This document shows positions 1-64,000 of a DNA stretch of 64,000 bases, one piece after another (position 1 is the first letter of the stretch; each line of letters starts with the position of its first letter). Below the pieces are notes generated by a model, which saw only the letters and a list, made by a program, of their open reading frames with translations, had not been told where the DNA came from and ran no database searches. The position numbers were made by a program, and so were the translations under genes. The stretch is taken from assembly GCF_022919155.1 (NCBI RefSeq), contig NZ_CP095045.1, positions 1,240,001-1,304,000 of the forward strand. Direction: 5' to 3'. The stretch is from Leucobacter allii (lineage in GTDB: Bacteria; Actinomycetota; Actinomycetes; Actinomycetales; Microbacteriaceae).

Positions 1-1316
1 ACGCCTATCGCGCGCTCGAGGCGAAGCAGCAGCCGGTCTGGCCCGATCCCGAGGCCACGCGGGCCGCCGGCGAGGAGCTCGCAGCGCAGCCGCCGCTCGT
101 GTTCGCCGGCGAGGCCGACCAGCTGCGCGAGCGCCTGGCGGCGGCCGCGCGGGGCGAGGCCTTCCTGCTGCAGGGCGGCGATTGCGCCGAGACCTTCGCG
201 GCGGCGACCGCCGACAAGATCCGCGATCGCGTGAAGACCATTCTGCAGATGGCCGTCGTGCTCACCTACGGCGCCTCCATGCCCGTCATCAAGGTCGGGC
301 GCATGGCCGGCCAGTTCGCCAAGCCCCGCTCGAGCAACAGCGAGACCCGCGAGGGCGTCACGCTGCCCGCGTACCGCGGTGATCTCGTCAACGGCTACGA
401 CTTCACCGAGGAGACGCGCGCTGCCGATCCGCGGCGCCTCGTGCAGGGCTACCACGTCTCGGCGTCGACGCTCAACCTGATCCGCGCCTTCACGCAGGGC
501 GGCTTCGCCGATCTGCGCCAGGTGCACGCCTGGAACCAGGGCTTCGTCTCGAACCCGGCGAACCAGCGCTACGAGTCGCTCGCGCAGGAGATCGACCGCG
601 CGCTGAAGTTCATGGACGCCTGCGGGGTCGATCACACCGCGCTCACGCGGACCGAGTTCTACGTCAGCCACGAGGCGCTCCTGCTCGACTACGAGCGGCC
701 GCTCGTGCGCGTCGACTCCCGCACCGGCGAGCTGTACGACACCTCGGGCCACATGCTCTGGATCGGGGAGCGCACGCGCGAGCTGGACGGCGCGCACGTC
801 GAGTTCCTCTCGCACGTGCGCAACCCGATCGGCGTGAAGCTGGGCCCGACGGCGACGGTCGACGACGCGCTCCGCCTCATCGACAAGCTCGATCCCGAGC
901 GCGAGCCCGGCCGCCTCACGTTCATCACGCGCATGGGCGCCGGCAAGATCCGCGACGTGCTGCCCGAGCTCCTCGCCGGGGTCCGCGACGCCGGCGCGTC
1001 GCCGCTCTGGGTCACCGATCCGATGCACGGCAACGGCATCACGACCGCGACCGGGTACAAGACCCGGCGCTTCGACGATGTGATGGACGAGCTCCGCGGC
1101 TTCTTCGAGGCCCATCGCGAGGTCGGCACCTTCCCCGGCGGCATCCACGTCGAGCTCACGGGCGACGACGTCACCGAGTGCCTCGGCGGCTCGGAGAACA
1201 TCGACGAGGCGGCGCTCGAGACCCGGTACGAGTCGCTCTGCGATCCGCGCCTCAACCACATGCAGTCGCTCGAGCTCGCCTTCCAGGTGGCGGAGGAGCT
1301 CAAGCGCAGCGCGTAG
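1..1316 (+). CDS. aroG: Class II DAHP synthase, 5'-truncated by the window edge
   Basis: 3-Deoxy-D-arabino-heptulosonate-7-phosphate synthase, first step of the shikimate pathway (phosphoenolpyruvate plus erythrose 4-phosphate). The frame is open from base 3 with no start in the window; the first visible residues AYRALEAKQQPVWPD match the N-terminal part of plant-type (class II) enzymes, so roughly the first 30 residues lie upstream. Visible motifs are GGDCAETF (metal-binding Cys), KVGRMAGQFAKPRS, WIGERTR, DPMHGNG and GGIHVELTGDDVTECLGG. It ends at a TAG and converges on the kinase gene across a strong hairpin. In Mycobacterium tuberculosis aroG is also close to pknL, so this is a conserved actinobacterial neighbourhood. 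Confidence 0.95.
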   Translation, partial: AYRALEAKQQPVWPDPEATRAAGEELAAQPPLVFAGEADQLRERLAAAARGEAFLLQGGDCAETFAAATADKIRDRVKTILQMAVVLTYGASMPVIKVGRMAGQFAKPRSSNSETREGVTLPAYRGDLVNGYDFTEETRAADPRRLVQGYHVSASTLNLIRAFTQGGFADLRQVHAWNQGFVSNPANQRYESLAQEIDRALKFMDACGVDHTALTRTEFYVSHEALLLDYERPLVRVDSRTGELYDTSGHMLWIGERTRELDGAHVEFLSHVRNPIGVKLGPTATVDDALRLIDKLDPEREPGRLTFITRMGAGKIRDVLPELLAGVRDAGASPLWVTDPMHGNGITTATGYKTRRFDDVMDELRGFFEAHREVGTFPGGIHVELTGDDVTECLGGSENIDEAALETRYESLCDPRLNHMQSLELAFQVAEELKRSA

Positions 1317-1335
1317 CCCGGCGCGAGACGACGCT

Positions 1336-1369
1336 CGAGCGCCCCGGGGGTCCGCCTCCGGGGCGCTCG
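1336..1369. terminator. Convergent terminator between aroG and the kinase gene
   Basis: Perfect 12-bp inverted repeat CGAGCGCCCCGG / CCGGGGCGCTCG with a 10-nt loop, between two convergent genes. There is no clear T tract on either side, as is usual in actinobacteria. Confidence 0.8.
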
Positions 1370-1437
1370 GCGCGTCCGCGGCCGCCGCGGACCCGTGGAA
1401 CCGCTGATCCATCCGCGGCCTCGCCGCGGCGCTGGCG

Positions 1438-3399
1438 TCAGAGCGAGATGGTGCTGCGCACCCGGATCTCGGTGCCCGAGGGGACGCGTTCGCCGGCCGC
1501 GGGGTCGGTGCCCGTCGCCTTCGCGAAGCCCCGGAGGGCGTCGGGGACGAGGGTGGACGGGGCGAAGCCCGCAGCGGTGAGCGCGTCCATGGCCTCCTGG
1601 AGCGCCATGCCGGAGACGTCGGGGATCTCGAAGAGCTCGGGTCCGAGCGAGACCTGCAGTCCCACGGCGTCCCCGGGGCGCACCGGGTCGGTCGCGGGCA
1701 GCAGCGCGATGACCGATCCCTCAGGGATGTCGGCGCTGTGCGCTTCGCTGCCGAGGGTCTCGTCGACGACGAGCTCGCGGTCGGCGAGCGTCCGAGTGGC
1801 ATCCGCGACGGTGGCGCCCACGACGTCGGGCAGCGGCCCGGCCGAGACGATCAGATCGATCCGTTCCTGCTCGGGGTACTGCTCGCCGAGGCCCTCGCCG
1901 TCCGTGCCGAGCGCGGCGAGGACGGTGTCGGCCTCGTCGTCGGAGAAGCGCTGCTCGAGGACCTCGCCCACGGTGAAGCCCGCCTCCGCGATCGCGGCCT
2001 CCGCCGCGTCCCGGTCGAGTCCGATGAGGGTGGGGACCGGCTTCATCTCGGGGCCGATGGACCGGCAGAGGGTCACCGAGCTGCCGCGATCCAGGCGGGT
2101 GCCCGGGGCCGGATCGGTGCCGACCGCGAGGCCCGCAGCGATGTCGAGGCTCGTGCAGTCGACGACGTCGGACTCGAGGCTCCGCTCGGCGAGCGCGGAG
2201 CGCGCAGCCTCGATCTCGAGGCCGGCGACCTCGGGCACGGCGACCCGCGATCCCGGGCCCTGCCCGAACCACCAGCCGGCGCCGCCCGCGAGCACGACGA
2301 GCAGGACCGCGAGCGCGGCGAGCCAGCGTCCGCGGCGTCCGCGAGCCGCGCCCTCCTCCGCGGCGCGGTCCAGCGGCGTCGCGGGCGCCTCCGGCTGCGG
2401 CGCGGTCGCCCCGGCCGAAGCGGCGCCGGCGAGCACGGTCGTGCCGGTCATCTCGGTCGCCCCGCCGAGCACCGTCGTCCCCGCCAGCACGCTCGTCTCG
2501 GGGGAGACGGCGTCGGCCGGGTCGGCCGCGGGGAGCACGCGGGTCGCCTGCGGCGGCACGAGGCCGTGGCGCAGCGGCTCGAGGTAGGCGAGCGCCTCCG
2601 TCGCGTCCCTCGGGCGCAGCTCCGGGTCGCGCTGCGTCGTCCAGCGCACGAGCTCGTCGAGTTCCGGCGAGGCCTCGGCGCTGCGGAGCGAGGGCACGGG
2701 GACCTCGTCGTGCGCGTGCTGATAGGCGATCTGCATCGGCTGCTCACCGGTGAAGGGCTGCACGCCCGTGAGCATCTCGTAGAGCATGATGCCGAAGGCG
2801 TAGACGTCGCTGCGCGCGTCCGCCACGCCGCGCGTCACGAGCTCGGGGGAGAGGTAGGCGATGGTGCCGAGCAGCGCCTGACCGGTCGTCGTATTGGCGC
2901 TGACGGCGCGCGCGAGCCCGAAGTCGCCGAGCTTGATGCGGCCGTCGTCGGCGAGCATCACGTTCTCGGGCTTGAGATCGCGATGGACGATGCCGGCCTG
3001 GTGCGCCGCGGCGAGGCCGGAGAGCACGGCCTCGCCGATCTCCAGCGTCTGCTCGGCGGTGAGGCGCTTCTGCTGCTTCAGGAGCTCGCGCAGCGTGATG
3101 CTCGGCAGGTACTCCATCACGAGGTAGGTGCGCCCGAGGTCGTGCCCCTGGTCGAACACGTTCACGAGATTCGGATGGGAGAGCCGCGCGGCGCTGCGGG
3201 CCTCCTGCTCGAATCTGCGGGTGAAGTTCTCGTCCTCCGCGAGATGCTCGTGCATGACCTTCACGGCGACGCGGCGTTCGAGCCGCAGGTCGGCCGCGAG
3301 GTACACCATCGCCATGCCGCCGCGGGCGATGCGCGAGCGGATCGCGTATCGCCCGTCGAGCGTCTGCCCGATCAACGGGTCGGCGGGGGCTGAGGTCAC
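1438..3399 (-). CDS. pknL: PASTA-domain Ser/Thr protein kinase, PknL-like
   Basis: Membrane Ser/Thr kinase of 653 residues. The N-terminal kinase domain (about 15-275) has the glycine loop ARGGMAMVYLA, the VAVKVM lysine, the catalytic loop HRDLKPENV, GDFGLARA and an activation loop containing TTTGQALLGTIAYLSPE. An Ala/Thr/Pro-rich juxtamembrane stretch leads to one membrane segment (LAALAVLLVVLAGGAGWWF, about 360-380). Four PASTA-like repeats follow outside the cell, with GxxxxxA repeats such as VAVPEVAGLEIEAARSAL and FEIPDVSGMALQEAMDAL. The name follows from position: in M. tuberculosis pknL lies beside Rv2175c and near aroG and idsA2. The M. tuberculosis PknL is shorter, so the PASTA ectodomain is notable. 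GTG start, apparently leaderless. Confidence 0.93.
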   Translation of the reverse strand: MTSAPADPLIGQTLDGRYAIRSRIARGGMAMVYLAADLRLERRVAVKVMHEHLAEDENFTRRFEQEARSAARLSHPNLVNVFDQGHDLGRTYLVMEYLPSITLRELLKQQKRLTAEQTLEIGEAVLSGLAAAHQAGIVHRDLKPENVMLADDGRIKLGDFGLARAVSANTTTGQALLGTIAYLSPELVTRGVADARSDVYAFGIMLYEMLTGVQPFTGEQPMQIAYQHAHDEVPVPSLRSAEASPELDELVRWTTQRDPELRPRDATEALAYLEPLRHGLVPPQATRVLPAADPADAVSPETSVLAGTTVLGGATEMTGTTVLAGAASAGATAPQPEAPATPLDRAAEEGAARGRRGRWLAALAVLLVVLAGGAGWWFGQGPGSRVAVPEVAGLEIEAARSALAERSLESDVVDCTSLDIAAGLAVGTDPAPGTRLDRGSSVTLCRSIGPEMKPVPTLIGLDRDAAEAAIAEAGFTVGEVLEQRFSDDEADTVLAALGTDGEGLGEQYPEQERIDLIVSAGPLPDVVGATVADATRTLADRELVVDETLGSEAHSADIPEGSVIALLPATDPVRPGDAVGLQVSLGPELFEIPDVSGMALQEAMDALTAAGFAPSTLVPDALRGFAKATGTDPAAGERVPSGTEIRVRSTISL

Positions 3400-3405
3400 G
3401 ACGAG

Positions 3406-3411
3406 AGTCTA
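3406..3411 (-). promoter_or_regulatory. Leaderless promoter -10 box for pknL
   Basis: On the minus strand TAGACT sits 6 nt before the GTG start, so the transcript probably begins at or beside the start codon. No Shine-Dalgarno sequence fits in between. Confidence 0.6.
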
Positions 3412-3546
3412 CGGAAGTTCGGGGCGGAACCGCCTGATGCGCGCCGGTGTGTAGCGGCTCGGGCGCGTCGACCCGGCCCCGATCGCGCGTCGGGCGGCTC
3501 CGGGCGTCGGATTGCGCAGCCCGCGAGACGCTGGCAGAGTGGAAGC

Positions 3547-3894
3547 GTGTCACTGCATCTCGACCCCGATACCGAGTTCCTGACGATCCCGGAGCTCGTC
3601 GAGCGCTTCGAGCTCACGCCAGGGAAGATCCACCGCCTCATCGAGGATCGGCACCTCGCGGCGGTGCGCGTCGACGGCGTGCTGCGGGTCCCGGCCGAGT
3701 TCGTGCTGGACGACCACCCGTTGCCGCCGCTGCGCGGGACCCTGCTGGTGCTGCTCGACGCCGGATTCTCCGAGGAGGAGGCGGTGGCCTGGCTGCTCGC
3801 CGAGAACGAGGAGCTCGGGGAGCGTCCCGTCGCCGCGCTGCGCGCCGGCCGCAAGAGCGCGGTGCGCCGCGCGACGCAGTCCCTCGCGTTCTAG
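3547..3894 (+). CDS. Rv2175c-family small DNA-binding protein
   Basis: A 115-residue protein starting at GTG. The N-terminal half (FLTIPELVERFELTPGKIHRLI, given here as FLTIPELVERF then ELTPGKIHRLI) looks like a winged or excisionase-type helix-turn-helix, followed by AAVRVDGVLRVPAEF. The C-terminal half holds LLDAGFSEEEAVAWLL, typical of the C-terminal dimer part of the Rv2175c family. In M. tuberculosis Rv2175c is a DNA-binding substrate phosphorylated by the neighbouring kinase PknL. Here the gene is divergent from pknL with about 150 bp between them, which supports the same pairing. Its DNA target cannot be read from the sequence. Confidence 0.85.
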   Translation: MSLHLDPDTEFLTIPELVERFELTPGKIHRLIEDRHLAAVRVDGVLRVPAEFVLDDHPLPPLRGTLLVLLDAGFSEEEAVAWLLAENEELGERPVAALRAGRKSAVRRATQSLAF

Positions 3895-3973
3895 CGCGAG
3901 GACGGAGGATCGGAGCGCTCAGCGGAGCGGATTGGAGACTCGACGGGCGTTCGCGCCCCGGCCGCGGAGAGCC

Positions 3974-5074
3974 TCAGAAGCTCCGACGGGTCGCGCGGTC
4001 CGCGAGGCGTGAGAGCTGCTCGGCCGCGTCGCGCCGGATCGCGGCGTCGTCGAGCGCCCCGAGCGCGCGCTCCACGTTGCGCGAGATCATCGTCTCGACC
4101 CGGTCGACCGCGCCGCTCTCGCGGATCGTGCGCTGCAGCATCGCGACCTGCTCCCCGTCGAGCTCCTCGCCGATGAGGTCGTCGAATATGCGCCGTGTCG
4201 TGGTGGGGAGCTGCTCCCTGGCGAGCGTGACGAGCACGGTCCGCTTGCCCTCGGCCAGGTCGTCGCCCGCGGGCTTCCCCGTGATCTCCGCGTCGCCGAA
4301 GACGCCGAGGAGATCGTCCCGCAGCTGGAATGCGACGCCGATCGGCAGACCGAAGCCCGCGAGGGCGGACTCCTGTGCGTCATCGGCGCCGGCGAGCGCC
4401 GCGCCGATGAGCAGCGGCGCCTCGACGCTGTACTTCGCCGACTTGTAGACGAGCACGCGCGTCGAGCGCTCGAGCTGGGCGTCGTGGGCGGCGAAGCCGG
4501 GCTGCTGCTCCTCGAGCACGTCGAGGTACTGGCCCACGGCGACCTCGCTGCGCATGCGGTTGAAGTGGGCCCGCGCGCGGTTCGCGGCCTCGGGGTCCGG
4601 GATCGCCGCGCGCGCCTCCTCCATGAGCTCGTCCGCCCAGGACTGCAGCAGGTCGCCGAGCAGCAGCGCTCCGGCGAGGCCGAAGTGCTCGGCCGCGCCG
4701 CGCCAGCCGTGCTCGCGGTGCCGCGCCGCGAACGCGCGGTGGACGGCGGGCCGGCCGCGCCGCGTGTCCGAGCGGTCGATGATGTCGTCGTGGATCAGCG
4801 CCGCCGCGTGGAAGAACTCGAGCGCGCAGGCGGCGTCGAGGACGGCCCCGAACTCCGCGTCGACGGGGCCCTCGACGTCGAGCGGGCGTACCGCGCGGTA
4901 CCCGAGCACCGCGAACTGCGCCCGGAAGCGCTTCCCGCCGCCGAGGAAGCCGGCGGCGCCGTCGAGCAGGGGGTCCGCATCGGCTCCGAGCGGCGCGAGC
5001 GCCGCGCGATGGCGGGCGATCGTATCGCCGATCCGCTCCTGAACGAGGGCTGCGAGTCGTGTCGTTTCCTGCAC
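3974..5074 (-). CDS. idsA: Polyprenyl (geranylgeranyl-type) diphosphate synthase
   Basis: Trans-isoprenyl diphosphate synthase of 366 residues that condenses isopentenyl diphosphate with allylic diphosphates. It has GGKRFR (substrate binding), the first aspartate-rich motif LIHDDIIDRSDTRRG, GALLLGDLL, and the second aspartate-rich motif FQLRDDLLGVFGD followed by GKPAGDDLAEGKRT. Length and motif spacing fit the IdsA/GrcC group; chain length cannot be set from sequence alone. The GTG start at 5074 lies 6 nt after a TAGGCT box, so the mRNA is probably leaderless. It is divergent from the DUF3040 gene and tail-to-tail with the Rv2175c-like gene. Confidence 0.93.
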   Translation of the reverse strand: MQETTRLAALVQERIGDTIARHRAALAPLGADADPLLDGAAGFLGGGKRFRAQFAVLGYRAVRPLDVEGPVDAEFGAVLDAACALEFFHAAALIHDDIIDRSDTRRGRPAVHRAFAARHREHGWRGAAEHFGLAGALLLGDLLQSWADELMEEARAAIPDPEAANRARAHFNRMRSEVAVGQYLDVLEEQQPGFAAHDAQLERSTRVLVYKSAKYSVEAPLLIGAALAGADDAQESALAGFGLPIGVAFQLRDDLLGVFGDAEITGKPAGDDLAEGKRTVLVTLAREQLPTTTRRIFDDLIGEELDGEQVAMLQRTIRESGAVDRVETMISRNVERALGALDDAAIRRDAAEQLSRLADRATRRSF

Positions 5075-5080
5075 GCAACT

Positions 5081-5086
5081 AGCCTA
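5081..5086 (-). promoter_or_regulatory. Leaderless promoter -10 box for idsA
   Basis: TAGGCT on the minus strand, 6 nt before the GTG start. The divergent gene has its own TAGACT box at 5104-5109. Confidence 0.6.
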
Positions 5087-5103
5087 GTGCCGGGCGGGGG
5101 ACG

Positions 5104-5109
5104 TAGACT
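5104..5109 (+). promoter_or_regulatory. -10 box of the DUF3040 gene
   Basis: TAGACT lies 37 nt before the ATG. The mRNA would carry a leader with the Shine-Dalgarno-like GGGAGG at about 5135-5140. Confidence 0.5.
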
Positions 5110-5146
5110 GGACTGCATCAGGATATCGAAAGCCGGGAGGGTCGTC

Positions 5147-5527
5147 ATGGCGCTGTCAGAACACGAGCAGCGGCTGCTTGACGAGATGGAGCGTGGCTTC
5201 TATCAGAGCGAGGCCGATGTCATGCGTACGGCGCCGGGGGCCCGGCGTCGGGTGAACTACCGATCGCTCGTTCTCGGCGTGCTCGTCGTGATCGTCGGCG
5301 TCGGCGTGCTCATCGCCGGGGTCGCCGCGCAGCAGCTGTGGCTGGGCCTCATCGGCTTCGCCGCCATGCTCGGCGGCGTCATGCTGATGCTCGCGAAGGG
5401 ATCGGATCCGGTGGTGGATGACGCTCCCGCCGCCGGAGGCTCCGACGATCGGAAGCCGTCGTCCCGCGAGTCCTTCAGCGAGCGCATGGAACGGCGCTGG
5501 GACGAACGCATGGAGGGCGAGCGCTAG
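5147..5527 (+). CDS. DUF3040 membrane protein
   Basis: A 126-residue protein. It starts MALSEHEQRLLDEMERGFY, the typical opening of DUF3040 proteins of actinobacteria. Two hydrophobic segments follow (about 41-60 VLGVLVVIVGVGVLIAGVA and 66-84 LGLIGFAAMLGGVMLML), then a charged tail ending ERMERRWDERMEGER. The ATG at 5147 has a good Shine-Dalgarno (GGGAGG) and the family N-terminus, so the longer upstream frame is not used. The function is unknown. A DUF3040 gene also precedes the dcw cluster in mycobacteria. A strong hairpin terminator follows at 5546. Confidence 0.85.
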   Translation: MALSEHEQRLLDEMERGFYQSEADVMRTAPGARRRVNYRSLVLGVLVVIVGVGVLIAGVAAQQLWLGLIGFAAMLGGVMLMLAKGSDPVVDDAPAAGGSDDRKPSSRESFSERMERRWDERMEGER

Positions 5528-5545
5528 CGCTCTCCCCTCTGCCTC

Positions 5546-5580
5546 ATGGGCCCGCACGGCGTATCGCCGTGCGGGCCCAT
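5546..5580 (+). terminator. Terminator after the DUF3040 gene
   Basis: Perfect 16-bp inverted repeat ATGGGCCCGCACGGCG / CGCCGTGCGGGCCCAT around a 3-nt loop (TAT), starting 18 nt after the stop codon. No T tract follows. Confidence 0.8.
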
Positions 5581-5594
5581 TGCATGCACGGCCC

Positions 5595-5642
5595 GTGAGC
5601 TCGTGAGCTCTTGAGCTCTTGAGCTCGTGTGGTCGTGAGCGC
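5595..5642 (+). repeat. Octamer tandem repeat (kTGAGCTC)
   Basis: Four head-to-tail 8-bp units (GTGAGCTC, GTGAGCTC, TTGAGCTC, TTGAGCTC) from 5595 to 5626. Two degenerate units (GTGTGGTC, GTGAGCGC) extend it to 5642. Each unit contains the palindrome GAGCTC. Confidence 0.8.
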
Positions 5643-5671
5643 TAAAGCGCACGCCTGCCGAATGCGCGCCG

Positions 5672-5731
5672 GCTCCCTGGGCGTGTGCGCGCCCGCTGAG
5701 TGCATGCCCGCTCCCTGAGCGCGTGCGCGCC
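5672..5731 (+). repeat. Pair of 22-bp direct repeats
   Basis: 5672-5693 and 5710-5731 share GCTCCCTG, a variable base, GCG, a variable base, then GTGCGCGCC: 20 of 22 bases identical, starts 38 bp apart. Confidence 0.7.
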
Positions 5732-5842
5732 TGGCGAACGCGCGCCCGATCCCCCCCCCGCGCTGCCTCCCGCCGCGGGCGCGGCAGCGCCGCGTCCAGA
5801 ACTCTCGGCCCTGATCCCGCACGCTGGACGTGCCTGCCCGCT

Positions 5843-5902
5843 CGGAAATGACGCGTTGCGCGGCCTCCCGCGCGTACCGCACCGCAACGCGTCATCCGTG
5901 AG
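5843..5902. repeat. 60-bp hairpin unit, copy 1
   Basis: The unit runs from CGGAAATGACGCG to GCGTCATCCGTGAG and contains a perfect 13-bp inverted repeat, ATGACGCGTTGCG (5848-5860) and CGCAACGCGTCAT (5883-5895). A second unit of exactly the same length is at 6007-6066. About 42 of 60 positions agree, with the differences in the loop and inner stem. Confidence 0.75.
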
Positions 5903-6006
5903 CGGAATCGGGCGTTCCCCGCGCGGGGTGGCGAGGCGGACCGGGGCGGGCGGCGCGGGGCGGGGCCCGCTTCCGCTGCGCGGCCGCGTCTCGCCCGCGG
6001 TCCGCG

Positions 6007-6066
6007 CGGAGATGACGCGATACGGCGTTCCCGCGCTGCTTCCCACCGGAATGCGTCATCCGTGAG
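6007..6066. repeat. 60-bp hairpin unit, copy 2
   Basis: Second copy of the unit at 5843-5902. The outer stem GATGACGC / GCGTCATC (6011-6018 and 6053-6060) and the CCGTGAG tail are kept while the inside has diverged, as expected for a selected or mobile palindromic element. Confidence 0.75.
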
Positions 6067-6109
6067 GCCGTCGCGCAGCCGCGCGTGTCGCGGGGCGCGC
6101 GGCTCGGGG

Positions 6110-6274
6110 CGGAACGGATGGGGAGGACGCGGCGCGGAACGGGACGGGGAGAACGCCGCCGAGGCTGCGGGCGGCCCGGCGCGGGCGGCGCGGGGTGGGC
6201 GGCGCGGGGCGGGTGGCGTGCGGGGCGGGTGGCGTGCGGGGAGAGTCGGAACGGGATAGGGAGGACGCGGCGCG
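6110..6274 (+). repeat. Imperfect direct repeats, with a 16-bp tandem pair
   Basis: Three imperfect copies of a roughly 27-bp unit starting CGGAACGG and carrying GGGGAG(G/A)ACGC begin at 6110, 6135 and 6247. Between them CGGGGCGGGTGGCGTG occurs twice in tandem (6205-6220, 6221-6236) after a partial copy. The region is very G-rich on this strand and shows no coding signature. Confidence 0.65.
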
Positions 6275-6326
6275 CGGTGCAGCGCAGCGCGGCCTGGCAC
6301 AGCGCAGGGCGGGAACGGCGCATCCC

Positions 6327-6342
6327 CTCCACTTTGCTCCAC
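6327..6342 (-). promoter_or_regulatory. Distal inverted pair of MraZ-like boxes
   Basis: Read on the minus strand this is GTGGAGCAAAGTGGAG, two GTGGAG boxes with starts 10 bp apart. These are the same core and spacing as the array at the mraZ promoter, but in the opposite orientation and about 200 bp upstream. Confidence 0.5.
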
Positions 6343-6536
6343 CGGATCGGTTCCACCGCCCCCGGGTGACGGTTCGGTGTCGCGAGAAACCGCACGATTC
6401 TGCGGAATCATGAGAGCCGGCGCGACGACGCGCGCGGCCGGGTCCGCGCGTGCGCGGCACGTCGACCCCCGTTGCGGTGCCGGAATGTCGCGCATGGAAC
6501 CCGCGGAATCTCGCCGAAGTCGAAAGTCGCGGGAAT

Positions 6537-6582
6537 AAAGTGGAGCCCGTCTGAAGTGAAGTGGAGGAAAGTGGAGTAATGT
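6537..6582 (+). promoter_or_regulatory. mraZ promoter with MraZ-box array
   Basis: GTGGAG/GTGAAG boxes start at 6540, 6556, 6561 and 6571, each preceded by AA or AAA. The boxes at 6540, 6561 and 6571 lie in 10-11-bp register. A -10-like TAATGT follows at 6577-6582, so bound protein would cover the -35 region. MraZ is known in other bacteria to bind tandem TGG-containing boxes before its own operon and act as a regulator of dcw genes; that this array is its operator is inferred. Confidence 0.65.
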
Positions 6583-6616
6583 AGGGGCAAATGCGAGCCG
6601 GTGGAAGGAGGGATCC

Positions 6617-7048
6617 GTGTTCCTCGGTACCTTCACGCCCCGGCTCGATGAGAAAGGACGCGTCATCCTCCCCGCGAAGTTCCGCGACGAGCTCGCGGAC
6701 GGCCTCGTGATCACCCGCGGCCAGGAGCGCTGCCTCTACCTCTTCAGCGAGCGGGAGTTCGCCGAGATGCACGACCGCATCCGTCGGGCCCCGCTGGCCT
6801 CGAAGCAGGCCCGCGACTATCTCCGCGTCTTCCTCTCCGGGGCGCACCCCGAGACGCCCGACAAGCAGAGCCGCGTCACGATCCCGCAGGGCCTGCGCGA
6901 GTACGCCGGCCTCGATCGCGAGCTCGCGGTCATCGGCGCAGGGTCCCGCGCCGAGATCTGGGACGCCGCGGCGTGGCAGACGTATCTGACGGCGCAGGAA
7001 TCCGCGTTCTCCGACATCGAAGAGGAGGTGATCCCGGGCATGTTCTAG
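6617..7048 (+). CDS. mraZ: Transcriptional regulator MraZ
   Basis: A 143-residue MraZ, the DNA-binding regulator at the head of the dcw cluster, made of two SpoVT/AbrB-like halves: [23 protein letters not shown] at the start (given as [18 protein letters not shown]) and [19 protein letters not shown] near 90-108. Each half carries the conserved DxKGR- or KQSRV-type loop. The GTG start at 6617 is fixed by the Shine-Dalgarno GGAAGGAGG at 6603-6611 and the family N-terminus MFLGxxxxxLDxKGR. The stop is followed after 12 nt by rsmH, so the two are probably cotranscribed. Confidence 0.97.
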
Positions 7049-7060
7049 CCCGGGCTCCCG

Positions 7061-8047
7061 ATGACCGAAGACGAGACGAACACGCCCGACGGGCGGGACC
7101 CGAGCCGGCTGCACACGCCGGTGCTGCTCGAGCGCTGCCTCGAACTGCTCGCCCCGGCGATCGCGCACGACGGCGCGGTCGTCGTCGACGCGACCCTCGG
7201 CATGGGCGGCCACAGCGAGGCCCTGCTCGACGCCCACCCCGGCCTCACGCTCATCGGCCTCGACCGCGACACGGAGGCGCTCGCGCTCGCCGGGGCGCGG
7301 CTCGGCCGCTTCGGCGACCGCGCGATCCGCGTGCACGCCGTCTACGACGAGATCGCGCGGGCCGTCCGGGAGGCGGGCGTCACCCGCATCGACGGCGTGC
7401 TCTTCGATCTCGGCGTCTCTTCGCTGCAGCTCGACGACGCCGAGCGCGGCTTCGCCTACGCCCAGGACGCGCCGCTCGACATGCGCATGGACCAGCACGC
7501 GGGGGAGACGGCCGCCGAGGTGCTCGCGACCGCCCCCGAAGGGCGGCTGCGCGCCATCTTCGAGCGCTACGGGGAGGAGCCCCTCGCGGGACGCTACGCC
7601 CGCGCGATCGTCGCGGCCCGGCGCGAGGAGCCGATCCTCCGCAGCGGCCAGCTCGTCGAGCTGCTGCAGCGGGCGACTCCCGCGGCGGTGCGGGATCAGC
7701 GCCACCCGGCCAAGCGGGTCTTCCAGGCCCTGCGCGTGGAGGTCAACGGGGAGCTCTCCGTGCTCGAGCGGGCGATCCCGGCGGCGCTGTCGCTCCTCGG
7801 CGTCGGCGGTCGCGCCGTGATCATGTCCTACCAGTCCCTCGAGGATCGCCTCGTGAAGCGCGAGCTCGCGAGCCGCAGCACGTCGACGGCCCCGCCGGGC
7901 CTCCCGGTCGAGCTCCCCGAGCATCGGCCCGAGTTCCGCCTGCTCACCCGCGGCGCCGAACTCGCCTCCGAAGACGAACGCGCCCGCAATCCGCGGGCGA
8001 TCCCGGTGCGACTGCGCGCCGCCGAACGGATGAGGGACACACGATGA
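7061..8047 (+). CDS. rsmH: 16S rRNA (cytosine1402-N4)-methyltransferase RsmH
   Basis: A 328-residue SAM-dependent enzyme that N4-methylates C1402 in the ribosomal P site. Seen in the sequence: [13 protein letters not shown] at the N-terminus, the SAM loop [25 protein letters not shown], the [21 protein letters not shown] motif (shown in two parts: [11 protein letters not shown] and [10 protein letters not shown]), [21 protein letters not shown] and [11 protein letters not shown]. It is usually second in actinobacterial dcw clusters. Its TGA overlaps the ATG of the FtsL-like gene (ATGA), indicating translational coupling. Confidence 0.97.
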
Positions 8048-8658
8048 ACACCACCGTCCCGATCGAACGGGAGCCCGACTGGGCGCGTGCGGCCGACCCC
8101 TCGCCCGTCCGCGCGCCGGGCGCTCCCGGCGCGCCAGGCGAGCGCCACCTGCGGCTCGCGGAACCCGCGCCTGCGGCGGCGAAACGCGCCGGCCGCAGCC
8201 CCCTCGTGGGGGCGCTCCTCGCCGTCGGCGTCATCCTCGCGATTCTCGCGACCCAGCTGGGGCTGAGCATCGCGATCTCCCAGGGCGCGTACGAGGCCCG
8301 CGCCCTCGAGGTCGAGCAGCGCGACCTCAGCCGGGTCGAACGCGTGCTCTCGCAGAACGTGGACAAGCTCTCCTCGCCGCAGAACCTCGCCGAGAACGCC
8401 GCGCAGCTCGGCATGGTGCAGAACGTCAGACCGGCCGCTCTGCGGCTCAGCGACGGCGCCGTGCTCGGCTCGCTCGAGACCGAGACGACGGCCGCGCAGG
8501 GGAACCTCGTGCCGAACGCGACCCTCGAGACGATGCCGGTCGTGGACGCCGCGGGGCTCCTCGTCTCCCGCGACGCCCCGGCCGCCGGATCCCAGGACGC
8601 GTCCACGGAGGCGCCGGTACGGTGGAAGGGCAAGCTGCCCGCCCCGGCGACCCACTAG
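8044..8658 (+). CDS. ftsL: FtsL-like cell division protein
   Basis: A 204-residue bitopic membrane protein between rsmH and ftsI, the position of ftsL. A Pro/Ala-rich cytoplasmic N-terminus (about 1-56) precedes one membrane segment ([19 protein letters not shown], about 58-76). A short coiled coil follows with heptad-type spacing ([20 protein letters not shown]), then the [17 protein letters not shown] stretch seen in septum proteins of this type. Sequence similarity in FtsL is always low, so the call rests on topology, position and the coiled coil. The C-terminal 90 residues are Ala/Thr-rich and probably extracellular. The ATG overlaps the rsmH stop codon. Confidence 0.85.
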
Positions 8659-8685
8659 GGGGCGGGCGAGAGGGAAAGCGGAAAC

Positions 8686-10487
8686 ATGCGGAACTCGCGC
8701 ACTTCACGGCAGCGCCGCGCGATCGCGCTCGGCGTCGTCGTGCTCGCCTCGCTCGTCTTCCTCGTGCGGCTCGTCGACGTGCAGATCGTCTCGGCCGCCG
8801 CGCTCAACGCCGACGCGCTCGACAAGCGCGCCGTGCCGGTCACGATCGCGAGCGTGCGCGGCGACGTCGTCGACCGGGACGGCGAGGTGCTCGCGACGAC
8901 GGACGAGCGCTACGACGTGCAGCTCTCCCCGAAGAACACGAAGCTCAACGGCGGCAAGTTCTGGCGGAGCGACCCCGAGCGCGGGGGAGCGGCCACCGTC
9001 GAGGTCACCGCCGAGGAGGCGTTCGCCGAGATCGGCGCGGTCACGGGGCAGAGCGCCGCGGAGATCCAGAAGATCGTCGACGACGCGCTCGCGGAGAATC
9101 CCAAGTCCGACTTCGCGTACGTGAAGCGCGGGATCGACCTCACGCAGCTCAATGCGCTCAAGGAGCTCGAGATCGGCTGGCTCACCTTCACCGAGCACCA
9201 TACGCGGAGCTACCCGAACGGCGCCGTCGCCGGCAACCTCATCGGCTTCTCCGGCTTCGAGGACGTGCCGCAGGCGGGGGTCGAGGTCTCGCAGGACGCG
9301 TGCCTCACGGGCGTCGACGGCACCGAGACCTACGAGCGCAGCGAGGACGGCGTGGCGCTCCCCGGCAGCGTCGTGGTCACCGAGCAGGCCGTGAACGGCG
9401 GCACCGTCGAGCTCACCATCGACCGCGACCTGCAGTGGGAGGCGCAGCAGGCCATCAACGAGCAGGTGCTGCAGGTCGGGGCGGAGTGGGGCTACCTCGT
9501 CGTCATGGACGTGCGCACCGGCGAGCTCGTCGCCGTCGCGGAGGACGGCTCCGTCGACCCGAACGACGTGGACGCCTCGGATCCGACGAAGCGCGAGGCC
9601 CGGTCCTTCGTCGCGCCCTACGAGCCCGGCTCCACCTTCAAGACGATCACCGCCGCCTCGCTCATCGACCAGGGAGCCGCGACGCCGACCACGCAGAACC
9701 TCACCCCCGACTACCTCGAGCCCGAGGCCGACGTGCGCTTCGGCGACTCCTTCCCCCACCCGCCCATGCAGTGGACGCTGACCGGCATCCTCGTGCAGTC
9801 CTCCAACGTGGGCACCTCGATGCTCGGCAGCCGGCTGAGTCCGGAGACCCGCTACGACTACCTCCGCAAGTTCGGGATCGGCGAGTCGACACAGGCCGGG
9901 ATGCCTGTGGAGGACTCCGGCATGCTCGCGCCCTACGCCGACTGGGACGCCCAGACCTCCTACAACACCATGTTCGGCCAGGGGCTCTCCTCGACGATCG
10001 TGCAGACCGCGGGCGTCTACCAGACGATCGCGAACGGGGGCGTCCGCGTGCCGCCGAGCGTGGTGAGCTCCTGCACGGAGGCCGACGGCACCCGCACCGT
10101 CCCCGATCACGGGGAGGAGGTGCGCGCGGTCACCGAGGACACCGCTGGGCAGGTGATGGCGATGCTCGAGACCGTGACCACCGAGGGCTGGTTCTCGGAC
10201 CTCGTATCGATCCCGGGCTACCGGATCGCGGGCAAGACGGGCACCGCCGAGCAGGTCGATCCCGCGACGGGCCTGTACCGCACCGACTACGTGCACTCCT
10301 TCGCGGGGATCTTCCCCGCCGACGACCCGCAGTACGTCGCGGTAGCATCGATTGCGTTCCCGGCACCGGGGGAGACGGCAGCTCCGCGGCGATCGCGGCG
10401 TTCCACGACGCCGCCGAGGCCACGATCCGCACGTTCCACATCCCGCCGTCCACCGGGGAGTTCACCCCGCTCCCCACGGAGTACTGA
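8686..10487 (+). CDS. ftsI: Septal penicillin-binding protein FtsI (PBP3), frameshifted near the 3' end
   Basis: Class B transpeptidase that crosslinks septal peptidoglycan with FtsW. It has an N-terminal membrane anchor (AIALGVVVLASLVFLVRLV), a dimerisation domain starting VRGDVVDRDGEVLA, and catalytic motifs SxxK in EPGSTFKTITAA (about residue 315), SSN (about 371) and KTGTAEQ (about 516). The frame from 8686 runs on to 10515, but after VAVASIAFP at about 10360 it turns into Arg/Ser/Pro-rich nonsense. The expected C-terminus (SSAAIAAFHDAA to HIPPSTGEFTPLPTEY, stop at 10487) lies one frame away. Adding one G to the run at 10368-10372 restores it. ftsI is essential, so a sequencing error is likelier than a real mutation. 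The repaired end leaves 24 nt before murE. Confidence 0.93.
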
Positions 10488-10511
10488 GACCCGCCCAGGA
10501 GGCCACCCCAC

Positions 10512-12068
10512 GTGAGTACCGGAGATGCGCTGAGCATTCGCCCGAAGCACCCCGTCCCCGTCCCGCTCGCCGCACTCGCCGAGCGCTTCGGTCTCGCGGC
10601 GCCCGACGGGGCCGCCTCCGCGGCCTCGGCGACGGGCGTGTCGCTCGACTCGCGCGACGTCCGCCGCGGCGACCTCTACGTCGGGATGCCCGGGGCGCGC
10701 CGGCACGGCGCGGATTTCGCCGCCCAGGCCGCGGAACGCGGCGCCGTCGCGATCCTCACCGATGCCGCCGGCGCGGAGCTCGTGCGCGAGGCGGGCGCGA
10801 CCCTGCCCGTGCTGGTCTCCGCCGAGCATCCGCGGCGCCTGCTCGGCGAACTCTCCGCGACCGTCTACGGCACGGCGGACTTCGACGCGAAGATCCTCGG
10901 CATCACCGGCACGAACGGCAAGACGAGCGTCGTGTACCTCATCGCGGAGCTGCTGCGCGCCGCGGGGCTCACGCCCGGCCTGAGCTCGACCGCCGAGCGC
11001 CGGGTCGGCGACGAGGTGATCCCGGCGAACCTCACGAGCCCGGAGGCCTCGGAGCTCCACGGGCTCCTCGCCCGGATGGCCGAGGAGCACGTCGAGGGCG
11101 TCGCCATCGAGGTGTCGGCGCAGGCGGTCGTGCGCCACCGGCTCGACGGCGTGCACTTCGACGTCGTGGCCTTCAACAACTTCTCGCAGGACCATCTCGA
11201 CGAGTTCGGCGATCTCGAGTCCTACTTCGCGGCGAAGGCCGCGCTGTTCACGCCCGAGCGCGCCGCTCGCGGCGTCGTGGTGGTCGACTCGCCCTACGGC
11301 CAGCGCATCGCGCGCGAGTCCCGGATCCCGGTGACGACCCTCGCGACGGAGTACGGCCAGGAGGCCGACTGGTATCTCGCCGTCACGCGGCAGTCGCTCG
11401 ACGGCGTGTCCTTCGTGCTGCAGGGGCCCGAGGGGGCCATGTTCCGGGGGAGCGTGCCCGTCTTCGGCCGGTTCATGGCGGAGAACGCCGCGCTCGCCCT
11501 CATCATGCTCCACGAGGCGGGTATCCCGATCGCCCGCGTCGAGGCGGGCCTCGAGGGCGGCCGCATCCCCGTGTTCATCCCCGGCCGCCTCGAGGAGATG
11601 ACGACGGGGGGCGCGGGCCCGCGCTTCTTCGTCGACTACGGGCACACGCCCGGCGCCTTCGAGGCCATGCTCGACGCGCTCGGCGAGGTGGCCCCCGGCC
11701 GCATCATCTTCCTGTTCGGCGCCGACGGCGACCGCGACACGAGCAAGCGCGAGGAGATGGGGCGGATCGCGGCCGCCGGCGCCGACACCGTGATCGTCTG
11801 CGACTACCACCCGCGCTCCGAGCCGCCCGAGGCGATCCGCGCGCAGCTGCTCGCCGGCGCCCGCTCGGCGAACCGAGCGACCGTGATCGAGGAGGGGGAT
11901 CCGCGCGCGGCCGTGCGCCTGGCCATTTCGATGGCCGGCCCCGATGACGTTATCCTGTATGCCGGTCCCGGACACGAGGACCATCAGGAAGTCGCCGGGC
12001 AATTCCTCCCCTACTCGGCGCGTGACGAGGTACGCGGCGCGCTCCGCGAGGCAGGATTGCTCCCGTGA
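10512..12068 (+). CDS. murE: UDP-MurNAc-tripeptide synthetase MurE, atypical specificity motif
   Basis: Mur ligase of 518 residues that adds the third amino acid to UDP-MurNAc-Ala-Glu. It has [16 protein letters not shown], the ATP loop [10 protein letters not shown] (about 132), [13 protein letters not shown] and the carbamylated lysine region [10 protein letters not shown]. In meso-diaminopimelate enzymes the C-terminal domain reads DNPR; here that position (about 430) reads [12 protein letters not shown], so Asp-Asn is replaced by Tyr-His. This argues for a different third residue, such as diaminobutyrate, ornithine or lysine, as found in B-type peptidoglycan of Microbacteriaceae. GTG start with Shine-Dalgarno AGGAGG just upstream. 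The end overlaps murF by 4 nt. Confidence 0.94.
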
Positions 12069-13477
12069 TCGATTTGACGCTCGCAGAGATCGCGTCCGCA
12101 GTGGGCGGCGAGCTCCTCCTCGGGACGGGAGGGGCGACGCCGGAGACCGTGGTCGGCGGCGCGTCGCAGACCGACTCGCGCGAGGTGCGCCCCGGCCAGA
12201 TCTTCTTCGCCCGGCGCGGCGAGGAGACCGACGGCCACCGCTTCGCGGGCGCTGCGGTGGACGCCGGCGCCGCGCTCGTCGTCGCGGAGCGCTCAGTGGA
12301 CGATCGCGTGCCGCAGGTCATCGTGCCCGAATCGACGCTCGCCCTCGGCGCGCTCGCGACCGAGGTCGTGCGCCGCGTGCGCGAGATCGGGAGGCTCACG
12401 ATCGTGGGCATCACCGGCTCGAACGGCAAGACCACGACGAAGAACCTCGTCGCCGCGATGACCGAGCGCGCCGGGATCGCGACCGTCGCCTCGGAGAAGT
12501 CCTTCAACAACGAGGTGGGCGGACCGCTCACCATGCTCCGCGTCGACGCGGGCACCGACGCCCTCGTCGCGGAGATGGGGGCGAGCGCCGAGGGCGAGAT
12601 CGCGCGGCTGACCGCGATGGCGCCGCCCCATATCGGCGTCGTCCTCTCGGTCGGTCTCGCCCACGCGGGCGAGTTCGGCGGCATCGAGACGACCTTCCGC
12701 ACGAAGAGCGAGATGGTGCGCGACCTCCCGGCATCCGCCGTCGCCGTGCTCAACCGCGACGACCCGCGGGTCGCGCAGATGGCGGGACTCACGGAGGCGC
12801 GCGTGCGCTGGTTCGGGCTGCACCCGGAGGCCGAGGTGCGCGCCGAAGACGTCGATTCCGGCCCGGACGGCACCCGCTTCCTCCTCCGCGCCGGCGAGGC
12901 GTCGGCCCGCCTGCACTTCCCCGTGCTCGGCGAGCACCACGTCGCCAACGCGCTCGCGGCCTCCGCGATCGGCCTCGAGCTCGGGCTCTCCCTGGATGCT
13001 GTCGCGGAGAGCCTCGCCGAGACCGCGATCGCGGCGCCCGGGCGCATGCAGCCCCTCGGCGGCCGCGACGGCATCACGATCATCAACGACGCCTACAACG
13101 CGAGCCCGGACTCGATGAGCGCCGCCCTGCGCACGCTCGCGCAGATCCGCAGGCCCGAGGGACGCTCCGTCGCCGTGCTCGGCGCGATGAGCGAGCTCGG
13201 CGAGTTCTCGATCGAGGAGCACCGGAGGATCGGCCTCCTCGCCGTGCGGCTCGGCATCTCGGAGCTCGTCGTGGTGGGAGCCGAGGCCAGGCACCTGCAC
13301 ATCAGCGCGATCAACGAGGGCTCCTGGGACGGCGAGAGCGTGTTCTTCGAGACGCAGGACGAGGCCTTCGGATACCTCGCGGACACGCTCCGCCCGGCCG
13401 ACACCGTCATCGTGAAGTCGTCGAACGCCGCCGGGCTCCAGTCCCTCGGCGATCGCCTGGGGGAGGCCTTCGCATGA
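12065..13477 (+). CDS. murF: UDP-MurNAc-tripeptide:D-Ala-D-Ala ligase MurF
   Basis: A 470-residue Mur ligase that attaches D-Ala-D-Ala to give the UDP-MurNAc-pentapeptide in the cytoplasm. The N-terminal domain has [18 protein letters not shown], the central domain [14 protein letters not shown] (about 118), [13 protein letters not shown] and the [10 protein letters not shown] motif. The C-terminal domain has [12 protein letters not shown] and [11 protein letters not shown], all typical of MurF. It overlaps murE (GTGA) and mraY (ATGA), so translation of the three is coupled. Confidence 0.97.
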
Positions 13478-14559
13478 TCGCGCTGCTCATCGCCGGCGGC
13501 TTCTCGCTGCTGTACTCGCTGCTCCTGACGCCGCTGTTCGTGCGCGGCTTCAACCGGCTCCGCTGGGGGCAGCCGATCCGCGTCGACGGTCCGAAGGAGC
13601 ACGAGGTCAAGCGCGGCACGCCCACGATGGGCGGCCTCATCTTCCTCTCCGGCTCCGTCATCGCCTACTTCGTCGGCAAGCTCGTGATGGGCGAGACGCC
13701 CTCGCCCTCCGCGCTCCTCGTGATCCTCATGGCCGTCGGCGCCGGGCTCGTCGGCTTCATCGACGACTACATGAAGGCGCGCAAGCAGAACTCCGCCGGC
13801 CTCAACGGCTGGGCGAAGATCGCGGGGCAGGTGGTGATCGCCGTCTCCTTCGCGTTGCTCGGCCTGCAGTTCGCGAACGAGGCCGGGCTGACGCCCGTCT
13901 CCACGCGCATCTCGGCCTTCCGCGACCTGCCCTTCGACTTCATGACCTTCGGCCCGATCATCGGCGTCGGTCTCATCGTGATCTGGGTGATGGTCATCGT
14001 CACGGCCACGACGAACGCGGTCAACGTGACCGACGGGCTCGACGGCCTCGCCGCGGGCGCCGCGATCTTCGCCTTCGGCGCGTACCTCATCATGGGCTTC
14101 TGGCAGTCGGCGCAGAGCTGCGCGAGCACGGCGGGGGAGCCCGGCTGCTACGCGGTGCGGGATCCCATGGACCTCGCGGTCATCGCCGCCGCCTTCCTCG
14201 GCGGCGTCGCGGGCTTCCTGTGGTGGAACACCAACCCCGCGCAGGTCTTCATGGGGGACACCGGCTCGATGGGCATCGGCGGCGCGATCGCGGCGCTCGC
14301 GATCCTCACCCGCACCGAGCTGCTGCTCGTGCTCATCGGCGGCCTCTTCATCATCGAGACGGGCTCCGTGATCCTGCAGCGCCTGTACTTCAAGGTCACC
14401 AAGGGCAAGCGCATCTTCCTCATGAGCCCGATCCACCACCACTTCGAGCTCAAGGGGTGGGCCGAGGTCACCGTCGTCGTGCGCTTCTGGATCATCGCCG
14501 GGCTCTTCGTGGTCGCCGGCGTCGGGGCCTTCTACGGCGAATGGTTGCTGCAGCAGTGA
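13474..14559 (+). CDS. mraY: Phospho-MurNAc-pentapeptide transferase MraY
   Basis: A 361-residue polytopic membrane enzyme that moves phospho-MurNAc-pentapeptide onto undecaprenyl phosphate, forming lipid I. About ten membrane segments. Family motifs are [19 protein letters not shown] (catalytic Asp pair), [32 protein letters not shown] and [12 protein letters not shown]. The loop containing [19 protein letters not shown], with two cysteines, is probably external. The ATG overlaps the murF stop. Confidence 0.97.
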
Positions 14560-14585
14560 CCGCGGACGGAACGACGGAGCAGAAC

Positions 14586-16085
14586 GTGCCCTCAGCTGAA
14601 CATCCCGCCTCGCGCGAGCGCGTGCTCGCGCTCTCGAGCTGGCACCACGACTGGTCGGGGCTGCGCGTCGCGGTGCTCGGACTCGGTGTGACCGGCTTCT
14701 CCGTCGCCGACACCCTCGTCGAGCTCGGCGCGCGCGTGCGCGTCGTCTACGGCGCGCCCGACGCCGATCGGGAGCGCCTGCTCGACGTCATCGGCGCCGA
14801 GCGGTTCTGCGCCGAGACGAATCCCGAGCAGCTCGGCGACCTGGCCGCATTCGGTCCCGACCTGGTGGTCGTCTCGCCCGGCTATCGGCCCGATCACCCG
14901 CTCACGGCCTGGGCCGCCGAGCGCGGCATCCCGGTCTGGGGGGACATCGAGCTGGGGTGGAGACTGCGCGACAAGACCGATCGGATCGCCGATTGGATCT
15001 GCATCACGGGCACGAACGGCAAGACCACCACGACCCGCCTCACCGCGCACATGCTCGCCGCCGGCGGGCTGCGGGTGACCCCGGCGGGGAACATCGGATC
15101 CCCGATCCTCGATGCGCTGCGCGACCCGCAGGGCTACGACGCGATCGTCGTCGAGCTCTCGAGCTTCCAGCTGGAGCGGCTCGGGGAGATCTCCCCCTAC
15201 GCGAGCGCCTGCCTGAACTTCGCGGACGATCATCTCGACTGGCACGGCGGGCGGGAGGCCTACTGGGCGGCGAAGGCGAAGGTCTACGCACACACCCAGG
15301 TCGCCTGCGTCTACAACCGCGCCGACGCCGAGACGGAGCGCATGGTCGAGGAGGCCGACGTCGTCGAGGGGGCCAGAGCGATCGGCTTCGGCCTCGACTC
15401 GCCGCCGCCGAGCGGCTTCGGCGTGGTCGAGGGCATCCTCGTGGATCGCGGCTTCCACGCCGAGCGGCAGCGCGAGGCCTTCGAACTCGTGACGGTCGCC
15501 GAGCTGGCGGAACGCCACCTCGCCGCGCCCCACATGGTGCAGAACGTGCTCGCGGCGAGCGCGCTCGCGCGCTCGCGCGGCGTCGAGCCGGCCGAGATCA
15601 CCCGCGCCGTCCTCGAGTTCGAGCCCGATCCGCACCGCGCCCAGCCCGTGGGCACGGTCGCCGAGGTGCGCTTCATCGACGATTCGAAGGCGACGAACGC
15701 GCACGCCGCCGACGCCTCGCTGCGCGCGATGCAGCAGGTCGTGTGGATCGTCGGCGGGCTCCTCAAAGGCGTCGACGTCGACGAGCTCGTGGCGGCGCAC
15801 GCCCACCGGCTGCGCGGCGCCGTCATCATCGGTCTCGATCAGGAGCCGCTCGCGGCGGCCCTCGGCCGGTACGCCGCCGGGATCCCGGTCGTGCGCGTCG
15901 CTCCGGGCGAGAAGAGCGCGGCCGACGCCGAGCGGGTGATGCGCGAGGCCGTGCGCGCGGCCGCAGAGATCGCCGGGGCCGGCGATACCGTGCTGCTCTC
16001 GCCGGCGGCGGCCTCCATGGACCAGTTCGCCGACTACGGCGACCGCGGCCGCCGATTCCAGGCCGCCGTGCGCGAACTGGAGTGA
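14586..16085 (+). CDS. murD: UDP-MurNAc-L-Ala:D-Glu ligase MurD
   Basis: Cytoplasmic ligase adding D-Glu to UDP-MurNAc-Ala, about 499 residues. It has RVAVLGLGVTGFSVADTL (UDP-binding domain), VSPGYRPDHPL, the ATP loop [14 protein letters not shown], the ELSSFQLE motif diagnostic of MurD, NFADDHLDWHGG, FIDDSKATNAHAA and LLSPAAASMDQF. Two GTG starts are possible. The one chosen at 14586 follows an ACGGAG Shine-Dalgarno. The other at 14556 overlaps the mraY stop but has no ribosome-binding site. The 3' end overlaps the first possible ftsW codon. Confidence 0.95.
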   Translation: MPSAEHPASRERVLALSSWHHDWSGLRVAVLGLGVTGFSVADTLVELGARVRVVYGAPDADRERLLDVIGAERFCAETNPEQLGDLAAFGPDLVVVSPGYRPDHPLTAWAAERGIPVWGDIELGWRLRDKTDRIADWICITGTNGKTTTTRLTAHMLAAGGLRVTPAGNIGSPILDALRDPQGYDAIVVELSSFQLERLGEISPYASACLNFADDHLDWHGGREAYWAAKAKVYAHTQVACVYNRADAETERMVEEADVVEGARAIGFGLDSPPPSGFGVVEGILVDRGFHAERQREAFELVTVAELAERHLAAPHMVQNVLAASALARSRGVEPAEITRAVLEFEPDPHRAQPVGTVAEVRFIDDSKATNAHAADASLRAMQQVVWIVGGLLKGVDVDELVAAHAHRLRGAVIIGLDQEPLAAALGRYAAGIPVVRVAPGEKSAADAERVMREAVRAAAEIAGAGDTVLLSPAAASMDQFADYGDRGRRFQAAVRELE

Positions 16086-16090
16086 CGGGC

Positions 16091-17305
16091 ATGGCGGGCG
16101 AACGCGGCGGCGGCTCCGCAGGCCTGCCCGGGCAGGCGCGGATCTCGCTCGGCGCCGCGCTGCGCACGGGCTCGGACCGCACCGTCGTGGCGCTGTACGC
16201 GATCACCTTCCTCCTTGTCGGCTTCGGGCTCATCATGGTCCTCTCCTCCTCGTCGATCACGTCCTACGTAGCCGACGAGGGCTTCTTCGGCGGCTTCTGG
16301 AAGCAGGCGACCTTCGCCCTCATCGGCATCCCGCTCATGCTCATCGCCGCGGCCCTGCCGCTCGCGTTCTGGAAGCGCTGGGCGTGGTGGTTCCTCGGAC
16401 TCGGCATCGTGCTCCAGCTGCTCGTGTTCACGCCGCTCGGCATCGACGTGTACGGCAACCGGAACTGGATCCAGATCGGCGGCTTCAGCGCCCAGCCCTC
16501 CGAGGCGCTGAAGCTGGCCCTCGTCGTCTGGATCGGCACCGTGCTGCTGCGCAAGGAGCCGCTGCTCGGACGCATGCGGCACGAGATGATCCCCGTGATC
16601 CTCCCCGGAGCGCTCATCGCCCTCGGAGTCGTGCTGCTCGGCCGCGACCTCGGCACCGTGCTCGTCATGGCCGCGATGGTGATCGGCGCGATGTACTTCG
16701 GCGGGATCAGCTGGAAGACGCTCGGCGTGATCGCGCTCGGAGGCGTGCTCGCCGTCGTGTTCTTCGTGCTCACGAGCGAGAACCGTCTGAACCGCCTGCT
16801 CGGCCACGCCTCGGGCAACGAGGACTACAGCGGGCTCGGCTGGCAGCCGCTGCACGGACTGTGGGCGCTCGCCGGGGGCGGCCTCTTCGGCGTGGGCCTC
16901 GGCGGCTCGAAGGCGAAGTGGTCCTGGCTCCCCGCGGCGGACAACGACTACATCTTCGCCATCGTCGGCGAGGAGCTCGGCCTGATCGGCGCGCTGCTCG
17001 TGATCGCGATGTTCGTGGTGCTCACCGTCGTCATGCTCAGGGTCATCACGCGGGCGCGCGACCGCTTCGGCAAGGCCGTGGTGGGCGGCGTGCTCGTCTG
17101 GATCGTCGGCCAGGCCTTCATCAACATCGGCGTCGTCATCGGGGTGTTCCCGGTGCTCGGCGTCCCGCTCCCGCTCATCAGCGCGGGCGGCACCGCGCTC
17201 GTCGCCTGCCTCACGGCGCTCGGCGTCGTGATCTCGATCGCGCGCGACGGCGCGCAGTACCAGCACGAGCTCGCGGAGGCGGGCGGAAGGACGTCGACCC
17301 CCTGA
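16091..17305 (+). CDS. ftsW: Septal peptidoglycan glycosyltransferase FtsW
   Basis: SEDS-family polymerase of 404 residues that works with FtsI at the septum. About ten membrane helices. Motifs are GFGLIMVLSSSSI near the N-terminus, GNRNWIQIGGFSAQPSEALKL (read as NRNWIQIGGFSAQPSEALKL), LGRDLGTVLV, the YSGLGWQPLHGLWALAGGG loop, GLGGSKAKWSWLPAADNDYI and the C-terminal PLISAGGTAL. The ATG at 16091 is used here; a GTG at 16082 overlapping the murD stop would add three residues. It ends four bases into murG (TGATG). Confidence 0.96.
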   Translation: MAGERGGGSAGLPGQARISLGAALRTGSDRTVVALYAITFLLVGFGLIMVLSSSSITSYVADEGFFGGFWKQATFALIGIPLMLIAAALPLAFWKRWAWWFLGLGIVLQLLVFTPLGIDVYGNRNWIQIGGFSAQPSEALKLALVVWIGTVLLRKEPLLGRMRHEMIPVILPGALIALGVVLLGRDLGTVLVMAAMVIGAMYFGGISWKTLGVIALGGVLAVVFFVLTSENRLNRLLGHASGNEDYSGLGWQPLHGLWALAGGGLFGVGLGGSKAKWSWLPAADNDYIFAIVGEELGLIGALLVIAMFVVLTVVMLRVITRARDRFGKAVVGGVLVWIVGQAFINIGVVIGVFPVLGVPLPLISAGGTALVACLTALGVVISIARDGAQYQHELAEAGGRTSTP

Positions 17306-18381
17306 TGACCAGCTATCTGCTCGCCGGCGGCGGCACCGCCGGGCACGTGAACCCGCTCCTCGCCCTCGCCGACCTCATCCGCGCCGAGGAGCCCGAGGCC
17401 CGGATTGCGGTGCTCGGGACCCGGGAGGGGCTCGAGGCTCGCCTCGTCCCCGAGCGCGGCTACGAGCTCGTCACGATCGAGCGCCTGCCGTTCCCGCGCC
17501 GTCCGAACCTCGACGCGCTGCGCTTCCCCCGGCGCTTCGCCCGCGCCGTGCGGGCGGTGCGCGCGCTCATCAGGGAGCGGGGGATCGACGTCGTCGTCGG
17601 CTTCGGCGGGTACGCCTCGGCACCCGCCTACCGGGCGGGAGCGGCCGAGGGTGTGCCCGTCGTGATCCACGAGGCCAACGCGAAGCCGGGAATGGCGAAC
17701 CGGCTCGGCGCGCGCGCCACCCGCTTCGTCGGCGTCACGTTCCCGGGGACGCCGATCCCGCACGCCCGCGTCACCGGCATGCCGCTGCGGCCGGAGATCA
17801 CGGGGCTCGACCGCGCCGGGCTGCGCGCCGAGGCGCGCGCGCACTTCGGCCTCGATCCCGCGCGCCGCACGCTGCTCGTCACGGGCGGCTCCCTCGGGGC
17901 GCGCGCGATCAACCGGGGGATCGCCGGTGCGGCGGCCGAGCTCACCGCCGCGGGGATCCAGGTGCTCCACATCTGGGGCGGGCTCACGGAGCTCGAGGAT
18001 CCCGGCGTCGCCGACTACCGGGTGCTGGAGTACTGCGATCGCATGGACCTCGCCCTCGCCGCCTGCGACCTCGCCGTGTCGCGCGCGGGATCGACGACCG
18101 TCAGCGAGCTCGCCGGGCTCGGCGTCCCCGCCGTCCTCGTCCCCTACAGCCACGGCAACGGCGAGCAGCGCTTCAACGCCGCGAGCGTCGTGGCGGCCGG
18201 CGGGGCGCTGCTCGTGGAGGACGCGGAGCTCACACCGGCGTGGGTGCGGGAGACACTGATCCCGCTCGCGCTGGACGGAGCGCGACTCGCGCGGATGTCC
18301 GAGCGGGCCCGCGGTGTGGGGACGCTCGACGGCACGGAGCGGCTGCTGGCACTCGTCCGCGACGCGCTCGCGGCGCGCTGA
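17305..18381 (+). CDS. murG: UDP-GlcNAc:lipid I N-acetylglucosaminyltransferase MurG
   Basis: A 358-residue peripheral membrane glycosyltransferase making lipid II from lipid I. It opens with the GGGTAGHVNP loop and has FGGYASAPAY, HEANAKPGMANRL, TGMPLRPEI, TGGSLGARAINRG, the SRAGSTTVSELAGLGVPAVLVP segment (as SRAGSTTVSEL and GVPAVLVPYSHGNGEQ), and a short C-terminal helix. Its ATG overlaps the ftsW TGA. The next reading frame starts 4 nt after its stop and is not a cell-wall gene but an MFS transporter. Confidence 0.97.
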   Translation: MTSYLLAGGGTAGHVNPLLALADLIRAEEPEARIAVLGTREGLEARLVPERGYELVTIERLPFPRRPNLDALRFPRRFARAVRAVRALIRERGIDVVVGFGGYASAPAYRAGAAEGVPVVIHEANAKPGMANRLGARATRFVGVTFPGTPIPHARVTGMPLRPEITGLDRAGLRAEARAHFGLDPARRTLLVTGGSLGARAINRGIAGAAAELTAAGIQVLHIWGGLTELEDPGVADYRVLEYCDRMDLALAACDLAVSRAGSTTVSELAGLGVPAVLVPYSHGNGEQRFNAASVVAAGGALLVEDAELTPAWVRETLIPLALDGARLARMSERARGVGTLDGTERLLALVRDALAAR

Positions 18382-18384
18382 GCC

Positions 18385-19563
18385 GTGCGCGTCCCCGCCC
18401 GGCTCTGGGCGATGCTCGGCGTCATGGTCGTGGCCCAGGCCGCGACCACCGTCGTCACCGCCGCCCCGGCCTTCCTCATCCCGCACCTGCACACGGCGGA
18501 GGGGCTGAGCCTCGCCGCCGCCGGCCTCCTCGCCGGCGCGCCGAACCTCGGACTCGTGCTCTCGCTCGTCGCGTGGGGCGCCGCCACCGATCGCTTCGGC
18601 GAGCGCCGCGTGCTGCTCGCGGGTCTCGCGCTCACGGTCGTCGCCGTGGCGGCGTCGATGCTCGTCCACGGCTTCGCCTGGCTCGGCGTCGCGCTCGTGG
18701 TCGGCGGCGCGCTCTCCGCGTGCACGAACAGCGCGAGCGGCCGGCTCATCACCGGCTGGTTCCCGCCCGAGCGGCGCGGACTCGCGATGGGGATCAGGCA
18801 GACCTGCCAGCCCCTGGGCATGGCGATCGCCGCGCTCGGCGTGCCGCCGCTCGCGGAGGCCGGCGGGATCCCCGCGGCCCTGGGGCTCGGCGGCGCGCTG
18901 ACCCTGGTGAGCCTCGTCTGCTGCGCGGTCGCCGTGCGCGATCCGCAGCGGCCGCCGCGCGCCCAGATCGCGGCGGCGGGGAACCCCTACCGGGCATCGG
19001 GGACGCTCGCCCGGATCCACACGGTGTCGCTCCTCCTCGTCGTGCCGCAGTTCGCGCTGTCGACCTTCGGGCTCGTCTGGTTCACCGTCGGCTTCGGGTG
19101 GAGCGCGCTCGCTGCCGGCGCCCTCGTCGCCGGCGCCCAGTTCGCGGGGGCCGCGGGACGGATCCTCGTCGGCGTCTGGAGCGACCGGGTCGCCAGTCGC
19201 CTCGGGCCGCTCCGCCTCGTGGCGATCGTCGGCATCGTCGCGCTGCTGGCGACCGCCGCCTGCGGCTGGGCGGAGTGGGCGATCCCGGCCGCCATCGCGT
19301 ACGTCGTGGCGAGCTGCGTGAGCGTCGCGGACAACGGCCTCGCGTTCACCGCGGTCGCGGAGATCGCCGGGCCGGGATGGGCCGGCCGCGCGCTCGGCGT
19401 GCAGAACACGGGGCAGTTCCTCGCGGCGGCCGCCGTCGGTCCGGTGGTCGGCGCGGCCATCGGCCTCATCGGCGTCCCGGCCGCGCTGGCGCTCACGGCG
19501 CTCGCGCCCGCGATCGCGACGCCGCTCGTGCCCCGCCCCGAGGCCGAGCGACCCGCAGCCTGA
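18385..19563 (+). CDS. MFS transporter inserted in the dcw cluster
   Basis: A 392-residue protein with about 12 hydrophobic segments and major facilitator features: the loop [17 protein letters not shown] between helices 2 and 3 (MFS motif A), and [20 protein letters not shown] near the middle (shown in part: [14 protein letters not shown]), typical of the cyanate/nitrate-like and oxalate/formate-like groups. The substrate is unknown. It starts at GTG 4 nt after murG and should be cotranscribed with it. murC, which normally follows murG in actinobacteria, starts 121 bp later with its own promoter-like box. GC content and codon use look like those of its neighbours. Confidence 0.85.
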
Positions 19564-19647
19564 CCGCGCCCCGCTCCGGCCGTCCGGCGACCTCGGTTCT
19601 CCCCGGCCGGGCGCGCGGGTCTCACCGCGCGCCCGGGCGGGGAGCGG

Positions 19648-19653
19648 TACGCT
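19648..19653 (+). promoter_or_regulatory. -10 box for murC-ftsQ
   Basis: TACGCT 31 nt before the murC ATG, leaving a short leader with a strong Shine-Dalgarno (TAGGAGGA, 19674-19681). Confidence 0.45.
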
Positions 19654-19684
19654 GGAGTGTCGTTTCGCCCCGCTAGGAGGACCC

Positions 19685-21124
19685 ATGATCTATCCCGATC
19701 TCGAGCTCGAGATCCCCGCCGATCTGGGCAGGGTGCATTTCGTGGGCATCGGCGGCTCCGGCATGAGCGGGATCGCGCGGATGATGCACCAGGCCGGCGT
19801 CCCCGTCACCGGCTCCGATCGCAGCGCGAACTACTCGACGGCGGCCCTCGAGGCCATCGGGATCCCCGTGGCGATCGGGCACGACGCGGCGAACGTCGGG
19901 GATGCCGACACGCTCGTCGTGACGGGCGCGCTGTGGCAGGACAACCCCGAGTACCGTGCCGCCCTGGAGCGCGGTCTGCCGGTGCTCCACCGCTCGCAGG
20001 GCCTCGCCTGGCTCGCGCGGGGCAAGCGGGTCGTGTCGGTCGCCGGGGCGCACGGGAAGACGACCTCCACCGGGATGATCGTGACGGGCCTGCTCGGTGC
20101 CGGCGCGGATCCCTCGTTCGTCAACGGCGGCATCATCGAGTCCCTCGGCGTGAGCTCCGGGCAGGGCAGCGACGAGCTCTTCGTGATCGAGGCCGACGAG
20201 TCGGACAAGTCGTTCCTGCTCTACGACACCGCCATCGCGCTCATCACGAACGTGGATCCGGAGCACCTCGACTTCTACGGCTCGCGCGAGGCGTTCATGG
20301 CGGCATTCGTCGACTTCGCCCGCGGCGCGCGCGAGCAGCTCGTCATCTCGGCGGACGATCCGGGGGCCCGCGAGGTGCTCGCGGCGCTCCGCGCCGATCC
20401 GGCCTTCGACGCCTCCCGGATCCGCACCTTCGGCGAGGCCGCCGACGCCGATGTGCGGCTCGTCGAGGTCGACACGAGCGGGCCGGCGCGGTTCGCCGTC
20501 GAGCTCGCGGGCCCCGACGGCGTGGAGCGCCACGAGGCCGCGCTCTCCGTGTACGGCAGGCACAACGCCGTGAACGCCGTCGGCGCGCTCGCGGTGCTCA
20601 CGGGACTCGGCTTCGAGGCCGGCGCCGCGCTGGCCGCCATCGCGGAGTTCGGCGGCACGAAGCGCCGCTTCGAGTTCCACGCAGAGGTCGGGGGAGTGCG
20701 GGTCTACGACGACTACGCGCACCACCCCACGGAGGTTGCGGCGCTGCTCGACTCGGCCCGCGCGGTCGTGGGCGAAGGGCGGCTCATCGCCGTCCATCAG
20801 CCGCACCTCTACAGTCGCACCGGCCTCCTCCACCGCGAGTTCGCCGAGGTGCTCGAGCGCGGCGCCGACCACACCGTCGTGCTCGCCGTCGACGGCGCCA
20901 GGGAAGATCCGGTGCCCGGGGTCACCGGCGCGCTCGTGGCCGATGACTTCACGGACGCGGATCGCGTGGCCTACGTCCCCGAGTGGCAGGAGGCGGCGGA
21001 CTACCTCGCCGCGTTCGCACGGCCGGGCGACGTGCTCGTCACGATGAGCTGCGGCACGGTGTACCGGATCATTCCGCAGATCGTCGAGGCGCTGCGCGAG
21101 CGCGTCTCCCCGGAAGGCCGATGA
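19685..21124 (+). CDS. murC: UDP-MurNAc:L-alanine ligase MurC
   Basis: A 479-residue Mur ligase that adds the first amino acid (L-Ala) to UDP-MurNAc. It has [19 protein letters not shown] (UDP-sugar loop), GSDRS, the ATP loop [13 protein letters not shown] (about 121), [41 protein letters not shown] and HQPHLYSRT. The ATG is set by TAGGAGGA directly upstream. It is separated from murG by the MFS gene and probably transcribed with ftsQ, which starts 13 nt after its stop. Confidence 0.97.
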
Positions 21125-21137
21125 GGCGGCGCGAGCG

Positions 21138-22277
21138 ATGAAGCGGCCGAGCGGCTTCGACCGGCGCCCGGAACCGCGGCGCCCCGGGCGCGGGCGGACG
21201 GGCGACCGCGCCGCGGAGCCGTCGGCCGCGCCGGTGACCGGACTACCGGAGACCGGACCGCCGGGAGCCGGTGCGCCCGGACCCGGACTGCCGGGGTCCG
21301 GGGCACCGGAGACTGCGCCGCGCGAGGCCGATGCGCCGGAGCGCGACGCGCCGTCCCCCCTCGCTCCGACGGTCGATCTCGGCGAGCTCCGCGCGGGGCG
21401 CGACGACGCGGCCGTCGCCCCCGCCGGGGACGGGCGGCTGGGGGCGGCGCTCGCCCGCCTGCGGCGGGAGCCGGGCGAGGATCCCGTGCGGGACGCGGAG
21501 GCGCGCGTGCGCGCGGCCGAACGCCGGGTGCGCGCCGCGGGTCGCGAGCGGAAGGCGCGATTCCGGCGCGAGCGCCGACGCTTCTCGGCGCTCGCCCGCG
21601 CGCGACGGCGGCGCTGGCTCATCGCGGGGTCCGCGGTCGCGGCGCTCGCGCTGTTCGTCGGCGTCGGCGTGCTCACGCCGCTCATGGCCGTCGCCTCGGT
21701 GCGGCTGGAGGGGGCGTCGCAGGTCGACGCCGCGGCCGTCGAAGCCGCGCTCGCCGAGCTCGAGGGGAGACCGCTCGCGCTCGTGGAGGACGCCGATGTG
21801 CACCGCGCCCTCGAGGGCTTCCCGCTGATCCAGAAGTACGCCGTCGAGCGGGTGCCTCCGCACACGCTGATCGTGCGGATCGAGGAGCGCGTCCCCGTGC
21901 TCGCGATCGGATCCGACGGGGACGGCTACGCGCTCTACGACGCCGCGGGCGTCGTGCTCGGGGCGTCCGAGACCCCGATCGCCGGCGTGCCCCTCGGCGG
22001 CGGGGCGATCGCGGACGTCTCCTCACCGGCCTTCGCCTCGGCGTCGGCCGCGCTCAGGGACATGCCGGCGGAACTGCGCTCCCGGATGACCGCGGCGACG
22101 GCGACGAGCGCGCAGGACGTGACCTTCACGCTCGACACGGGCGTCTCCGTGCTCTGGGGCGACGCGGATCGCTCGGCCCTCAAGTCCGTCGTGCTCGGGC
22201 AGATGCTGACCGCGCTCGGCGACCGTCCCGTCGAGCAGATCGACGTCTCCTCCTCGGAGGCGCCCGTCTTCCGGTGA
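21138..22277 (+). CDS. ftsQ: Cell division protein FtsQ
   Basis: A 379-residue bitopic divisome protein. A long Pro/Gly/Ala-rich cytoplasmic N-terminus (about 1-155, with GPPGAGAPGPGLPGSGAP and an Arg-rich stretch) precedes a single membrane helix (LIAGSAVAALALFVGVGVL, about 161-179). It is followed by a POTRA domain (VASVRLEGASQVDAAAVEAAL to ERVPPHTLIVRIEERVPV, partial quotes) and the FtsQ beta domain with YALYDAAGVVL and a C-terminal VEQIDVSSSEAPVFR. Position between murC and ftsZ supports the call. No clear Shine-Dalgarno is seen; translation may be coupled to murC. Confidence 0.92.
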   Translation: MKRPSGFDRRPEPRRPGRGRTGDRAAEPSAAPVTGLPETGPPGAGAPGPGLPGSGAPETAPREADAPERDAPSPLAPTVDLGELRAGRDDAAVAPAGDGRLGAALARLRREPGEDPVRDAEARVRAAERRVRAAGRERKARFRRERRRFSALARARRRRWLIAGSAVAALALFVGVGVLTPLMAVASVRLEGASQVDAAAVEAALAELEGRPLALVEDADVHRALEGFPLIQKYAVERVPPHTLIVRIEERVPVLAIGSDGDGYALYDAAGVVLGASETPIAGVPLGGGAIADVSSPAFASASAALRDMPAELRSRMTAATATSAQDVTFTLDTGVSVLWGDADRSALKSVVLGQMLTALGDRPVEQIDVSSSEAPVFR

Positions 22278-22396
22278 CCGAGGCTCGCCGAGCGACTCGC
22301 CGACCGCGGGGAGCGAGCTGCGCTCGTTCGGCGTGTCTCGGGGCGCGCGGTCGTCGCTGGCCCTACCGTGGTGCGCAGGAAATGTATACGGCGATA

Positions 22397-22431
22397 CTAA
22401 CCTTGAATCTTAGGTAAAGGTTGAAGGTTAG
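22397..22431. promoter_or_regulatory. Inverted repeat in the ftsZ promoter/leader region
   Basis: CTAACCTT and AAGGTTAG form an 8-bp inverted repeat 35 bp across. The right half also carries overlapping direct repeats of AGGTT/AGGTA. A GATACT box (22393-22398) abuts the left arm. The stretch is AT-rich against its surroundings and lies 16 nt before ftsZ, so it may be an operator or a 5'-leader hairpin. Confidence 0.5.
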
Positions 22432-22446
22432 GGGCGGAGGATCCAG

Positions 22447-23676
22447 GTGTCAGGCAACCAGAACTACCTCGCGGTGATCAAGGTCGTCGGTGTGGGCGGC
22501 GGCGGCGTGAACGCCGTCAACCGCATGATCGAGCTCGGCCTGCGCGGCGTCGAGTTCATCGCCGTCAACACCGACGCGCAGGCGCTGCTGCTCAGCGACG
22601 CCGACGTGAAGCTCGACGTCGGCAGGGAGCTCACGCGCGGGCTCGGCGCCGGCGCCGACCCGGAGGTAGGACGGCGCGCCGCCGAGGACCACGCCGAGGA
22701 GATCGAGGAGGCCCTCGCGGGCGCCGACATGGTGTTCGTCACCGCGGGCGAGGGCGGCGGCACCGGCACGGGCGCCGCGCCCGTCGTCGCGCGGATCGCC
22801 AAGTCCATCGGCGCGCTGACCATCGGCGTCGTGACGCGCCCCTTCAGCTTCGAGGGCAAGCGCCGCGCGGCCCAGGCCGATGCGGGCGTCAGCACGCTCC
22901 GCGAAGCGGTCGACACCCTCATCGTCGTGCCGAACGACCGCCTCCTCGACATCAGCGAGCCGGGCATCAGCATGATCGAGGCCTTCGCCGCCGCCGATCA
23001 GGTGCTGCTCGCCGGCGTCTCAGGCATCACGGACCTCATCACGACACCCGGCCTCATCAATCTCGACTTCGCGGACGTCAAGTCCGTGATGCAGGGCGCG
23101 GGGGCCGCGCTCATGGGCATCGGATCGGCGCGCGGCGCCGACCGGGCCATCAAGGCGGCCGAGCTCGCGGTCGCCTCGCCCCTGCTCGAGGCATCGGTCG
23201 AGGGCGCGCACGGCGTGCTGCTGTCGATCCAGGGCTCCTCGAACCTGGCGCTCAGCGAGATCTACGAGGCGTCGACCCTCGTGCAGGACGTCGTCCATCC
23301 CGAGGCGAACATCATCTTCGGCACGGTGATCGACGACACCCTCGGCGACGAGGTGCGCGTGACGGTCATCGCGGCCGGATTCGACGCCGAGCCGAGCCCG
23401 CAGGTCTCGGCCCCCGAGCGCGGTCGCCGCGGCAGCCACGTCGAAGGCCTCGAGGAGGTCGCGGCGGGGCGGCCCGCCGCGGCGGCCACCGCCGAGGCGA
23501 CGGGGCTCGGCTTCCCCGGGTTCAACGGCAATGTCGAGCGCGATCCCGAGCGCGGGGCGCCGGCCACCGGTCAGTTCGGCGAGGTGCTCGCCAACCCGCC
23601 GGTCGAGGCGCAGCTGCCCGACCCCGCCTTCGACGGCGACGACGACGACCTCGACATCCCCGACTTCCTGAAGTAG
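22447..23676 (+). CDS. ftsZ: Cell division protein FtsZ
   Basis: Tubulin-like GTPase of 409 residues that forms the Z ring. It has [18 protein letters not shown], the tubulin signature [15 protein letters not shown] (about 102), [18 protein letters not shown], the T7 loop [14 protein letters not shown] and [13 protein letters not shown] linker of about 70 variable residues leads to the C-terminal peptide [12 protein letters not shown], which binds SepF and other partners. GTG start with GGAGG at 22436-22440. It has its own promoter-like region, separated from ftsQ by 169 bp. Confidence 0.98.
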
Positions 23677-23681
23677 GCGCG

Positions 23682-24389
23682 ATGGCAGTCGAGGCATCGG
23701 CGGATCCCGCCCTCGCGGACCGCCTCTCCGCGGTCAGGGAGGGGATCGCCGTGGCCAGCCGAGCGGCGGGACGCGGCGAGGACGCGACGACGCTCATCGT
23801 CGTCACGAAGTTCCACCCCGCCGCGCTCGTACGCGCGCTCGCCGGGCTCGGCGTGCGCGACGTGGGGGAGAACCGGCACCAGGAGGCGCAGGCCAAGGCG
23901 GAGGAACTCGCCGGGCTCGGGCTGCGCTGGCATTTCGTCGGGCAGTTGCAGACGAAGAAGGCGCGGCAGGCGGCGCGGTACGCGGCGGCGATCCACTCGA
24001 TCGACCGCGAGCGGCTCGTCGACGCTCTCGCCCTCGGACCGGAGGAAGCACCCGGTCGCGTCATCGACGCCTTCCTCCAGATCAATCTCACCGACGACCC
24101 GGGGCGCGGCGGCGTCGCCCCCGAGGGGATCGAGGCGCTCGCGGAGCGCGTCCTCCAGGCGCCGGGCCTCCGTCTGCGCGGCGTCATGGCCGTGGCGCCG
24201 CTCGAGGAACCGCCGGCCGCGGCGTTCGCGCGGCTCGCCGGATACTCGGATCGCGTGCGCGCGCTGGACCCCGCCGCCGACCGGATCTCGGCCGGCATGA
24301 CCCACGACTACGCCGAGGCCATCGCCGCGGGGGCGACACACCTCCGCATCGGCAGCGCAATCACCGGGAAACGCCCGGAGCCCCGGTAG
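23682..24389 (+). CDS. yggS: PLP-binding homeostasis protein, YggS/YlmE family
   Basis: A 235-residue TIM-barrel pyridoxal-phosphate protein without known catalytic activity, involved in vitamin B6 and amino-acid homeostasis. Motifs are LIVVTKFHP (PLP lysine), DVGENRHQEAQAK, WHFVGQLQTKKARQA, HSIDRERLVDAL, LQINLTDDPGRGG, GVMAVAPLEEP and ISAGMTHDYAEAIAAGATHLRIGSAI (C-terminal part GATHLRIGSAI). It lies 5 nt after ftsZ. The pgeF (YfiH) gene often found between ftsZ and yggS in actinobacteria is absent. Confidence 0.95.
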   Translation: MAVEASADPALADRLSAVREGIAVASRAAGRGEDATTLIVVTKFHPAALVRALAGLGVRDVGENRHQEAQAKAEELAGLGLRWHFVGQLQTKKARQAARYAAAIHSIDRERLVDALALGPEEAPGRVIDAFLQINLTDDPGRGGVAPEGIEALAERVLQAPGLRLRGVMAVAPLEEPPAAAFARLAGYSDRVRALDPAADRISAGMTHDYAEAIAAGATHLRIGSAITGKRPEPR

Positions 24390-24392
24390 TCT
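24387..24392 (+). promoter_or_regulatory. Possible -10 box for sepF
   Basis: TAGTCT overlapping the yggS stop codon, 27 nt before the sepF ATG, with Shine-Dalgarno GGGAGAGAAG in between. Confidence 0.35.
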
Positions 24393-24419
24393 CGAAGCAC
24401 CGCACCGTTGGGAGAGAAG

Positions 24420-24926
24420 ATGAGCAACCCGCTGAAGAAGACCATGGTGTTCCTGGGCCTCGCCGAGGAGGAACTCGAGGAGCAGGCCGCCCAGTCGCAG
24501 CAGGCGCAGCCGACCCAGCGCCAGAGCGCACCCGCCGCCCAGGCGAAGGCGGAGCCCGCACCGCGGCCCGCCGCCCAGCGCGCCGCGGTGACGCCGCTGC
24601 GCCGCGTCACCCCGACCAAGCCCCAGTCGGCCCCGTCCATGAACGAGATCCTCACGGTGCACCCCGGCGAGTACCGGGACGCGAAGGTCATCGCCGAGAG
24701 CTTCCGCGAGGGGATCCCCGTGATCATCAATCTCTCGCGCATGGAGGACGCCGAGGCGAAGCGCCTCATCGACTTCGCGAGCGGGCTGACGATGGGGCTC
24801 CACGGACGCATCGAGCGGGTCACGAGCAAGGTCTTCCTGCTCTCGCCCGAGCACATCGAGGTGGGCAGCGCCGAGGAGGCGCCGCAGGGCGACGGCGGTT
24901 CCTTCTTCGTCGCTCCCTCGGCGTAG
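24420..24926 (+). CDS. sepF: Cell division protein SepF
   Basis: A 168-residue membrane-associated FtsZ anchor. An N-terminal amphipathic helix (MSNPLKKTMVFLGLAEEE) and a Gln/Ala/Pro-rich linker lead to the globular SepF domain: NEILTVHPGEYRDAKVIAE, GIPVIINLSRMEDAEAKRLIDF, ASGLTMGLHGRIERV and KVFLLSPEHIEV (shown as short segments). The ATG at 24420 follows GGGAGAG; a TTG four codons upstream is less likely. In actinobacteria lacking FtsA and ZipA, SepF is the main membrane tether of the Z ring. Confidence 0.95.
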   Translation: MSNPLKKTMVFLGLAEEELEEQAAQSQQAQPTQRQSAPAAQAKAEPAPRPAAQRAAVTPLRRVTPTKPQSAPSMNEILTVHPGEYRDAKVIAESFREGIPVIINLSRMEDAEAKRLIDFASGLTMGLHGRIERVTSKVFLLSPEHIEVGSAEEAPQGDGGSFFVAPSA

Positions 24927-24929
24927 GCC

Positions 24930-25226
24930 GTGGGGATCGTCCTCGCGATCGGGACCGTACTGCAGATCGCGCTCCGGATCTACATCTTCGTGCTCTGGGC
25001 CCGCTTCGTGCTGGACTGGATCCTGGTGCTCAACCGCCGGTTCCGTCCCCGGGGCGTGCTCGCGGTGCTCATCGAGCTCGTCTACACCCTGACGGATCCG
25101 CCGATCAAGATGTTCAGGCGCGTCCTGCCGCCCATCAGGATCGGCCAGATCTCCCTCGATCTCGGCTGGATGCTCACGCTCCTGGCCTGCTGGATCCTGC
25201 TCGCGCTCATCCCGGGATGGGCGTAG
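24930..25226 (+). CDS. YggT-family membrane protein
   Basis: A 98-residue integral membrane protein with two to three hydrophobic segments (IGTVLQIALRIYIFVLWARF near the N-terminus and LGWMLTLLACWILLALI at the end) around a conserved DPPIKMFRRVLPPIRIG loop typical of YggT. GTG start 3 nt after sepF, so cotranslated. The family lies between sepF and divIVA in most actinobacteria and is linked to division or osmotic tolerance; its molecular role is unknown. Confidence 0.92.
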   Translation: MGIVLAIGTVLQIALRIYIFVLWARFVLDWILVLNRRFRPRGVLAVLIELVYTLTDPPIKMFRRVLPPIRIGQISLDLGWMLTLLACWILLALIPGWA

Positions 25227-25263
25227 CCCGAGCGCGGACCTGCGCGAAACCGACATTATTTGC

Positions 25264-25292
25264 TAGCGTTGATGCAGACCACGTCAGTGGTC
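25264..25292 (+). promoter_or_regulatory. divIVA promoter -10 and 5'-leader inverted repeat
   Basis: TAGCGT at 25264-25269 is a -10-type box, followed by the inverted repeat GACCAC-GTCA-GTGGTC (25277-25292) within the probable leader. A weak Shine-Dalgarno (AAAGAGA) precedes the ATG at 25315. Confidence 0.45.
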
Positions 25293-25314
25293 ACGAAGCG
25301 AAAGAGACGTAACG

Positions 25315-25998
25315 ATGGCCCTGACTCCCGAAGATGTCGTGAATCAGAAGTTCACGATCACCAAGTTCCGCGACGGCTACGATCTCGACCAGGTCGATGA
25401 TTTCCTCGACACGATCGTCGAGGAGCTGCGTCTGCACGAGCAGGAGAAGGCGGAGCTGCGCGGGCAGATCGAGGAGCTCGAGGCGAAGCTCGCGGCCTGC
25501 GAAGCCGGCAAGGGCGCCGAGACCAGCACGCCCCGGGAGGATGCCGTGGCGTCCGAGCAGACCATCGTCGTCGAGGCGCCGGCACCGGCCGCCCCCGTGG
25601 CGGCCGCGCCGCCCGTGGCGGAGTCCGCGGCCGTGCCGCAGCCCGACGCGGTGAAGTCGAGCGCCATGCTGCAGCTCGCCCTCGAGCTCCACGACAAGCA
25701 CGTGCACGAGGGCGAGTCCACCCGCGACGCGCTCATCAGCGAGGCCGAGGCCAAGCGCGATCAGATGATCGAGGACGCGGAGCGCACCGCGCGCCAGCTC
25801 GTCGAGGAGGCGCAGAAGCAGCGCGCCGAGGAGCTGCGCGTGCTCGGCGACGAGCGCAGCGATCTGCAGTTCAAGATCAAGGACCTGCGGCAGTTCGAGG
25901 GCGAGTACCGCTCCACGCTCCGCTCCTACATCCAGTCCCAGCTGCGCGGGCTCGACGGCTCGCCCGAGCCGGCCGGCGCGCCGGACGGCCTGCAGTAG
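25315..25998 (+). CDS. divIVA: Polar growth and division protein DivIVA (Wag31)
   Basis: A 227-residue coiled-coil protein that marks cell poles and organises wall synthesis in actinobacteria. The N-terminal lipid-binding domain MALTPEDVVNQKFTITKF with RDGYDLDQVDDFLDTIVEEL is highly conserved. A first coiled coil continues to about residue 62. An Ala/Pro-rich linker (about 75-110) is followed by a second coiled coil (LISEAEAKRDQMIEDAERTA, continuing to RSTLRSYIQSQL). It has its own promoter and closes the dcw cluster. Confidence 0.96.
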   Translation: MALTPEDVVNQKFTITKFRDGYDLDQVDDFLDTIVEELRLHEQEKAELRGQIEELEAKLAACEAGKGAETSTPREDAVASEQTIVVEAPAPAAPVAAAPPVAESAAVPQPDAVKSSAMLQLALELHDKHVHEGESTRDALISEAEAKRDQMIEDAERTARQLVEEAQKQRAEELRVLGDERSDLQFKIKDLRQFEGEYRSTLRSYIQSQLRGLDGSPEPAGAPDGLQ

Positions 25999-26006
25999 CC
26001 GGGAGC

Positions 26007-26615
26007 GTGAACGAAGCTTCCGACGCGGCGGGTCATCCCGCCGCCCCCGTCTCATCGCGACGCCGAGCCGTGCCCCTGCTGCTGCTCGGCGTCGCGATCG
26101 CCGTGTTCGCGGCCGATCAGCTCGTCAAGAACTGGGTCGTCGCGACGCTCCCCGAGGGCGAATCCGTCCCGGTGCTCGGCGAGTTCCTGCAGTGGCACTT
26201 CGTGCGCAATCCGGGAGCCGCGTTCTCGTTCGCGAGCGGCGCCACCTGGATCTTCACGATCCTGGCGGCGGTCGTGGTCGTCGTGATCCTGTGGCAGATC
26301 CGGCGCCTGCGCTCCCTGCCGTGGGCCATCTTCCTGGGTCTGCTCCTCGGCGGCGTGCTCGGCAACCTCACGGACCGCCTCACGCGCGCACCCGGATTCC
26401 CGGAGGGGCACGTGATCGACTTCATCCTCACCCCGTGGATGTGGCTCGGCTTCCCCCCGGCGATCTACAACATCGCCGACATGGGCATCGTCGTCGGCAT
26501 GGCGCTGTTCATCGTCATCACGCTGCTCGGCCTGCCCATCGACGGATCGCCCCGGCAGCGTCGGCGCGCGGAGGCGCCCGAGGCGAGCGAGGAGCCGGGC
26601 GATGGAGCACCGTAG
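26007..26615 (+). CDS. lspA: Lipoprotein signal peptidase LspA
   Basis: Signal peptidase II, 202 residues, an aspartic membrane protease that removes signal peptides from diacylated prolipoproteins. Four membrane helices. Conserved blocks are [32 protein letters not shown] (first catalytic Asp) and [11 protein letters not shown] (second catalytic Asp). GTG start preceded by GGGAG. The acidic C-terminal tail overlaps the first 14 bases of the pseudouridine synthase gene, a common actinobacterial pairing. Confidence 0.96.
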
Positions 26616-27522
26616 CCTCCCCGTCCCCGACGGACTCGCGGGCGAGCGCGTCGATGCGGCGCTCGCCAAGCTCCTCGGCTTCTCGCGCAGCTTCGCCGCG
26701 GAACTCGCGCAGGGGGGCGGCGTCGCCGTCGACGGACGCGTGCTCGGCAAGTCCGATCGTCTCCCCGCGGGCGGCTGGCTCGAGGTCTCCTGGGAGGAGA
26801 AGCGCGGTCCCGAGATCGTGCCGATCGATCTCCCCGAGCTCGGGATCGTCCACGAGGACGACGACCTCGTCGTCGTGGACAAGCCGGCCGGGGTCGCGGC
26901 CCACCCCTCGCTCGGCTGGGAGGGGCCGACGGTGCTCGGCGCCCTCGCGGGCGCGGGGTTCCGGATCGCGACCTCCGGGCCGGCCGAGCGCCAGGGCGTC
27001 GTTCACCGACTCGACGCTGGCACGAGCGGGCTCATGGTCGTCGCCAAGAGCGAGCGGGCGTACCGCGAGCTCAAGCGGGCGTTCAAGGAGCGGGAGGTCG
27101 ACAAGATCTACCACGCCGTGGTCCAGGGGCACCCCGACCCCTTCTCCGGGACGATCGAGGGGCCGATCGGGCGCCATCCCGGGCACGAGTGGCGCTTCGC
27201 CGTCACCCGCGACGGCAAGCCCTCCGTGACGCACTACGAGACCCTCGAGGCCTTCCCCTACGCCACCCTGCTCGAGATCCGGCTGGAGACGGGGCGCACC
27301 CATCAGATCCGCGTCCACATGTCCGCGCAGCGGCATCCCTGCGTGGGCGACGGCATGTACGGCGCGGATCCGACGCTGTCCGAGCGTCTGGGGCTCCAGC
27401 GCCAGTGGCTGCACGCGAAGCGCCTCGGATTCCGCCACCCGGGCAACGGCGAGCCGGTCGCCTTCGAGAGCGGGTATCCGGCCGATCTGCAGCACGCACT
27501 CGACGTCCTCGACGCGGGCTGA
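26602..27522 (+). CDS. rluD: 23S rRNA pseudouridine synthase, RluA/RluD family
   Basis: A 306-residue RluA-family enzyme. The N-terminal S4-like RNA-binding domain ([19 protein letters not shown] to [14 protein letters not shown], partial quotes) precedes the catalytic domain with [16 protein letters not shown], the motif [19 protein letters not shown] (catalytic Asp), KIYHAVVQG, and the C-terminal [13 protein letters not shown] and [10 protein letters not shown]. The exact uridines modified cannot be told from sequence; RluD is the best guess from length and the S4 domain. Overlaps lspA by 14 nt. Confidence 0.94.
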
Positions 27523-27572
27523 TCGCGGGCGCGGCCGGCCCGGCGGGACGACGGCGGCGCACGAGGATCGAG

Positions 27573-27642
27573 TATCGTTGAACCGTCGTCCGCTTCGGCG
27601 GCTCGGGGCCGGTCCCCGTGCGAAGCGGCAGCCGAGGAGGAG
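27573..27642 (+). promoter_or_regulatory. Structured 5' leader of the HTH/DUF2690 gene
   Basis: A TATCGT box at 27573-27578 is followed by nested hairpins: CCGCTTCG (27590-27597) pairs with CGAAGCGG (27621-27628), enclosing CGGGG/CCCCG (27604-27618). The Shine-Dalgarno GAGGAGGAG (27634-27642) comes directly after. The predicted mRNA would begin with this structure. Confidence 0.5.
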
Positions 27643-27650
27643 AACGCCCG

Positions 27651-28481
27651 ATGACCGCTGGATTCGACCCGAGCGCCGTCGGCCGCGCGGGGGACCAGTC
27701 GGCCGATTCCGCCGAGTTGTTCGCGGCGGAGCTGCGCGCGCTCCGGATGTCGGTGGGCGATCCGACGCTCGCCGCGCTGAGCGCGAGCACCGGCGTCTCG
27801 AAGAGCGTCATCTCCGAGGCGTTCTCCGGGAGACGGCTGCCGACCGAGCGCACCGTGGTGAAGCTCGTCGAGGCGCTCGGCGGAGACCGCGAGGCCTGGG
27901 TCGCACGGCGCCACTCGCTCGACCCCCGGAGCGCGGCCGCGGCCGCGGCCGACCCCGAGGTCTCCGTCGCGAAGGCGCCGAGGCGGCTCTCGATCGCGCA
28001 GACGCTCGTCATCGCCGTGGGCGCCGCCGTGGTCTCCGCGGCCCTCACGAGCACGATCTGGCTCGCGCAGATCGGCGGGATGGAGGAGCGCGCCGGAGGC
28101 GGACGCTCCGCGGTGCTCGACGCGGCGGACGGCGTCGATCCGCGTCGGACCGTCTGCACCGATGACGCGGAGATCCTCGCGAGCGAACTGCGCGCCGACG
28201 ACGAGGTGCAGGTGCAGATCTTGTATTCCCCCTCCTGCATGTCGGCGTGGGGGCGGGTGACGCGCTACGACGGCAAGAGCGCGGGCAACTCGCTCTCCTT
28301 CAAGCTCTACCCGGCCGCCGACCTCGAGAGCGCACGCGCGCAGGAGCAGACCGCCTACGATGTGCAGTCCGTCTCCACCGCGATGATCGCCGAGGTGGAC
28401 GCCGACGCCAACCTCTGCGGCATCGCGAGGTTCACGGTCGACCGGGAAGCGGTCGAACTCGCCCCGCCGATCTGCCTGTAA
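27651..28481 (+). CDS. HTH-transmembrane-DUF2690 protein
   Basis: A 276-residue predicted single-pass membrane protein. The N-terminal XRE-like helix-turn-helix (about 25-75: FAAELRALRMSVGDPTLAAL, ASTGVSKSVISEAFSGRRLP) would be cytoplasmic. One membrane segment (LVIAVGAAVVSAALTSTIWLA, about 120-140, quoted in part) follows. The external domain starts CTDDAEILAS and contains ILYSPSCMSAWGRVTRYDG and a final CGIARF...ICL. The paired cysteines and YSPSCxxAWxRV pattern match DUF2690, a domain of actinobacterial secreted or membrane proteins. A membrane-bound DNA-binding sensor is a reasonable inference; ligand and targets are unknown. ATG set by GAGGAGGAG. Confidence 0.8.
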   Translation: MTAGFDPSAVGRAGDQSADSAELFAAELRALRMSVGDPTLAALSASTGVSKSVISEAFSGRRLPTERTVVKLVEALGGDREAWVARRHSLDPRSAAAAAADPEVSVAKAPRRLSIAQTLVIAVGAAVVSAALTSTIWLAQIGGMEERAGGGRSAVLDAADGVDPRRTVCTDDAEILASELRADDEVQVQILYSPSCMSAWGRVTRYDGKSAGNSLSFKLYPAADLESARAQEQTAYDVQSVSTAMIAEVDADANLCGIARFTVDREAVELAPPICL

Positions 28482-28536
28482 CGCGCCGAGCGATGCCCGT
28501 CATCCCGGGCGTCGCCGGCGACGCAGGCGTTCGGAC

Positions 28537-28556
28537 TTTCCGTTCGGGTCCGGAAA
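28537..28556 (+). terminator. Possible terminator after the HTH/DUF2690 gene
   Basis: TTTCCG and CGGAAA pair around an 8-nt loop, 55 nt after the stop. The 14-bp palindrome CGTCGCCGGCGACG (28510-28523) lies just before it. The stem is short and there is no T tract. Confidence 0.35.
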
Positions 28557-28613
28557 CGGCCAGAACGCGCCGCCGGGCTGCTTGACTGCAGGCAGAGGCG
28601 GGGGACGTCACCG

Positions 28614-28619
28614 TAGCAT
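28614..28619 (+). promoter_or_regulatory. -10-like box for the 57-residue gene
   Basis: TAGCAT, 45 nt before the ATG at 28665; the leader ends with the Shine-Dalgarno GAAGGGG. Confidence 0.35.
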
Positions 28620-28664
28620 CCGTTCGCTTCCGTACCCATTCCCATACCTCGAAGGGGCGAGACC

Positions 28665-28838
28665 ATGGCGAACGCGATCGCGGAGCGTCCAACGGCGCTG
28701 AAACTCACGGCATCGAAGACCACGCGCGGCGACTGGATCCTCCGATCGATGTGCCAGCAGTGGCACACGGTCTTCAAGCGCATGGCCCGTCCCGAAGCGG
28801 CGTACGACTGCCCGTACTGCGGCGCCGACGTGCGCTGA
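28665..28838 (+). CDS. Small CPYC-containing protein, 57 residues
   Basis: Previously unnoticed short frame with ATG, Shine-Dalgarno GAAGGGG (28651-28657) and third-position GC of about 88% (7 of 57 codons end in A or T). The predicted protein has a basic first half (LKLTASKTTRGDWIL), then MCQQWHTVF and a C-terminal DCPYCGADVR. CxxC plus the upstream Cys-x3-His could bind one zinc ion, giving a zinc-ribbon-like mini-protein. I do not recognise a family. It stands alone between the HTH gene and dnaE with its own promoter-like box and a hairpin after it. Confidence 0.65.
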   Translation: MANAIAERPTALKLTASKTTRGDWILRSMCQQWHTVFKRMARPEAAYDCPYCGADVR

Positions 28839-28883
28839 CCCCGCCGGGAGGTCGGGACCGGGCGTCGGGATCCCCGGCGCGCC

Positions 28884-28909
28884 GTCGTATGCACGAACGC
28901 GCATACGAC
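28884..28909 (+). terminator. Hairpin after the 57-residue gene
   Basis: Perfect 9-bp inverted repeat GTCGTATGC / GCATACGAC with an 8-nt loop, 45 nt after the stop codon. It could be a terminator or an operator for dnaE. Confidence 0.5.
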
Positions 28910-28948
28910 TCGGGCGGTCGGCGCGCGCCGACGCGGAGCCGTGAGCGG

Positions 28949-28954
28949 TACCCT
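28949..28954 (+). promoter_or_regulatory. -10 box for dnaE
   Basis: TACCCT, 29 nt before the GTG start, with Shine-Dalgarno GAAAGGGG at 28968-28975. Confidence 0.45.
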
Positions 28955-28983
28955 GGAAGTCCTCGGCGAAAGGGGTTCCATCG

Positions 28984-31900
28984 GTGTCCGACACAGACGG
29001 CTTCGTCCACCTGCACGTCCACAGCGAGTATTCGATGCTCGACGGCGCAGCGCGCGTCGGTCAGCTCATGGACGCGGTCGAATCGCACGGCATGCCCGCC
29101 ATCGCGGTCACGGACCACGGTAACGTCTTCGGCGCCTACGACTTCTGGCGCCAGGCCAAGGACCACGGGCTGAACCCGATCATCGGCATCGAGGCCTATC
29201 TCACTCCGGGCACCCATCGCTCGGATCGCACCCGGGTGCGCTGGGGCGACGGCGCGGGCGACGACGTCTCGGGCGCCGGCGCCTACACGCACATGACGAT
29301 GCTCTCGGAGACGACCGAGGGCATGCACAACCTCTTCCGGCTGTCGAGCTACTCGTCGATGGAGGGCTACTACTTCAAGCCCCGCATGGACCGCGAACTG
29401 CTCCAGACCTACGGCAAGGGGCTCATCACCACGACGGGATGCCCATCGGGCGAGATCCAGACGCGCCTGCGCCTCGGCCAGTACGACGAGGCGATCGCCG
29501 CGGCGGCCGAGTTCCAGGACATCTTCGGCAGGGAGAACTTCTTCTGCGAGCTCATGGATCACGGCCTCGAGATCGAGCGCCGCGTGCAGTCCGATCTGCT
29601 GAAGATCGCGAAGGATCTGTCGATCCCGCTCGTCGCCACGAACGACCTGCACTACGTCCACGAGGCCGACGCTGAGGCGCACTCCGCGCTGCTGTGCGTG
29701 CAGTCGGGCTCGCGACTGGACGATCCGAACCGGTTCCAGTTCAACGGCTCGGGCTACTACCTCAAGAGCCCGGCCGAGATGCGGCACCTCTTCCGCGACT
29801 TCCCGGAGGCGTGCGACAACACCCTGCTCATCGCGGAGCGGTGCAACGTCGAGTTCAACCCCTCGGCGAACTACATGCCGCGCTTCCCCGTCCCCGAGGG
29901 GAGAGCGAGGCGAGCTGGTTCGTGAAGGAGGTGGAGCAGGGGCTGCACTACCGCTACCCGAACGGGATCCCCGACGAGGTGCGCAAGCAGGCGGAGTACG
30001 AGATCGGCGTCATCACGCAGATGGGCTTCCCCGGCTACTTCCTCGTCGTCGCGGACTTCATCAACTGGTCGAAGGACAACGGCATCCGCGTCGGGCCGGG
30101 GCGCGGTTCGGGCGCGGGCTCGATGGTCGCCTACGCCATGCGCATCACCGACCTGGACCCGCTGCAGCACGGCCTCATCTTCGAGCGCTTCCTGAACCCC
30201 GATCGCGTCTCGATGCCGGACTTCGACGTCGACTTCGACGATCGCCGTCGCGGCGAGGTCATCAAGTACGTCACGGAGAAGTACGGCGACGAGCGGGTCG
30301 CCCAGATCGTCACCTACGGCACCATCAAGTCGAAGCAGGCGCTGAAGGACTCCTCGCGCGTGCTCGGCTTCCCCTTCGGAATGGGGGAGAAGCTCACGAA
30401 GGCGATGCCGCCCGCGGTGATGGCGAAGGACATCCCGCTGTCCGGGATCACCGATCCCGAGCACGCGCGGTACAAGGAGGCCGCCGAGTTCCGCGCCGTG
30501 CTCCAGGAGGATCCCGATGCGAAGACCGTCTACGAGACGGCGCTGGGGCTCGAGGGGCTGAAGCGGCAGTGGGGCGTGCACGCGGCCGGCGTGATCATGT
30601 CGAGCGATCCGCTCATCGACATCATCCCGCTGCAGAAGCGCGAGCAGGACGGCCAGATCGTCACGCAGTTCGACTACCCGACCTGCGAGGGGCTCGGCCT
30701 CATCAAGATGGACTTCCTGGGGCTGCGCAACCTCACGATCATCTCCGACGCGCTCGAGAACATCCGCCTGAACCGCGGCGAGGAGCTGGACCTCGAACGG
30801 CTCGAGCTCGACGACGCCGCCTCGTACGAACTCCTCGCGCGCGGCGACACGCTCGGCGTCTTCCAGCTCGACGGCGGGCCCATGCGCGGCCTCCTCCGGC
30901 TCATGAAGCCGGACAACTTCGAGGACATCTCGGCCGTCCTCGCGCTCTACCGGCCCGGGCCCATGGGGGCGGACTCGCACACCAACTACGCGCTGCGCAA
31001 GAACGGGCTGCAGGAGATCACGCCGATCCACCCCGAGCTCGCGGAACCGCTGAAGGACATCCTCGACACCACATTCGGCCTCATCATCTACCAGGAGCAG
31101 GTGATGTCGATCGCCCAGCGGGTCGCGGGCTTCTCGCTCGGCCAGGCGGACATCCTGCGGCGCGCGATGGGCAAGAAGAAGAAGTCGGAGCTCGACAAGC
31201 AGTACGCGGGCTTCTCGGGCGGCATGAAGGAGCGCGGGTTCTCCGAGGCCGCGGTCAAGGCGCTCTGGGACATCCTGCTGCCCTTCTCCGACTACGCGTT
31301 CAACAAGGCGCACTCCGCCGCCTACGGCGTCGTCAGCTACTGGACCGCCTATCTCAAGGCGCACTATCCGGCCGAGTACATGGCGGCGCTGCTCACGAGC
31401 GTGGGCGACTCGAAGGACAAGCTCGCGCTGTACCTCAACGAGTGCCGGCACATGGGCATCAAGGTGCTGCCGCCCGCGGTGAACGAGTCGTTCGCGAACT
31501 TCTCCGCCGTCGGCGACGACATTCGCTTCGGCCTCGGCGCGATCCGCAACGTGGGCACCAACGTCGTCGAGGCGATCCGCGAATCGCGCGAGTCGAAGGG
31601 GAGCTTCGAGAGCTTCCACGATTTCCTGAAGAAGGTGCCGCTCGTGGCCCTCAACAAGCGCACCGTCGAATCGCTCATCAAGGCCGGGGCGTTCGACGGC
31701 CTCGGCGGCACGCGCCGCGCGCTCGTCGAGATCCACGAGCCGTCGATCGAGAGCGCGGTCAAGGAGAAGCGGGACGCCGAGAACGGCAACGTCGGCTTCG
31801 ATTTCGACAGCCTGTTCGCCGAGGCGGCCGAGGCCTCGGGCGAGCCCGGCGACGCCGTGTCGCAGGTGCCTGACCGTCCCGAGTGGACGAAGAAGGACAA

Positions 31901-32555
31901 GCTCTCCTTCGAGCGGGAGATGCTCGGCCTCTACGTGTCCGACCACCCGCTGCGCGGACTCGACGCCGCGCTCGCGAAGGAGGCCAGCACGACGGTGGAG
32001 CAGGCGACCCACCCCGACCAGAGCTCGGTCATGGACGGCGAGATCGTGACCATCGCGGGGCTGCTGACGAGCGTGCAGCACCGCACCGCGAAGTCCGGCA
32101 ATCTCTACGGAATGGTGACGATCGAGGACTTCACGGGTGAGATCCAGGCGCTCTTCATGGGGAAGTCCTACCAGGAGTTCGGCTCGCTGCTGCAGCCCGA
32201 CTCCATCGTCGCGCTGCGCGGCAAGCTCAACGCGAGGGACGACGGCATGTCCATGCACGCCTACGGCGTGAAGCCGATCGACGCGGCGGTGCAGGAGGAC
32301 GCCTCGACCCTCATGCTCACGCTCTCGGACAGCCGGGCGACCGAGCCGCTCATGCAGGACCTCAGGGACATGCTCGGGCGGCACCGCGGGGAGAGCGAGG
32401 TGCGCATCAATCTGCTGACGGCCACGAGCGTGCGGGTCTTCGAGCTGCCCCAGCAGGTGCGGATCTCCGCGGACCTCTTCGGGGAGCTGAAGGGCCTGCT
32501 CGGGCCGCGCTGCCTCGTGCCGTTGGAGGAGCTCGTCGGGGCGCCGATTCCGTAA
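28984..32555 (+). CDS. dnaE: DNA polymerase III alpha subunit DnaE, frameshifted
   Basis: Catalytic subunit of the replicative polymerase, about 1190 residues once repaired. The 5' frame (28984-29925) holds the PHP domain: FVHLHVHSEYSMLDG, AVTDHGNVFG, TTGCPSGEI. The polymerase domain follows in another frame and has VGPGRGSGAGSMVAYAMRI, the catalytic PDFDVDFDDRRR, GTLGVFQL-like GDTLGVFQLDGGPMRGLL, YRPGPM and the C-terminal OB fold (GEIVTIAGLLTSVQHR). The two frames join at PRFPVPEG / ESEASWFVKE: the run at 29898-29901 has four Gs where five are needed. Both halves are otherwise intact, so a missing base in the consensus is likeliest. GTG start. Confidence 0.95.
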
Positions 32556-32577
32556 CGGCCAGGCAATCACGGCGGAG

Positions 32578-32583
32578 TAGGGT
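32578..32583 (+). promoter_or_regulatory. Leaderless promoter -10 box for nadE-msrA
   Basis: TAGGGT ends 5 nt before the ATG at 32589. Confidence 0.5.
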
Positions 32584-32588
32584 GGGGC

Positions 32589-34064
32589 ATGAGCGAGTTC
32601 CAGCAGCAGATCGTCCGTGCGCTCGGCTCCCGGCCGGCCGTCTCCGCCCCCGAGGAGGTCGAGCGGCGGGTGTCGTTCCTCGCGGAGTACGCGCGCTCGG
32701 TCCCCGGGGCCCGCGGCTTCGTGCTCGGGATCTCCGGTGGACAGGACTCCTCCCTCGCCGGACGGCTCGCGCAGCTCGCGGTCGAGCGGTTGCGCGCCGA
32801 GGGGCGCGAAGCGGAGTTCATCGCGGTGCGGCTCCCGTACGCGGTGCAGCGCGACGAGGACGACGCGCAGCTCGCGCTCTCCTTCGTCCGCCCCGACCGC
32901 TCGGTGGCGGTCGACATCGCTCCGGGGACCGATGCGATCTCGGCCTCGGTCGCCGAGGCGCTCGGCGAGCCGGTGAGCGACTTCAACCGCGGCAACGTGA
33001 AAGCGCGCATGCGCATGATCGCGCAGTACGCGATCGCCGGCGACCGGGGTCTGCTCGTCATCGGCACGGACCATGCCGCCGAGGCGATCACGGGATTCTT
33101 CACCAAGTTCGGCGACGGGGCGGCGGACGTGCTGCCGCTCTCCGGGCTCACGAAGGGCCAGGGTGCGGAGCTGCTCAGGGCCCTCGATGCGCCGGCGCGG
33201 CTGTGGGAGAAGACCCCGACGGCGGATCTGCTCGACGAGCAGCCCGGCCAGTCGGACGAGTCGAGCCTCGGCGTCAGCTACGGGGAGATCGACGCGTATC
33301 TCCGCGGTGAGGAGGTGCCGGCCGAGGCCGCTGCGAACCTGGAGCGCCGCTACCGCGCGACGGCGCACAAGCGCCACCTGCCCGTGGGGCCGGACGACGA
33401 CTGGTGGCGCTCCGGGCCGGGGGCCGCGGGATCGGCCCGGGAAGCCCGGGCCTCCGCCTCCTCGGGCCCGTCGGACGCGCCCGCACCGGCCGGCGTATCC
33501 GCCGCACCGTCACCCGCCGCCGAGCTTCCCCGTGAGCAGGGGCCCACGAGCTACGTGCTCGCGGGCGGCTGCTTCTGGTGCCTCGACGCGGCATACCGCC
33601 AGCTGCGCGGGGTGACCGAGGTGGTCTCCTGCTACACGGGGGGCGGTGCGCCGAACCCGAGCTACGAGCAGGTGTGCACCGGGACGACCGGTCATGCCGA
33701 GGCGGTCGCGGTGACCTTCGATCCCGAGGTGATCCCCGAGGAGGTCATCCTCGACGCGTTCTTCACCATGCACGATCCGACGCAGCTCAACCGGCAGGGC
33801 AACGACGTCGGCACCCAGTACCGCTCGGCGATGTTCCCGGCCGATCCCGCGCAGCTCGCGCGCTTCGAGGCCGCGAGGGATCGCGCCTCCGAGTGGTGGC
33901 CGGGGGAGATCGTGACGACCCTCGAGCCGCTCGGCCCGGTCTACCGGGCCGAGGAGTACCACCAGGACTTCTTCGCGAAGAACCCGACGCAGGGGTACTG
34001 CCTGGCGGTCGCCGTGCCGAAGGTGAACAAGGTGCGCGCCGCCTTCGCGGAGTACCTGCGCTGA
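32589..34064 (+). CDS. nadE: NAD synthetase NadE fused to methionine sulfoxide reductase MsrA
   Basis: One frame of 491 residues with two complete enzymes. Residues 1-277 are ammonia-dependent NAD+ synthetase: [15 protein letters not shown] (ATP pyrophosphatase loop), [61 protein letters not shown] and the usual ending [13 protein letters not shown] 45-residue Ala/Ser/Pro linker follows. MsrA starts at [18 protein letters not shown] (catalytic Cys in GCFWC) and has [25 protein letters not shown] and [13 protein letters not shown]. No ATG or GTG suitable for a separate MsrA is in frame before YVLAGG. Both domains have full length. A frame error joining two genes cannot be excluded in this assembly. 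Confidence 0.88.
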
Positions 34065-34142
34065 TCCCGCGGCGCGGCGATCTGCCCGGGCGACGCGGCG
34101 ATCCGCGCGTGGTGCCCGGGCCCCGACCGCGGCGGTCGATGC

Positions 34143-34646
34143 TCACGCCGCGACCGGGACGAAGCCGTCGCCCGCGGCGGCATCCTCCGGGGACGCGGGC
34201 GGCTCCTCGCCCGGCGCCGAGCGCGCATCCGCACCCGGCACCGGGCTCTCCGAACTCCCCGAACCCTCGGGGTTCCCCGAGCGCGCGGCGCGGCCGTCCC
34301 GCGTGAACACGGAGGTGCCCCAGCGCAGATCGTGGCCGATGCCGTCGGCCTCGACCTCGGCGGTCGTGCCGGAGCGCTCGTCGGTCTCCCAGCTGCGGAT
34401 GCGCAGCCGGCCGGAGACCACGACGCGGTCTCCGATCTGCACCGACTTGAGCGTGTGCTCGGCGAGAGTGCGGAAGGCGTTGACCGTGAACCAGTTCGTG
34501 GCACCGTCGACCCACTCGGCCTTCTCCCGGTCGTACCAGCGGTCGTTGCTGGCGACGCGGAAGGAGCAGAAGACGGTGCGGGTCGAGGTCGTGATGAGCC
34601 GGGGCTCCGTCGCGACGGTGCCGATGATGCTAAGCGCGGTGGACAT
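34143..34646 (-). CDS. ssb: Single-stranded DNA-binding protein, short paralogue type
   Basis: A 167-residue SSB. The OB fold (1-110) has SIIGTVATEPRLITT, FCSFRVASNDRWYD, TNWFTVNAFRTLAEHTLKSV, GDRVVVSGRLRIRSWET and EADGIGHDLRWG. The tail is Ser/Pro/Gly-rich and ends VPVAA rather than the usual acidic DDDIPF, so it may not recruit the standard SSB partners. This fits a secondary SSB rather than the one beside rpsF/rpsR. The ATG at 34646 follows AAGGAGAT; the frame further upstream is unlikely. It converges on the nadE-msrA gene. Confidence 0.92.
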   Translation of the reverse strand: MSTALSIIGTVATEPRLITTSTRTVFCSFRVASNDRWYDREKAEWVDGATNWFTVNAFRTLAEHTLKSVQIGDRVVVSGRLRIRSWETDERSGTTAEVEADGIGHDLRWGTSVFTRDGRAARSGNPEGSGSSESPVPGADARSAPGEEPPASPEDAAAGDGFVPVAA

Positions 34647-34967
34647 GGGATCTCCTTCGATGCCTGCCGGGCCGGTGCCCGGGCGGTGACGATGCCGAGC
34701 GGGCGGCCCGGGCCGTGCGTGTCGCCGGACCGCCCGCTCCCCTCCACTCTGCGCCCGGCTCCCGCCGAGCGGGGCGCGCCGGAGGGATCTGTGGATGGAT
34801 CGAGGCGGGCGGCCGTCGTCCGGGGGCTGTGCACGGAGTTCGGACGCGGAGCGCGGGCGCGGCGTCGACCCGCCGCGCCGCCGCACAGTCGCCTGCGCGG
34901 CGCAGTCGCCGCGCAGTCGCCTGCGCGCCGACAGCGGCCGCGCAGCCCGACTGCGTACACTGATCGG
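34647..34967. other. 321-bp intergenic region, divergent promoters
   Basis: No gene is seen. It separates the divergent ssb and lipoprotein genes and holds the TACACT box of the lipoprotein gene and a 14-bp direct repeat CAGTCGCCTGCGCG at 34886-34899 and 34914-34927 (28 bp apart). No clear ssb promoter could be picked out. Confidence 0.5.
34956..34961 (+). promoter_or_regulatory. Leaderless promoter -10 box for the lipoprotein gene
   Basis: TACACT ends 6 nt before the GTG at 34968; no ribosome-binding site. Confidence 0.6.
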
Positions 34968-35459
34968 GTGCGCTCTCAGATCACCCCGAAGCCCGGCCGC
35001 CTCGCGCTCAGCGCCCTCGTGCTCGGACTCGCGTCGACCACGCTGACCGGCTGCTTCCTGCTCGAGGGGCCGACGCCCGAGACCCCGACCCGCGAGGCGC
35101 CCGCCGCACCGGAGGTCGCCCCCGAGTTCGTGCCCGGTGGCACCGCCGAGGAGAACCTGCCGTACTTCACGGAGGTGCTGCGCGACTACGCCGCGGGGGA
35201 CGGTGCCGTGCAGGGGCAGCCGATCGTCGACGCGGTCGCCGGTGCCGGCTTCGACCGCGCCGCGATGCAGGTGAGCTTCGACGAATCGAAGACCGGCCTG
35301 CCCGCGGACAACATCTTCGTCTCGGTGCGGATCGGCGCCGACTGCCTCGTCGGCCAGATCGTCGCCGCCGACCGCAGCTTCGCGGCCGAGAACGAGCCGG
35401 CGCTCGGCCCGAACGGCGACATCTGCCTGATCGGCAGCACCCGCGCCATCGACTGGTGA
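34968..35459 (+). CDS. Small secreted lipoprotein, unknown function
   Basis: A 163-residue predicted lipoprotein. The signal peptide (LALSALVLGLASTTLTGC) ends in the lipobox LTGC. A Pro/Thr/Glu linker (GPTPETPTREAPAAPEVAPE) leads to a compact domain of about 110 residues with YFTEVLRDYAAGDGAVQGQ, VQVSFDESKTG-like MQVSFDESKTGLPADNIF, and two cysteines (GADCLVGQIV, GDICLIG) that could form a disulfide. It resembles a lipoprotein family with such a domain in Microbacteriaceae, but I cannot name it with certainty. GTG start, leaderless. It ends just before the ettA promoter box. Confidence 0.75.
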   Translation: MRSQITPKPGRLALSALVLGLASTTLTGCFLLEGPTPETPTREAPAAPEVAPEFVPGGTAEENLPYFTEVLRDYAAGDGAVQGQPIVDAVAGAGFDRAAMQVSFDESKTGLPADNIFVSVRIGADCLVGQIVAADRSFAAENEPALGPNGDICLIGSTRAIDW

Positions 35460-35463
35460 ACGC

Positions 35464-35469
35464 TAGAGT
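35464..35469 (+). promoter_or_regulatory. -10 box for ettA
   Basis: TAGAGT, 65 nt before the ATG, giving a longer leader than most genes here; a GAGAGA Shine-Dalgarno-like sequence precedes the start. Confidence 0.4.
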
Positions 35470-35534
35470 AGTGGCGATCCGAAACATCCGTCCGACGCAG
35501 GGAGTCCTGGGCGCCGACGCGCCCGAGAGAGCAT

Positions 35535-37217
<1,683 letters not shown>

Positions 37218-37227
37218 ACGGCCGCGC

Positions 37228-37695
37228 ATGGCACGCGTGCACGTCGACATCGAGCTCCGCTGGGGCGATCAGGACGCCTACGGCCACGTCAACAACGTGG
37301 CTTTCGCGCGCCTCCTCGAGGAGGCGCGCGTGCGCACCTTCTGGACGGGGGCGACCCGCGAAGAGGCCGGCATGGAACGGTACTTCCGCGGCGACGCGCC
37401 CGAGGACCCGAAGATGCTCGTGGCGAGTCAGCGGATCGAGTTCGTCGGCGTGCTCGAGTACGGCGACCGCCCCGTGACGGTCGAGCTCTGGATCGGGAGG
37501 CTCGGCGGCTCGAGCCTCGAGGTGCATTACGAGATCGTCGACGGGGCCGCGCCGGAGCGGCGCGTGGTGGCTCGGGCGGTCACGCACGTGGTCGTCGTCG
37601 ACGGCCGTTCGCTGCGCCCGATCCGGCTCTCGAGCGAGGGTCGGGCGGCCGTCGAGCCGTGGCGCGACGCGCCGGTCCCGATGCGGCACGGCTGA
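37228..37695 (+). CDS. 4HBT-type acyl-CoA thioesterase
   Basis: A 155-residue single-hotdog thioesterase of the YbgC/FadM group. The N-terminus HVDIELRWGDQDAYGHVNNV carries the catalytic Asp in D-x-Y/M-GHVNN, followed by FARLLEEARVRTF, RIEFVGVLEYGDRPVTVELW and ARAVTHVVVVDG. It probably cleaves a short or aromatic acyl-CoA. It starts 10 nt after ettA and is tail-to-tail with tesB. Confidence 0.9.
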   Translation: MARVHVDIELRWGDQDAYGHVNNVAFARLLEEARVRTFWTGATREEAGMERYFRGDAPEDPKMLVASQRIEFVGVLEYGDRPVTVELWIGRLGGSSLEVHYEIVDGAAPERRVVARAVTHVVVVDGRSLRPIRLSSEGRAAVEPWRDAPVPMRHG

Positions 37696-37735
37696 CGCCG
37701 GCGCCTGCGGGCGCCGCGCCGGCGCCTGCGGCGTC
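37694..37735. terminator. Possible convergent terminator
   Basis: GACGCCG and CGGCGTC flank two copies of the GC palindrome GCCGGCGCC, between two convergent genes. Several alternative stems are possible. Confidence 0.4.
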
Positions 37736-37745
37736 TCGCCCCGGG

Positions 37746-38609
37746 TTACTGGGGGAGCCGGAGCATGCTCTCCTGGGCGACGCTCGCCACGAGCGCTCCG
37801 TCGCGATCGTAGAAGCGGCCGTGGGCGAGTCCGCGCCCGCCCTGCGCCGTGGGCGAGTCGAGCTCGTAGAGCAGCCACTCGTCCACGCGGAAGGGGCGGT
37901 GGAACCACATCGCGTGGTCGAGGCTCGCCCCGCGCATCCCCGGCGTGGCCCAGGGGATCCCGTGCCGCCGCGCCACCGGCTCGAGGAGCAGGTAGTCGCT
38001 GCCGAAGGCGAGCGCCGCGGCGTGCAGCATCGCGTCGCCCCGGAGCGGGTCGCGGCTGCGCATCCACACGCGCTGCCGGTTCGTGCGTTCCGGCACCTCG
38101 AGGATGATGTCCGACTCGAGGTAGCGGAAGTCGAATGGCCGGTTGAGCACCCAGGAGGCTCCGCCGTCGCCCGCGAGGTGCCCGTAGCGCTGCCAGACGG
38201 ACGGCAGCGATTCGGGGTCGGGCAGGTCCGCGACCTCGATGCGCTCCTGATGCTCGAGCCCCGCAGCGTCCTCCTGGAAGGAGGCGATGAGCGACATCAG
38301 CACGCTGCCCTCCTGGTAGGCCTGCACGCGCCGCGTGGAGAAGGAACGGCCGTCGTGCAGCCGGTCCACCTCGAAGGTCATGCCCAGGTCGCTCGCGCCC
38401 GGGCGGATGAAGTACCCGTGCATCGAGTGGATGGGGCGATCGGCCGGCACGGTCGTGCCGGCCGCGGCGAGCGCCTGTCCGAGCACCTGGCCGCCGAAGG
38501 AGCGGCCGTGCGGGGTGGGCATCGGCGGCCCCGTGAGGATGTCCTCGCGGGTGCGCGCGCCGGAATCGAGCACGGTGAGCATATCGAGGAGCGACGGGGC
38601 ATCGGTCAT
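37746..38609 (-). CDS. tesB: Acyl-CoA thioesterase II (TesB)
   Basis: A 287-residue double-hotdog thioesterase for medium- and long-chain acyl-CoA. The first half has GRSFGGQVLGQALAAAG and HSMHGYFIRPG, the second RGASLDHAMWFHRPFRVDEW (catalytic Asp in SLDHAMWFHR), LYELDSPTAQGGRGLAHGRF and SVAQESMLRL. The ATG at 38609 with GGAGACCC upstream gives the family N-terminus; the longer frame beyond it is a shadow of the next gene. tesB is also near pyk and polA in mycobacteria, but here it is about 20 kb away from them. Confidence 0.95.
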   Translation of the reverse strand: MTDAPSLLDMLTVLDSGARTREDILTGPPMPTPHGRSFGGQVLGQALAAAGTTVPADRPIHSMHGYFIRPGASDLGMTFEVDRLHDGRSFSTRRVQAYQEGSVLMSLIASFQEDAAGLEHQERIEVADLPDPESLPSVWQRYGHLAGDGGASWVLNRPFDFRYLESDIILEVPERTNRQRVWMRSRDPLRGDAMLHAAALAFGSDYLLLEPVARRHGIPWATPGMRGASLDHAMWFHRPFRVDEWLLYELDSPTAQGGRGLAHGRFYDRDGALVASVAQESMLRLPQ

Positions 38610-38692
38610 GGAAGGGTCTCCTGCTCGGCGTCGGTGCCGCACCCGGGACGCGGTGCGGACGGGTACCGCCAGTCTAGGGCCGTCGCTGGCGC

Positions 38693-38698
38693 TAGGCT
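38693..38698 (+). promoter_or_regulatory. Leaderless promoter -10 box
   Basis: TAGGCT ends 7 nt before the ATG at 38706. Confidence 0.55.
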
Positions 38699-38705
38699 GG
38701 GCGCG

Positions 38706-39350
38706 ATGGCTGACACCGTGCTGCTCGAGGACCACGCGACCCGCGACGACCTCAGGATCTTCCTCGAACGACTCGGCCGGGCCGGGCAGCCCGAGGTGCG
38801 CGTGACATCGCGCGGCCGGGCGCTCGCCGTGTACGGCTGCACGCAGGCGCCGCGCGGGCTCACGGACCCCGTGCCCGTCGTGCTCGTGATGCGCGCCTTC
38901 GCGCTCGCCGAGGCCCCCGTGCCGATCGACTCGACGGTCGCGGTGCGCGCGCTGCTCGATCGCATCGCCCGTCTCGGGATCGTCGGACTCGCGCTCGAGC
39001 TCCCCGAGGTGACCGCGATGGCCGCGTGGTCGGGCGTGCTGCCCCCCGTCTCCGGCTGGGACGCGGCCGGCGCCCTCGACGCGCCCTCCCTGCGGAGGGT
39101 CGCGGACGAGGGCATCGGGCGCGTCGCGGCCCTGCTGCCCGAGGAGCCGGGAGAGGCGGTCGTGCAGCGGGTGCGCGCCTCGGTCTGGGGCGCGCAGATC
39201 GCGCCGGGCGTCCCGGCGGCGGCGGCCTTCGCCGCGGAGGTCATGGGCTTCCTCCGCGACGAGGAGCGCGTCGCGCTGTCGCGCTCGGTGACGTGGACGC
39301 GGCTCTCGGCGCGTCGCGGCCACGTGCTCGTGCGCTCGCTGCTCGGGTGA
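38706..39350 (+). CDS. Conserved hypothetical protein
   Basis: A 214-residue soluble protein with no motif I recognise. It opens MADTVLLEDHATRDDLRIFL, has a beta-rich part (VRVTSRGRALAVYGCTQAPR, VPVVLVMRAFALAE, PIDSTVAVRALLDRIAR) and an alpha-helical second half ending WTRLSARRGHVLVRSLLG. It is balanced in charge with no signal peptide or membrane segment. Codon use matches neighbours, and the promoter box with ATG 7 nt downstream supports a real gene. It lies divergent from tesB and upstream of rpoZ; no function is suggested by context. Confidence 0.75.
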   Translation: MADTVLLEDHATRDDLRIFLERLGRAGQPEVRVTSRGRALAVYGCTQAPRGLTDPVPVVLVMRAFALAEAPVPIDSTVAVRALLDRIARLGIVGLALELPEVTAMAAWSGVLPPVSGWDAAGALDAPSLRRVADEGIGRVAALLPEEPGEAVVQRVRASVWGAQIAPGVPAAAAFAAEVMGFLRDEERVALSRSVTWTRLSARRGHVLVRSLLG

Positions 39351-39378
39351 GCGGTGCGCGGGATCGCCGCACCTCCGG

Positions 39379-39384
39379 TAGAAT
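39379..39384 (+). promoter_or_regulatory. -10 box for rpoZ
   Basis: TAGAAT, 27 nt before the ATG, followed by Shine-Dalgarno AAGAGGAG. Confidence 0.5.
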
Positions 39385-39411
39385 GGTGAGGTCTACAAGA
39401 GGAGTGTGTAC

Positions 39412-39702
39412 ATGGCCAACCCCAACGGCATCATCGATCCGCCCATCGACGACCTGCTCGAGAAGGTGGATTCGAAGTACGCTCTGGTGGTTTTCGCGTC
39501 GCAGCGCGCCCGCCAGATCAACGATTACTACACGGATCTGCACGACGGGAACCTGTTCGACAACGTGGGACCGCTCGTCGACTCGTCGGTGGACGACAAG
39601 CCGCTGTCGATCGCGCTGCACGAGATCGTCGAGGGCAAGCTCACGATGACCCCGCGGGCCGAGGCCGCCGCGGAGGAGGTCCCCGCCACGGAGGCCGCGT
39701 AA
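39412..39702 (+). CDS. rpoZ: RNA polymerase omega subunit
   Basis: A 96-residue omega subunit that assists assembly of beta' into RNA polymerase. It has [35 protein letters not shown] and a C-terminal [16 protein letters not shown], the conserved omega core. The ATG at 39412 is placed by AGAGGAG; the in-frame GTG two codons upstream is too close to it. In most actinobacteria rpoZ sits between gmk and coaBC, and neither is here. Confidence 0.93.
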
Positions 39703-39740
39703 TCTTCCGCTGCGCGCGCGGCGACGACGGTGGCGTCGGA

Positions 39741-39746
39741 TACCCT
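39741..39746 (+). promoter_or_regulatory. -10 box for metK
   Basis: TACCCT, 83 nt before the GTG. The leader has no hairpin arrangement I recognise as a SAM riboswitch. Confidence 0.35.
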
Positions 39747-39829
39747 GAATGGGGATCCGGCGCCACCGCCCGTTTCCGGCCGCGCCCGATCCCGCGCCCA
39801 TCATCGCCCGCCAGACGCTAGGAGCCCAC

Positions 39830-41023
39830 GTGCCGCTGCGCCAGTTCACCTCGGAATCGGTCACCGAGGGGCACCCGGACAAGATCTGCGACCGCATCTC
39901 CGACACGATCCTCGACGCGATGATCGCGCAGGATCCGGGCGCCAGGGTGGCCGTCGAGACCCTCGTGACCACGGGACTCGTCCACGTCGCCGGCGAGGTC
40001 TCGACCTCGGGGTACGTCGAGATCCCGCAGCTCGTGCGCGATGCCGTGCGTGAGATCGGCTACACGAGCTCCGAGATGGGCTTCGACGCCGCCTCGTGCG
40101 GCGTGTCCGTGTCGATCGGACAGCAGTCGCCCGACATCGCCGGCGGCGTGGACGCGTCCCTCGAGGTGCGCAGCGGCGAGGACGCGGACGACGAGCTGAA
40201 CCGGCAGGGCGCCGGGGACCAGGGCATCATGTTCGGCTTCGCGACGGACGAGACCCCCGAGCTGCACCCGCTGCCGAGCTGGATCGCGCACCGGCTCGCG
40301 GAGCGGCTCACCGAGGTGCGCAAGGCCGGCATCCTCCCCGAGCTCCGCCCCGACGGCAAGACCCAGGTCACGGTGGGCTACGACGGGGACCGTGCGGCGT
40401 CGATCGAGGCCGTCGTTGTCTCGACCCAGCACCACGCTGACCTCGCGCTGCCCGCCCTGCAGGAGGCCGTCGCGCGCGAGGTCATCCGCCCGGTGCTCGA
40501 CCGCGTGGAGCTTCCGAGCGGCGGTGCCGAACTCATCATCAACCCCGCCGGCCCGTTCGTCGTCGGCGGCCCCATGGGCGACGCCGGGCTCACCGGGCGC
40601 AAGATCATCATCGACACCTACGGCGGGTGGAGCCGGCACGGCGGCGGCGCCTTCAGCGGCAAGGATCCCTCCAAGGTCGACCGCTCGGCGGCGTACGCGA
40701 TGCGCTGGGTCGCCAAGCACGTCGTGCGGGCGGGGCTCGCCCGTCGCGCCGAGCTGCAGGTCGCGTACGCGATCGGCCGGGCCCATCCCGTCGGCCTCTA
40801 CGTGGAGACCTTCGGCACGGAGACCGTGCCGGTCGAGCGCATCGAGCGTGCGGTGCGCGAGGTCTTCGATCTGCGCCCCCTCGCGATCATCCGCGATCTC
40901 GAGCTGATCCGCCCGATCTACGCGCGCACGAGCGCCTACGGCCACTTTGGCCGCGAGCTCCCCGAGTTCACCTGGGAGGCGACGCCGCGCATCGCCGAGC
41001 TGCGGGCCGCCGCGGGGGTCTAG
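39830..41023 (+). CDS. metK: S-adenosylmethionine synthetase MetK
   Basis: A 397-residue enzyme joining methionine and ATP to make SAM. It has [38 protein letters not shown], the Lys/Asp blocks [20 protein letters not shown] and [19 protein letters not shown], and ends near [14 protein letters not shown]. The GTG at 39830 has TAGGAG upstream and gives the family N-terminus [11 protein letters not shown]; the longer frame is not used. It is followed after 2 nt by priA. In other actinobacteria coaBC lies between rpoZ and metK. Confidence 0.97.
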
Positions 41024-41025
41024 CG

Positions 41026-43166
41026 GTGGCTCCGGCCTCGGCGGCGGAGCGCGCGGAGGCTCCGGGGGACCGCCCGGTCGCGCAGGTGCTGCTGGATTCC
41101 GCGCTGCCCCAGCTCGACCACCTGTTCGATTACGCCGTGCCGCCGTCGCTCGCGGCGGAGCTCCGGGTCGGGCAGCGGGTGCGGGTGCCGTTCCGCTCTC
41201 GCGAGCGGAAGAGCTTCGGCTACGTCGTCGGCTTCGCCGAGCGCAGCGAGTTCGGCGGCGAGCTCTCCCCGATCGCCGACATCGTCGGCCCCGTTCCCGT
41301 GCTGCAGCCGGAGATCTGGCGGCTCGCCCGCGCCGTGGCGGACCGCGCGGGGGGCTCCGCGGGCGACATCCTGCGGCTCGCGATCCCGAGTCGGCAGATC
41401 CGCGTCGAGAAGCGGCACCTGGCGGCCTCGGAGACGCCGGAGGACGCGATCGCCGCGGGATCGGAGCCCGGGGGCGTCGCGGAAGCGGGATCCGCCGCGG
41501 AGGCGCCGGAGGAGGTGCCAGCCGCGGAGTCGGCTGCCTCGGAGTCGGCTGCCGCGGAGCCCGGGGGGTCGGATGCGGCGGCCGGGGCAGCCGCGCCTCC
41601 GGCCGAGGCCGCCGTCGCCGCGGCGCTCGTCGCGGGCGAGCGGCTCGCGCTCACGGCCTCGCACGGCCCCGAACGGCTCCACACGGGGGAGTGGGTGGGC
41701 GGCTGGGCCGCGCAGCTCGCCAGGGTCGCGCTCGCGGTGCACGCGCTCGGCCGCAGCGCGATCCTCGTCGCCCCGGACTACCGCGACCTCGACCAGCTCC
41801 GCGACGCCCTCGACGCCCTGGGCGCGGGCGACGCGGTCGTCCGCGTCGATGCGCGGCAGTCGGGCGCCGAGCGATACGCCGGGTTCCTCCGCGCGCTCGA
41901 CGCGCAGCCGCGGATCGTGCTCGGCAACCGCTCCGCCGTGTACGCGCCGGCGCACGCGCTCGGCGCGATCCTGCTCTGGGACGACGGCGATCCGGTGCTC
42001 GCGGAGCCGCTCGCCCCGTACGTGCACGCGCGCGACGCCGCGCTCGTGCGGGCCGAGCAGTCGGGCGCGGGGCTCTTCTTCGCCGCGCACGCGCGCAGCG
42101 CGGAGGTGCAGCGGCTCGTCGATCTCGGCTACGTGCGCGCGCAGCGCAATCCGCCGCGGCGCGCGGTCATCCGCCACGCCGATGCCGCGATGACCCCTGA
42201 CGTCTTCGCGGGCCGCGTGCCCGAGTTCGCGGCCCGCACGATCCGCGGCGCGCTGCGGGAGGGACCGGTGCTCGTGCAGGTCGCCACGCCCGGCTACGCT
42301 CCGGTGGCCGTGTGCGGCGAGTGCGGTGAGCTCGCCCGGTGCCGCGCCTGCGGCGGGCCGATCGGCTTCCGCACCGTCGGGCGCGCCTCCTGCCGCTGGT
42401 GCGGCGAGTACGCCGCCGGCTGGCGCTGCGGCGGCTGCGATGGGCGGCGCCTCGAGGAGCGCGGCATGGGCTCGGCCCGCACCGTCGAGCAGTTCGAACG
42501 GCAGTTCGCGGGAGCGCGGGTGCTCCTCAGCGACGGCGAGCACCCGCGGGAGCGCGTCGACGGACGACCGGCGCTCGTCGTCGCGACGCGCGGCGCCGAG
42601 CCGCTCGCCGCGGGCGGCTACCGCGCCGTCGTGCTCCTCGACGCCGACCGGCTGCTCGGACTCGAGACCCTGCGCGCCGGTGAGGACTGCCTGCGGTGGT
42701 GGGAGAACGCCGCGGCGCTCGTCGCGGAGGACGGGGTGTGCCTCATGGCGGCCGGCGGCGGTCCCGTCGTCCGCGCCTTCGTGACGGGGCGCGTCGAGGA
42801 GTGGCTGCACGGGGAGCTCCGCGACCGGCACGCCCTGCGCTACCCGCCGGCCGTGCGCGTCGCGAGCGTCAGCGGCGGCGCCGAGGAGGTCGACCGCGCG
42901 CTCGCGGCGCTCGCGCAGCTCCCCGGCGTGGACCACCTCGGGCCCACCGCGATCCCCGCGGGCGGAGCCGCGAAGACGCCGCACGGGCTCGTCCGCGCGA
43001 TCGTCCGCTTCGACTACGGGCAGGGTGCCGAGGTCGCCAGGCGCCTGCGCGGCGCGCTCGTCGCCGACGCCGCGGGATCCGCGTCCCGGACGCGCGGCCG
43101 CGCCCCGGGCCGGGCACGGCCCGAGGCGCTGCGACTCCGCTTCGACGACCGCGGCGTCTTCGACGG

Positions 43167-43170
<4 letters not shown>
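41026..43170 (+). CDS. priA: PriA-family protein without helicase motifs
   Basis: A 714-residue primosomal N'-like protein. The 3'-DNA-binding domain ([36 protein letters not shown]) and the zinc part with paired cysteines ([31 protein letters not shown]) are present. The helicase core is degenerate: where Walker A should be it reads [15 protein letters not shown], and the Walker B region is ILLWDDGD instead of DEEH. Loss of ATPase motifs is known for actinobacterial PriA. A 60-residue Ala/Glu-rich insertion (around [14 protein letters not shown]) precedes the core. The stop overlaps the last 4 nt of the orphan trpB on the other strand. Confidence 0.92.
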
Positions 43171-44393
<1,223 letters not shown>

Positions 44394-44436
44394 TGCAGTG
44401 GTCCTTTGCTTCGTTGCGCCACTCGGAGACGACAAA

Positions 44437-44466
44437 CGGCACCGTCTCGCGAGGAGCGCGGTGCCG
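44437..44466 (-). terminator. Attenuator-like hairpin in the trpB leader
   Basis: In the transcript CGGCACCG pairs with CGGTGCCG around a 14-nt loop, followed by TTTGTC. It lies between the leader peptide stop and the trpB start, where an attenuation terminator belongs. Confidence 0.6.
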
Positions 44467-44497
44467 GGTGCATGCAGCTGCGTACGGGGGACCGCCC

Positions 44498-44530
44498 TCA
44501 GGCGATCCACCACTCGCGCGCAACGTGCAT
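44498..44530 (-). CDS. trpL: Trp leader peptide [10 protein letters not shown]
   Basis: A ten-codon frame (ATG to TGA) with two adjacent Trp codons, upstream of the orphan trpB on the same strand and followed by a terminator-like hairpin. Trp is the rarest residue, so a WW pair in a ten-residue frame right before trpB is unlikely by chance. A TACACT box ends 6 nt before the ATG, so the leader would be translated from the very 5' end of the mRNA. The TGGTGG codons can also pair (AGTGGT with ACCACT) with the spacer between the trpB Shine-Dalgarno and start. Confidence 0.7.
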
Positions 44531-44536
44531 GCGGCG

Positions 44537-44542
44537 AGTGTA
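44537..44542 (-). promoter_or_regulatory. Leaderless promoter -10 box for trpL-trpB
   Basis: TACACT on the minus strand, 6 nt before the leader peptide ATG at 44530. The divergent fmt gene starts 41 bp further on. Confidence 0.6.
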
Positions 44543-44582
44543 GCAGGATCCGCGGACCCTGCCGCGGTGCGAGAATGGGGGG

Positions 44583-45557
44583 ATGCGCATCGTCTTCGCC
44601 GGGACCCCGGAGGTCGCCGTCCCCAGTCTGCACGCCCTCGTCCGCGCGGGGCACGAGGTCGTCGGCGCGGTCACCCGCGAGGACGCACCGCTCGGGCGCA
44701 AGCGGGTGACCACGCCGTCGCCGGTCGCGACCGCCGCCGCCGAGCTCGGGATTCCGACGCTCAAGGCGAACCGGCTCGACGCTGCCGCCACGGAGTGGGT
44801 GCGGGGCCTCGCCCCCGATCTCGGGGTCGTCGTCGCGTACGGCGGGCTGGTCCGCGAGCCGCTGCTCTCGGCGCCGGTCCTCGGATGGATCAACCTGCAC
44901 TTCTCGGAGCTGCCGCGGTGGCGGGGAGCGGCGCCGGTGCAGCGCGCGCTCCAGGCGGGCGAGCAGCGGCTCGGCGTGACGGTCTTCCGGCTCGTCGCCG
45001 CGCTCGACGCCGGGGACGTGCTCAGCCGCGACGCGCGAGAGTTCCCGCGCGGCACGTCCGCGGGGGAGGCGCTCGCCGCGCTCGCGGATTCGGGGACCTC
45101 CGCGCTCCTCGCCGCCGTCGAAGCGCTCGCCGCCGACCCCGCGGCGGGGGAGCCCCAGGACGGCGAGGCGAGCTATGCGCACAAGCTGGCGCGGGAGGAC
45201 GGCAGGATCGATCTCGCCCGCTCCGCGGACGAAGTGCTCGCCCACTGGGCCGGGGTGACGCCCGAACCGGGTGCCTACGTGCTCCACGACGGGGCTCCGC
45301 TGAAGCTGCACGCGCTCGCCGCGGCACCCGACAGCACCCCCGACGCCGAGGGGCCCGCCGGGGCGCCGGTCGAGGGCGTGGCGGACCCGGCGGGGACGGT
45401 CACCCTCGAGCACGGCGCGGCGATCCTGCGGCTCGGCGGCGCCGACGGCACGGCGCGCACGGCGCTCGAGCTCGTGCGGGTGCAGCCCGCGGGCAAGCCG
45501 GCGATGGACGGCGCCGCATGGTTGCGGGGCCGCGGCGGGAAGGCGGTGCTCGCGTGA
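44583..45557 (+). CDS. fmt: Methionyl-tRNA formyltransferase
   Basis: A 324-residue enzyme that formylates initiator Met-tRNA with 10-formyl-tetrahydrofolate. It has [42 protein letters not shown], the active-site [17 protein letters not shown] and [12 protein letters not shown], with [17 protein letters not shown] opening the C-terminal tRNA-binding domain. The usual SLLP reads SELP. It starts divergently from trpL and overlaps rsmB (GTGA). The metK-priA-fmt-rsmB-rpe order is standard in actinobacteria except for the trpB inserted here. Confidence 0.96.
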
Positions 45558-47023
45558 GCGGCGCGGGCGCACGAGGTCCTCGCGGCGGCGCCTCTCGCGG
45601 CGGCGCTCCCCGCGGCGGCGCGCCTCGCGCGCGCATCTCCGCGGCGCGCCTCGTCGCCTACGACGTGCTGCGCGACGTGGAGGAGCGCGACGCCTACGCC
45701 AACCTCGCCCTGTCCGCCCGCATCGGGGACGCCGGGCTCGCGGCGCGGGACGCCGCGCTCGCGACGGAGCTCGCCGCGGGCGCGCTGCGCTGGCGGGGAC
45801 GCTACGATCGCATCATCGAGCTCGCCGCGGAGCGCCCGATCGACCGCATCGACCCCCGCACGAGGAACGTGCTCCGCCTCGGCGTCCATCAGCTGCTCGG
45901 CATGCGGACGGCGTCGCACGCCGCCGTCAACGAGAGCGTCGAACTCCAGCGCCGCGTCGCCAATGCCTCGGCGGCCGGCTTCGTCAACGGCGTGCTGCGC
46001 GCGATCGGACGGGAGACGGATGCGGCGTGGGACGCGCGCATCGACGCCGAGGCGCGCACCGCGGACGACGCGCTCGCGGCGCGGAGCTCCCACCCGGGCT
46101 GGGTGCTGCGCGCCCTGCGCGACGCGCTGCGGGCGGAGGGGCGCGCCGACGAGCTCGAAGCGCTGCTCGGCGCCGACAACGATGCGCCGCGGGTGAGCCT
46201 CGCGCTGCTCCCGGGCGCCGGCATCGAGCCCGAGGAGGTCGCCGCGCGCGAGGAGTCGCTCGCGGTCGTCGGCCCGTCGCCGATCGGGCTCGAGCTCTCG
46301 GGCGGGGACCCGGCGCGCGCGATCGCGCGCAGCGGCGCGGCCCACGGCTTCGCGCGCGTCCAGGACCAGGGCTCGCAGCTCGCAGCGCTCGCCCTCGCAC
46401 GGGCGCGCGAGGCCGCAGCGGGGGAACGCTGGCTCGATCTCTGCGCCGGCCCGGGGGGCAAGACCGCCGTGCTCGGCGCCGAGGCGCTCGCCGCAGGGGC
46501 GCGGCTGCGCGCGAACGAGGTTTCCGCGCACCGCGCCGAGCTCGTGCGGCGATCGGTCACCGGCGTCGCCGAGGCGGTCGAGGTGGTGTCGCACGACGGG
46601 CGGGAGGCGGCGGCCTTCGGCGGCGACGACGCCCGTTTCGACCGCATCCTCGTCGACGCGCCGTGCTCGGGGCTCGGAGCGCTCCGGCGGCGCCCCGAAG
46701 CGCGCTGGCGGAAGCGTCCCGCGGACCTGCCGGAGCTCACCGCGCTGCAGGGGGAGCTCCTCGACGCGGCGGTCGCGCATCTCGCCCCGGGCGGATTGCT
46801 GGCCTACGTCACCTGCTCGCCGCACCTCGCGGAGACTCGGGTCGCGGTCGAGCGCCTGCGGCGGCGGCGCCCGGCGCTCGAGGAGCTCGACGCCCGGGCG
46901 GTGCTGCAGGGGATCGCCCGCGGACCGCTCGACCTGCCCGAGGGGCCGGGAGCCGCGCAGCTCTGGCCGCACCGGCACGGCACCGACGCGATGTTCATCG
47001 CCCTGCTCACCCGGGCGGCCTGA
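45554..47023 (+). CDS. rsmB: 16S rRNA (cytosine967-C5)-methyltransferase RsmB
   Basis: A 489-residue RsmB/Fmu. The N-terminal NusB-like RNA-binding domain has [20 protein letters not shown] and LGVHQLLGM with [10 protein letters not shown]. The SAM domain has [15 protein letters not shown], the motif [20 protein letters not shown] and motif [14 protein letters not shown] with the catalytic Cys pair. The first 25 residues are an unusual RGG-rich tail ([18 protein letters not shown]), probably RNA-binding. GTG start overlapping the fmt stop. Confidence 0.95.
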
Positions 47024-47056
47024 GCGGCGGCGCTCGCGGATGTCGGCGGCTGCGCC

Positions 47057-47062
47057 TACGCT
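47057..47062 (+). promoter_or_regulatory. Leaderless promoter -10 box
   Basis: TACGCT ends 6 nt before the ATG at 47069. Confidence 0.55.
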
Positions 47063-47068
47063 GATCCC

Positions 47069-48457
47069 ATGAGCAGCGCAGCCGTCGCACCGATGACGCC
47101 GCCTCCCGGAGGGATGCGGACCTTCCTGCACGTGCTCGTGAACACGGCGGTGGCGAACCTCACGACGAACTTCCTCTGGTTCGCGGTGGTGTTCTGGGTG
47201 TACCTCGAGACGCGCAGCATCATGGCGACCGGCGTGCTCGGCGGCGCCTACATGATCCTCATCGCGCTGAGCTCGATGTGGTTCGGCTCGCTCGTCGATC
47301 GCTATCGCAAGCGCCGGGTGATGCTCGTCTCGGCGTGGGCCTCGCTCCTCGCCTTCGCCGTCGGCATCGGCGTCTTCTTCGCCGTGCCGGGCGACGTGCT
47401 GCTCGACCTCGGCGGGCCGTGGTTCTGGATCTTCACCCTGGTCGTGCTCGCGGGCTGCGTCGTCGAGGTGCTGCGCAATCTCGCGCTGTCGACCACCGTC
47501 ACCCTGCTCGTGCCGGTCGAGCGGCACGCGAACGCCAACGGCCTGGTCGGCACGGTGCAGGGGATCGCGTTCATCGCCACGAGCGTCTTCAGCGGGCTCG
47601 CCGTCGGCCTGCTCGGGATGGGGGCGACGCTGCTCATCGCGCTCGGGCTCGTGGCGCTCCCCATCGTGCATCTCCACCTCCTGCGGATCCCCGAGCCCGA
47701 GATCGCGCACGATCCCGGTCGCTCCGCCGTGGACTTCCGCGGCGGGATGGCGGCGATGCTCGCCGTGCCCGGGCTGTTCGCGCTCGTCATCTTCACGATG
47801 CTCAACAACCTCTCCGGCGGCGTCTTCATGGCGCTGCTCGACCCCTACGGGCTCAACATGTTCCCGGTCGAGTGGTGGGGCATCGTCTTCGGGATCGCCT
47901 CCACGGGCTTCATCGTCGGCGGCGCGGTCGTCGCGAAGCGCGGTCTCGGCGAGAACCCGATCCGCACGATGCTCGTGCTCGTCGGCGTGCTCGGAGCGCT
48001 CGGGGCCGTGTTCACCGTGCGCGAGCTGCCCTGGCTCTTCGTCTCGGGGATCTGGCTGTTCATGGCGCTCATGCCGGCGATCGAGGCGGCCGAGCAGACC
48101 GTCATCCAGCGCGTCGTCCCCTACGAGAAGCAGGGGCGCGTCTTCGGCCTCGCGATGACCTTCGAGGCCGCGGCGGCACCGATCACGTCCTTCCTCGTCG
48201 CGCCCATCGCCGAGTACTGGATCGTCCCCTACATGGACGAGGAGTCCGGGCGGCGGGACTGGGGGTGGCTGCTCGGGGCCGGGGACAGCCGCGGCATCGC
48301 CCTCATCTTCCTGTGGTCCGGGCTCGCGATGATCCTGCTCGCCGTCGGCGCCTCGCTCACGCGCTCCTACCGGCTCCTCTCGCGGAGCTACTCCCAGACC
48401 ACCTCGGGCACCGGAGCCGAGAAATCGACGGAGGGCGTGAGGAACTCGCCGCCGTAG
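47069..48457 (+). CDS. MFS transporter
   Basis: A 462-residue major facilitator protein with about 12 membrane segments. The loop WFGSLVDRYRKRRVMLVSAW matches MFS motif A, and NANGLVGTVQGIAFIATSV in the middle and VPYEKQGRVFGLAMTFE later are like those of macrolide- and multidrug-type exporters (the MFS_3 group). Substrate unknown. The C-terminus is polar. Its last 70 nt overlap the 3' end of the convergent gene, so transcripts are antisense there. Confidence 0.85.
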   Translation: MSSAAVAPMTPPPGGMRTFLHVLVNTAVANLTTNFLWFAVVFWVYLETRSIMATGVLGGAYMILIALSSMWFGSLVDRYRKRRVMLVSAWASLLAFAVGIGVFFAVPGDVLLDLGGPWFWIFTLVVLAGCVVEVLRNLALSTTVTLLVPVERHANANGLVGTVQGIAFIATSVFSGLAVGLLGMGATLLIALGLVALPIVHLHLLRIPEPEIAHDPGRSAVDFRGGMAAMLAVPGLFALVIFTMLNNLSGGVFMALLDPYGLNMFPVEWWGIVFGIASTGFIVGGAVVAKRGLGENPIRTMLVLVGVLGALGAVFTVRELPWLFVSGIWLFMALMPAIEAAEQTVIQRVVPYEKQGRVFGLAMTFEAAAAPITSFLVAPIAEYWIVPYMDEESGRRDWGWLLGAGDSRGIALIFLWSGLAMILLAVGASLTRSYRLLSRSYSQTTSGTGAEKSTEGVRNSPP

Positions 48458-49941
48458 AGCAGCTCCCCGCTCACGATCTCGCCGCCCAGCACCGCCTCGA
48501 CGCGCGTGGAGACCGGGAGGTACGCGGAGCCCGTGACGCGCCCCGGTGCGGCCGGGTCGATCACCGGCTCCAGCTCCAGAAGGGCGGCCTCGCCCTCGGG
48601 ACTCAGCGTATGGGCGATCGTGCCGTCGATGGGCGCGGCGCCGTCCGAGAGCTCCGCCTCGATATCGAGCCCGCAGGGCGTGACGAGCGTCGTCATGGCG
48701 AGGCACGCGTGCGCGGACTCCGCGACGAGCGCGCGGAACTCGGCCGTCGCGGCATCCGTGAGTCCCGGCCGGGCGTTCGCGAGCAGCTCGACATCGTCCT
48801 CGTCCGCGATGCTGAACGCGGCGGCCCCGTCGCCCGCCTCGAACTCCTCGATCCCCAGCTCGAGTTCGTAGCTCCCGGGGAAGGCCAAGGGGAAGGCGTC
48901 CCGCGGCTCGACGCCGTTGACGCGAGTGCCGAAGCCGTCGAAGCGGGAGAGCGGCAGCATGACGAGGCCGTCCGAGATGGTCCAGCCGTCCCCGGAGCTC
49001 CAGAGCTGGAAGCGGCGCTCCACGCGGCGCTCGCCCAGCGTGAAGCCGGCGTCGACCTCGGCGCGGAAGGAATCGTCGGAGGCCGTCGGCTCCACCCGGA
49101 CGTCCCCGAGCGGCGCGAGGGCGTTCGAGCGCGCGAGCACGGCGTCGCTGAGCAGCGCGTCCTCCGCGGTGCCGCCCGCGAGGGCGCGCGCCGTCTCGGC
49201 GTCGCCGGCGGCCAGGGCCTCGAGGAAAGCCGTTACGGTGCCGGCTGCGGTATCCGGCTCGCCCTCGGCCTCCGCCGCCGACGTTCCCGGCGCGTCGGCC
49301 GCGGGCCCCGTCCGCGGAGCGAAGGCCGAACCGAGCGCGGAGACGCCGAGGCCGAGCACGAGGAGCGCCGCGACCCCGCCGGCGATCCAGAGTCCCGCGC
49401 GCTTCGCCGCCGTCCCGGCACGGCGGCGGGGGGCTGCGCCCGACGCGGAGGCGGGCGCCGTGGAGACGGAGGCGGGTGCCGCCGCGGCAGCGGCGACGGG
49501 CGCCGCCGGAGCCGCTGTCGGAGCGGCCGGAGCGGCCGGAGCCGCTGTCGGAGCGGTCGGAGCCGCTGATGGTCCGGGCGCCGGGGGTGCCGGCGCTGCC
49601 GGGGCCGTTGGCGCCGCTGCCGCTGGCGGCGCTGCCGGGGTCCCCGGGGCCGCCGGCGGAGCGGACTCCGCGGCCAGATCGGCGGCCCGCGCCCGCGCGG
49701 GGTCCGTCGGGGCGTTCGGCGGCGTCCGGCCCGCCGATGCCGCGAGACCCTGCGGCAGCCCGAACCCCTCGGGCGGAGCGAAGTCGCGCGGCGGCGCCAA
49801 GCCGGGCGACGGGGCGAGTCCGGGGGAGGGGGCGAGGCCGCGCGGCGGCTCCGCGCGGAGCCAGGGTTCCGCGTCGCGGGGCGGCTGCGCGCGCGGTTCG
49901 GGTCCGCGGGCGCTCCGCGGCTCGGGCAGCTCCTCGTCCAT
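48388..49941 (-). CDS. Pro/Ala-rich single-pass membrane protein
   Basis: A 517-residue protein without a family I recognise. The first 170 residues are a low-complexity Pro/Ala tail (repeats such as GLAPSPGLAPSPGLAPP and PTAPTAAPAAPAAPTAAPAA). One membrane segment follows (AGLWIAGGVAALLVLGLGVSALG, quoted in part, about 185-207). The 300-residue external part has AGTVTAFLEALAAGDAETAR and DAGFTLGERRVERRFQLW, which resemble the NTF2-like lipoprotein or DUF4878-type pattern, then LTDAATAEFRALVAESAHAC. An intracellular disordered tail with an external sensor or wall domain is plausible. ATG, leaderless. Confidence 0.75.
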   Translation of the reverse strand: MDEELPEPRSARGPEPRAQPPRDAEPWLRAEPPRGLAPSPGLAPSPGLAPPRDFAPPEGFGLPQGLAASAGRTPPNAPTDPARARAADLAAESAPPAAPGTPAAPPAAAAPTAPAAPAPPAPGPSAAPTAPTAAPAAPAAPTAAPAAPVAAAAAAPASVSTAPASASGAAPRRRAGTAAKRAGLWIAGGVAALLVLGLGVSALGSAFAPRTGPAADAPGTSAAEAEGEPDTAAGTVTAFLEALAAGDAETARALAGGTAEDALLSDAVLARSNALAPLGDVRVEPTASDDSFRAEVDAGFTLGERRVERRFQLWSSGDGWTISDGLVMLPLSRFDGFGTRVNGVEPRDAFPLAFPGSYELELGIEEFEAGDGAAAFSIADEDDVELLANARPGLTDAATAEFRALVAESAHACLAMTTLVTPCGLDIEAELSDGAAPIDGTIAHTLSPEGEAALLELEPVIDPAAPGRVTGSAYLPVSTRVEAVLGGEIVSGELLYGGEFLTPSVDFSAPVPEVVWE

Positions 49942-49947
49942 GGCTCC

Positions 49948-49953
49948 AGCCTA
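49948..49953 (-). promoter_or_regulatory. Leaderless promoter -10 box
   Basis: TAGGCT on the minus strand, 6 nt before the ATG at 49941. Confidence 0.55.
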
Positions 49954-50012
49954 GAGGTGGCGACGGGTCCGCGGCGCGCGGTCGACCGTCGTGCCGGGCG
50001 CGCCCGACCGCG

Positions 50013-50018
50013 TAGGCT
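50013..50018 (+). promoter_or_regulatory. Leaderless promoter -10 box for rpe
   Basis: TAGGCT, 6 nt before the GTG at 50025. Confidence 0.6.
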
Positions 50019-50024
50019 GGGCGG

Positions 50025-50687
50025 GTGACCGCGCAGCGCATCAACCCGAGCATCCTGTCCGCCGATTTCGTGAACCTGCAGGCCGAGCTGGAGGCGATCC
50101 GCTCCGCAGACCTCGTGCACGTCGACGTCATGGACAACCACTTCGTACCGAACCTCACGATGGGACCGCCGATCGTGGAGCGGATCCAGGCCGTGTCGCC
50201 AATCCCGCTCGACGTGCATCTCATGATCGCCGACGCCGATCGCTGGGCCCCCGGATACGCCGAGCTCGGCGCGAGCTCCGTCACCTTCCATGCGGAGGCC
50301 GCGGCGGATCCGGTCGCGCTCGCCCGCCGGCTCCGGGAGATCGGCGCCCGCGCCGGCATCGCGCTGAAGCCCGGCACCGACCCGGAGCCCTACCTCGAGC
50401 TGCTGCCCGAATTCGATCAGGTGCTCGTCATGACCGTCGAACCCGGGTTCGGCGGGCAGTCGTTCATGCCCGACATGATGCCGAAGCTGCGCCGCTTCGC
50501 GGAGGCGAAGCGGCGGCTCGGGCTCGAGGTCTGGCTGCAGGTGGACGGCGGGGTCTCCGTCGACACCATCGGGATCGCGGCCGAGGCCGGCGCCGACACC
50601 TTCGTGGCGGGCTCGGCGGTCTACGGCGGCGTGCCCGAGGAGCGGATCGCCGAGCTCCGCGCCGCGGCGGCGGCGCACGCGCACTGA
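50025..50687 (+). CDS. rpe: Ribulose-phosphate 3-epimerase
   Basis: A 220-residue TIM-barrel enzyme of the pentose phosphate pathway interconverting ribulose 5-phosphate and xylulose 5-phosphate. It has [17 protein letters not shown], the metal/catalytic [54 protein letters not shown] and [10 protein letters not shown] with [12 protein letters not shown] start, leaderless. It comes before the his genes; both pathways draw on ribose phosphates, but hisE has its own promoter box. Confidence 0.97.
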
Positions 50688-50705
50688 CGCGACGCCGGAA
50701 CACGA

Positions 50706-50711
50706 TAGCCT
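50706..50711 (+). promoter_or_regulatory. Leaderless promoter -10 box for hisE
   Basis: TAGCCT, 6 nt before the GTG at 50718. Confidence 0.6.
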
Positions 50712-50717
50712 AGTGAC

Positions 50718-50981
50718 GTGAAATCGTTCGATGCGCTCTTTGCCGAACTCCGTCTGAAGGCCGAGACCCGGCCGGAGGGGAGCGACACGGTCGCGCGTCT
50801 CGACGCGGGCGTGCACGCGATCGGCAAGAAGATCGTCGAGGAGGCGGCCGAGGTCTGGATGGCCGCCGAGTACGAGTCCGACGAGGCCTGCGCCGAGGAG
50901 ATCAGCCAGCTGCTGTACCACCTGCAGGTCATGATGCTCGCCAAGGGGCTGAGCCCCGAGGACGTCTACAGGCATCTCTAG
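50718..50981 (+). CDS. hisE: Phosphoribosyl-ATP diphosphatase
   Basis: An 87-residue helical enzyme, second step of histidine synthesis, releasing diphosphate from phosphoribosyl-ATP. It has [40 protein letters not shown] (the EEAxE metal-binding helix) and [20 protein letters not shown]. It is a separate protein from HisI as in other actinobacteria. GTG start, leaderless. hisG follows 94 bp later. Confidence 0.96.
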
Positions 50982-51075
50982 CGTCGGCGCCCGGACCCCG
51001 TCCGCGGCCCCGACGCTCGCCGACGCTCGCACGCACTCGGCCGGCCCCGGCCACTACGGAAGGATTCCACAGACC

Positions 51076-51918
51076 ATGCTTCGCATCGCGGTGCCCAACA
51101 AGGGCTCACTCTCGGAGGTCGCGGCGCAGATGCTCGCCGAGGCCGGCTACTCCGGTCGCAAGGACAGCCGCAAGCTCGTCCACGCGGACACGCGCAACGA
51201 CGTCGAGTTCTTCTACCTGCGCCCGCGCGACATCGCCACCTACGTCGGCTCCGGCGCCCTCGATGTCGGTATCACCGGGCGCGATCTGCTCCTGGACTCC
51301 GGCTCCGAGGCGCGGGAGATCGCCGAGCTCGACTTCGCGGATTCGACGTTCCGCTTCGCGGCGCCGGTCGGCAGCGGAATCGCCGACCTCGCGCAGCTCG
51401 CCGGCAAGCGCGTCGCCACGAGCTATCCGAAGCTCGTCGACGACTTCCTGCGCGCCCGGGGCGTCGTCTCGACGCTCGTGCGGCTCGACGGCGCCGTGGA
51501 GTCCGCCGTGCAGCTCGGCGTCGCCGACGCCGTGGCCGACGTCGTCTCGACCGGGGCGACGCTGAAGGCCGCCGGGCTCGAGATCTTCGGCCCCGTGATC
51601 CTCGAGTCCACGGCGGTCCTCATCGGCGGGCCGAGCGAGGACCCCGGCATCGAGCGCCTGCTGCGCCGCCTGCGCGGCGTGCTCGTGGCCCGCAAGTACG
51701 TGATCATGGACTACGATCTGCCGGCCGAGCAGCTCGAGGCCGCGTCCGCTGTGGCCGGCGGCATCGAGTCGCCCACGGTCTCGCCCCTGAAGGACGGGGC
51801 CTGGGTGGCCGTGCGGGTGATGGTCCGCGCCGACGAGGCCAACGAGGTCATGGACCGGCTCTACGACCTCGGCGCCCGTGCGATCCTCGTCACGGCCATC
51901 CACGCGGCCAGGCTCTGA
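51076..51918 (+). CDS. hisG: ATP phosphoribosyltransferase, long form
   Basis: First, feedback-inhibited enzyme of histidine synthesis. A 280-residue long-form HisG with two catalytic lobes ([77 protein letters not shown] shown partly) and the C-terminal ACT-like regulatory domain ([32 protein letters not shown]) that binds histidine, so it needs no HisZ. ATG with AAGGA 10 nt upstream. hisF follows 14 nt after the stop. Confidence 0.97.
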
Positions 51919-51932
51919 GGGGGGCGCGGACG

Positions 51933-52715
51933 ATGCCGATCGCGACCCGCGTGATCCCCTGCCTCGACGTCGCCGCGGGGCGTGTGGTCAAGGGCGTCAA
52001 CTTCCTGAACCTCCGCGACGCGGGGGATCCCGTCGAGCTCGCCGCGCGATACGCGGAGCAGGGCGCCGACGAGCTCACCTTCCTCGACGTCACCGCGACG
52101 GTTGACGACCGCTCCACCACCTACGACGTCGTGCAGCGCACCGCCGAGCAGGTGTTCATCCCGCTCACCGTCGGCGGCGGGGTGCGCAGCGCCGAGGACG
52201 TGGCGCGGCTGCTCGGGGTCGGCGCCGACAAGGTGGGCATCAACAGCGGCGCGATCGCCCGGCCCGCCGTGATCGGCGAGATCGCCGATCGCTTCGGCGC
52301 GCAGGTGCTCGTCCTGTCCCTCGATGTCACGCGCAGCGCGCGCATGCCCTCCGGCTTCGTCGTGACGACCCACGGCGGCAAGCGGGAGACCGACATCGAT
52401 GCGATCGCCTGGTGCCGGGAGGCGGTCGAGCGCGGCGCCGGCGAGCTCCTCGTGAACTCGATGGACGCCGACGGCACGCTCGCCGGCTTCGATCTGGAGC
52501 TCACGGCGCTCGTGCGGAGCGTCTCGGCGGTGCCGGTGATCGCCTCGGGCGGCGCGGGGCGGCTCGAGCACTTCGCCCCGGCCGTCGAGGCGGGGGCCGA
52601 CGCCGTGCTCGCGGCCTCCGTCTTCCACGACGGCACCTTCACGGTCGGCGAGGTGAAGCGCGCGCTCGCGGAGGCCGGGCACGAGGTGCGGCTGACGGAC
52701 GGGGCCGGGCGATGA
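51933..52715 (+). CDS. hisF: Imidazole glycerol phosphate synthase cyclase subunit
   Basis: A 260-residue TIM barrel that works with HisH to form imidazole-glycerol phosphate and AICAR. It has [19 protein letters not shown] (catalytic Asp), [59 protein letters not shown] (second catalytic Asp), [13 protein letters not shown] and [13 protein letters not shown]. hisH and hisA are not in this window. The stop overlaps hisI (ATGA). Confidence 0.97.
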
Positions 52716-53113
52716 CCGCGCCCGATCCGGTGCCCGCGGAGCTCGTCTTCGGGGAGACCGGACTGCTTCCCGCGATCATCCAGGACGATGTCTCAGGCGA
52801 GGTGCTCATGCTCGCCTGGATGGACCGGGAGGCCGTGCGCCGCACGCTCACCACGGGCCGCGTGACCTTCTGGTCCCGGTCCCGTCGGGAGTACTGGAGG
52901 AAGGGCGACACCTCCGGGCACCGGCAGTACGTGCGCGGCGTCGCGATGGACTGCGACGGCGACACCCTCCTCGTGCGGGTGATCCAGATCGGCGCGGCGT
53001 GCCACACCGGCACGCGCAGCTGCTTCACCGACCGCGAGATCCCGGCGCTCGTGGGGGATCCGGACGCCGAGGCCGGATCGGGAGGCGCCGCCGCGCCGGG
53101 AGCCGATGCCTGA
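52712..53113 (+). CDS. hisI: Phosphoribosyl-AMP cyclohydrolase
   Basis: A 133-residue zinc enzyme, third step of histidine synthesis. Seen: [60 protein letters not shown] (metal and zinc ligands; quoted as [13 protein letters not shown] and [10 protein letters not shown]). The last 25 residues are an Ala/Gly tail. ATG overlaps the hisF stop. trpE follows after 48 bp with its own promoter box. Confidence 0.96.
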
Positions 53114-53149
53114 GCGGGGCGAGCGGGTCGCCGGCCGCGCGGCGGACGC

Positions 53150-53155
53150 TAGGCT
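53150..53155 (+). promoter_or_regulatory. Leaderless promoter -10 box for trpE
   Basis: TAGGCT, 6 nt before the GTG at 53162. With only 48 bp after hisI there is no room for a leader peptide and attenuator. Confidence 0.6.
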
Positions 53156-53161
53156 GGGACG

Positions 53162-54745
53162 GTGACCCTGACGACCACGCGCGCCGAGTTCGAGGCCGCG
53201 CGACGCTCCCACGCCGTGATCCCGGTCTGCCGCGAGATCTTCGCCGATGCCGACACCCCGGTCGGCATCTACCGCAAGGTGGCCGGCTCCCGCCCGGGCA
53301 CCTTCCTCCTCGAATCCGCCGAGCAGGGCGGGGTGTGGACGCGTTTCAGCTTCGTGGGCGCCGGCAGCTTCGGCGTGCTCGGCGAGCGCGACGGCCGCGC
53401 GCACTGGGAGCCGGCGGGCCCCGCCGTGCCCGAGGACCGGATCCTCCCCGGCGGCGTCGCCCGGCTCGCCCCCGTCGCCGCCCTGCGCGCGGTCTACGAG
53501 CGCTGGCGCTCGCCTCAGGTGCCGGGGTTGCCGCCGCTCGCGAGCGGCTTCGTCGGCTACCTCGGCTGGGAGACCGTGCGGCAGTTCGAGCGCCTCGAGC
53601 ACGGGCCGACGGAGGGGCCGGGACTGCCCACCCAGGGGCTCAGCTTCGTGTCGGAGCTCGTCGTCATCGACCACCGGGAGGGCAGCGTCGTGCTCCTCGC
53701 GAACGTGCTGGGCGACCCGGCGAACGACTCCCCGGACGACGTGGCGTCGGGCGACGCGCTCTGGGCCGATGCCCAGGCGCGCCTCGACGCGCTCCAGGAG
53801 GCGCTCGCCGCGCCGTCGCCGTCGCCGCTCGGCGTGCTCGATCGCGCCGCGGAGCCCGATCCGGCGCGGCTCACCGAGACGCCGGCCTACGTGGCGGCCG
53901 TCGAGGCCGCGAAGCGCTACATCGTCGACGGCGACATCTTCCAGGTGGTGCCCTCCCAGCGCTTCGATCAGGAGTGCGCCGCCGACCCGCTCGACGTCTA
54001 CCGGGTGCTGCGCCACCTGAACCCCAGCCCCTACCTGTACCTGCTGCAGCTCGTCGACGCCGCGGGGGAGCCCTTCGCCGTCGTCGGCTCGAGCCCGGAG
54101 GCGCTCGTCACGGTGCACGAGACCGGCCAGGTGATGACGCACCCGATCGCGGGCTCGCGCCCCCGCGGCGCCACGGTCGACGAGGATCAGCAGCACGAGC
54201 GCGAGCTCCTCGCCGACGAGAAGGAGCGCGCCGAGCACCTCATGCTCGTCGACCTCGCGCGGAACGACCTGCTGCGGGTGTGCGAGCCCGCGTCGGTCGA
54301 GGTCACGGAGTTCATGCGCATCGAGCGCTTCAGCCACATCATGCACATCGTGTCCTCCGTCGAGGGCCGCACCCGTGCCGGGGTGAACCCCGTCGACGTG
54401 TTCCGGGCGACCTTCCCCGCGGGCACCCTGTCCGGCGCGCCGAAGCCGCGCGCGCTCGAGATCATCGACGAGCTGGAGCCCGTGCAGCGCGGCGTCTACG
54501 GCGGCGTGGTCGGCTACTTCGGGCTCGGCGGCGCCGCGGATCTCGCGATCGCGATCCGCACCGCCACCATCTCGGGCGGCATCGCGATGGTGCAGGCGGG
54601 GGCAGGCGTCGTGGCCGACTCGGTCCCGGAGACGGAGGACGCCGAGTGCCGCAGCAAGGCCGCGGCGCCGCTGCGCGCGATCGCCATCGCGAACACCCTC
54701 GCGGAGCTCGCGGTCGGGGAGACAGGCGGACGTCATGCGCGCTAA
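53162..54745 (+). CDS. trpE: Anthranilate synthase component I
   Basis: A 527-residue enzyme converting chorismate and ammonia to anthranilate, with TrpG as partner. The N-terminal half has FLLESAEQGGVWTRFSFVG, containing the LLES Trp-feedback motif. The chorismate-binding half has DIFQVVPSQRF, SPEALVTVHETG, THPIAGSRPRG, DLARNDLLRV, FRATFPAGTLSGAPKPRALE and IRTATISGGIAMVQAGAGVV. trpG and trpD are not nearby. The 3' end overlaps the next gene by 11 nt. Confidence 0.97.
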   Translation: MTLTTTRAEFEAARRSHAVIPVCREIFADADTPVGIYRKVAGSRPGTFLLESAEQGGVWTRFSFVGAGSFGVLGERDGRAHWEPAGPAVPEDRILPGGVARLAPVAALRAVYERWRSPQVPGLPPLASGFVGYLGWETVRQFERLEHGPTEGPGLPTQGLSFVSELVVIDHREGSVVLLANVLGDPANDSPDDVASGDALWADAQARLDALQEALAAPSPSPLGVLDRAAEPDPARLTETPAYVAAVEAAKRYIVDGDIFQVVPSQRFDQECAADPLDVYRVLRHLNPSPYLYLLQLVDAAGEPFAVVGSSPEALVTVHETGQVMTHPIAGSRPRGATVDEDQQHERELLADEKERAEHLMLVDLARNDLLRVCEPASVEVTEFMRIERFSHIMHIVSSVEGRTRAGVNPVDVFRATFPAGTLSGAPKPRALEIIDELEPVQRGVYGGVVGYFGLGGAADLAIAIRTATISGGIAMVQAGAGVVADSVPETEDAECRSKAAAPLRAIAIANTLAELAVGETGGRHAR

Positions 54746-55337
54746 GCTCTCCACGCTCGCCGCGGTCGCGCTCTCCGGCGGGCTCGGACTCGTCGCCGGA
54801 TCCCAGCGCTGGGTGTCCTTCATGCTCGAGACCGAGCACCGCGTCGAGACGGTCGCGGGGAACGACGTCAATTCGGCGCTCGCCCCCGTCTCCATCGCGG
54901 TCGTCGCCGCCGCTCTCGCGCTCACGATCGCGGGACCCGTGTTCCGCCGCGTGCTCGGCGTCCTCGTGGCGCTGCTCGGCGCCGGCCTCATCGCCCTGAC
55001 GCTGGGCGTCGTCGTCGATCCGCTCTCCGCGATCCGCGGTCGGATCACGGCGCTCACCGGCATCGCCGGATCCGATACGTCGGGGATGGTCGTCTGGCAC
55101 GAGCTCTCGCCGTGGGTGTGGGCGAGCGTCGTCGCGGGCGCCGTCGCCGTCCTCGGCGGCATCGCGGTCGTGGTCGCCGGCGGCCGCTGGGCGGCGGCCG
55201 GCCGCAAGTACGATGCGAAGCCCCGGGCGGAGGCCTCCGGCGCGCCCGACCGCATCTCCGACTGGGATGCGCTCAGCGGCGGCGACGACCCGAGCGAGGC
55301 CGGCGGCGACGCCGACCCCGGCCGCGATATCCGCTAG
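54735..55337 (+). CDS. Trp biosynthesis-associated membrane protein (TIGR02234 type)
   Basis: A 200-residue membrane protein with four hydrophobic segments (about 5-24, 50-66, 73-92, 121-146). It opens with LAAVALSGGLGLVAGSQRWV. The conserved SQRWVxF and VDPLSAIRGRITALTGIAG regions fit the actinobacterial family found beside trp genes (Rv1610 in M. tuberculosis). It overlaps trpE and is cotranslated with it; whether it moves a Trp precursor is unknown. The polar C-terminus is Asp/Gly-rich. Confidence 0.9.
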   Translation: MRAKLSTLAAVALSGGLGLVAGSQRWVSFMLETEHRVETVAGNDVNSALAPVSIAVVAAALALTIAGPVFRRVLGVLVALLGAGLIALTLGVVVDPLSAIRGRITALTGIAGSDTSGMVVWHELSPWVWASVVAGAVAVLGGIAVVVAGGRWAAAGRKYDAKPRAEASGAPDRISDWDALSGGDDPSEAGGDADPGRDIR

Positions 55338-55340
55338 GCT
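55335..55340 (+). promoter_or_regulatory. Internal -10 box in the trp cluster
   Basis: TAGGCT overlapping the stop of the previous gene, 31 nt before the HGxxPAAW gene, which has the Shine-Dalgarno AGAGGAG. It could give trpCBA transcription independent of trpE. Confidence 0.45.
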
Positions 55341-55371
55341 TGACCCATCCGCAGTTGTTCAGAGGAGATTC

Positions 55372-55605
55372 ATGAGTACCCAGCACGGAGACCCCGGTCA
55401 CGGTGATTCGCCCGCCGCATGGACGGCGGTCGTGGTGATGCTGCTCGGCATCGCAGCCGGCACCGTCTTCTTCTTCCTGCACAACGCCGCCATGGTGTGG
55501 GTGTGCGTGGGCGTGGTGATCGTGGGAGCGCTGCTCGGCTGGATCCTCTCGAAGGCCGGCTTCGGCGTCAACGGCCCAAAGTACAGCCCCCAGACCCACG
55601 ACTGA
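55372..55605 (+). CDS. HGxxPAAW-motif membrane protein
   Basis: A 77-residue protein of the small actinobacterial HGxxPAAW family, named for its motif, here HGDSPAAW (residues 10-17). Two membrane segments follow: TAVVVMLLGIAAGTVFFFL and MVWVCVGVVIVGALLGWIL. The tail GFGVNGPKYSPQTHD is polar. It is regularly found between the TIGR02234 gene and trpC, so a link to Trp synthesis is likely but its role is not known. trpC starts 1 nt after its stop. Confidence 0.9.
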   Translation: MSTQHGDPGHGDSPAAWTAVVVMLLGIAAGTVFFFLHNAAMVWVCVGVVIVGALLGWILSKAGFGVNGPKYSPQTHD

Positions 55606-55606
55606 A

Positions 55607-56377
55607 GTGCTCGAGCAACTGCTGGCGGGCTCCCTCGAAGACGCGCGGACCCGCAGACAGCTCCGACCGTACGCCGTGGTCGAGGCCGAGGCGCTCGCGC
55701 GCCCGGCCGCCCTCGACGCGCTCGAGGCGCTCGCGCCCGCCGAGCACATGAAGGTGATCGCCGAGGTCAAGCGCGCGAGCCCCTCGCGCGGCGACCTCGC
55801 CGAGATCCCCGAACCGCACGCGCTCGCGGCCCAGTACGAGGCGGGCGGCGCGAGCGCGGTCAGCGTGCTGACCGAGGAGCGCAAGTTCAAGGGCTCCCTG
55901 GCCGACCTCGAGGCGGTGCGCAAGGCCGTCAGCATCCCGGTGCTGCGCAAGGACTTCATCGGCGACGAATACCAGGTGCTCGAGGCGCGCGCCGCGGGCG
56001 CCGACCTGGTGCTGCTCATCGTCGCCGCGCTCCCGCAGGCGCGGCTCGTCGCGCTGCACGAGCTCATCCGCGGGCTCGGCATGACCCCGCTCGTCGAAGC
56101 GCACTCCGCCGAGGAGGTGGCCCGCGCGGTCGACCTCGGCGCGCAGCTCATCGGCGTGAACGCCCGCGACCTGCGCAGCTTCGAGCTCGACCGCGAGCTG
56201 TTCGGCCGGGTCGCCGATCAGATCCCCGCCGGCGTCATCCGCGTGGCGGAGTCGGCGGTCCTCGACGTCGCCGACGTCGAGCGCTACCGCGAGGCCGGCG
56301 CCGACGCGGTGCTCGTGGGCGAGGCCCTCGTCACCAACGACCCCATCGCCACGCTGAGCGCCTACACCAGCGTCTGA
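55607..56377 (+). CDS. trpC: Indole-3-glycerol phosphate synthase
   Basis: A 256-residue TIM-barrel enzyme, fourth step of Trp synthesis. It has [20 protein letters not shown] (catalytic Lys in EVKRASPS), [35 protein letters not shown] (second catalytic Lys), [41 protein letters not shown] and [16 protein letters not shown] start directly after the HGxxPAAW gene. It is not fused to TrpF. Confidence 0.97.
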
Positions 56378-56391
56378 CCCGGACAGGCAGC

Positions 56392-57645
56392 ATGACCACA
56401 CACGAGAGCCCCCAGCCCGACGGCGCCCGCGCTCTGCGCGACGCGCGGGGCCCCTTCTTCGGCGAATACGGCGGGCGGTTCATGCCCGAGTCGCTCATCG
56501 CGGCGATCGACGAGCTCACCGAGGCCTATGCGGAGGCGCAGGCCGACCCCGCCTTCGCGGCCGAGCTCTCCGAGCTGCTGCACTCCTACGCCGGACGCCC
56601 GTCGCCGATCACCGAGGTGCCCCGTTTCGCGGCGCACGCGGGCGGCGCCCGCATCTTCCTCAAGCGCGAGGACCTCAACCACACGGGCTCCCACAAGATC
56701 AACAACGTGCTCGGCCAGGCGCTGCTCACGAAGCGGCTCGGCAAGCCGCGCGTCATCGCCGAGACCGGGGCGGGGCAGCACGGCGTCGCCACGGCGACGG
56801 CAGCCGCGCTGTTCGGCCTCGAGTGCACGATCTACATGGGCGAGGTCGACACGGAGCGCCAGGCGCTCAACGTCGCGCGCATGCGGCTGCTCGGGGCGGA
56901 GGTGGTCCCGGTCACCGCGGGCTCCCGCACCCTCAAGGACGCCATCAACGAGGCCTACCGCGACTGGGTGGCTTCGGTGGACCGCACCAATTACATTTTC
57001 GGCACGGCGGCCGGTCCGCACCCGTTCCCCGCGATGGTGCGCGACTTCCAGAAGATCATCTCGGAGGAGGCGCGCGCGCAGCTGCTCGAGCGCGCCGGCC
57101 GTCTGCCCGACGCGGTCGTGGCCTGCGTCGGGGGAGGCTCGAACGCCATCGGCATGTTCGACGCCTTCCTCGACGACGCGGAGGTGCGCCTGTACGGGGT
57201 CGAAGCCGCAGGGGACGGCATCGACACGGATCGGCACGCGACCTCGATCGAGCGCGGCCGCCCCGGCATCCTCCACGGCGCGAAGACCTACGTGCTGCAG
57301 GACGAGGACGGGCAGACGATCGAGTCGCACTCGATCTCCGCAGGGCTCGACTATCCGGGCGTCGGACCCGAGCACGCCTGGCTCTCCGACATCGGGCGCG
57401 CCGAGTACATCCCCGCGACCGACGACGAGGCGATGCAGGCGCTGCGGTTGCTCAGCCGCACCGAGGGGATCATTCCGGCGATCGAGTCCGCGCACGCGCT
57501 CGCGGGAGCCCTCCGGATCGGCAAGGAGCTCGGACCCGAGGGGCTCATCGCGGTGAGCCTCTCCGGGCGCGGCGACAAGGACATGGCGACCGCGGGCCGG
57601 TACTTCGGCCTGCTCGACGAGAACGCGGCGGGGGCCGAGGGATGA
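56392..57645 (+). CDS. trpB: Tryptophan synthase beta subunit (operon copy)
   Basis: A 417-residue PLP enzyme joining indole and serine. It has [20 protein letters not shown], the PLP lysine in [85 protein letters not shown] and SGRGDKDM. It lies between trpC and trpA and overlaps trpA by 4 nt, as expected for the subunit that channels indole from TrpA. The orphan copy at 43167 is a distinct paralogue. Confidence 0.97.
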
Positions 57646-58436
57646 CCGGGCACGACTCCCAGGTGGCCGCGGCGATCCGCGCGGCGCGGCGCGACCGGCG
57701 CGGGGCGCTCGTCGGCTACCTCCCGGTGGGCTTCCCCGACCTCGAGACGAGCATCGACGCCGCGATCGCGATGGCCGAGAGCGGCGCCGACGTGCTCGAG
57801 CTCGGCGTGCCCTACTCCGATCCCGTGATGGACGGCGCCGTGATCCAGGAGGCGACGCAGACCGCGCTCGCCGGCGGATTCCGCCTGCACGACGTCTTCG
57901 AGGCGGTGCGGCGCGTGCGCGCCGCCGTCGACGTGCCGATCCTCGTCATGACCTACTGGAACCCCGTGCTGCAGTACGGCGTGGAGCGCTTCGCGCGCGA
58001 ACTCGTCGAGGCCGGCGGGGCGGGCCTCATCACGCCGGACATCACGCCGGACTCGGCGGCGGACTGGATCTCCGCGAGCGAGCGCTTCGGGCTCGACCGG
58101 GTCTTCCTGGCGGCGCCGAGCTCGAGCGACGCGCGGCTGCGGCTCGTCGCCGAGTCGAGCACCGGCTTCGTCTACACGGTCTCCACCATGGGGATCACGG
58201 GCGAGCGCGCGCAGCTCGACGCCGCGGCGCGCGGGCTCACGGCGCGCCTGCGGGAGCAGGGCGCCGAGCTCGCCTGCGTGGGGATCGGCATCTCCACCGC
58301 CGAGCAGGTGGCGGGCGCGCTCGAGTACGCCGACGGCGCGATCGTCGGCACGGCCTTCGTCCGCGCGCTCCGCGACGGCGGTGTGGACGCGCTCGCGCGC
58401 ACCGTGCGCGAGATCGCCGCGGGAACCGCGCGCTAG
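57642..58436 (+). CDS. trpA: Tryptophan synthase alpha subunit
   Basis: A 264-residue TIM barrel that cleaves indole-3-glycerol phosphate and passes indole to TrpB. It has [19 protein letters not shown], the catalytic Glu in [61 protein letters not shown] and [15 protein letters not shown] overlaps the trpB stop. The lgt promoter box lies across its stop codon. Confidence 0.97.
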
Positions 58437-58439
58437 GAT
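58434..58439 (+). promoter_or_regulatory. -10 box for lgt
   Basis: TAGGAT at the end of trpA, 85 nt before the lgt ATG; Shine-Dalgarno AAAGAGGAG at 58513-58521. Confidence 0.4.
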
Positions 58440-58524
58440 TGACCCCGGTGCCGCGACGGGACGATCCGCGCGGCCGACGAGACGAGACCCCCGCGGCCGC
58501 GGGCCGCAGGCGAAAGAGGAGTGA

Positions 58525-59520
58525 ATGATTCTCCCGTTGAGCATTCCGAGCCCCGAGATGCAGTACCTCGAAATCGGGCCGCTGCGGATCTACTTCTACG
58601 CGCTGTGCATCATCGTGGGGATCATCCTCGCCGGCGTCTGGACCGCGCGCCGGATCGGTCGCCGCGGCGGCGAGCGGGGGGCGGTCTTCGACTTCCTGGT
58701 CTGGGCGCTCGTGCTCGGCATCGTCGGCGCCCGCCTCTACCACGTCGTCACGCACTGGGGCGACTACTTCGGCGAGGGCAAGAACCCGCTCGAGGTGTTC
58801 GCGTTCTGGAACGGCGGCATCGCCATCTTCGGCTCCCTCATCGGCGGCGCGATCGGCGTGCTCATCGCCTCCCGCATCACGGGGATCCGGTTCTGGTCCT
58901 TCGCCGATGCGCTCGTGCCCGGCATGCTGCTCGCGCAGGCGGTCGGCCGCCTCGGCAACTGGTTCAACCACGAGCTGTTCGGCGGACCGACGACCCTGCC
59001 CTGGGGGCTCGAGATCGAGTCCTCGAACGCCGCGTTCCCGATCGGGCTGCCCGAGGGCACGCTCTTCCACCCGACCTTCCTCTACGAGGCGGTCTGGAAC
59101 CTGCTCGGCATCGTGGTGCTGCTCGCGATCGAGCGGAAGTGGCGGCCCCGCTGGGGCACCTTCTTCGCCCTCTACCTCATCTGGTACGGCATCGGCCGCT
59201 CGGTCACCGAGTCGCTCCGCGTCGATCCGAGCCTGCTCTTCCTCGGGATCCGCACCAACGTGCTCGCCGCGCTGCTCGCGATCGTCGCCGGCATCGTGAT
59301 CCTCGTCGTGCAGCGCCGCCGGCACGTCGGCCGGGAGCTCTCCGTGTACCTGCCCGGCCGCCGGAACCCGGCGGACTCGGTGCTCGTCGACACGGCCGAC
59401 CCCGAGGCGTACTACCACGTTCTGGACCACGGCGACGCGGCGACGCCGGTCGCGGAGGCCGAGGACGGCGCCGCGGAGCCCGTTCCGGCCGCGACCGACG
59501 AATCCGCTCGCACCAACTGA
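58525..59520 (+). CDS. lgt: Prolipoprotein diacylglyceryl transferase
   Basis: A 331-residue membrane enzyme that puts diacylglycerol on the lipobox cysteine, acting before LspA. About seven membrane helices. Motifs are GPLRIYFYALCIIVGIIL, VGARLYHVVTHW, the HGG-loop equivalent WNGGIAIFGSLIGG, the signature QAVGRLGNWFNHELFGGPTT (with the catalytic Arg), HPTFLYEAVWNLLG and RVDPSLLFLGIRTN. The C-terminus extends about 50 polar residues beyond the usual end. pyk follows 11 nt later. Confidence 0.96.
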   Translation: MILPLSIPSPEMQYLEIGPLRIYFYALCIIVGIILAGVWTARRIGRRGGERGAVFDFLVWALVLGIVGARLYHVVTHWGDYFGEGKNPLEVFAFWNGGIAIFGSLIGGAIGVLIASRITGIRFWSFADALVPGMLLAQAVGRLGNWFNHELFGGPTTLPWGLEIESSNAAFPIGLPEGTLFHPTFLYEAVWNLLGIVVLLAIERKWRPRWGTFFALYLIWYGIGRSVTESLRVDPSLLFLGIRTNVLAALLAIVAGIVILVVQRRRHVGRELSVYLPGRRNPADSVLVDTADPEAYYHVLDHGDAATPVAEAEDGAAEPVPAATDESARTN

Positions 59521-59531
59521 CAAGGAGCCGC

Positions 59532-60986
59532 ATGCGCCACGCCAAGATCGTCGCCACCTGGGGGCCGGCCGTCTCCAGCTACGACCACACGCTCGACCTC
59601 ATCCGCGCCGGCGTGAACGTGGCGAGGCTCAACATGTCGCACGGCACCTACAACGTGCACGAGGGCATCTACCGCAACATCCGCCGCGCCGAGGAGGAGG
59701 TCGGGCGACCCATCGCGGTGCTCGCGGACCTGCAGGGCCCCAAGATCCGCCTCGGCAGGTTCGCGGACGGCCCCTACGAGCTCGAGGTCGGCGACGAGTT
59801 CGCGATCACGACGCGCGACGTCGTCGGCACGCGGGAGATCTGCGGCACCACGCACCAGGGGCTGCCGGGCGATGTGAGCCCCGGCGACCCGCTGCTCGTC
59901 GACGACGGCAAGGTCGCGCTGCGCGCGGTCCGCGTGACCGAGGACACGGTGCACACGGTCGTCGAGGTGCCGGGCGCGGTGTCCAACAATAAGGGCATCA
60001 ACCTCCCCGGCGTCGCCGTGAACGTGCCCGCGCTCTCCGAGAAGGACGAGGAGGACCTGCGCTGGGCCCTGAGCCTCGGCGTGGACTACATCGCGCTCTC
60101 CTTCGTGCGGGACGCCGCGGACGTCACTCGCGTGCACGAGATCATGGCGGAGGAGGGTCTCCGGCTGCCCGTGATCGCCAAGATCGAGAAGCCGCAGGCC
60201 GTCGAGCACCTCGAGGAGATCGTCGCGGCCTTCGACGGCATCATGGTCGCGCGCGGCGATCTCGGCGTCGAGCTGCCGCTCGAGCGCGTGCCGCTCGTGC
60301 AGACCGAGGCGATCGCCATCGCCCGGCGCAACGCGAAGCCGGTGATCGTGGCCACGCAGGTGTTCGAGTCCATGATCGAGAATCCGCGGCCGACGCGCGC
60401 CGAGGCCTCTGACTGCGCGAACGCGGTGCTCGACGGGGCCGACGCGGTGATGCTCTCGGGCGAGACGAGCGTGGGCGCCTACCCCGTGGAAGCGGTGGCC
60501 ACGATGGCGCGCATCATCGAGGCGACCGAGGAGCACGCGCTCGACCGCATCGATCCGCTCGGCGCGGCCCCGAGGACCCAGGGCGGGGCGCTGACGCTGG
60601 CCGCCTCCGAGGTGGCCGACTTCATCGGCGCGCGGTACATCTGCGTGTTCACGGAGTCCGGCGACACCGTGCGGCGCATGTCCCGCCTGCGCCGTCCGAT
60701 CCCGATCATCGGCTTCACCCCTGACCCCGCGACGCGGCGCCGCATGGAGCTCACCTGGGGGGCCCGCAGCTACCTCGTCGAGCGCGTCGAGTCGACGGAT
60801 GCGATGTTCGCGCAGGTCGACGAGGTGCTGCTCGCGCACTCCCGGGCGGAGCTCGGCGACAAGGTCCTCATCATCGCCGGATCCCCTCCGGGGGTCGTCG
60901 GCACGACGAACACCCTGCGGATCCACCGCATCGGCGAGGCCACCGGCCGGCTGCCGGAGGCGGGGCCGCGGAAGTTCACGCGATAG
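59532..60986 (+). CDS. pyk: Pyruvate kinase
   Basis: A 484-residue glycolytic enzyme converting phosphoenolpyruvate and ADP to pyruvate and ATP. It has MRHAKIVATWGPAV (usually ATLGPA; Leu is Trp here), GVNVARLNMSHGTY, VLADLQGPKIRLG, the B domain, VIAKIEKPQAVEHL (catalytic Lys), GIMVARGDLGVELP, ATQVFESMIENPRPTRAEASDCANAV (Thr of PRPTRAE; quoted in part) and DAVMLSGETSVGAYP. ATG set by AAGGAG. Followed by a strong hairpin. Confidence 0.96.
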   Translation: MRHAKIVATWGPAVSSYDHTLDLIRAGVNVARLNMSHGTYNVHEGIYRNIRRAEEEVGRPIAVLADLQGPKIRLGRFADGPYELEVGDEFAITTRDVVGTREICGTTHQGLPGDVSPGDPLLVDDGKVALRAVRVTEDTVHTVVEVPGAVSNNKGINLPGVAVNVPALSEKDEEDLRWALSLGVDYIALSFVRDAADVTRVHEIMAEEGLRLPVIAKIEKPQAVEHLEEIVAAFDGIMVARGDLGVELPLERVPLVQTEAIAIARRNAKPVIVATQVFESMIENPRPTRAEASDCANAVLDGADAVMLSGETSVGAYPVEAVATMARIIEATEEHALDRIDPLGAAPRTQGGALTLAASEVADFIGARYICVFTESGDTVRRMSRLRRPIPIIGFTPDPATRRRMELTWGARSYLVERVESTDAMFAQVDEVLLAHSRAELGDKVLIIAGSPPGVVGTTNTLRIHRIGEATGRLPEAGPRKFTR

Positions 60987-60995
60987 CGGCTCGGA

Positions 60996-61031
60996 CGACG
61001 GAGGCCGGGGCGCGAGCCCCGGCCTCCGTCG
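60996..61031. terminator. Terminator after pyk
   Basis: Perfect 15-bp inverted repeat CGACGGAGGCCGGGG / CCCCGGCCTCCGTCG with a 6-nt loop, 9 nt after the pyk stop. It also ends the opposing tRNA transcript. Confidence 0.85.
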
Positions 61032-61038
61032 CGTGCGG

Positions 61039-61120
61039 TGCCGGATGCGGGACTCGAACCCGCACACCTCTCGGCAGCGCATTTTGAGTGCGCCGTGTCT
61101 GCCAATTCCACCAATCCGGC
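61039..61120 (-). tRNA. tRNA-Leu (anticodon CAA)
   Basis: On the minus strand the acceptor stem GCCGGAT pairs with ATCCGGC, with discriminator A. The D arm contains GGTGGAATTGGCAGAC, the anticodon stem-loop is GCGCA-CTCAAAA-TGCGC with CAA at positions 34-36, a long variable arm follows as expected for Leu, and the T arm reads GCGGGTTCGAGTCCCGC. CCA is not encoded. It decodes UUG, a rare codon at this GC content, and lies antiparallel to pyk and the regulator gene. Confidence 0.95.
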
Positions 61121-61228
61121 GTCGCCGACCGCTGCGACGAGCGGACGACCCAGACCACACTAGCGCAGGCCGCCGGGCGCGGGCGGCCTCCCCGGGCGTT
61201 TCCCGGGAAGCGGGAGGCGCGGATGCCG

Positions 61229-61234
61229 TAAGCT
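61229..61234 (+). promoter_or_regulatory. Leaderless promoter -10 box for the ANTAR regulator
   Basis: TAAGCT, 6 nt before the GTG at 61241. Confidence 0.6.
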
Positions 61235-61240
61235 GGTGGG

Positions 61241-61849
61241 GTGAATGACCAGAGCACTGCCCCGAGCGCCTCGCGACGCGTCGTCGTCGCCGAGGACGAA
61301 TCCCTCATCCGTCTCGACATCGTCGAGACCCTGCGCGACAACGGCTACGACGTCGTGGGGGAGGCCGGTGACGGTGAGGAAGCCGTCCGCCTCGTCGAGG
61401 AGCTGCGTCCCGATCTCGTCGTCATGGACGTCAAGATGCCGAAGCTCGACGGCATCTCGGCGGCCGAACGCATCAACAAGGACCACATCGCGCCGGTCGT
61501 GCTACTGACCGCGTTCAGCCAGCGCGAGCTCGTCGAGCGCGCGAGCGAGGCCGGGGCGCTCGCCTACGTCGTCAAGCCCTTCACGCCGGCGGATCTCATC
61601 CCCGCAATCGAGATCGCGCTCTCCCGCTTCGCCCAGATCGTCGCGCTCGAGAGCGAGGTCTCCGACCTCGCCGAGCGCTTCGAGACCCGCAAGCTCGTCG
61701 ACCGGGCCAAGGGCATCCTCAACGACAAGATGGGGCTCACGGAGCCCGAGGCCTTCCGCTGGATCCAGAAGGCCTCGATGGACCGCCGCCTCACCATGCA
61801 GGACGTCGCGAAGACCATCATCGATCAGCTCGGGCCGAAGAAGGACTGA
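61241..61849 (+). CDS. pdtaR: ANTAR-domain response regulator, PdtaR-like
   Basis: A 202-residue response regulator. The receiver domain has VVVAEDESLIRLDIVETL (acidic pair), the phosphorylated Asp in DLVVMDVKMPKLDG, VVLLTAFSQRELVERA (Thr) and AYVVKPFTPADL (Lys). The output is an ANTAR RNA-binding domain (about 130-195: LSRFAQIVALESEVSDLAER, LVDRAKGILNDKMGLTEPEA, SMDRRLTMQDVAKTII), which binds paired hairpins in nascent mRNA to block termination. It matches Rv1626 in domain order and position near pyk and polA. GTG start, leaderless. Partner kinase not in the window. Confidence 0.94.
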   Translation: MNDQSTAPSASRRVVVAEDESLIRLDIVETLRDNGYDVVGEAGDGEEAVRLVEELRPDLVVMDVKMPKLDGISAAERINKDHIAPVVLLTAFSQRELVERASEAGALAYVVKPFTPADLIPAIEIALSRFAQIVALESEVSDLAERFETRKLVDRAKGILNDKMGLTEPEAFRWIQKASMDRRLTMQDVAKTIIDQLGPKKD

Positions 61850-61864
61850 CGACCCGCCGCTCCG

Positions 61865-61893
61865 CGAACGCCCCGGCCCCGCCGGGGCGTTCG
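61865..61893. terminator. Convergent terminator
   Basis: Perfect 12-bp inverted repeat CGAACGCCCCGG / CCGGGGCGTTCG with a 5-nt loop, between the regulator gene and the thioesterase gene. Confidence 0.8.
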
Positions 61894-61898
61894 TCGTC

Positions 61899-62339
61899 TC
61901 AGGCGTCGATGCGCTTGTAGAAGTTCGTGATCCGGATGGTGGAGCAGCGCCGCCCCGCCTCGTCCGAGACGACGATCTCGTGCACGCTCACCGAGCGTCC
62001 GATCCTGATCGGCGTGCACACTCCGGTGACGCGTCCCTCGACCGCCGATCCCGTGTGCGTCGCGTTGATGTCGAGCCCCACGCCGACATGGCCCTCCGGG
62101 GCCATGAAGTTCGCGTGCATCGAGCCGAGCGTCTCGCCGAGCACGACGTAGGCACCGCCGTGCAGCAGCCCGATGGGCTGGGTGTTGCCCGCCACCGGCA
62201 TCGTCGCGACGGCGCGGTCCGGCCCGAACTCGACGAACTCGATCCCCATCTTGTCGGCGAGCGCCCCGAGGCCGCGCCTCCTGAGGTAGGCGAGGCCGTC
62301 CTCGCCGCGGATCGCGGCCATCGCGGGGGTGGCGGTCAT
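61899..62339 (-). CDS. PaaI-type hotdog thioesterase
   Basis: A 146-residue single-hotdog protein of the PaaI/YbdB group. It has GIEFVEFGPDRAVATMPV, NTQPIGLLHGGAYVVLGETLGS (catalytic HGG and Glu; quoted as PIGLLHGGAYVVLGETLGS), GLDINATHTGSAVEGRV and SVHEIVVSDEAGRRCSTIRI. It probably cleaves aromatic or short acyl-CoAs, and similar genes sit by polA in other actinobacteria (Rv1627c region). The ATG at 62339 follows AGGGAAAGGG. It is divergent from polA with 42 bp between start codons. Confidence 0.92.
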   Translation of the reverse strand: MTATPAMAAIRGEDGLAYLRRRGLGALADKMGIEFVEFGPDRAVATMPVAGNTQPIGLLHGGAYVVLGETLGSMHANFMAPEGHVGVGLDINATHTGSAVEGRVTGVCTPIRIGRSVSVHEIVVSDEAGRRCSTIRITNFYKRIDA

Positions 62340-62360
62340 CTGGGCCCTTTCCCTGTCGGA

Positions 62361-62378
62361 CCCAGCTTGTAGGCTGGG
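62361..62378. promoter_or_regulatory. Shared polA/thioesterase promoter with inverted repeat
   Basis: TAGGCT at 62370-62375 is 6 nt before the polA GTG (62382), a leaderless arrangement. It lies inside the inverted repeat CCCAGC-N6-GCTGGG (62361-62378), within a 42-bp divergent intergenic region, so one bound protein could affect both genes. Confidence 0.5.
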
Positions 62379-62381
62379 CAC

Positions 62382-64000
62382 GTGTCGAATACGCCTCAGC
62401 CTACTCTCATGATCATCGACGGCCACTCGCTGGCGTTCCGCGCCTTCTACGCGCTGCCGGTGGACAGCTTCCAGACCCAGACCGGTCAGCACACGAACGC
62501 CATCCACGGCTTCATCGCGATGCTCATCAACCTGCTCGGCAACGAGCAGCCGGACGCCCTCGCGGTCGCGTTCGACATCTCCCGTCACTCCTTCCGCACC
62601 GAGGAGTACCCCGAGTACAAGGGCACGCGCGGCGAGACGCCGCCGGAGTTCAAGGGGCAGATCCCGCTGCTGCAGGAGGCGCTGCACGCGATGGGGATCC
62701 GCACCCTCGAGAAGGAGAACTACGAGGCTGACGACATCCTCGCGACGCTCTCGCTGCGCGGCGCCGAGGCCGGCTACCGGGTGCTCGTCGTGAGCGGGGA
62801 CCGCGACACGATCCAGCTGGTCGACGACCGCGTGACGCTCCTCTATCCGTCGAAGCAGGGCGTGAGCGAGCTCACCCGCTACGACGCGGAGAAGGTCATG
62901 GAGCGCTACGGGATCCGCCCGGAGCAGTACCCCGAGATCGCGGCGCTCGTCGGGGAGACGAGCGACAACCTGCCCGGCATCCCGCGGGTCGGCGAGAAGA
63001 CGGCGGTGAAGTGGATCACCCAGTTCGGCTCGCTCGACGAGATCCTCAGACGCCGGGACGAGATCGGCGGCAAGGTGGGCGAGAGCCTTCGCGAGCACGC
63101 CCACCTGGCGGAGCGCAACCGCAGGCTCAACCGCCTCGTGCGCGACGTCGAGCTCGACGTCGAGCTCGACGAGCTCAAGCGGGGCGAGATCGACATGCAC
63201 GCGGTGCAGGACGTGTTCGCGCGGCTCGAGTTCCGCACGCTGCTGCAGCGGGTCGGCAAGCTCGCGGGCGCCGAGGTGCCCAGCGGCGGCGCGACGACGG
63301 CCGCGGCCTCGCTCGTGCCCGAGCGCCCGGCGGCGAAGAACCTCATCGACGAGGAGCTCGGCGACTGGCTCGCGAAGCACGAACGGCCCGGCATCCAGAT
63401 CCAGGAGCTCGGCGAGGGCTACGAGGTCGGCATCTCGACCGCCGAGTCCTCGGTCGTCTTCCACTGGCTGCCAGGCGGGCGCGACTACGCGCTCTTCGAG
63501 CAGTGGCTCGCCTCGGACGCCCCGAAGGTGTTCTTCGACGCGAAGCAGCAGCTCGCGCTCGCCGCGCGGGCGGGCGCGAGCATCGGCGGCATCGACGGCG
63601 ACCTCCTCATCGCGGCCTGGCTGCTGCGTCCCTCGACCGCGGAGAAGAGCGTGGCGGAGGCCGCGTTCCGCTTCCTCGGCGAGCAGGTGCCCGAGGGCGA
63701 CCCCAATCAGCTCGTGCCCGATGAGGAGAGCGTCGCGGGCCCGGCGACCCTGGCCTGGTACATCGTGCGCGCCCACGATGCGGCGGTCGAGCGCTTCCAG
63801 TCGCGCACGGGCGAGATCTACCGCGGCATCGAGCTGCCGCTCGTCCCGGTGCTCGCGGCCCTCGAGCGGCGCGGGGTGCAGATCGACCTGCCGCTCATCG
63901 AGGCGCACCACGCGGAGCTGAGCGCGCGCGTCGCCGAGCTGCAGCAGCGGGCGTTCGACGCGATCGGGCGCGAGGTGAACCTGTCGTCGCCGAAGCAGCT
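62382..64000 (+). CDS. polA: DNA polymerase I, 3'-truncated by the window edge
   Basis: First 539 codons of PolA. The N-terminal 5'-nuclease domain has LMIIDGHSLAFRAFYALPVD, FDISRHSFRTEEYPEYKGTR, NYEADDILATLS, VVSGDRDTIQLVDDRV and GETSDNLPGIPRVGEKTA. The following exonuclease-like domain (about 320-480: IQIQELGEGYEVGIS, VFFDAKQQLALAARAG, DLLIAAWLLRPST) lacks the usual DTE metal motif, as in other PolA enzymes without proofreading. The polymerase domain begins at ELPLVPVLAALERRGVQIDL and is cut at the edge after VNLSSPKQL. GTG start, leaderless; the frame stays open to base 64000. Confidence 0.97.
   Translation, partial: MSNTPQPTLMIIDGHSLAFRAFYALPVDSFQTQTGQHTNAIHGFIAMLINLLGNEQPDALAVAFDISRHSFRTEEYPEYKGTRGETPPEFKGQIPLLQEALHAMGIRTLEKENYEADDILATLSLRGAEAGYRVLVVSGDRDTIQLVDDRVTLLYPSKQGVSELTRYDAEKVMERYGIRPEQYPEIAALVGETSDNLPGIPRVGEKTAVKWITQFGSLDEILRRRDEIGGKVGESLREHAHLAERNRRLNRLVRDVELDVELDELKRGEIDMHAVQDVFARLEFRTLLQRVGKLAGAEVPSGGATTAAASLVPERPAAKNLIDEELGDWLAKHERPGIQIQELGEGYEVGISTAESSVVFHWLPGGRDYALFEQWLASDAPKVFFDAKQQLALAARAGASIGGIDGDLLIAAWLLRPSTAEKSVAEAAFRFLGEQVPEGDPNQLVPDEESVAGPATLAWYIVRAHDAAVERFQSRTGEIYRGIELPLVPVLAALERRGVQIDLPLIEAHHAELSARVAELQQRAFDAIGREVNLSSPKQ

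Follow-up and report, generated by a model that had tools for sequence, protein, structure and literature searches.

Two trpB genes lie within one stretch of 64,000 nucleotides of the Leucobacter allii genome (contig NZ_CP095045.1, positions 1,240,001 to 1,304,000, hereafter the window), the one together with trpC and trpA and the other on its own. The stand-alone copy is preceded by a short reading frame with two adjacent tryptophan codons (WW), and this raises the question of whether, and by which mechanism, a lone trpB responds to the supply of tryptophan. Judged from comparative sequence analysis, it is most probably controlled by a ribosome-mediated transcription attenuator (probability roughly 0.86).

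The Lone trpB and Its Surroundings

The stand-alone gene encodes a canonical tryptophan synthase beta chain, with 561.6 bits against a curated cut-off of 392.45 bits in NCBIfam TIGR00263 (table 1). By eye, its two neighbors are taken to be priA and fmt. The identity between the two TrpB proteins of the window is 56%. The trpE of the main operon, recognized by eye, presumably runs from 53162. The ORF preceding it ends at 53113, that is, 48 nt before trpE, and the only match at E<=0.05 of the covariance model described below (R1) in this genome is located at the orphan trpB. Thus, the main trpE has no such leader, as the earlier note had claimed.

Table 1. Features of the Lone trpB Locus, in Window Positions, and Loci of Related Elements
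Feature	Position	Strand	Remarks
Second trpB with trpC and trpA	about 55607..58436		
ORF, presumably fmt	44583..45557		divergent from the stand-alone trpB
Extended -10 element TGC-TACACT	44537..44545	-	TACACT at 44542-44537; 6 nt before leader ATG
Leader peptide ORF	44498..44530	-	ATG CAC GTT GCG CGC GAG TGG TGG ATC GCC TGA; Trp codons 44512-44507
Segment 1 (GGATCGCC)	44501..44508	-	in last Trp codon and next two codons; 1:2 covaries
Segment 2 (GGCGGTCC)	44489..44496	-	directly after stop codon; partner of 1 and 3
Helix GGAUCGCC/GGCGGUCC	44508-44489	-	directly after WW codons
Spacer TGCAT	44472..44476	-	predicted partner of leader start ATGCA (44530-44526)
Segment 3 (CGGCACCG)	44459..44466	-	terminator left arm; also partner of segment 2
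Segment 4 (CGGTGCCG) and short U-tract TTTGTC	44431..44444	-	hairpin -17.4 kcal/mol
Terminator hairpin CGGCACCG...CGGTGCCG	44466-44437	-	8 bp and 3 inner bp; then TTTGTC at 44436-44431
trpB Shine-Dalgarno AAAGGA	44402..44407	-	read in sequence; similar motifs listed for orthologues
Stand-alone trpB	43167..44393	-	408 aa, TTG start; TIGR00263 561.6 bits; catalytic motifs intact
ORF, presumably priA	40627..43170		convergent with trpB 3′ end, 4-base overlap
Patescibacteria candidate element loci	L082, L095, L102, L110, L127, L244, L246, L247, L249, L251		upstream of trpB

Leader Peptide and Promoter

The TACACT box, the ten-codon WW leader, the 8-bp hairpin with TTTGTC and the TTG start of trpB were all read on the minus strand where the earlier note had put them. 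A short ORF that ends in WW, two codons and a stop is found upstream of the orphan trpB in 34 of the 35 Leucobacter loci. Conservation of the WW frame in relatives had been named beforehand as the point on which the idea of a Trp leader peptide attenuating the lone trpB could fail; it held across the genus, and together with the kept alternative helices it supports that idea. The leaders are ten codons long in 31 of these 34 loci, typically MHxxxQWWTA, and two codons always separate WW from the stop in kept leaders.

In the sole exception (L055, genome G121), other sequence with inverted repeats extends up to the region of the leader stop and replaces the promoter and the leader, with the rest of the element and trpB kept. 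The sequence change is probably an insertion; as this locus reads, the control region has been lost naturally while trpB was retained. Because G121 keeps trpB with the leader cut away, the element is not strictly required.

Promoter position points to a leaderless transcript. A TAnnnT box precedes the ATG in 39/39 leaders (6 nt in 29, 7 nt in 10), a count which includes five trpB loci of other Actinomycetota and is affected by the leader script, since an ATG with a box was preferred when several ATGs were possible. The extended TGn is present in 31 of the 39, and a motif similar to Shine-Dalgarno in one. The place of the -10 box implies that transcripts begin at the leader ATG or beside it, and the leader would be read without a Shine-Dalgarno site. 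Hence, its translation from the 5′ end of the mRNA, as previously proposed for the window, is probably correct.

Alternative Helices of the Leader RNA

The same complementary words, typically ACCGCC and GGCGGT, recur in segments 1 to 4. Segments 3 and 4 form the terminator hairpin, and a hairpin before a T-run was found by script in 33 of 37 rows. The helix directly behind the WW codons had been left out of the earlier note.

The helices 1:2 and 3:4 covary. In detail, 96.7% of the cells are paired and 7/16 pairs are changed on both sides in 19 of the 37 distinct rows, which were picked by eye for a 4-base loop and also served to build model R1; seven further rows with a 4-base loop are absent from this sample (L141, L088, L140, L142, L046, L074, and L077). 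These values were reached by none of 500 shuffles, which leave the relatedness of the sequences in place, and the best slid version had 71.2% of its cells paired. Helix 2:3 is paired in 91.2%, with covariation that does not go beyond the shuffles (204/500 reach it). It rests on the repeated words and not on covariation, because its partner slid by +3 still pairs in 87.7% of the counted cells. A consensus fold of the 37-row alignment by RNAalifold misplaced helix 1:2, because rows vary by one base at the stop codon and in loop length. Over the 37 rows, segment 1 matches segment 2 better within a species than across species (1/2000 permutations as good).

Folds masked by a ribosome, whose leading edge is taken to lie 15 nt from the P site, agree with a switch. 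When the first Trp codon is in the A site, 2:3 forms in 37/37 rows before segment 4 exists; when the ribosome is at the stop, 3:4 forms in 37/37. The free RNA folds into 1:2 in 36/37, the miss being L090. Single helices are common in shuffled sequences (19% for 1:2, 36% for 2:3, and 24% for 3:4), and all three alternatives occur in 36/37 rows versus 1.6% of 740 shuffles. This value and the WW frame of 34/35 orthologues argue against an element formed by chance. The stability of the single sequence offers no evidence, since the z-score of the whole-leader fold is an unremarkable -1.02.

A further predicted pairing engages the leader start. The ATGCA at the start matches the spacer from the same species better than spacers from other species (0/2000 permutations), and the pairing probability with the own spacer was not equalled by any of 5000 swaps (29 rows), statistics that relatedness may inflate. 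The start codon is paired at p>0.5 in 22/29 ten-codon leaders, mainly with the spacer in 19/29, and is hardly paired in L039 and L050. This helix would restrict further rounds of translation once the leader is complete.

Proposed Mechanism and Alternatives

Under the proposed mechanism, transcription would start at the leader ATG and translation of the leader would need no Shine-Dalgarno site. A shortage of charged tRNA-Trp would hold the ribosome on the Trp codons, where it covers segment 1, so that 2:3 pairs and RNA polymerase continues into trpB. With Trp in good supply, the ribosome would move on to the stop and cover segment 2, in which case 3:4 would form and terminate. In the absence of translation, 1:2 would form and 3:4 would terminate as well. 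Most likely, the enzyme would work alongside the main operon and make Trp from free indole and serine when Trp is short.

A weak point of this scheme in the window is the U-tract, which has three T residues versus T4-T8 in 30/34 Leucobacter loci. This would be expected if the control were Rho-dependent or based on coupling only, with the leader acting through translation and the hairpin, its U-tract decayed, no longer terminating alone. Such a control is unlikely, given that the hairpin and its exclusive partner are intact in the window (L001) and that L034, L044, and L057, the other loci with shorter tracts, also have short or interrupted ones with the rest of the element kept.

The earlier note had proposed that the WW region pairs with the spacer that separates the TTG from its Shine-Dalgarno site, so that a stalled ribosome could free the trpB start. 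Both words, AGTGGT in the leader and ACCACT before the TTG, are indeed present in the window, and a helix of at least 6 bp can form in 7/34 orthologues. However, it is not kept in the other 27, though their WW codons are (three of these, L047, L139, and L140, had the trpB start misplaced by the script and were counted as misses). What is kept instead is the hairpin between leader and gene, and translational attenuation is accordingly very improbable. That the element has decayed from a functional attenuator and no longer affects a redundant trpB would suit the 19 of 54 genomes without the orphan (several of them incomplete drafts), its split in G136 and the cut leader of G121, but is hardly credible with the leader and segments of the window intact and with the PLP lysine and catalytic motifs of TrpB present in 35/35 orphan rows (the window counted twice, G136 left out).

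Distribution in Leucobacter and Other Actinomycetota

The orphan trpB occurs in 35 of the 54 Leucobacter genomes. One of the 35 is G136, where the gene was matched as two overlapping pieces (G136:C11:69085-70271) with leader and element intact; a frameshift is a possible cause. A relative of the neighboring ORFs (fmt, priA) is located in the available flank of 29/35 orphan loci, and a search of the flanks of 43 Leucobacter loci revealed no relatives of trpA, trpC or trpE.

Under stricter filters, model R1 gave a strong match (E<=9.4e-6) in all 35 orphan-bearing genomes and in 0/19 of the others. Weak matches were seen in 3/19 orphan-less genomes at E 0.01-0.02, and further ones in seven orphan genomes at E 0.002-0.05. 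Weak R1 matches at L185-L195 have no leader ORF. Rfam release 15 (4227 models) had no match in 44300-44700 at E<=10, and its scan of seven relatives gave a single unrelated row that stayed below the gathering score. When leaderless WW leaders were sought with a loose pattern in the 54 genomes of the genus, many unrelated matches came up.

Outside Leucobacter, the 67 best-match loci examined from other Actinomycetota contain a leader ORF by the script rule in 33 cases and none in 34. The 33 leaders precede a relative of chorismate-binding enzymes of the anthranilate-synthase type (21), a lone-type trpB (3), a main-type trpB (1), a trpE relative (1) or none of the queries (7). The element thus belongs to a class that has already been described. 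Loci of the chorismate-binding type with a WW leader and a TAnnnT shortly upstream of it are L178, L180-L184, L199-L201, L203, L207, L208, L210-L212, L236, and L238-L242; the enzyme relatives of L180 and L181, the two scanned, score below the NCBIfam cut-offs. In the group of seven without a query gene, leaders such as MTTRTCTQLWWAA resemble the trpS leader trpL2 of Streptomyces lividans as described in the available part of PMC8079986.

Twelve trpB loci of non-Leucobacter Actinomycetota were inspected. Five have a WW leader (L073, L074, L077, L088, and L090), L094 has a mini-ORF with a single Trp, five have none, and L083 was not located by the script. No relatives of trpA, trpC or trpE are present in the available flanks of any of the 12. 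The trpA gene is absent in two of the 11 genomes tested, Gleimia coleocanis and an Actinomycetaceae MAG, both with trpC. The lone trpB genes L077 (from G. coleocanis) and L088 carry a WW attenuator in genomes where trpC was found and trpA was not.

Comparison with Known Attenuators

The E. coli trpL follows the same 1:2, 2:3, 3:4 logic as the Leucobacter element, and its leader start also pairs with a downstream stretch. Unlike that of Leucobacter, its leader has a Shine-Dalgarno site and precedes trpEDCBA. Trp attenuators in Actinobacteria were reportedly treated by Korolev and others in 2015, a paper that may already list the Leucobacter element.

A close likeness is to S. lividans, whose trpL1 (before the monocistronic trpE) and trpL2 (before trpS) are reported, in the part of PMC8079986 available, as leaderless Trp leaders with hairpins before a monocistronic gene; trpL1 also has a U-enriched stretch. 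The targets differ, being trpE or trpS and not trpB, and the leader MFAHSTRNWWWTAHPAAH is the longer one and carries seven codons behind WWW. In view of these leaders, calling such control unusual was too strong as to its leaderless part, and the lone trpB as a target is new. Thus, the type of switch is already known and its use on a lone trpB is the novelty.

The classical attenuators of Corynebacterium and Streptomyces are similar in their double or triple Trp codons and in a repeated complementary segment shared by antiterminator and terminator (Seliverstov 2005, PMC1262725, as far as its available text goes). For instance, candidate attenuators of C. diphtheriae are placed there before trpB1EDGC and trpB2A. 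The attenuators named in that text precede trp operons or trpS, whereas the Leucobacter trpB stands alone, and Leucobacter is not among the names in this portion of the survey. Cysteine-rich upstream ORFs of mycobacteria resemble the element as short ORFs with a run of regulatory codons and proposed attenuation (PMC4633059 and PMC1262725, available parts); they differ in their cysteine codons, and the same portion of the 2005 survey saw no conserved terminator hairpin for them. Literature searches that joined Leucobacter, tryptophan synthase and attenuation, or Microbacteriaceae, leader peptide and attenuator, returned nothing.

The wiring of a second, unlinked trpB to Trp shortage, with the main operon lacking such an element, would point to a separate role, for example, indole salvage. 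Salvage of indole to Trp is reported for bifidobacteria in the accessible portion of PMC11085991. Moreover, the compact leaderless layout with fixed spacing would be a clean system for studying how a ribosome on a 5′-terminal AUG paces RNA polymerase.

Candidate Elements before trpB in Patescibacteria

Ten lone trpB loci of Patescibacteria (table 1) have a WW mini-ORF within 400 nt of trpB and a hairpin with a U-tail (that of L102 was picked by eye, as the script chose another). In the same ten, when a ribosome occupies the Trp codons, the left arm of the hairpin can pair over 5-11 bp with an exclusive partner upstream. Five of the ten have TAnnnT at exactly 6 nt ahead of the ATG, where composition predicts 0.41 for 6 or 7 nt.

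The element was found in 10/14 evaluable genomes without trpA over the cut-off and in 0/16 with trpA, genome completeness not being given. A split of this kind has a chance of about 3e-5, calculated by hand and with kinship ignored; the ten elements are not ten independent events, because their TrpB proteins share a lineage. The misses among the trpA-less genomes are G1075, G1014, G1115, and G1144, and G772 was left out for too little upstream sequence. When the scan was widened to all available upstream sequence (0.7-3 kb), G1075 gained one element (L245, 482 nt upstream), and the 16 genomes with trpA still had none. In these 16, trpA adjoins trpB in 14 and trpC does so in nine; therefore, trpB often belongs to an operon that may begin beyond the sequence examined.

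The Patescibacteria elements suggest a recurring indole-salvage switch. A joint reading, offered tentatively and with somewhat more doubt than confidence, is that a Trp attenuator, often leaderless, before a lone trpB is such a switch in Actinomycetota and also, through independent origin or transfer, in Patescibacteria without a detected trpA, where trpB would make Trp from the indole of neighbors. In the same reading, completion of the RNA would let the spacer sequester the start codon of the Leucobacter leader again, which would leave the decision to the first ribosome alone. No work joining Patescibacteria with leader peptide and attenuation was found in the literature. If real, these elements would bring amino-acid-sensing attenuation to a group with very small genomes and would make dependence on partners for Trp or indole predictable from sequence.

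The Lone TrpB Protein

Among the 120 rows of a quick tree, a set of 50 (SH-aLRT 98) unites the orphans with eight outgroup rows, which bear the element or are related, and with eight others. This set is placed apart from the main TrpBs of Microbacteriaceae (SH-aLRT 99), with many inner forks open. The stand-alone signature "Res6" of LBCA (E36, E42, T53, S187, A279, and M280) does not describe the orphans, only S187 being common to all 35 orphan rows. Other activating residue sets exist for stand-alone TrpB, according to the available part of PMC11917138.

The trpB of the window starts with TTG within CATTG (window:44391-44396), and most relatives shown have CATG or AATG at this place. One extra T seems to have turned the ATG into TTG in this species.
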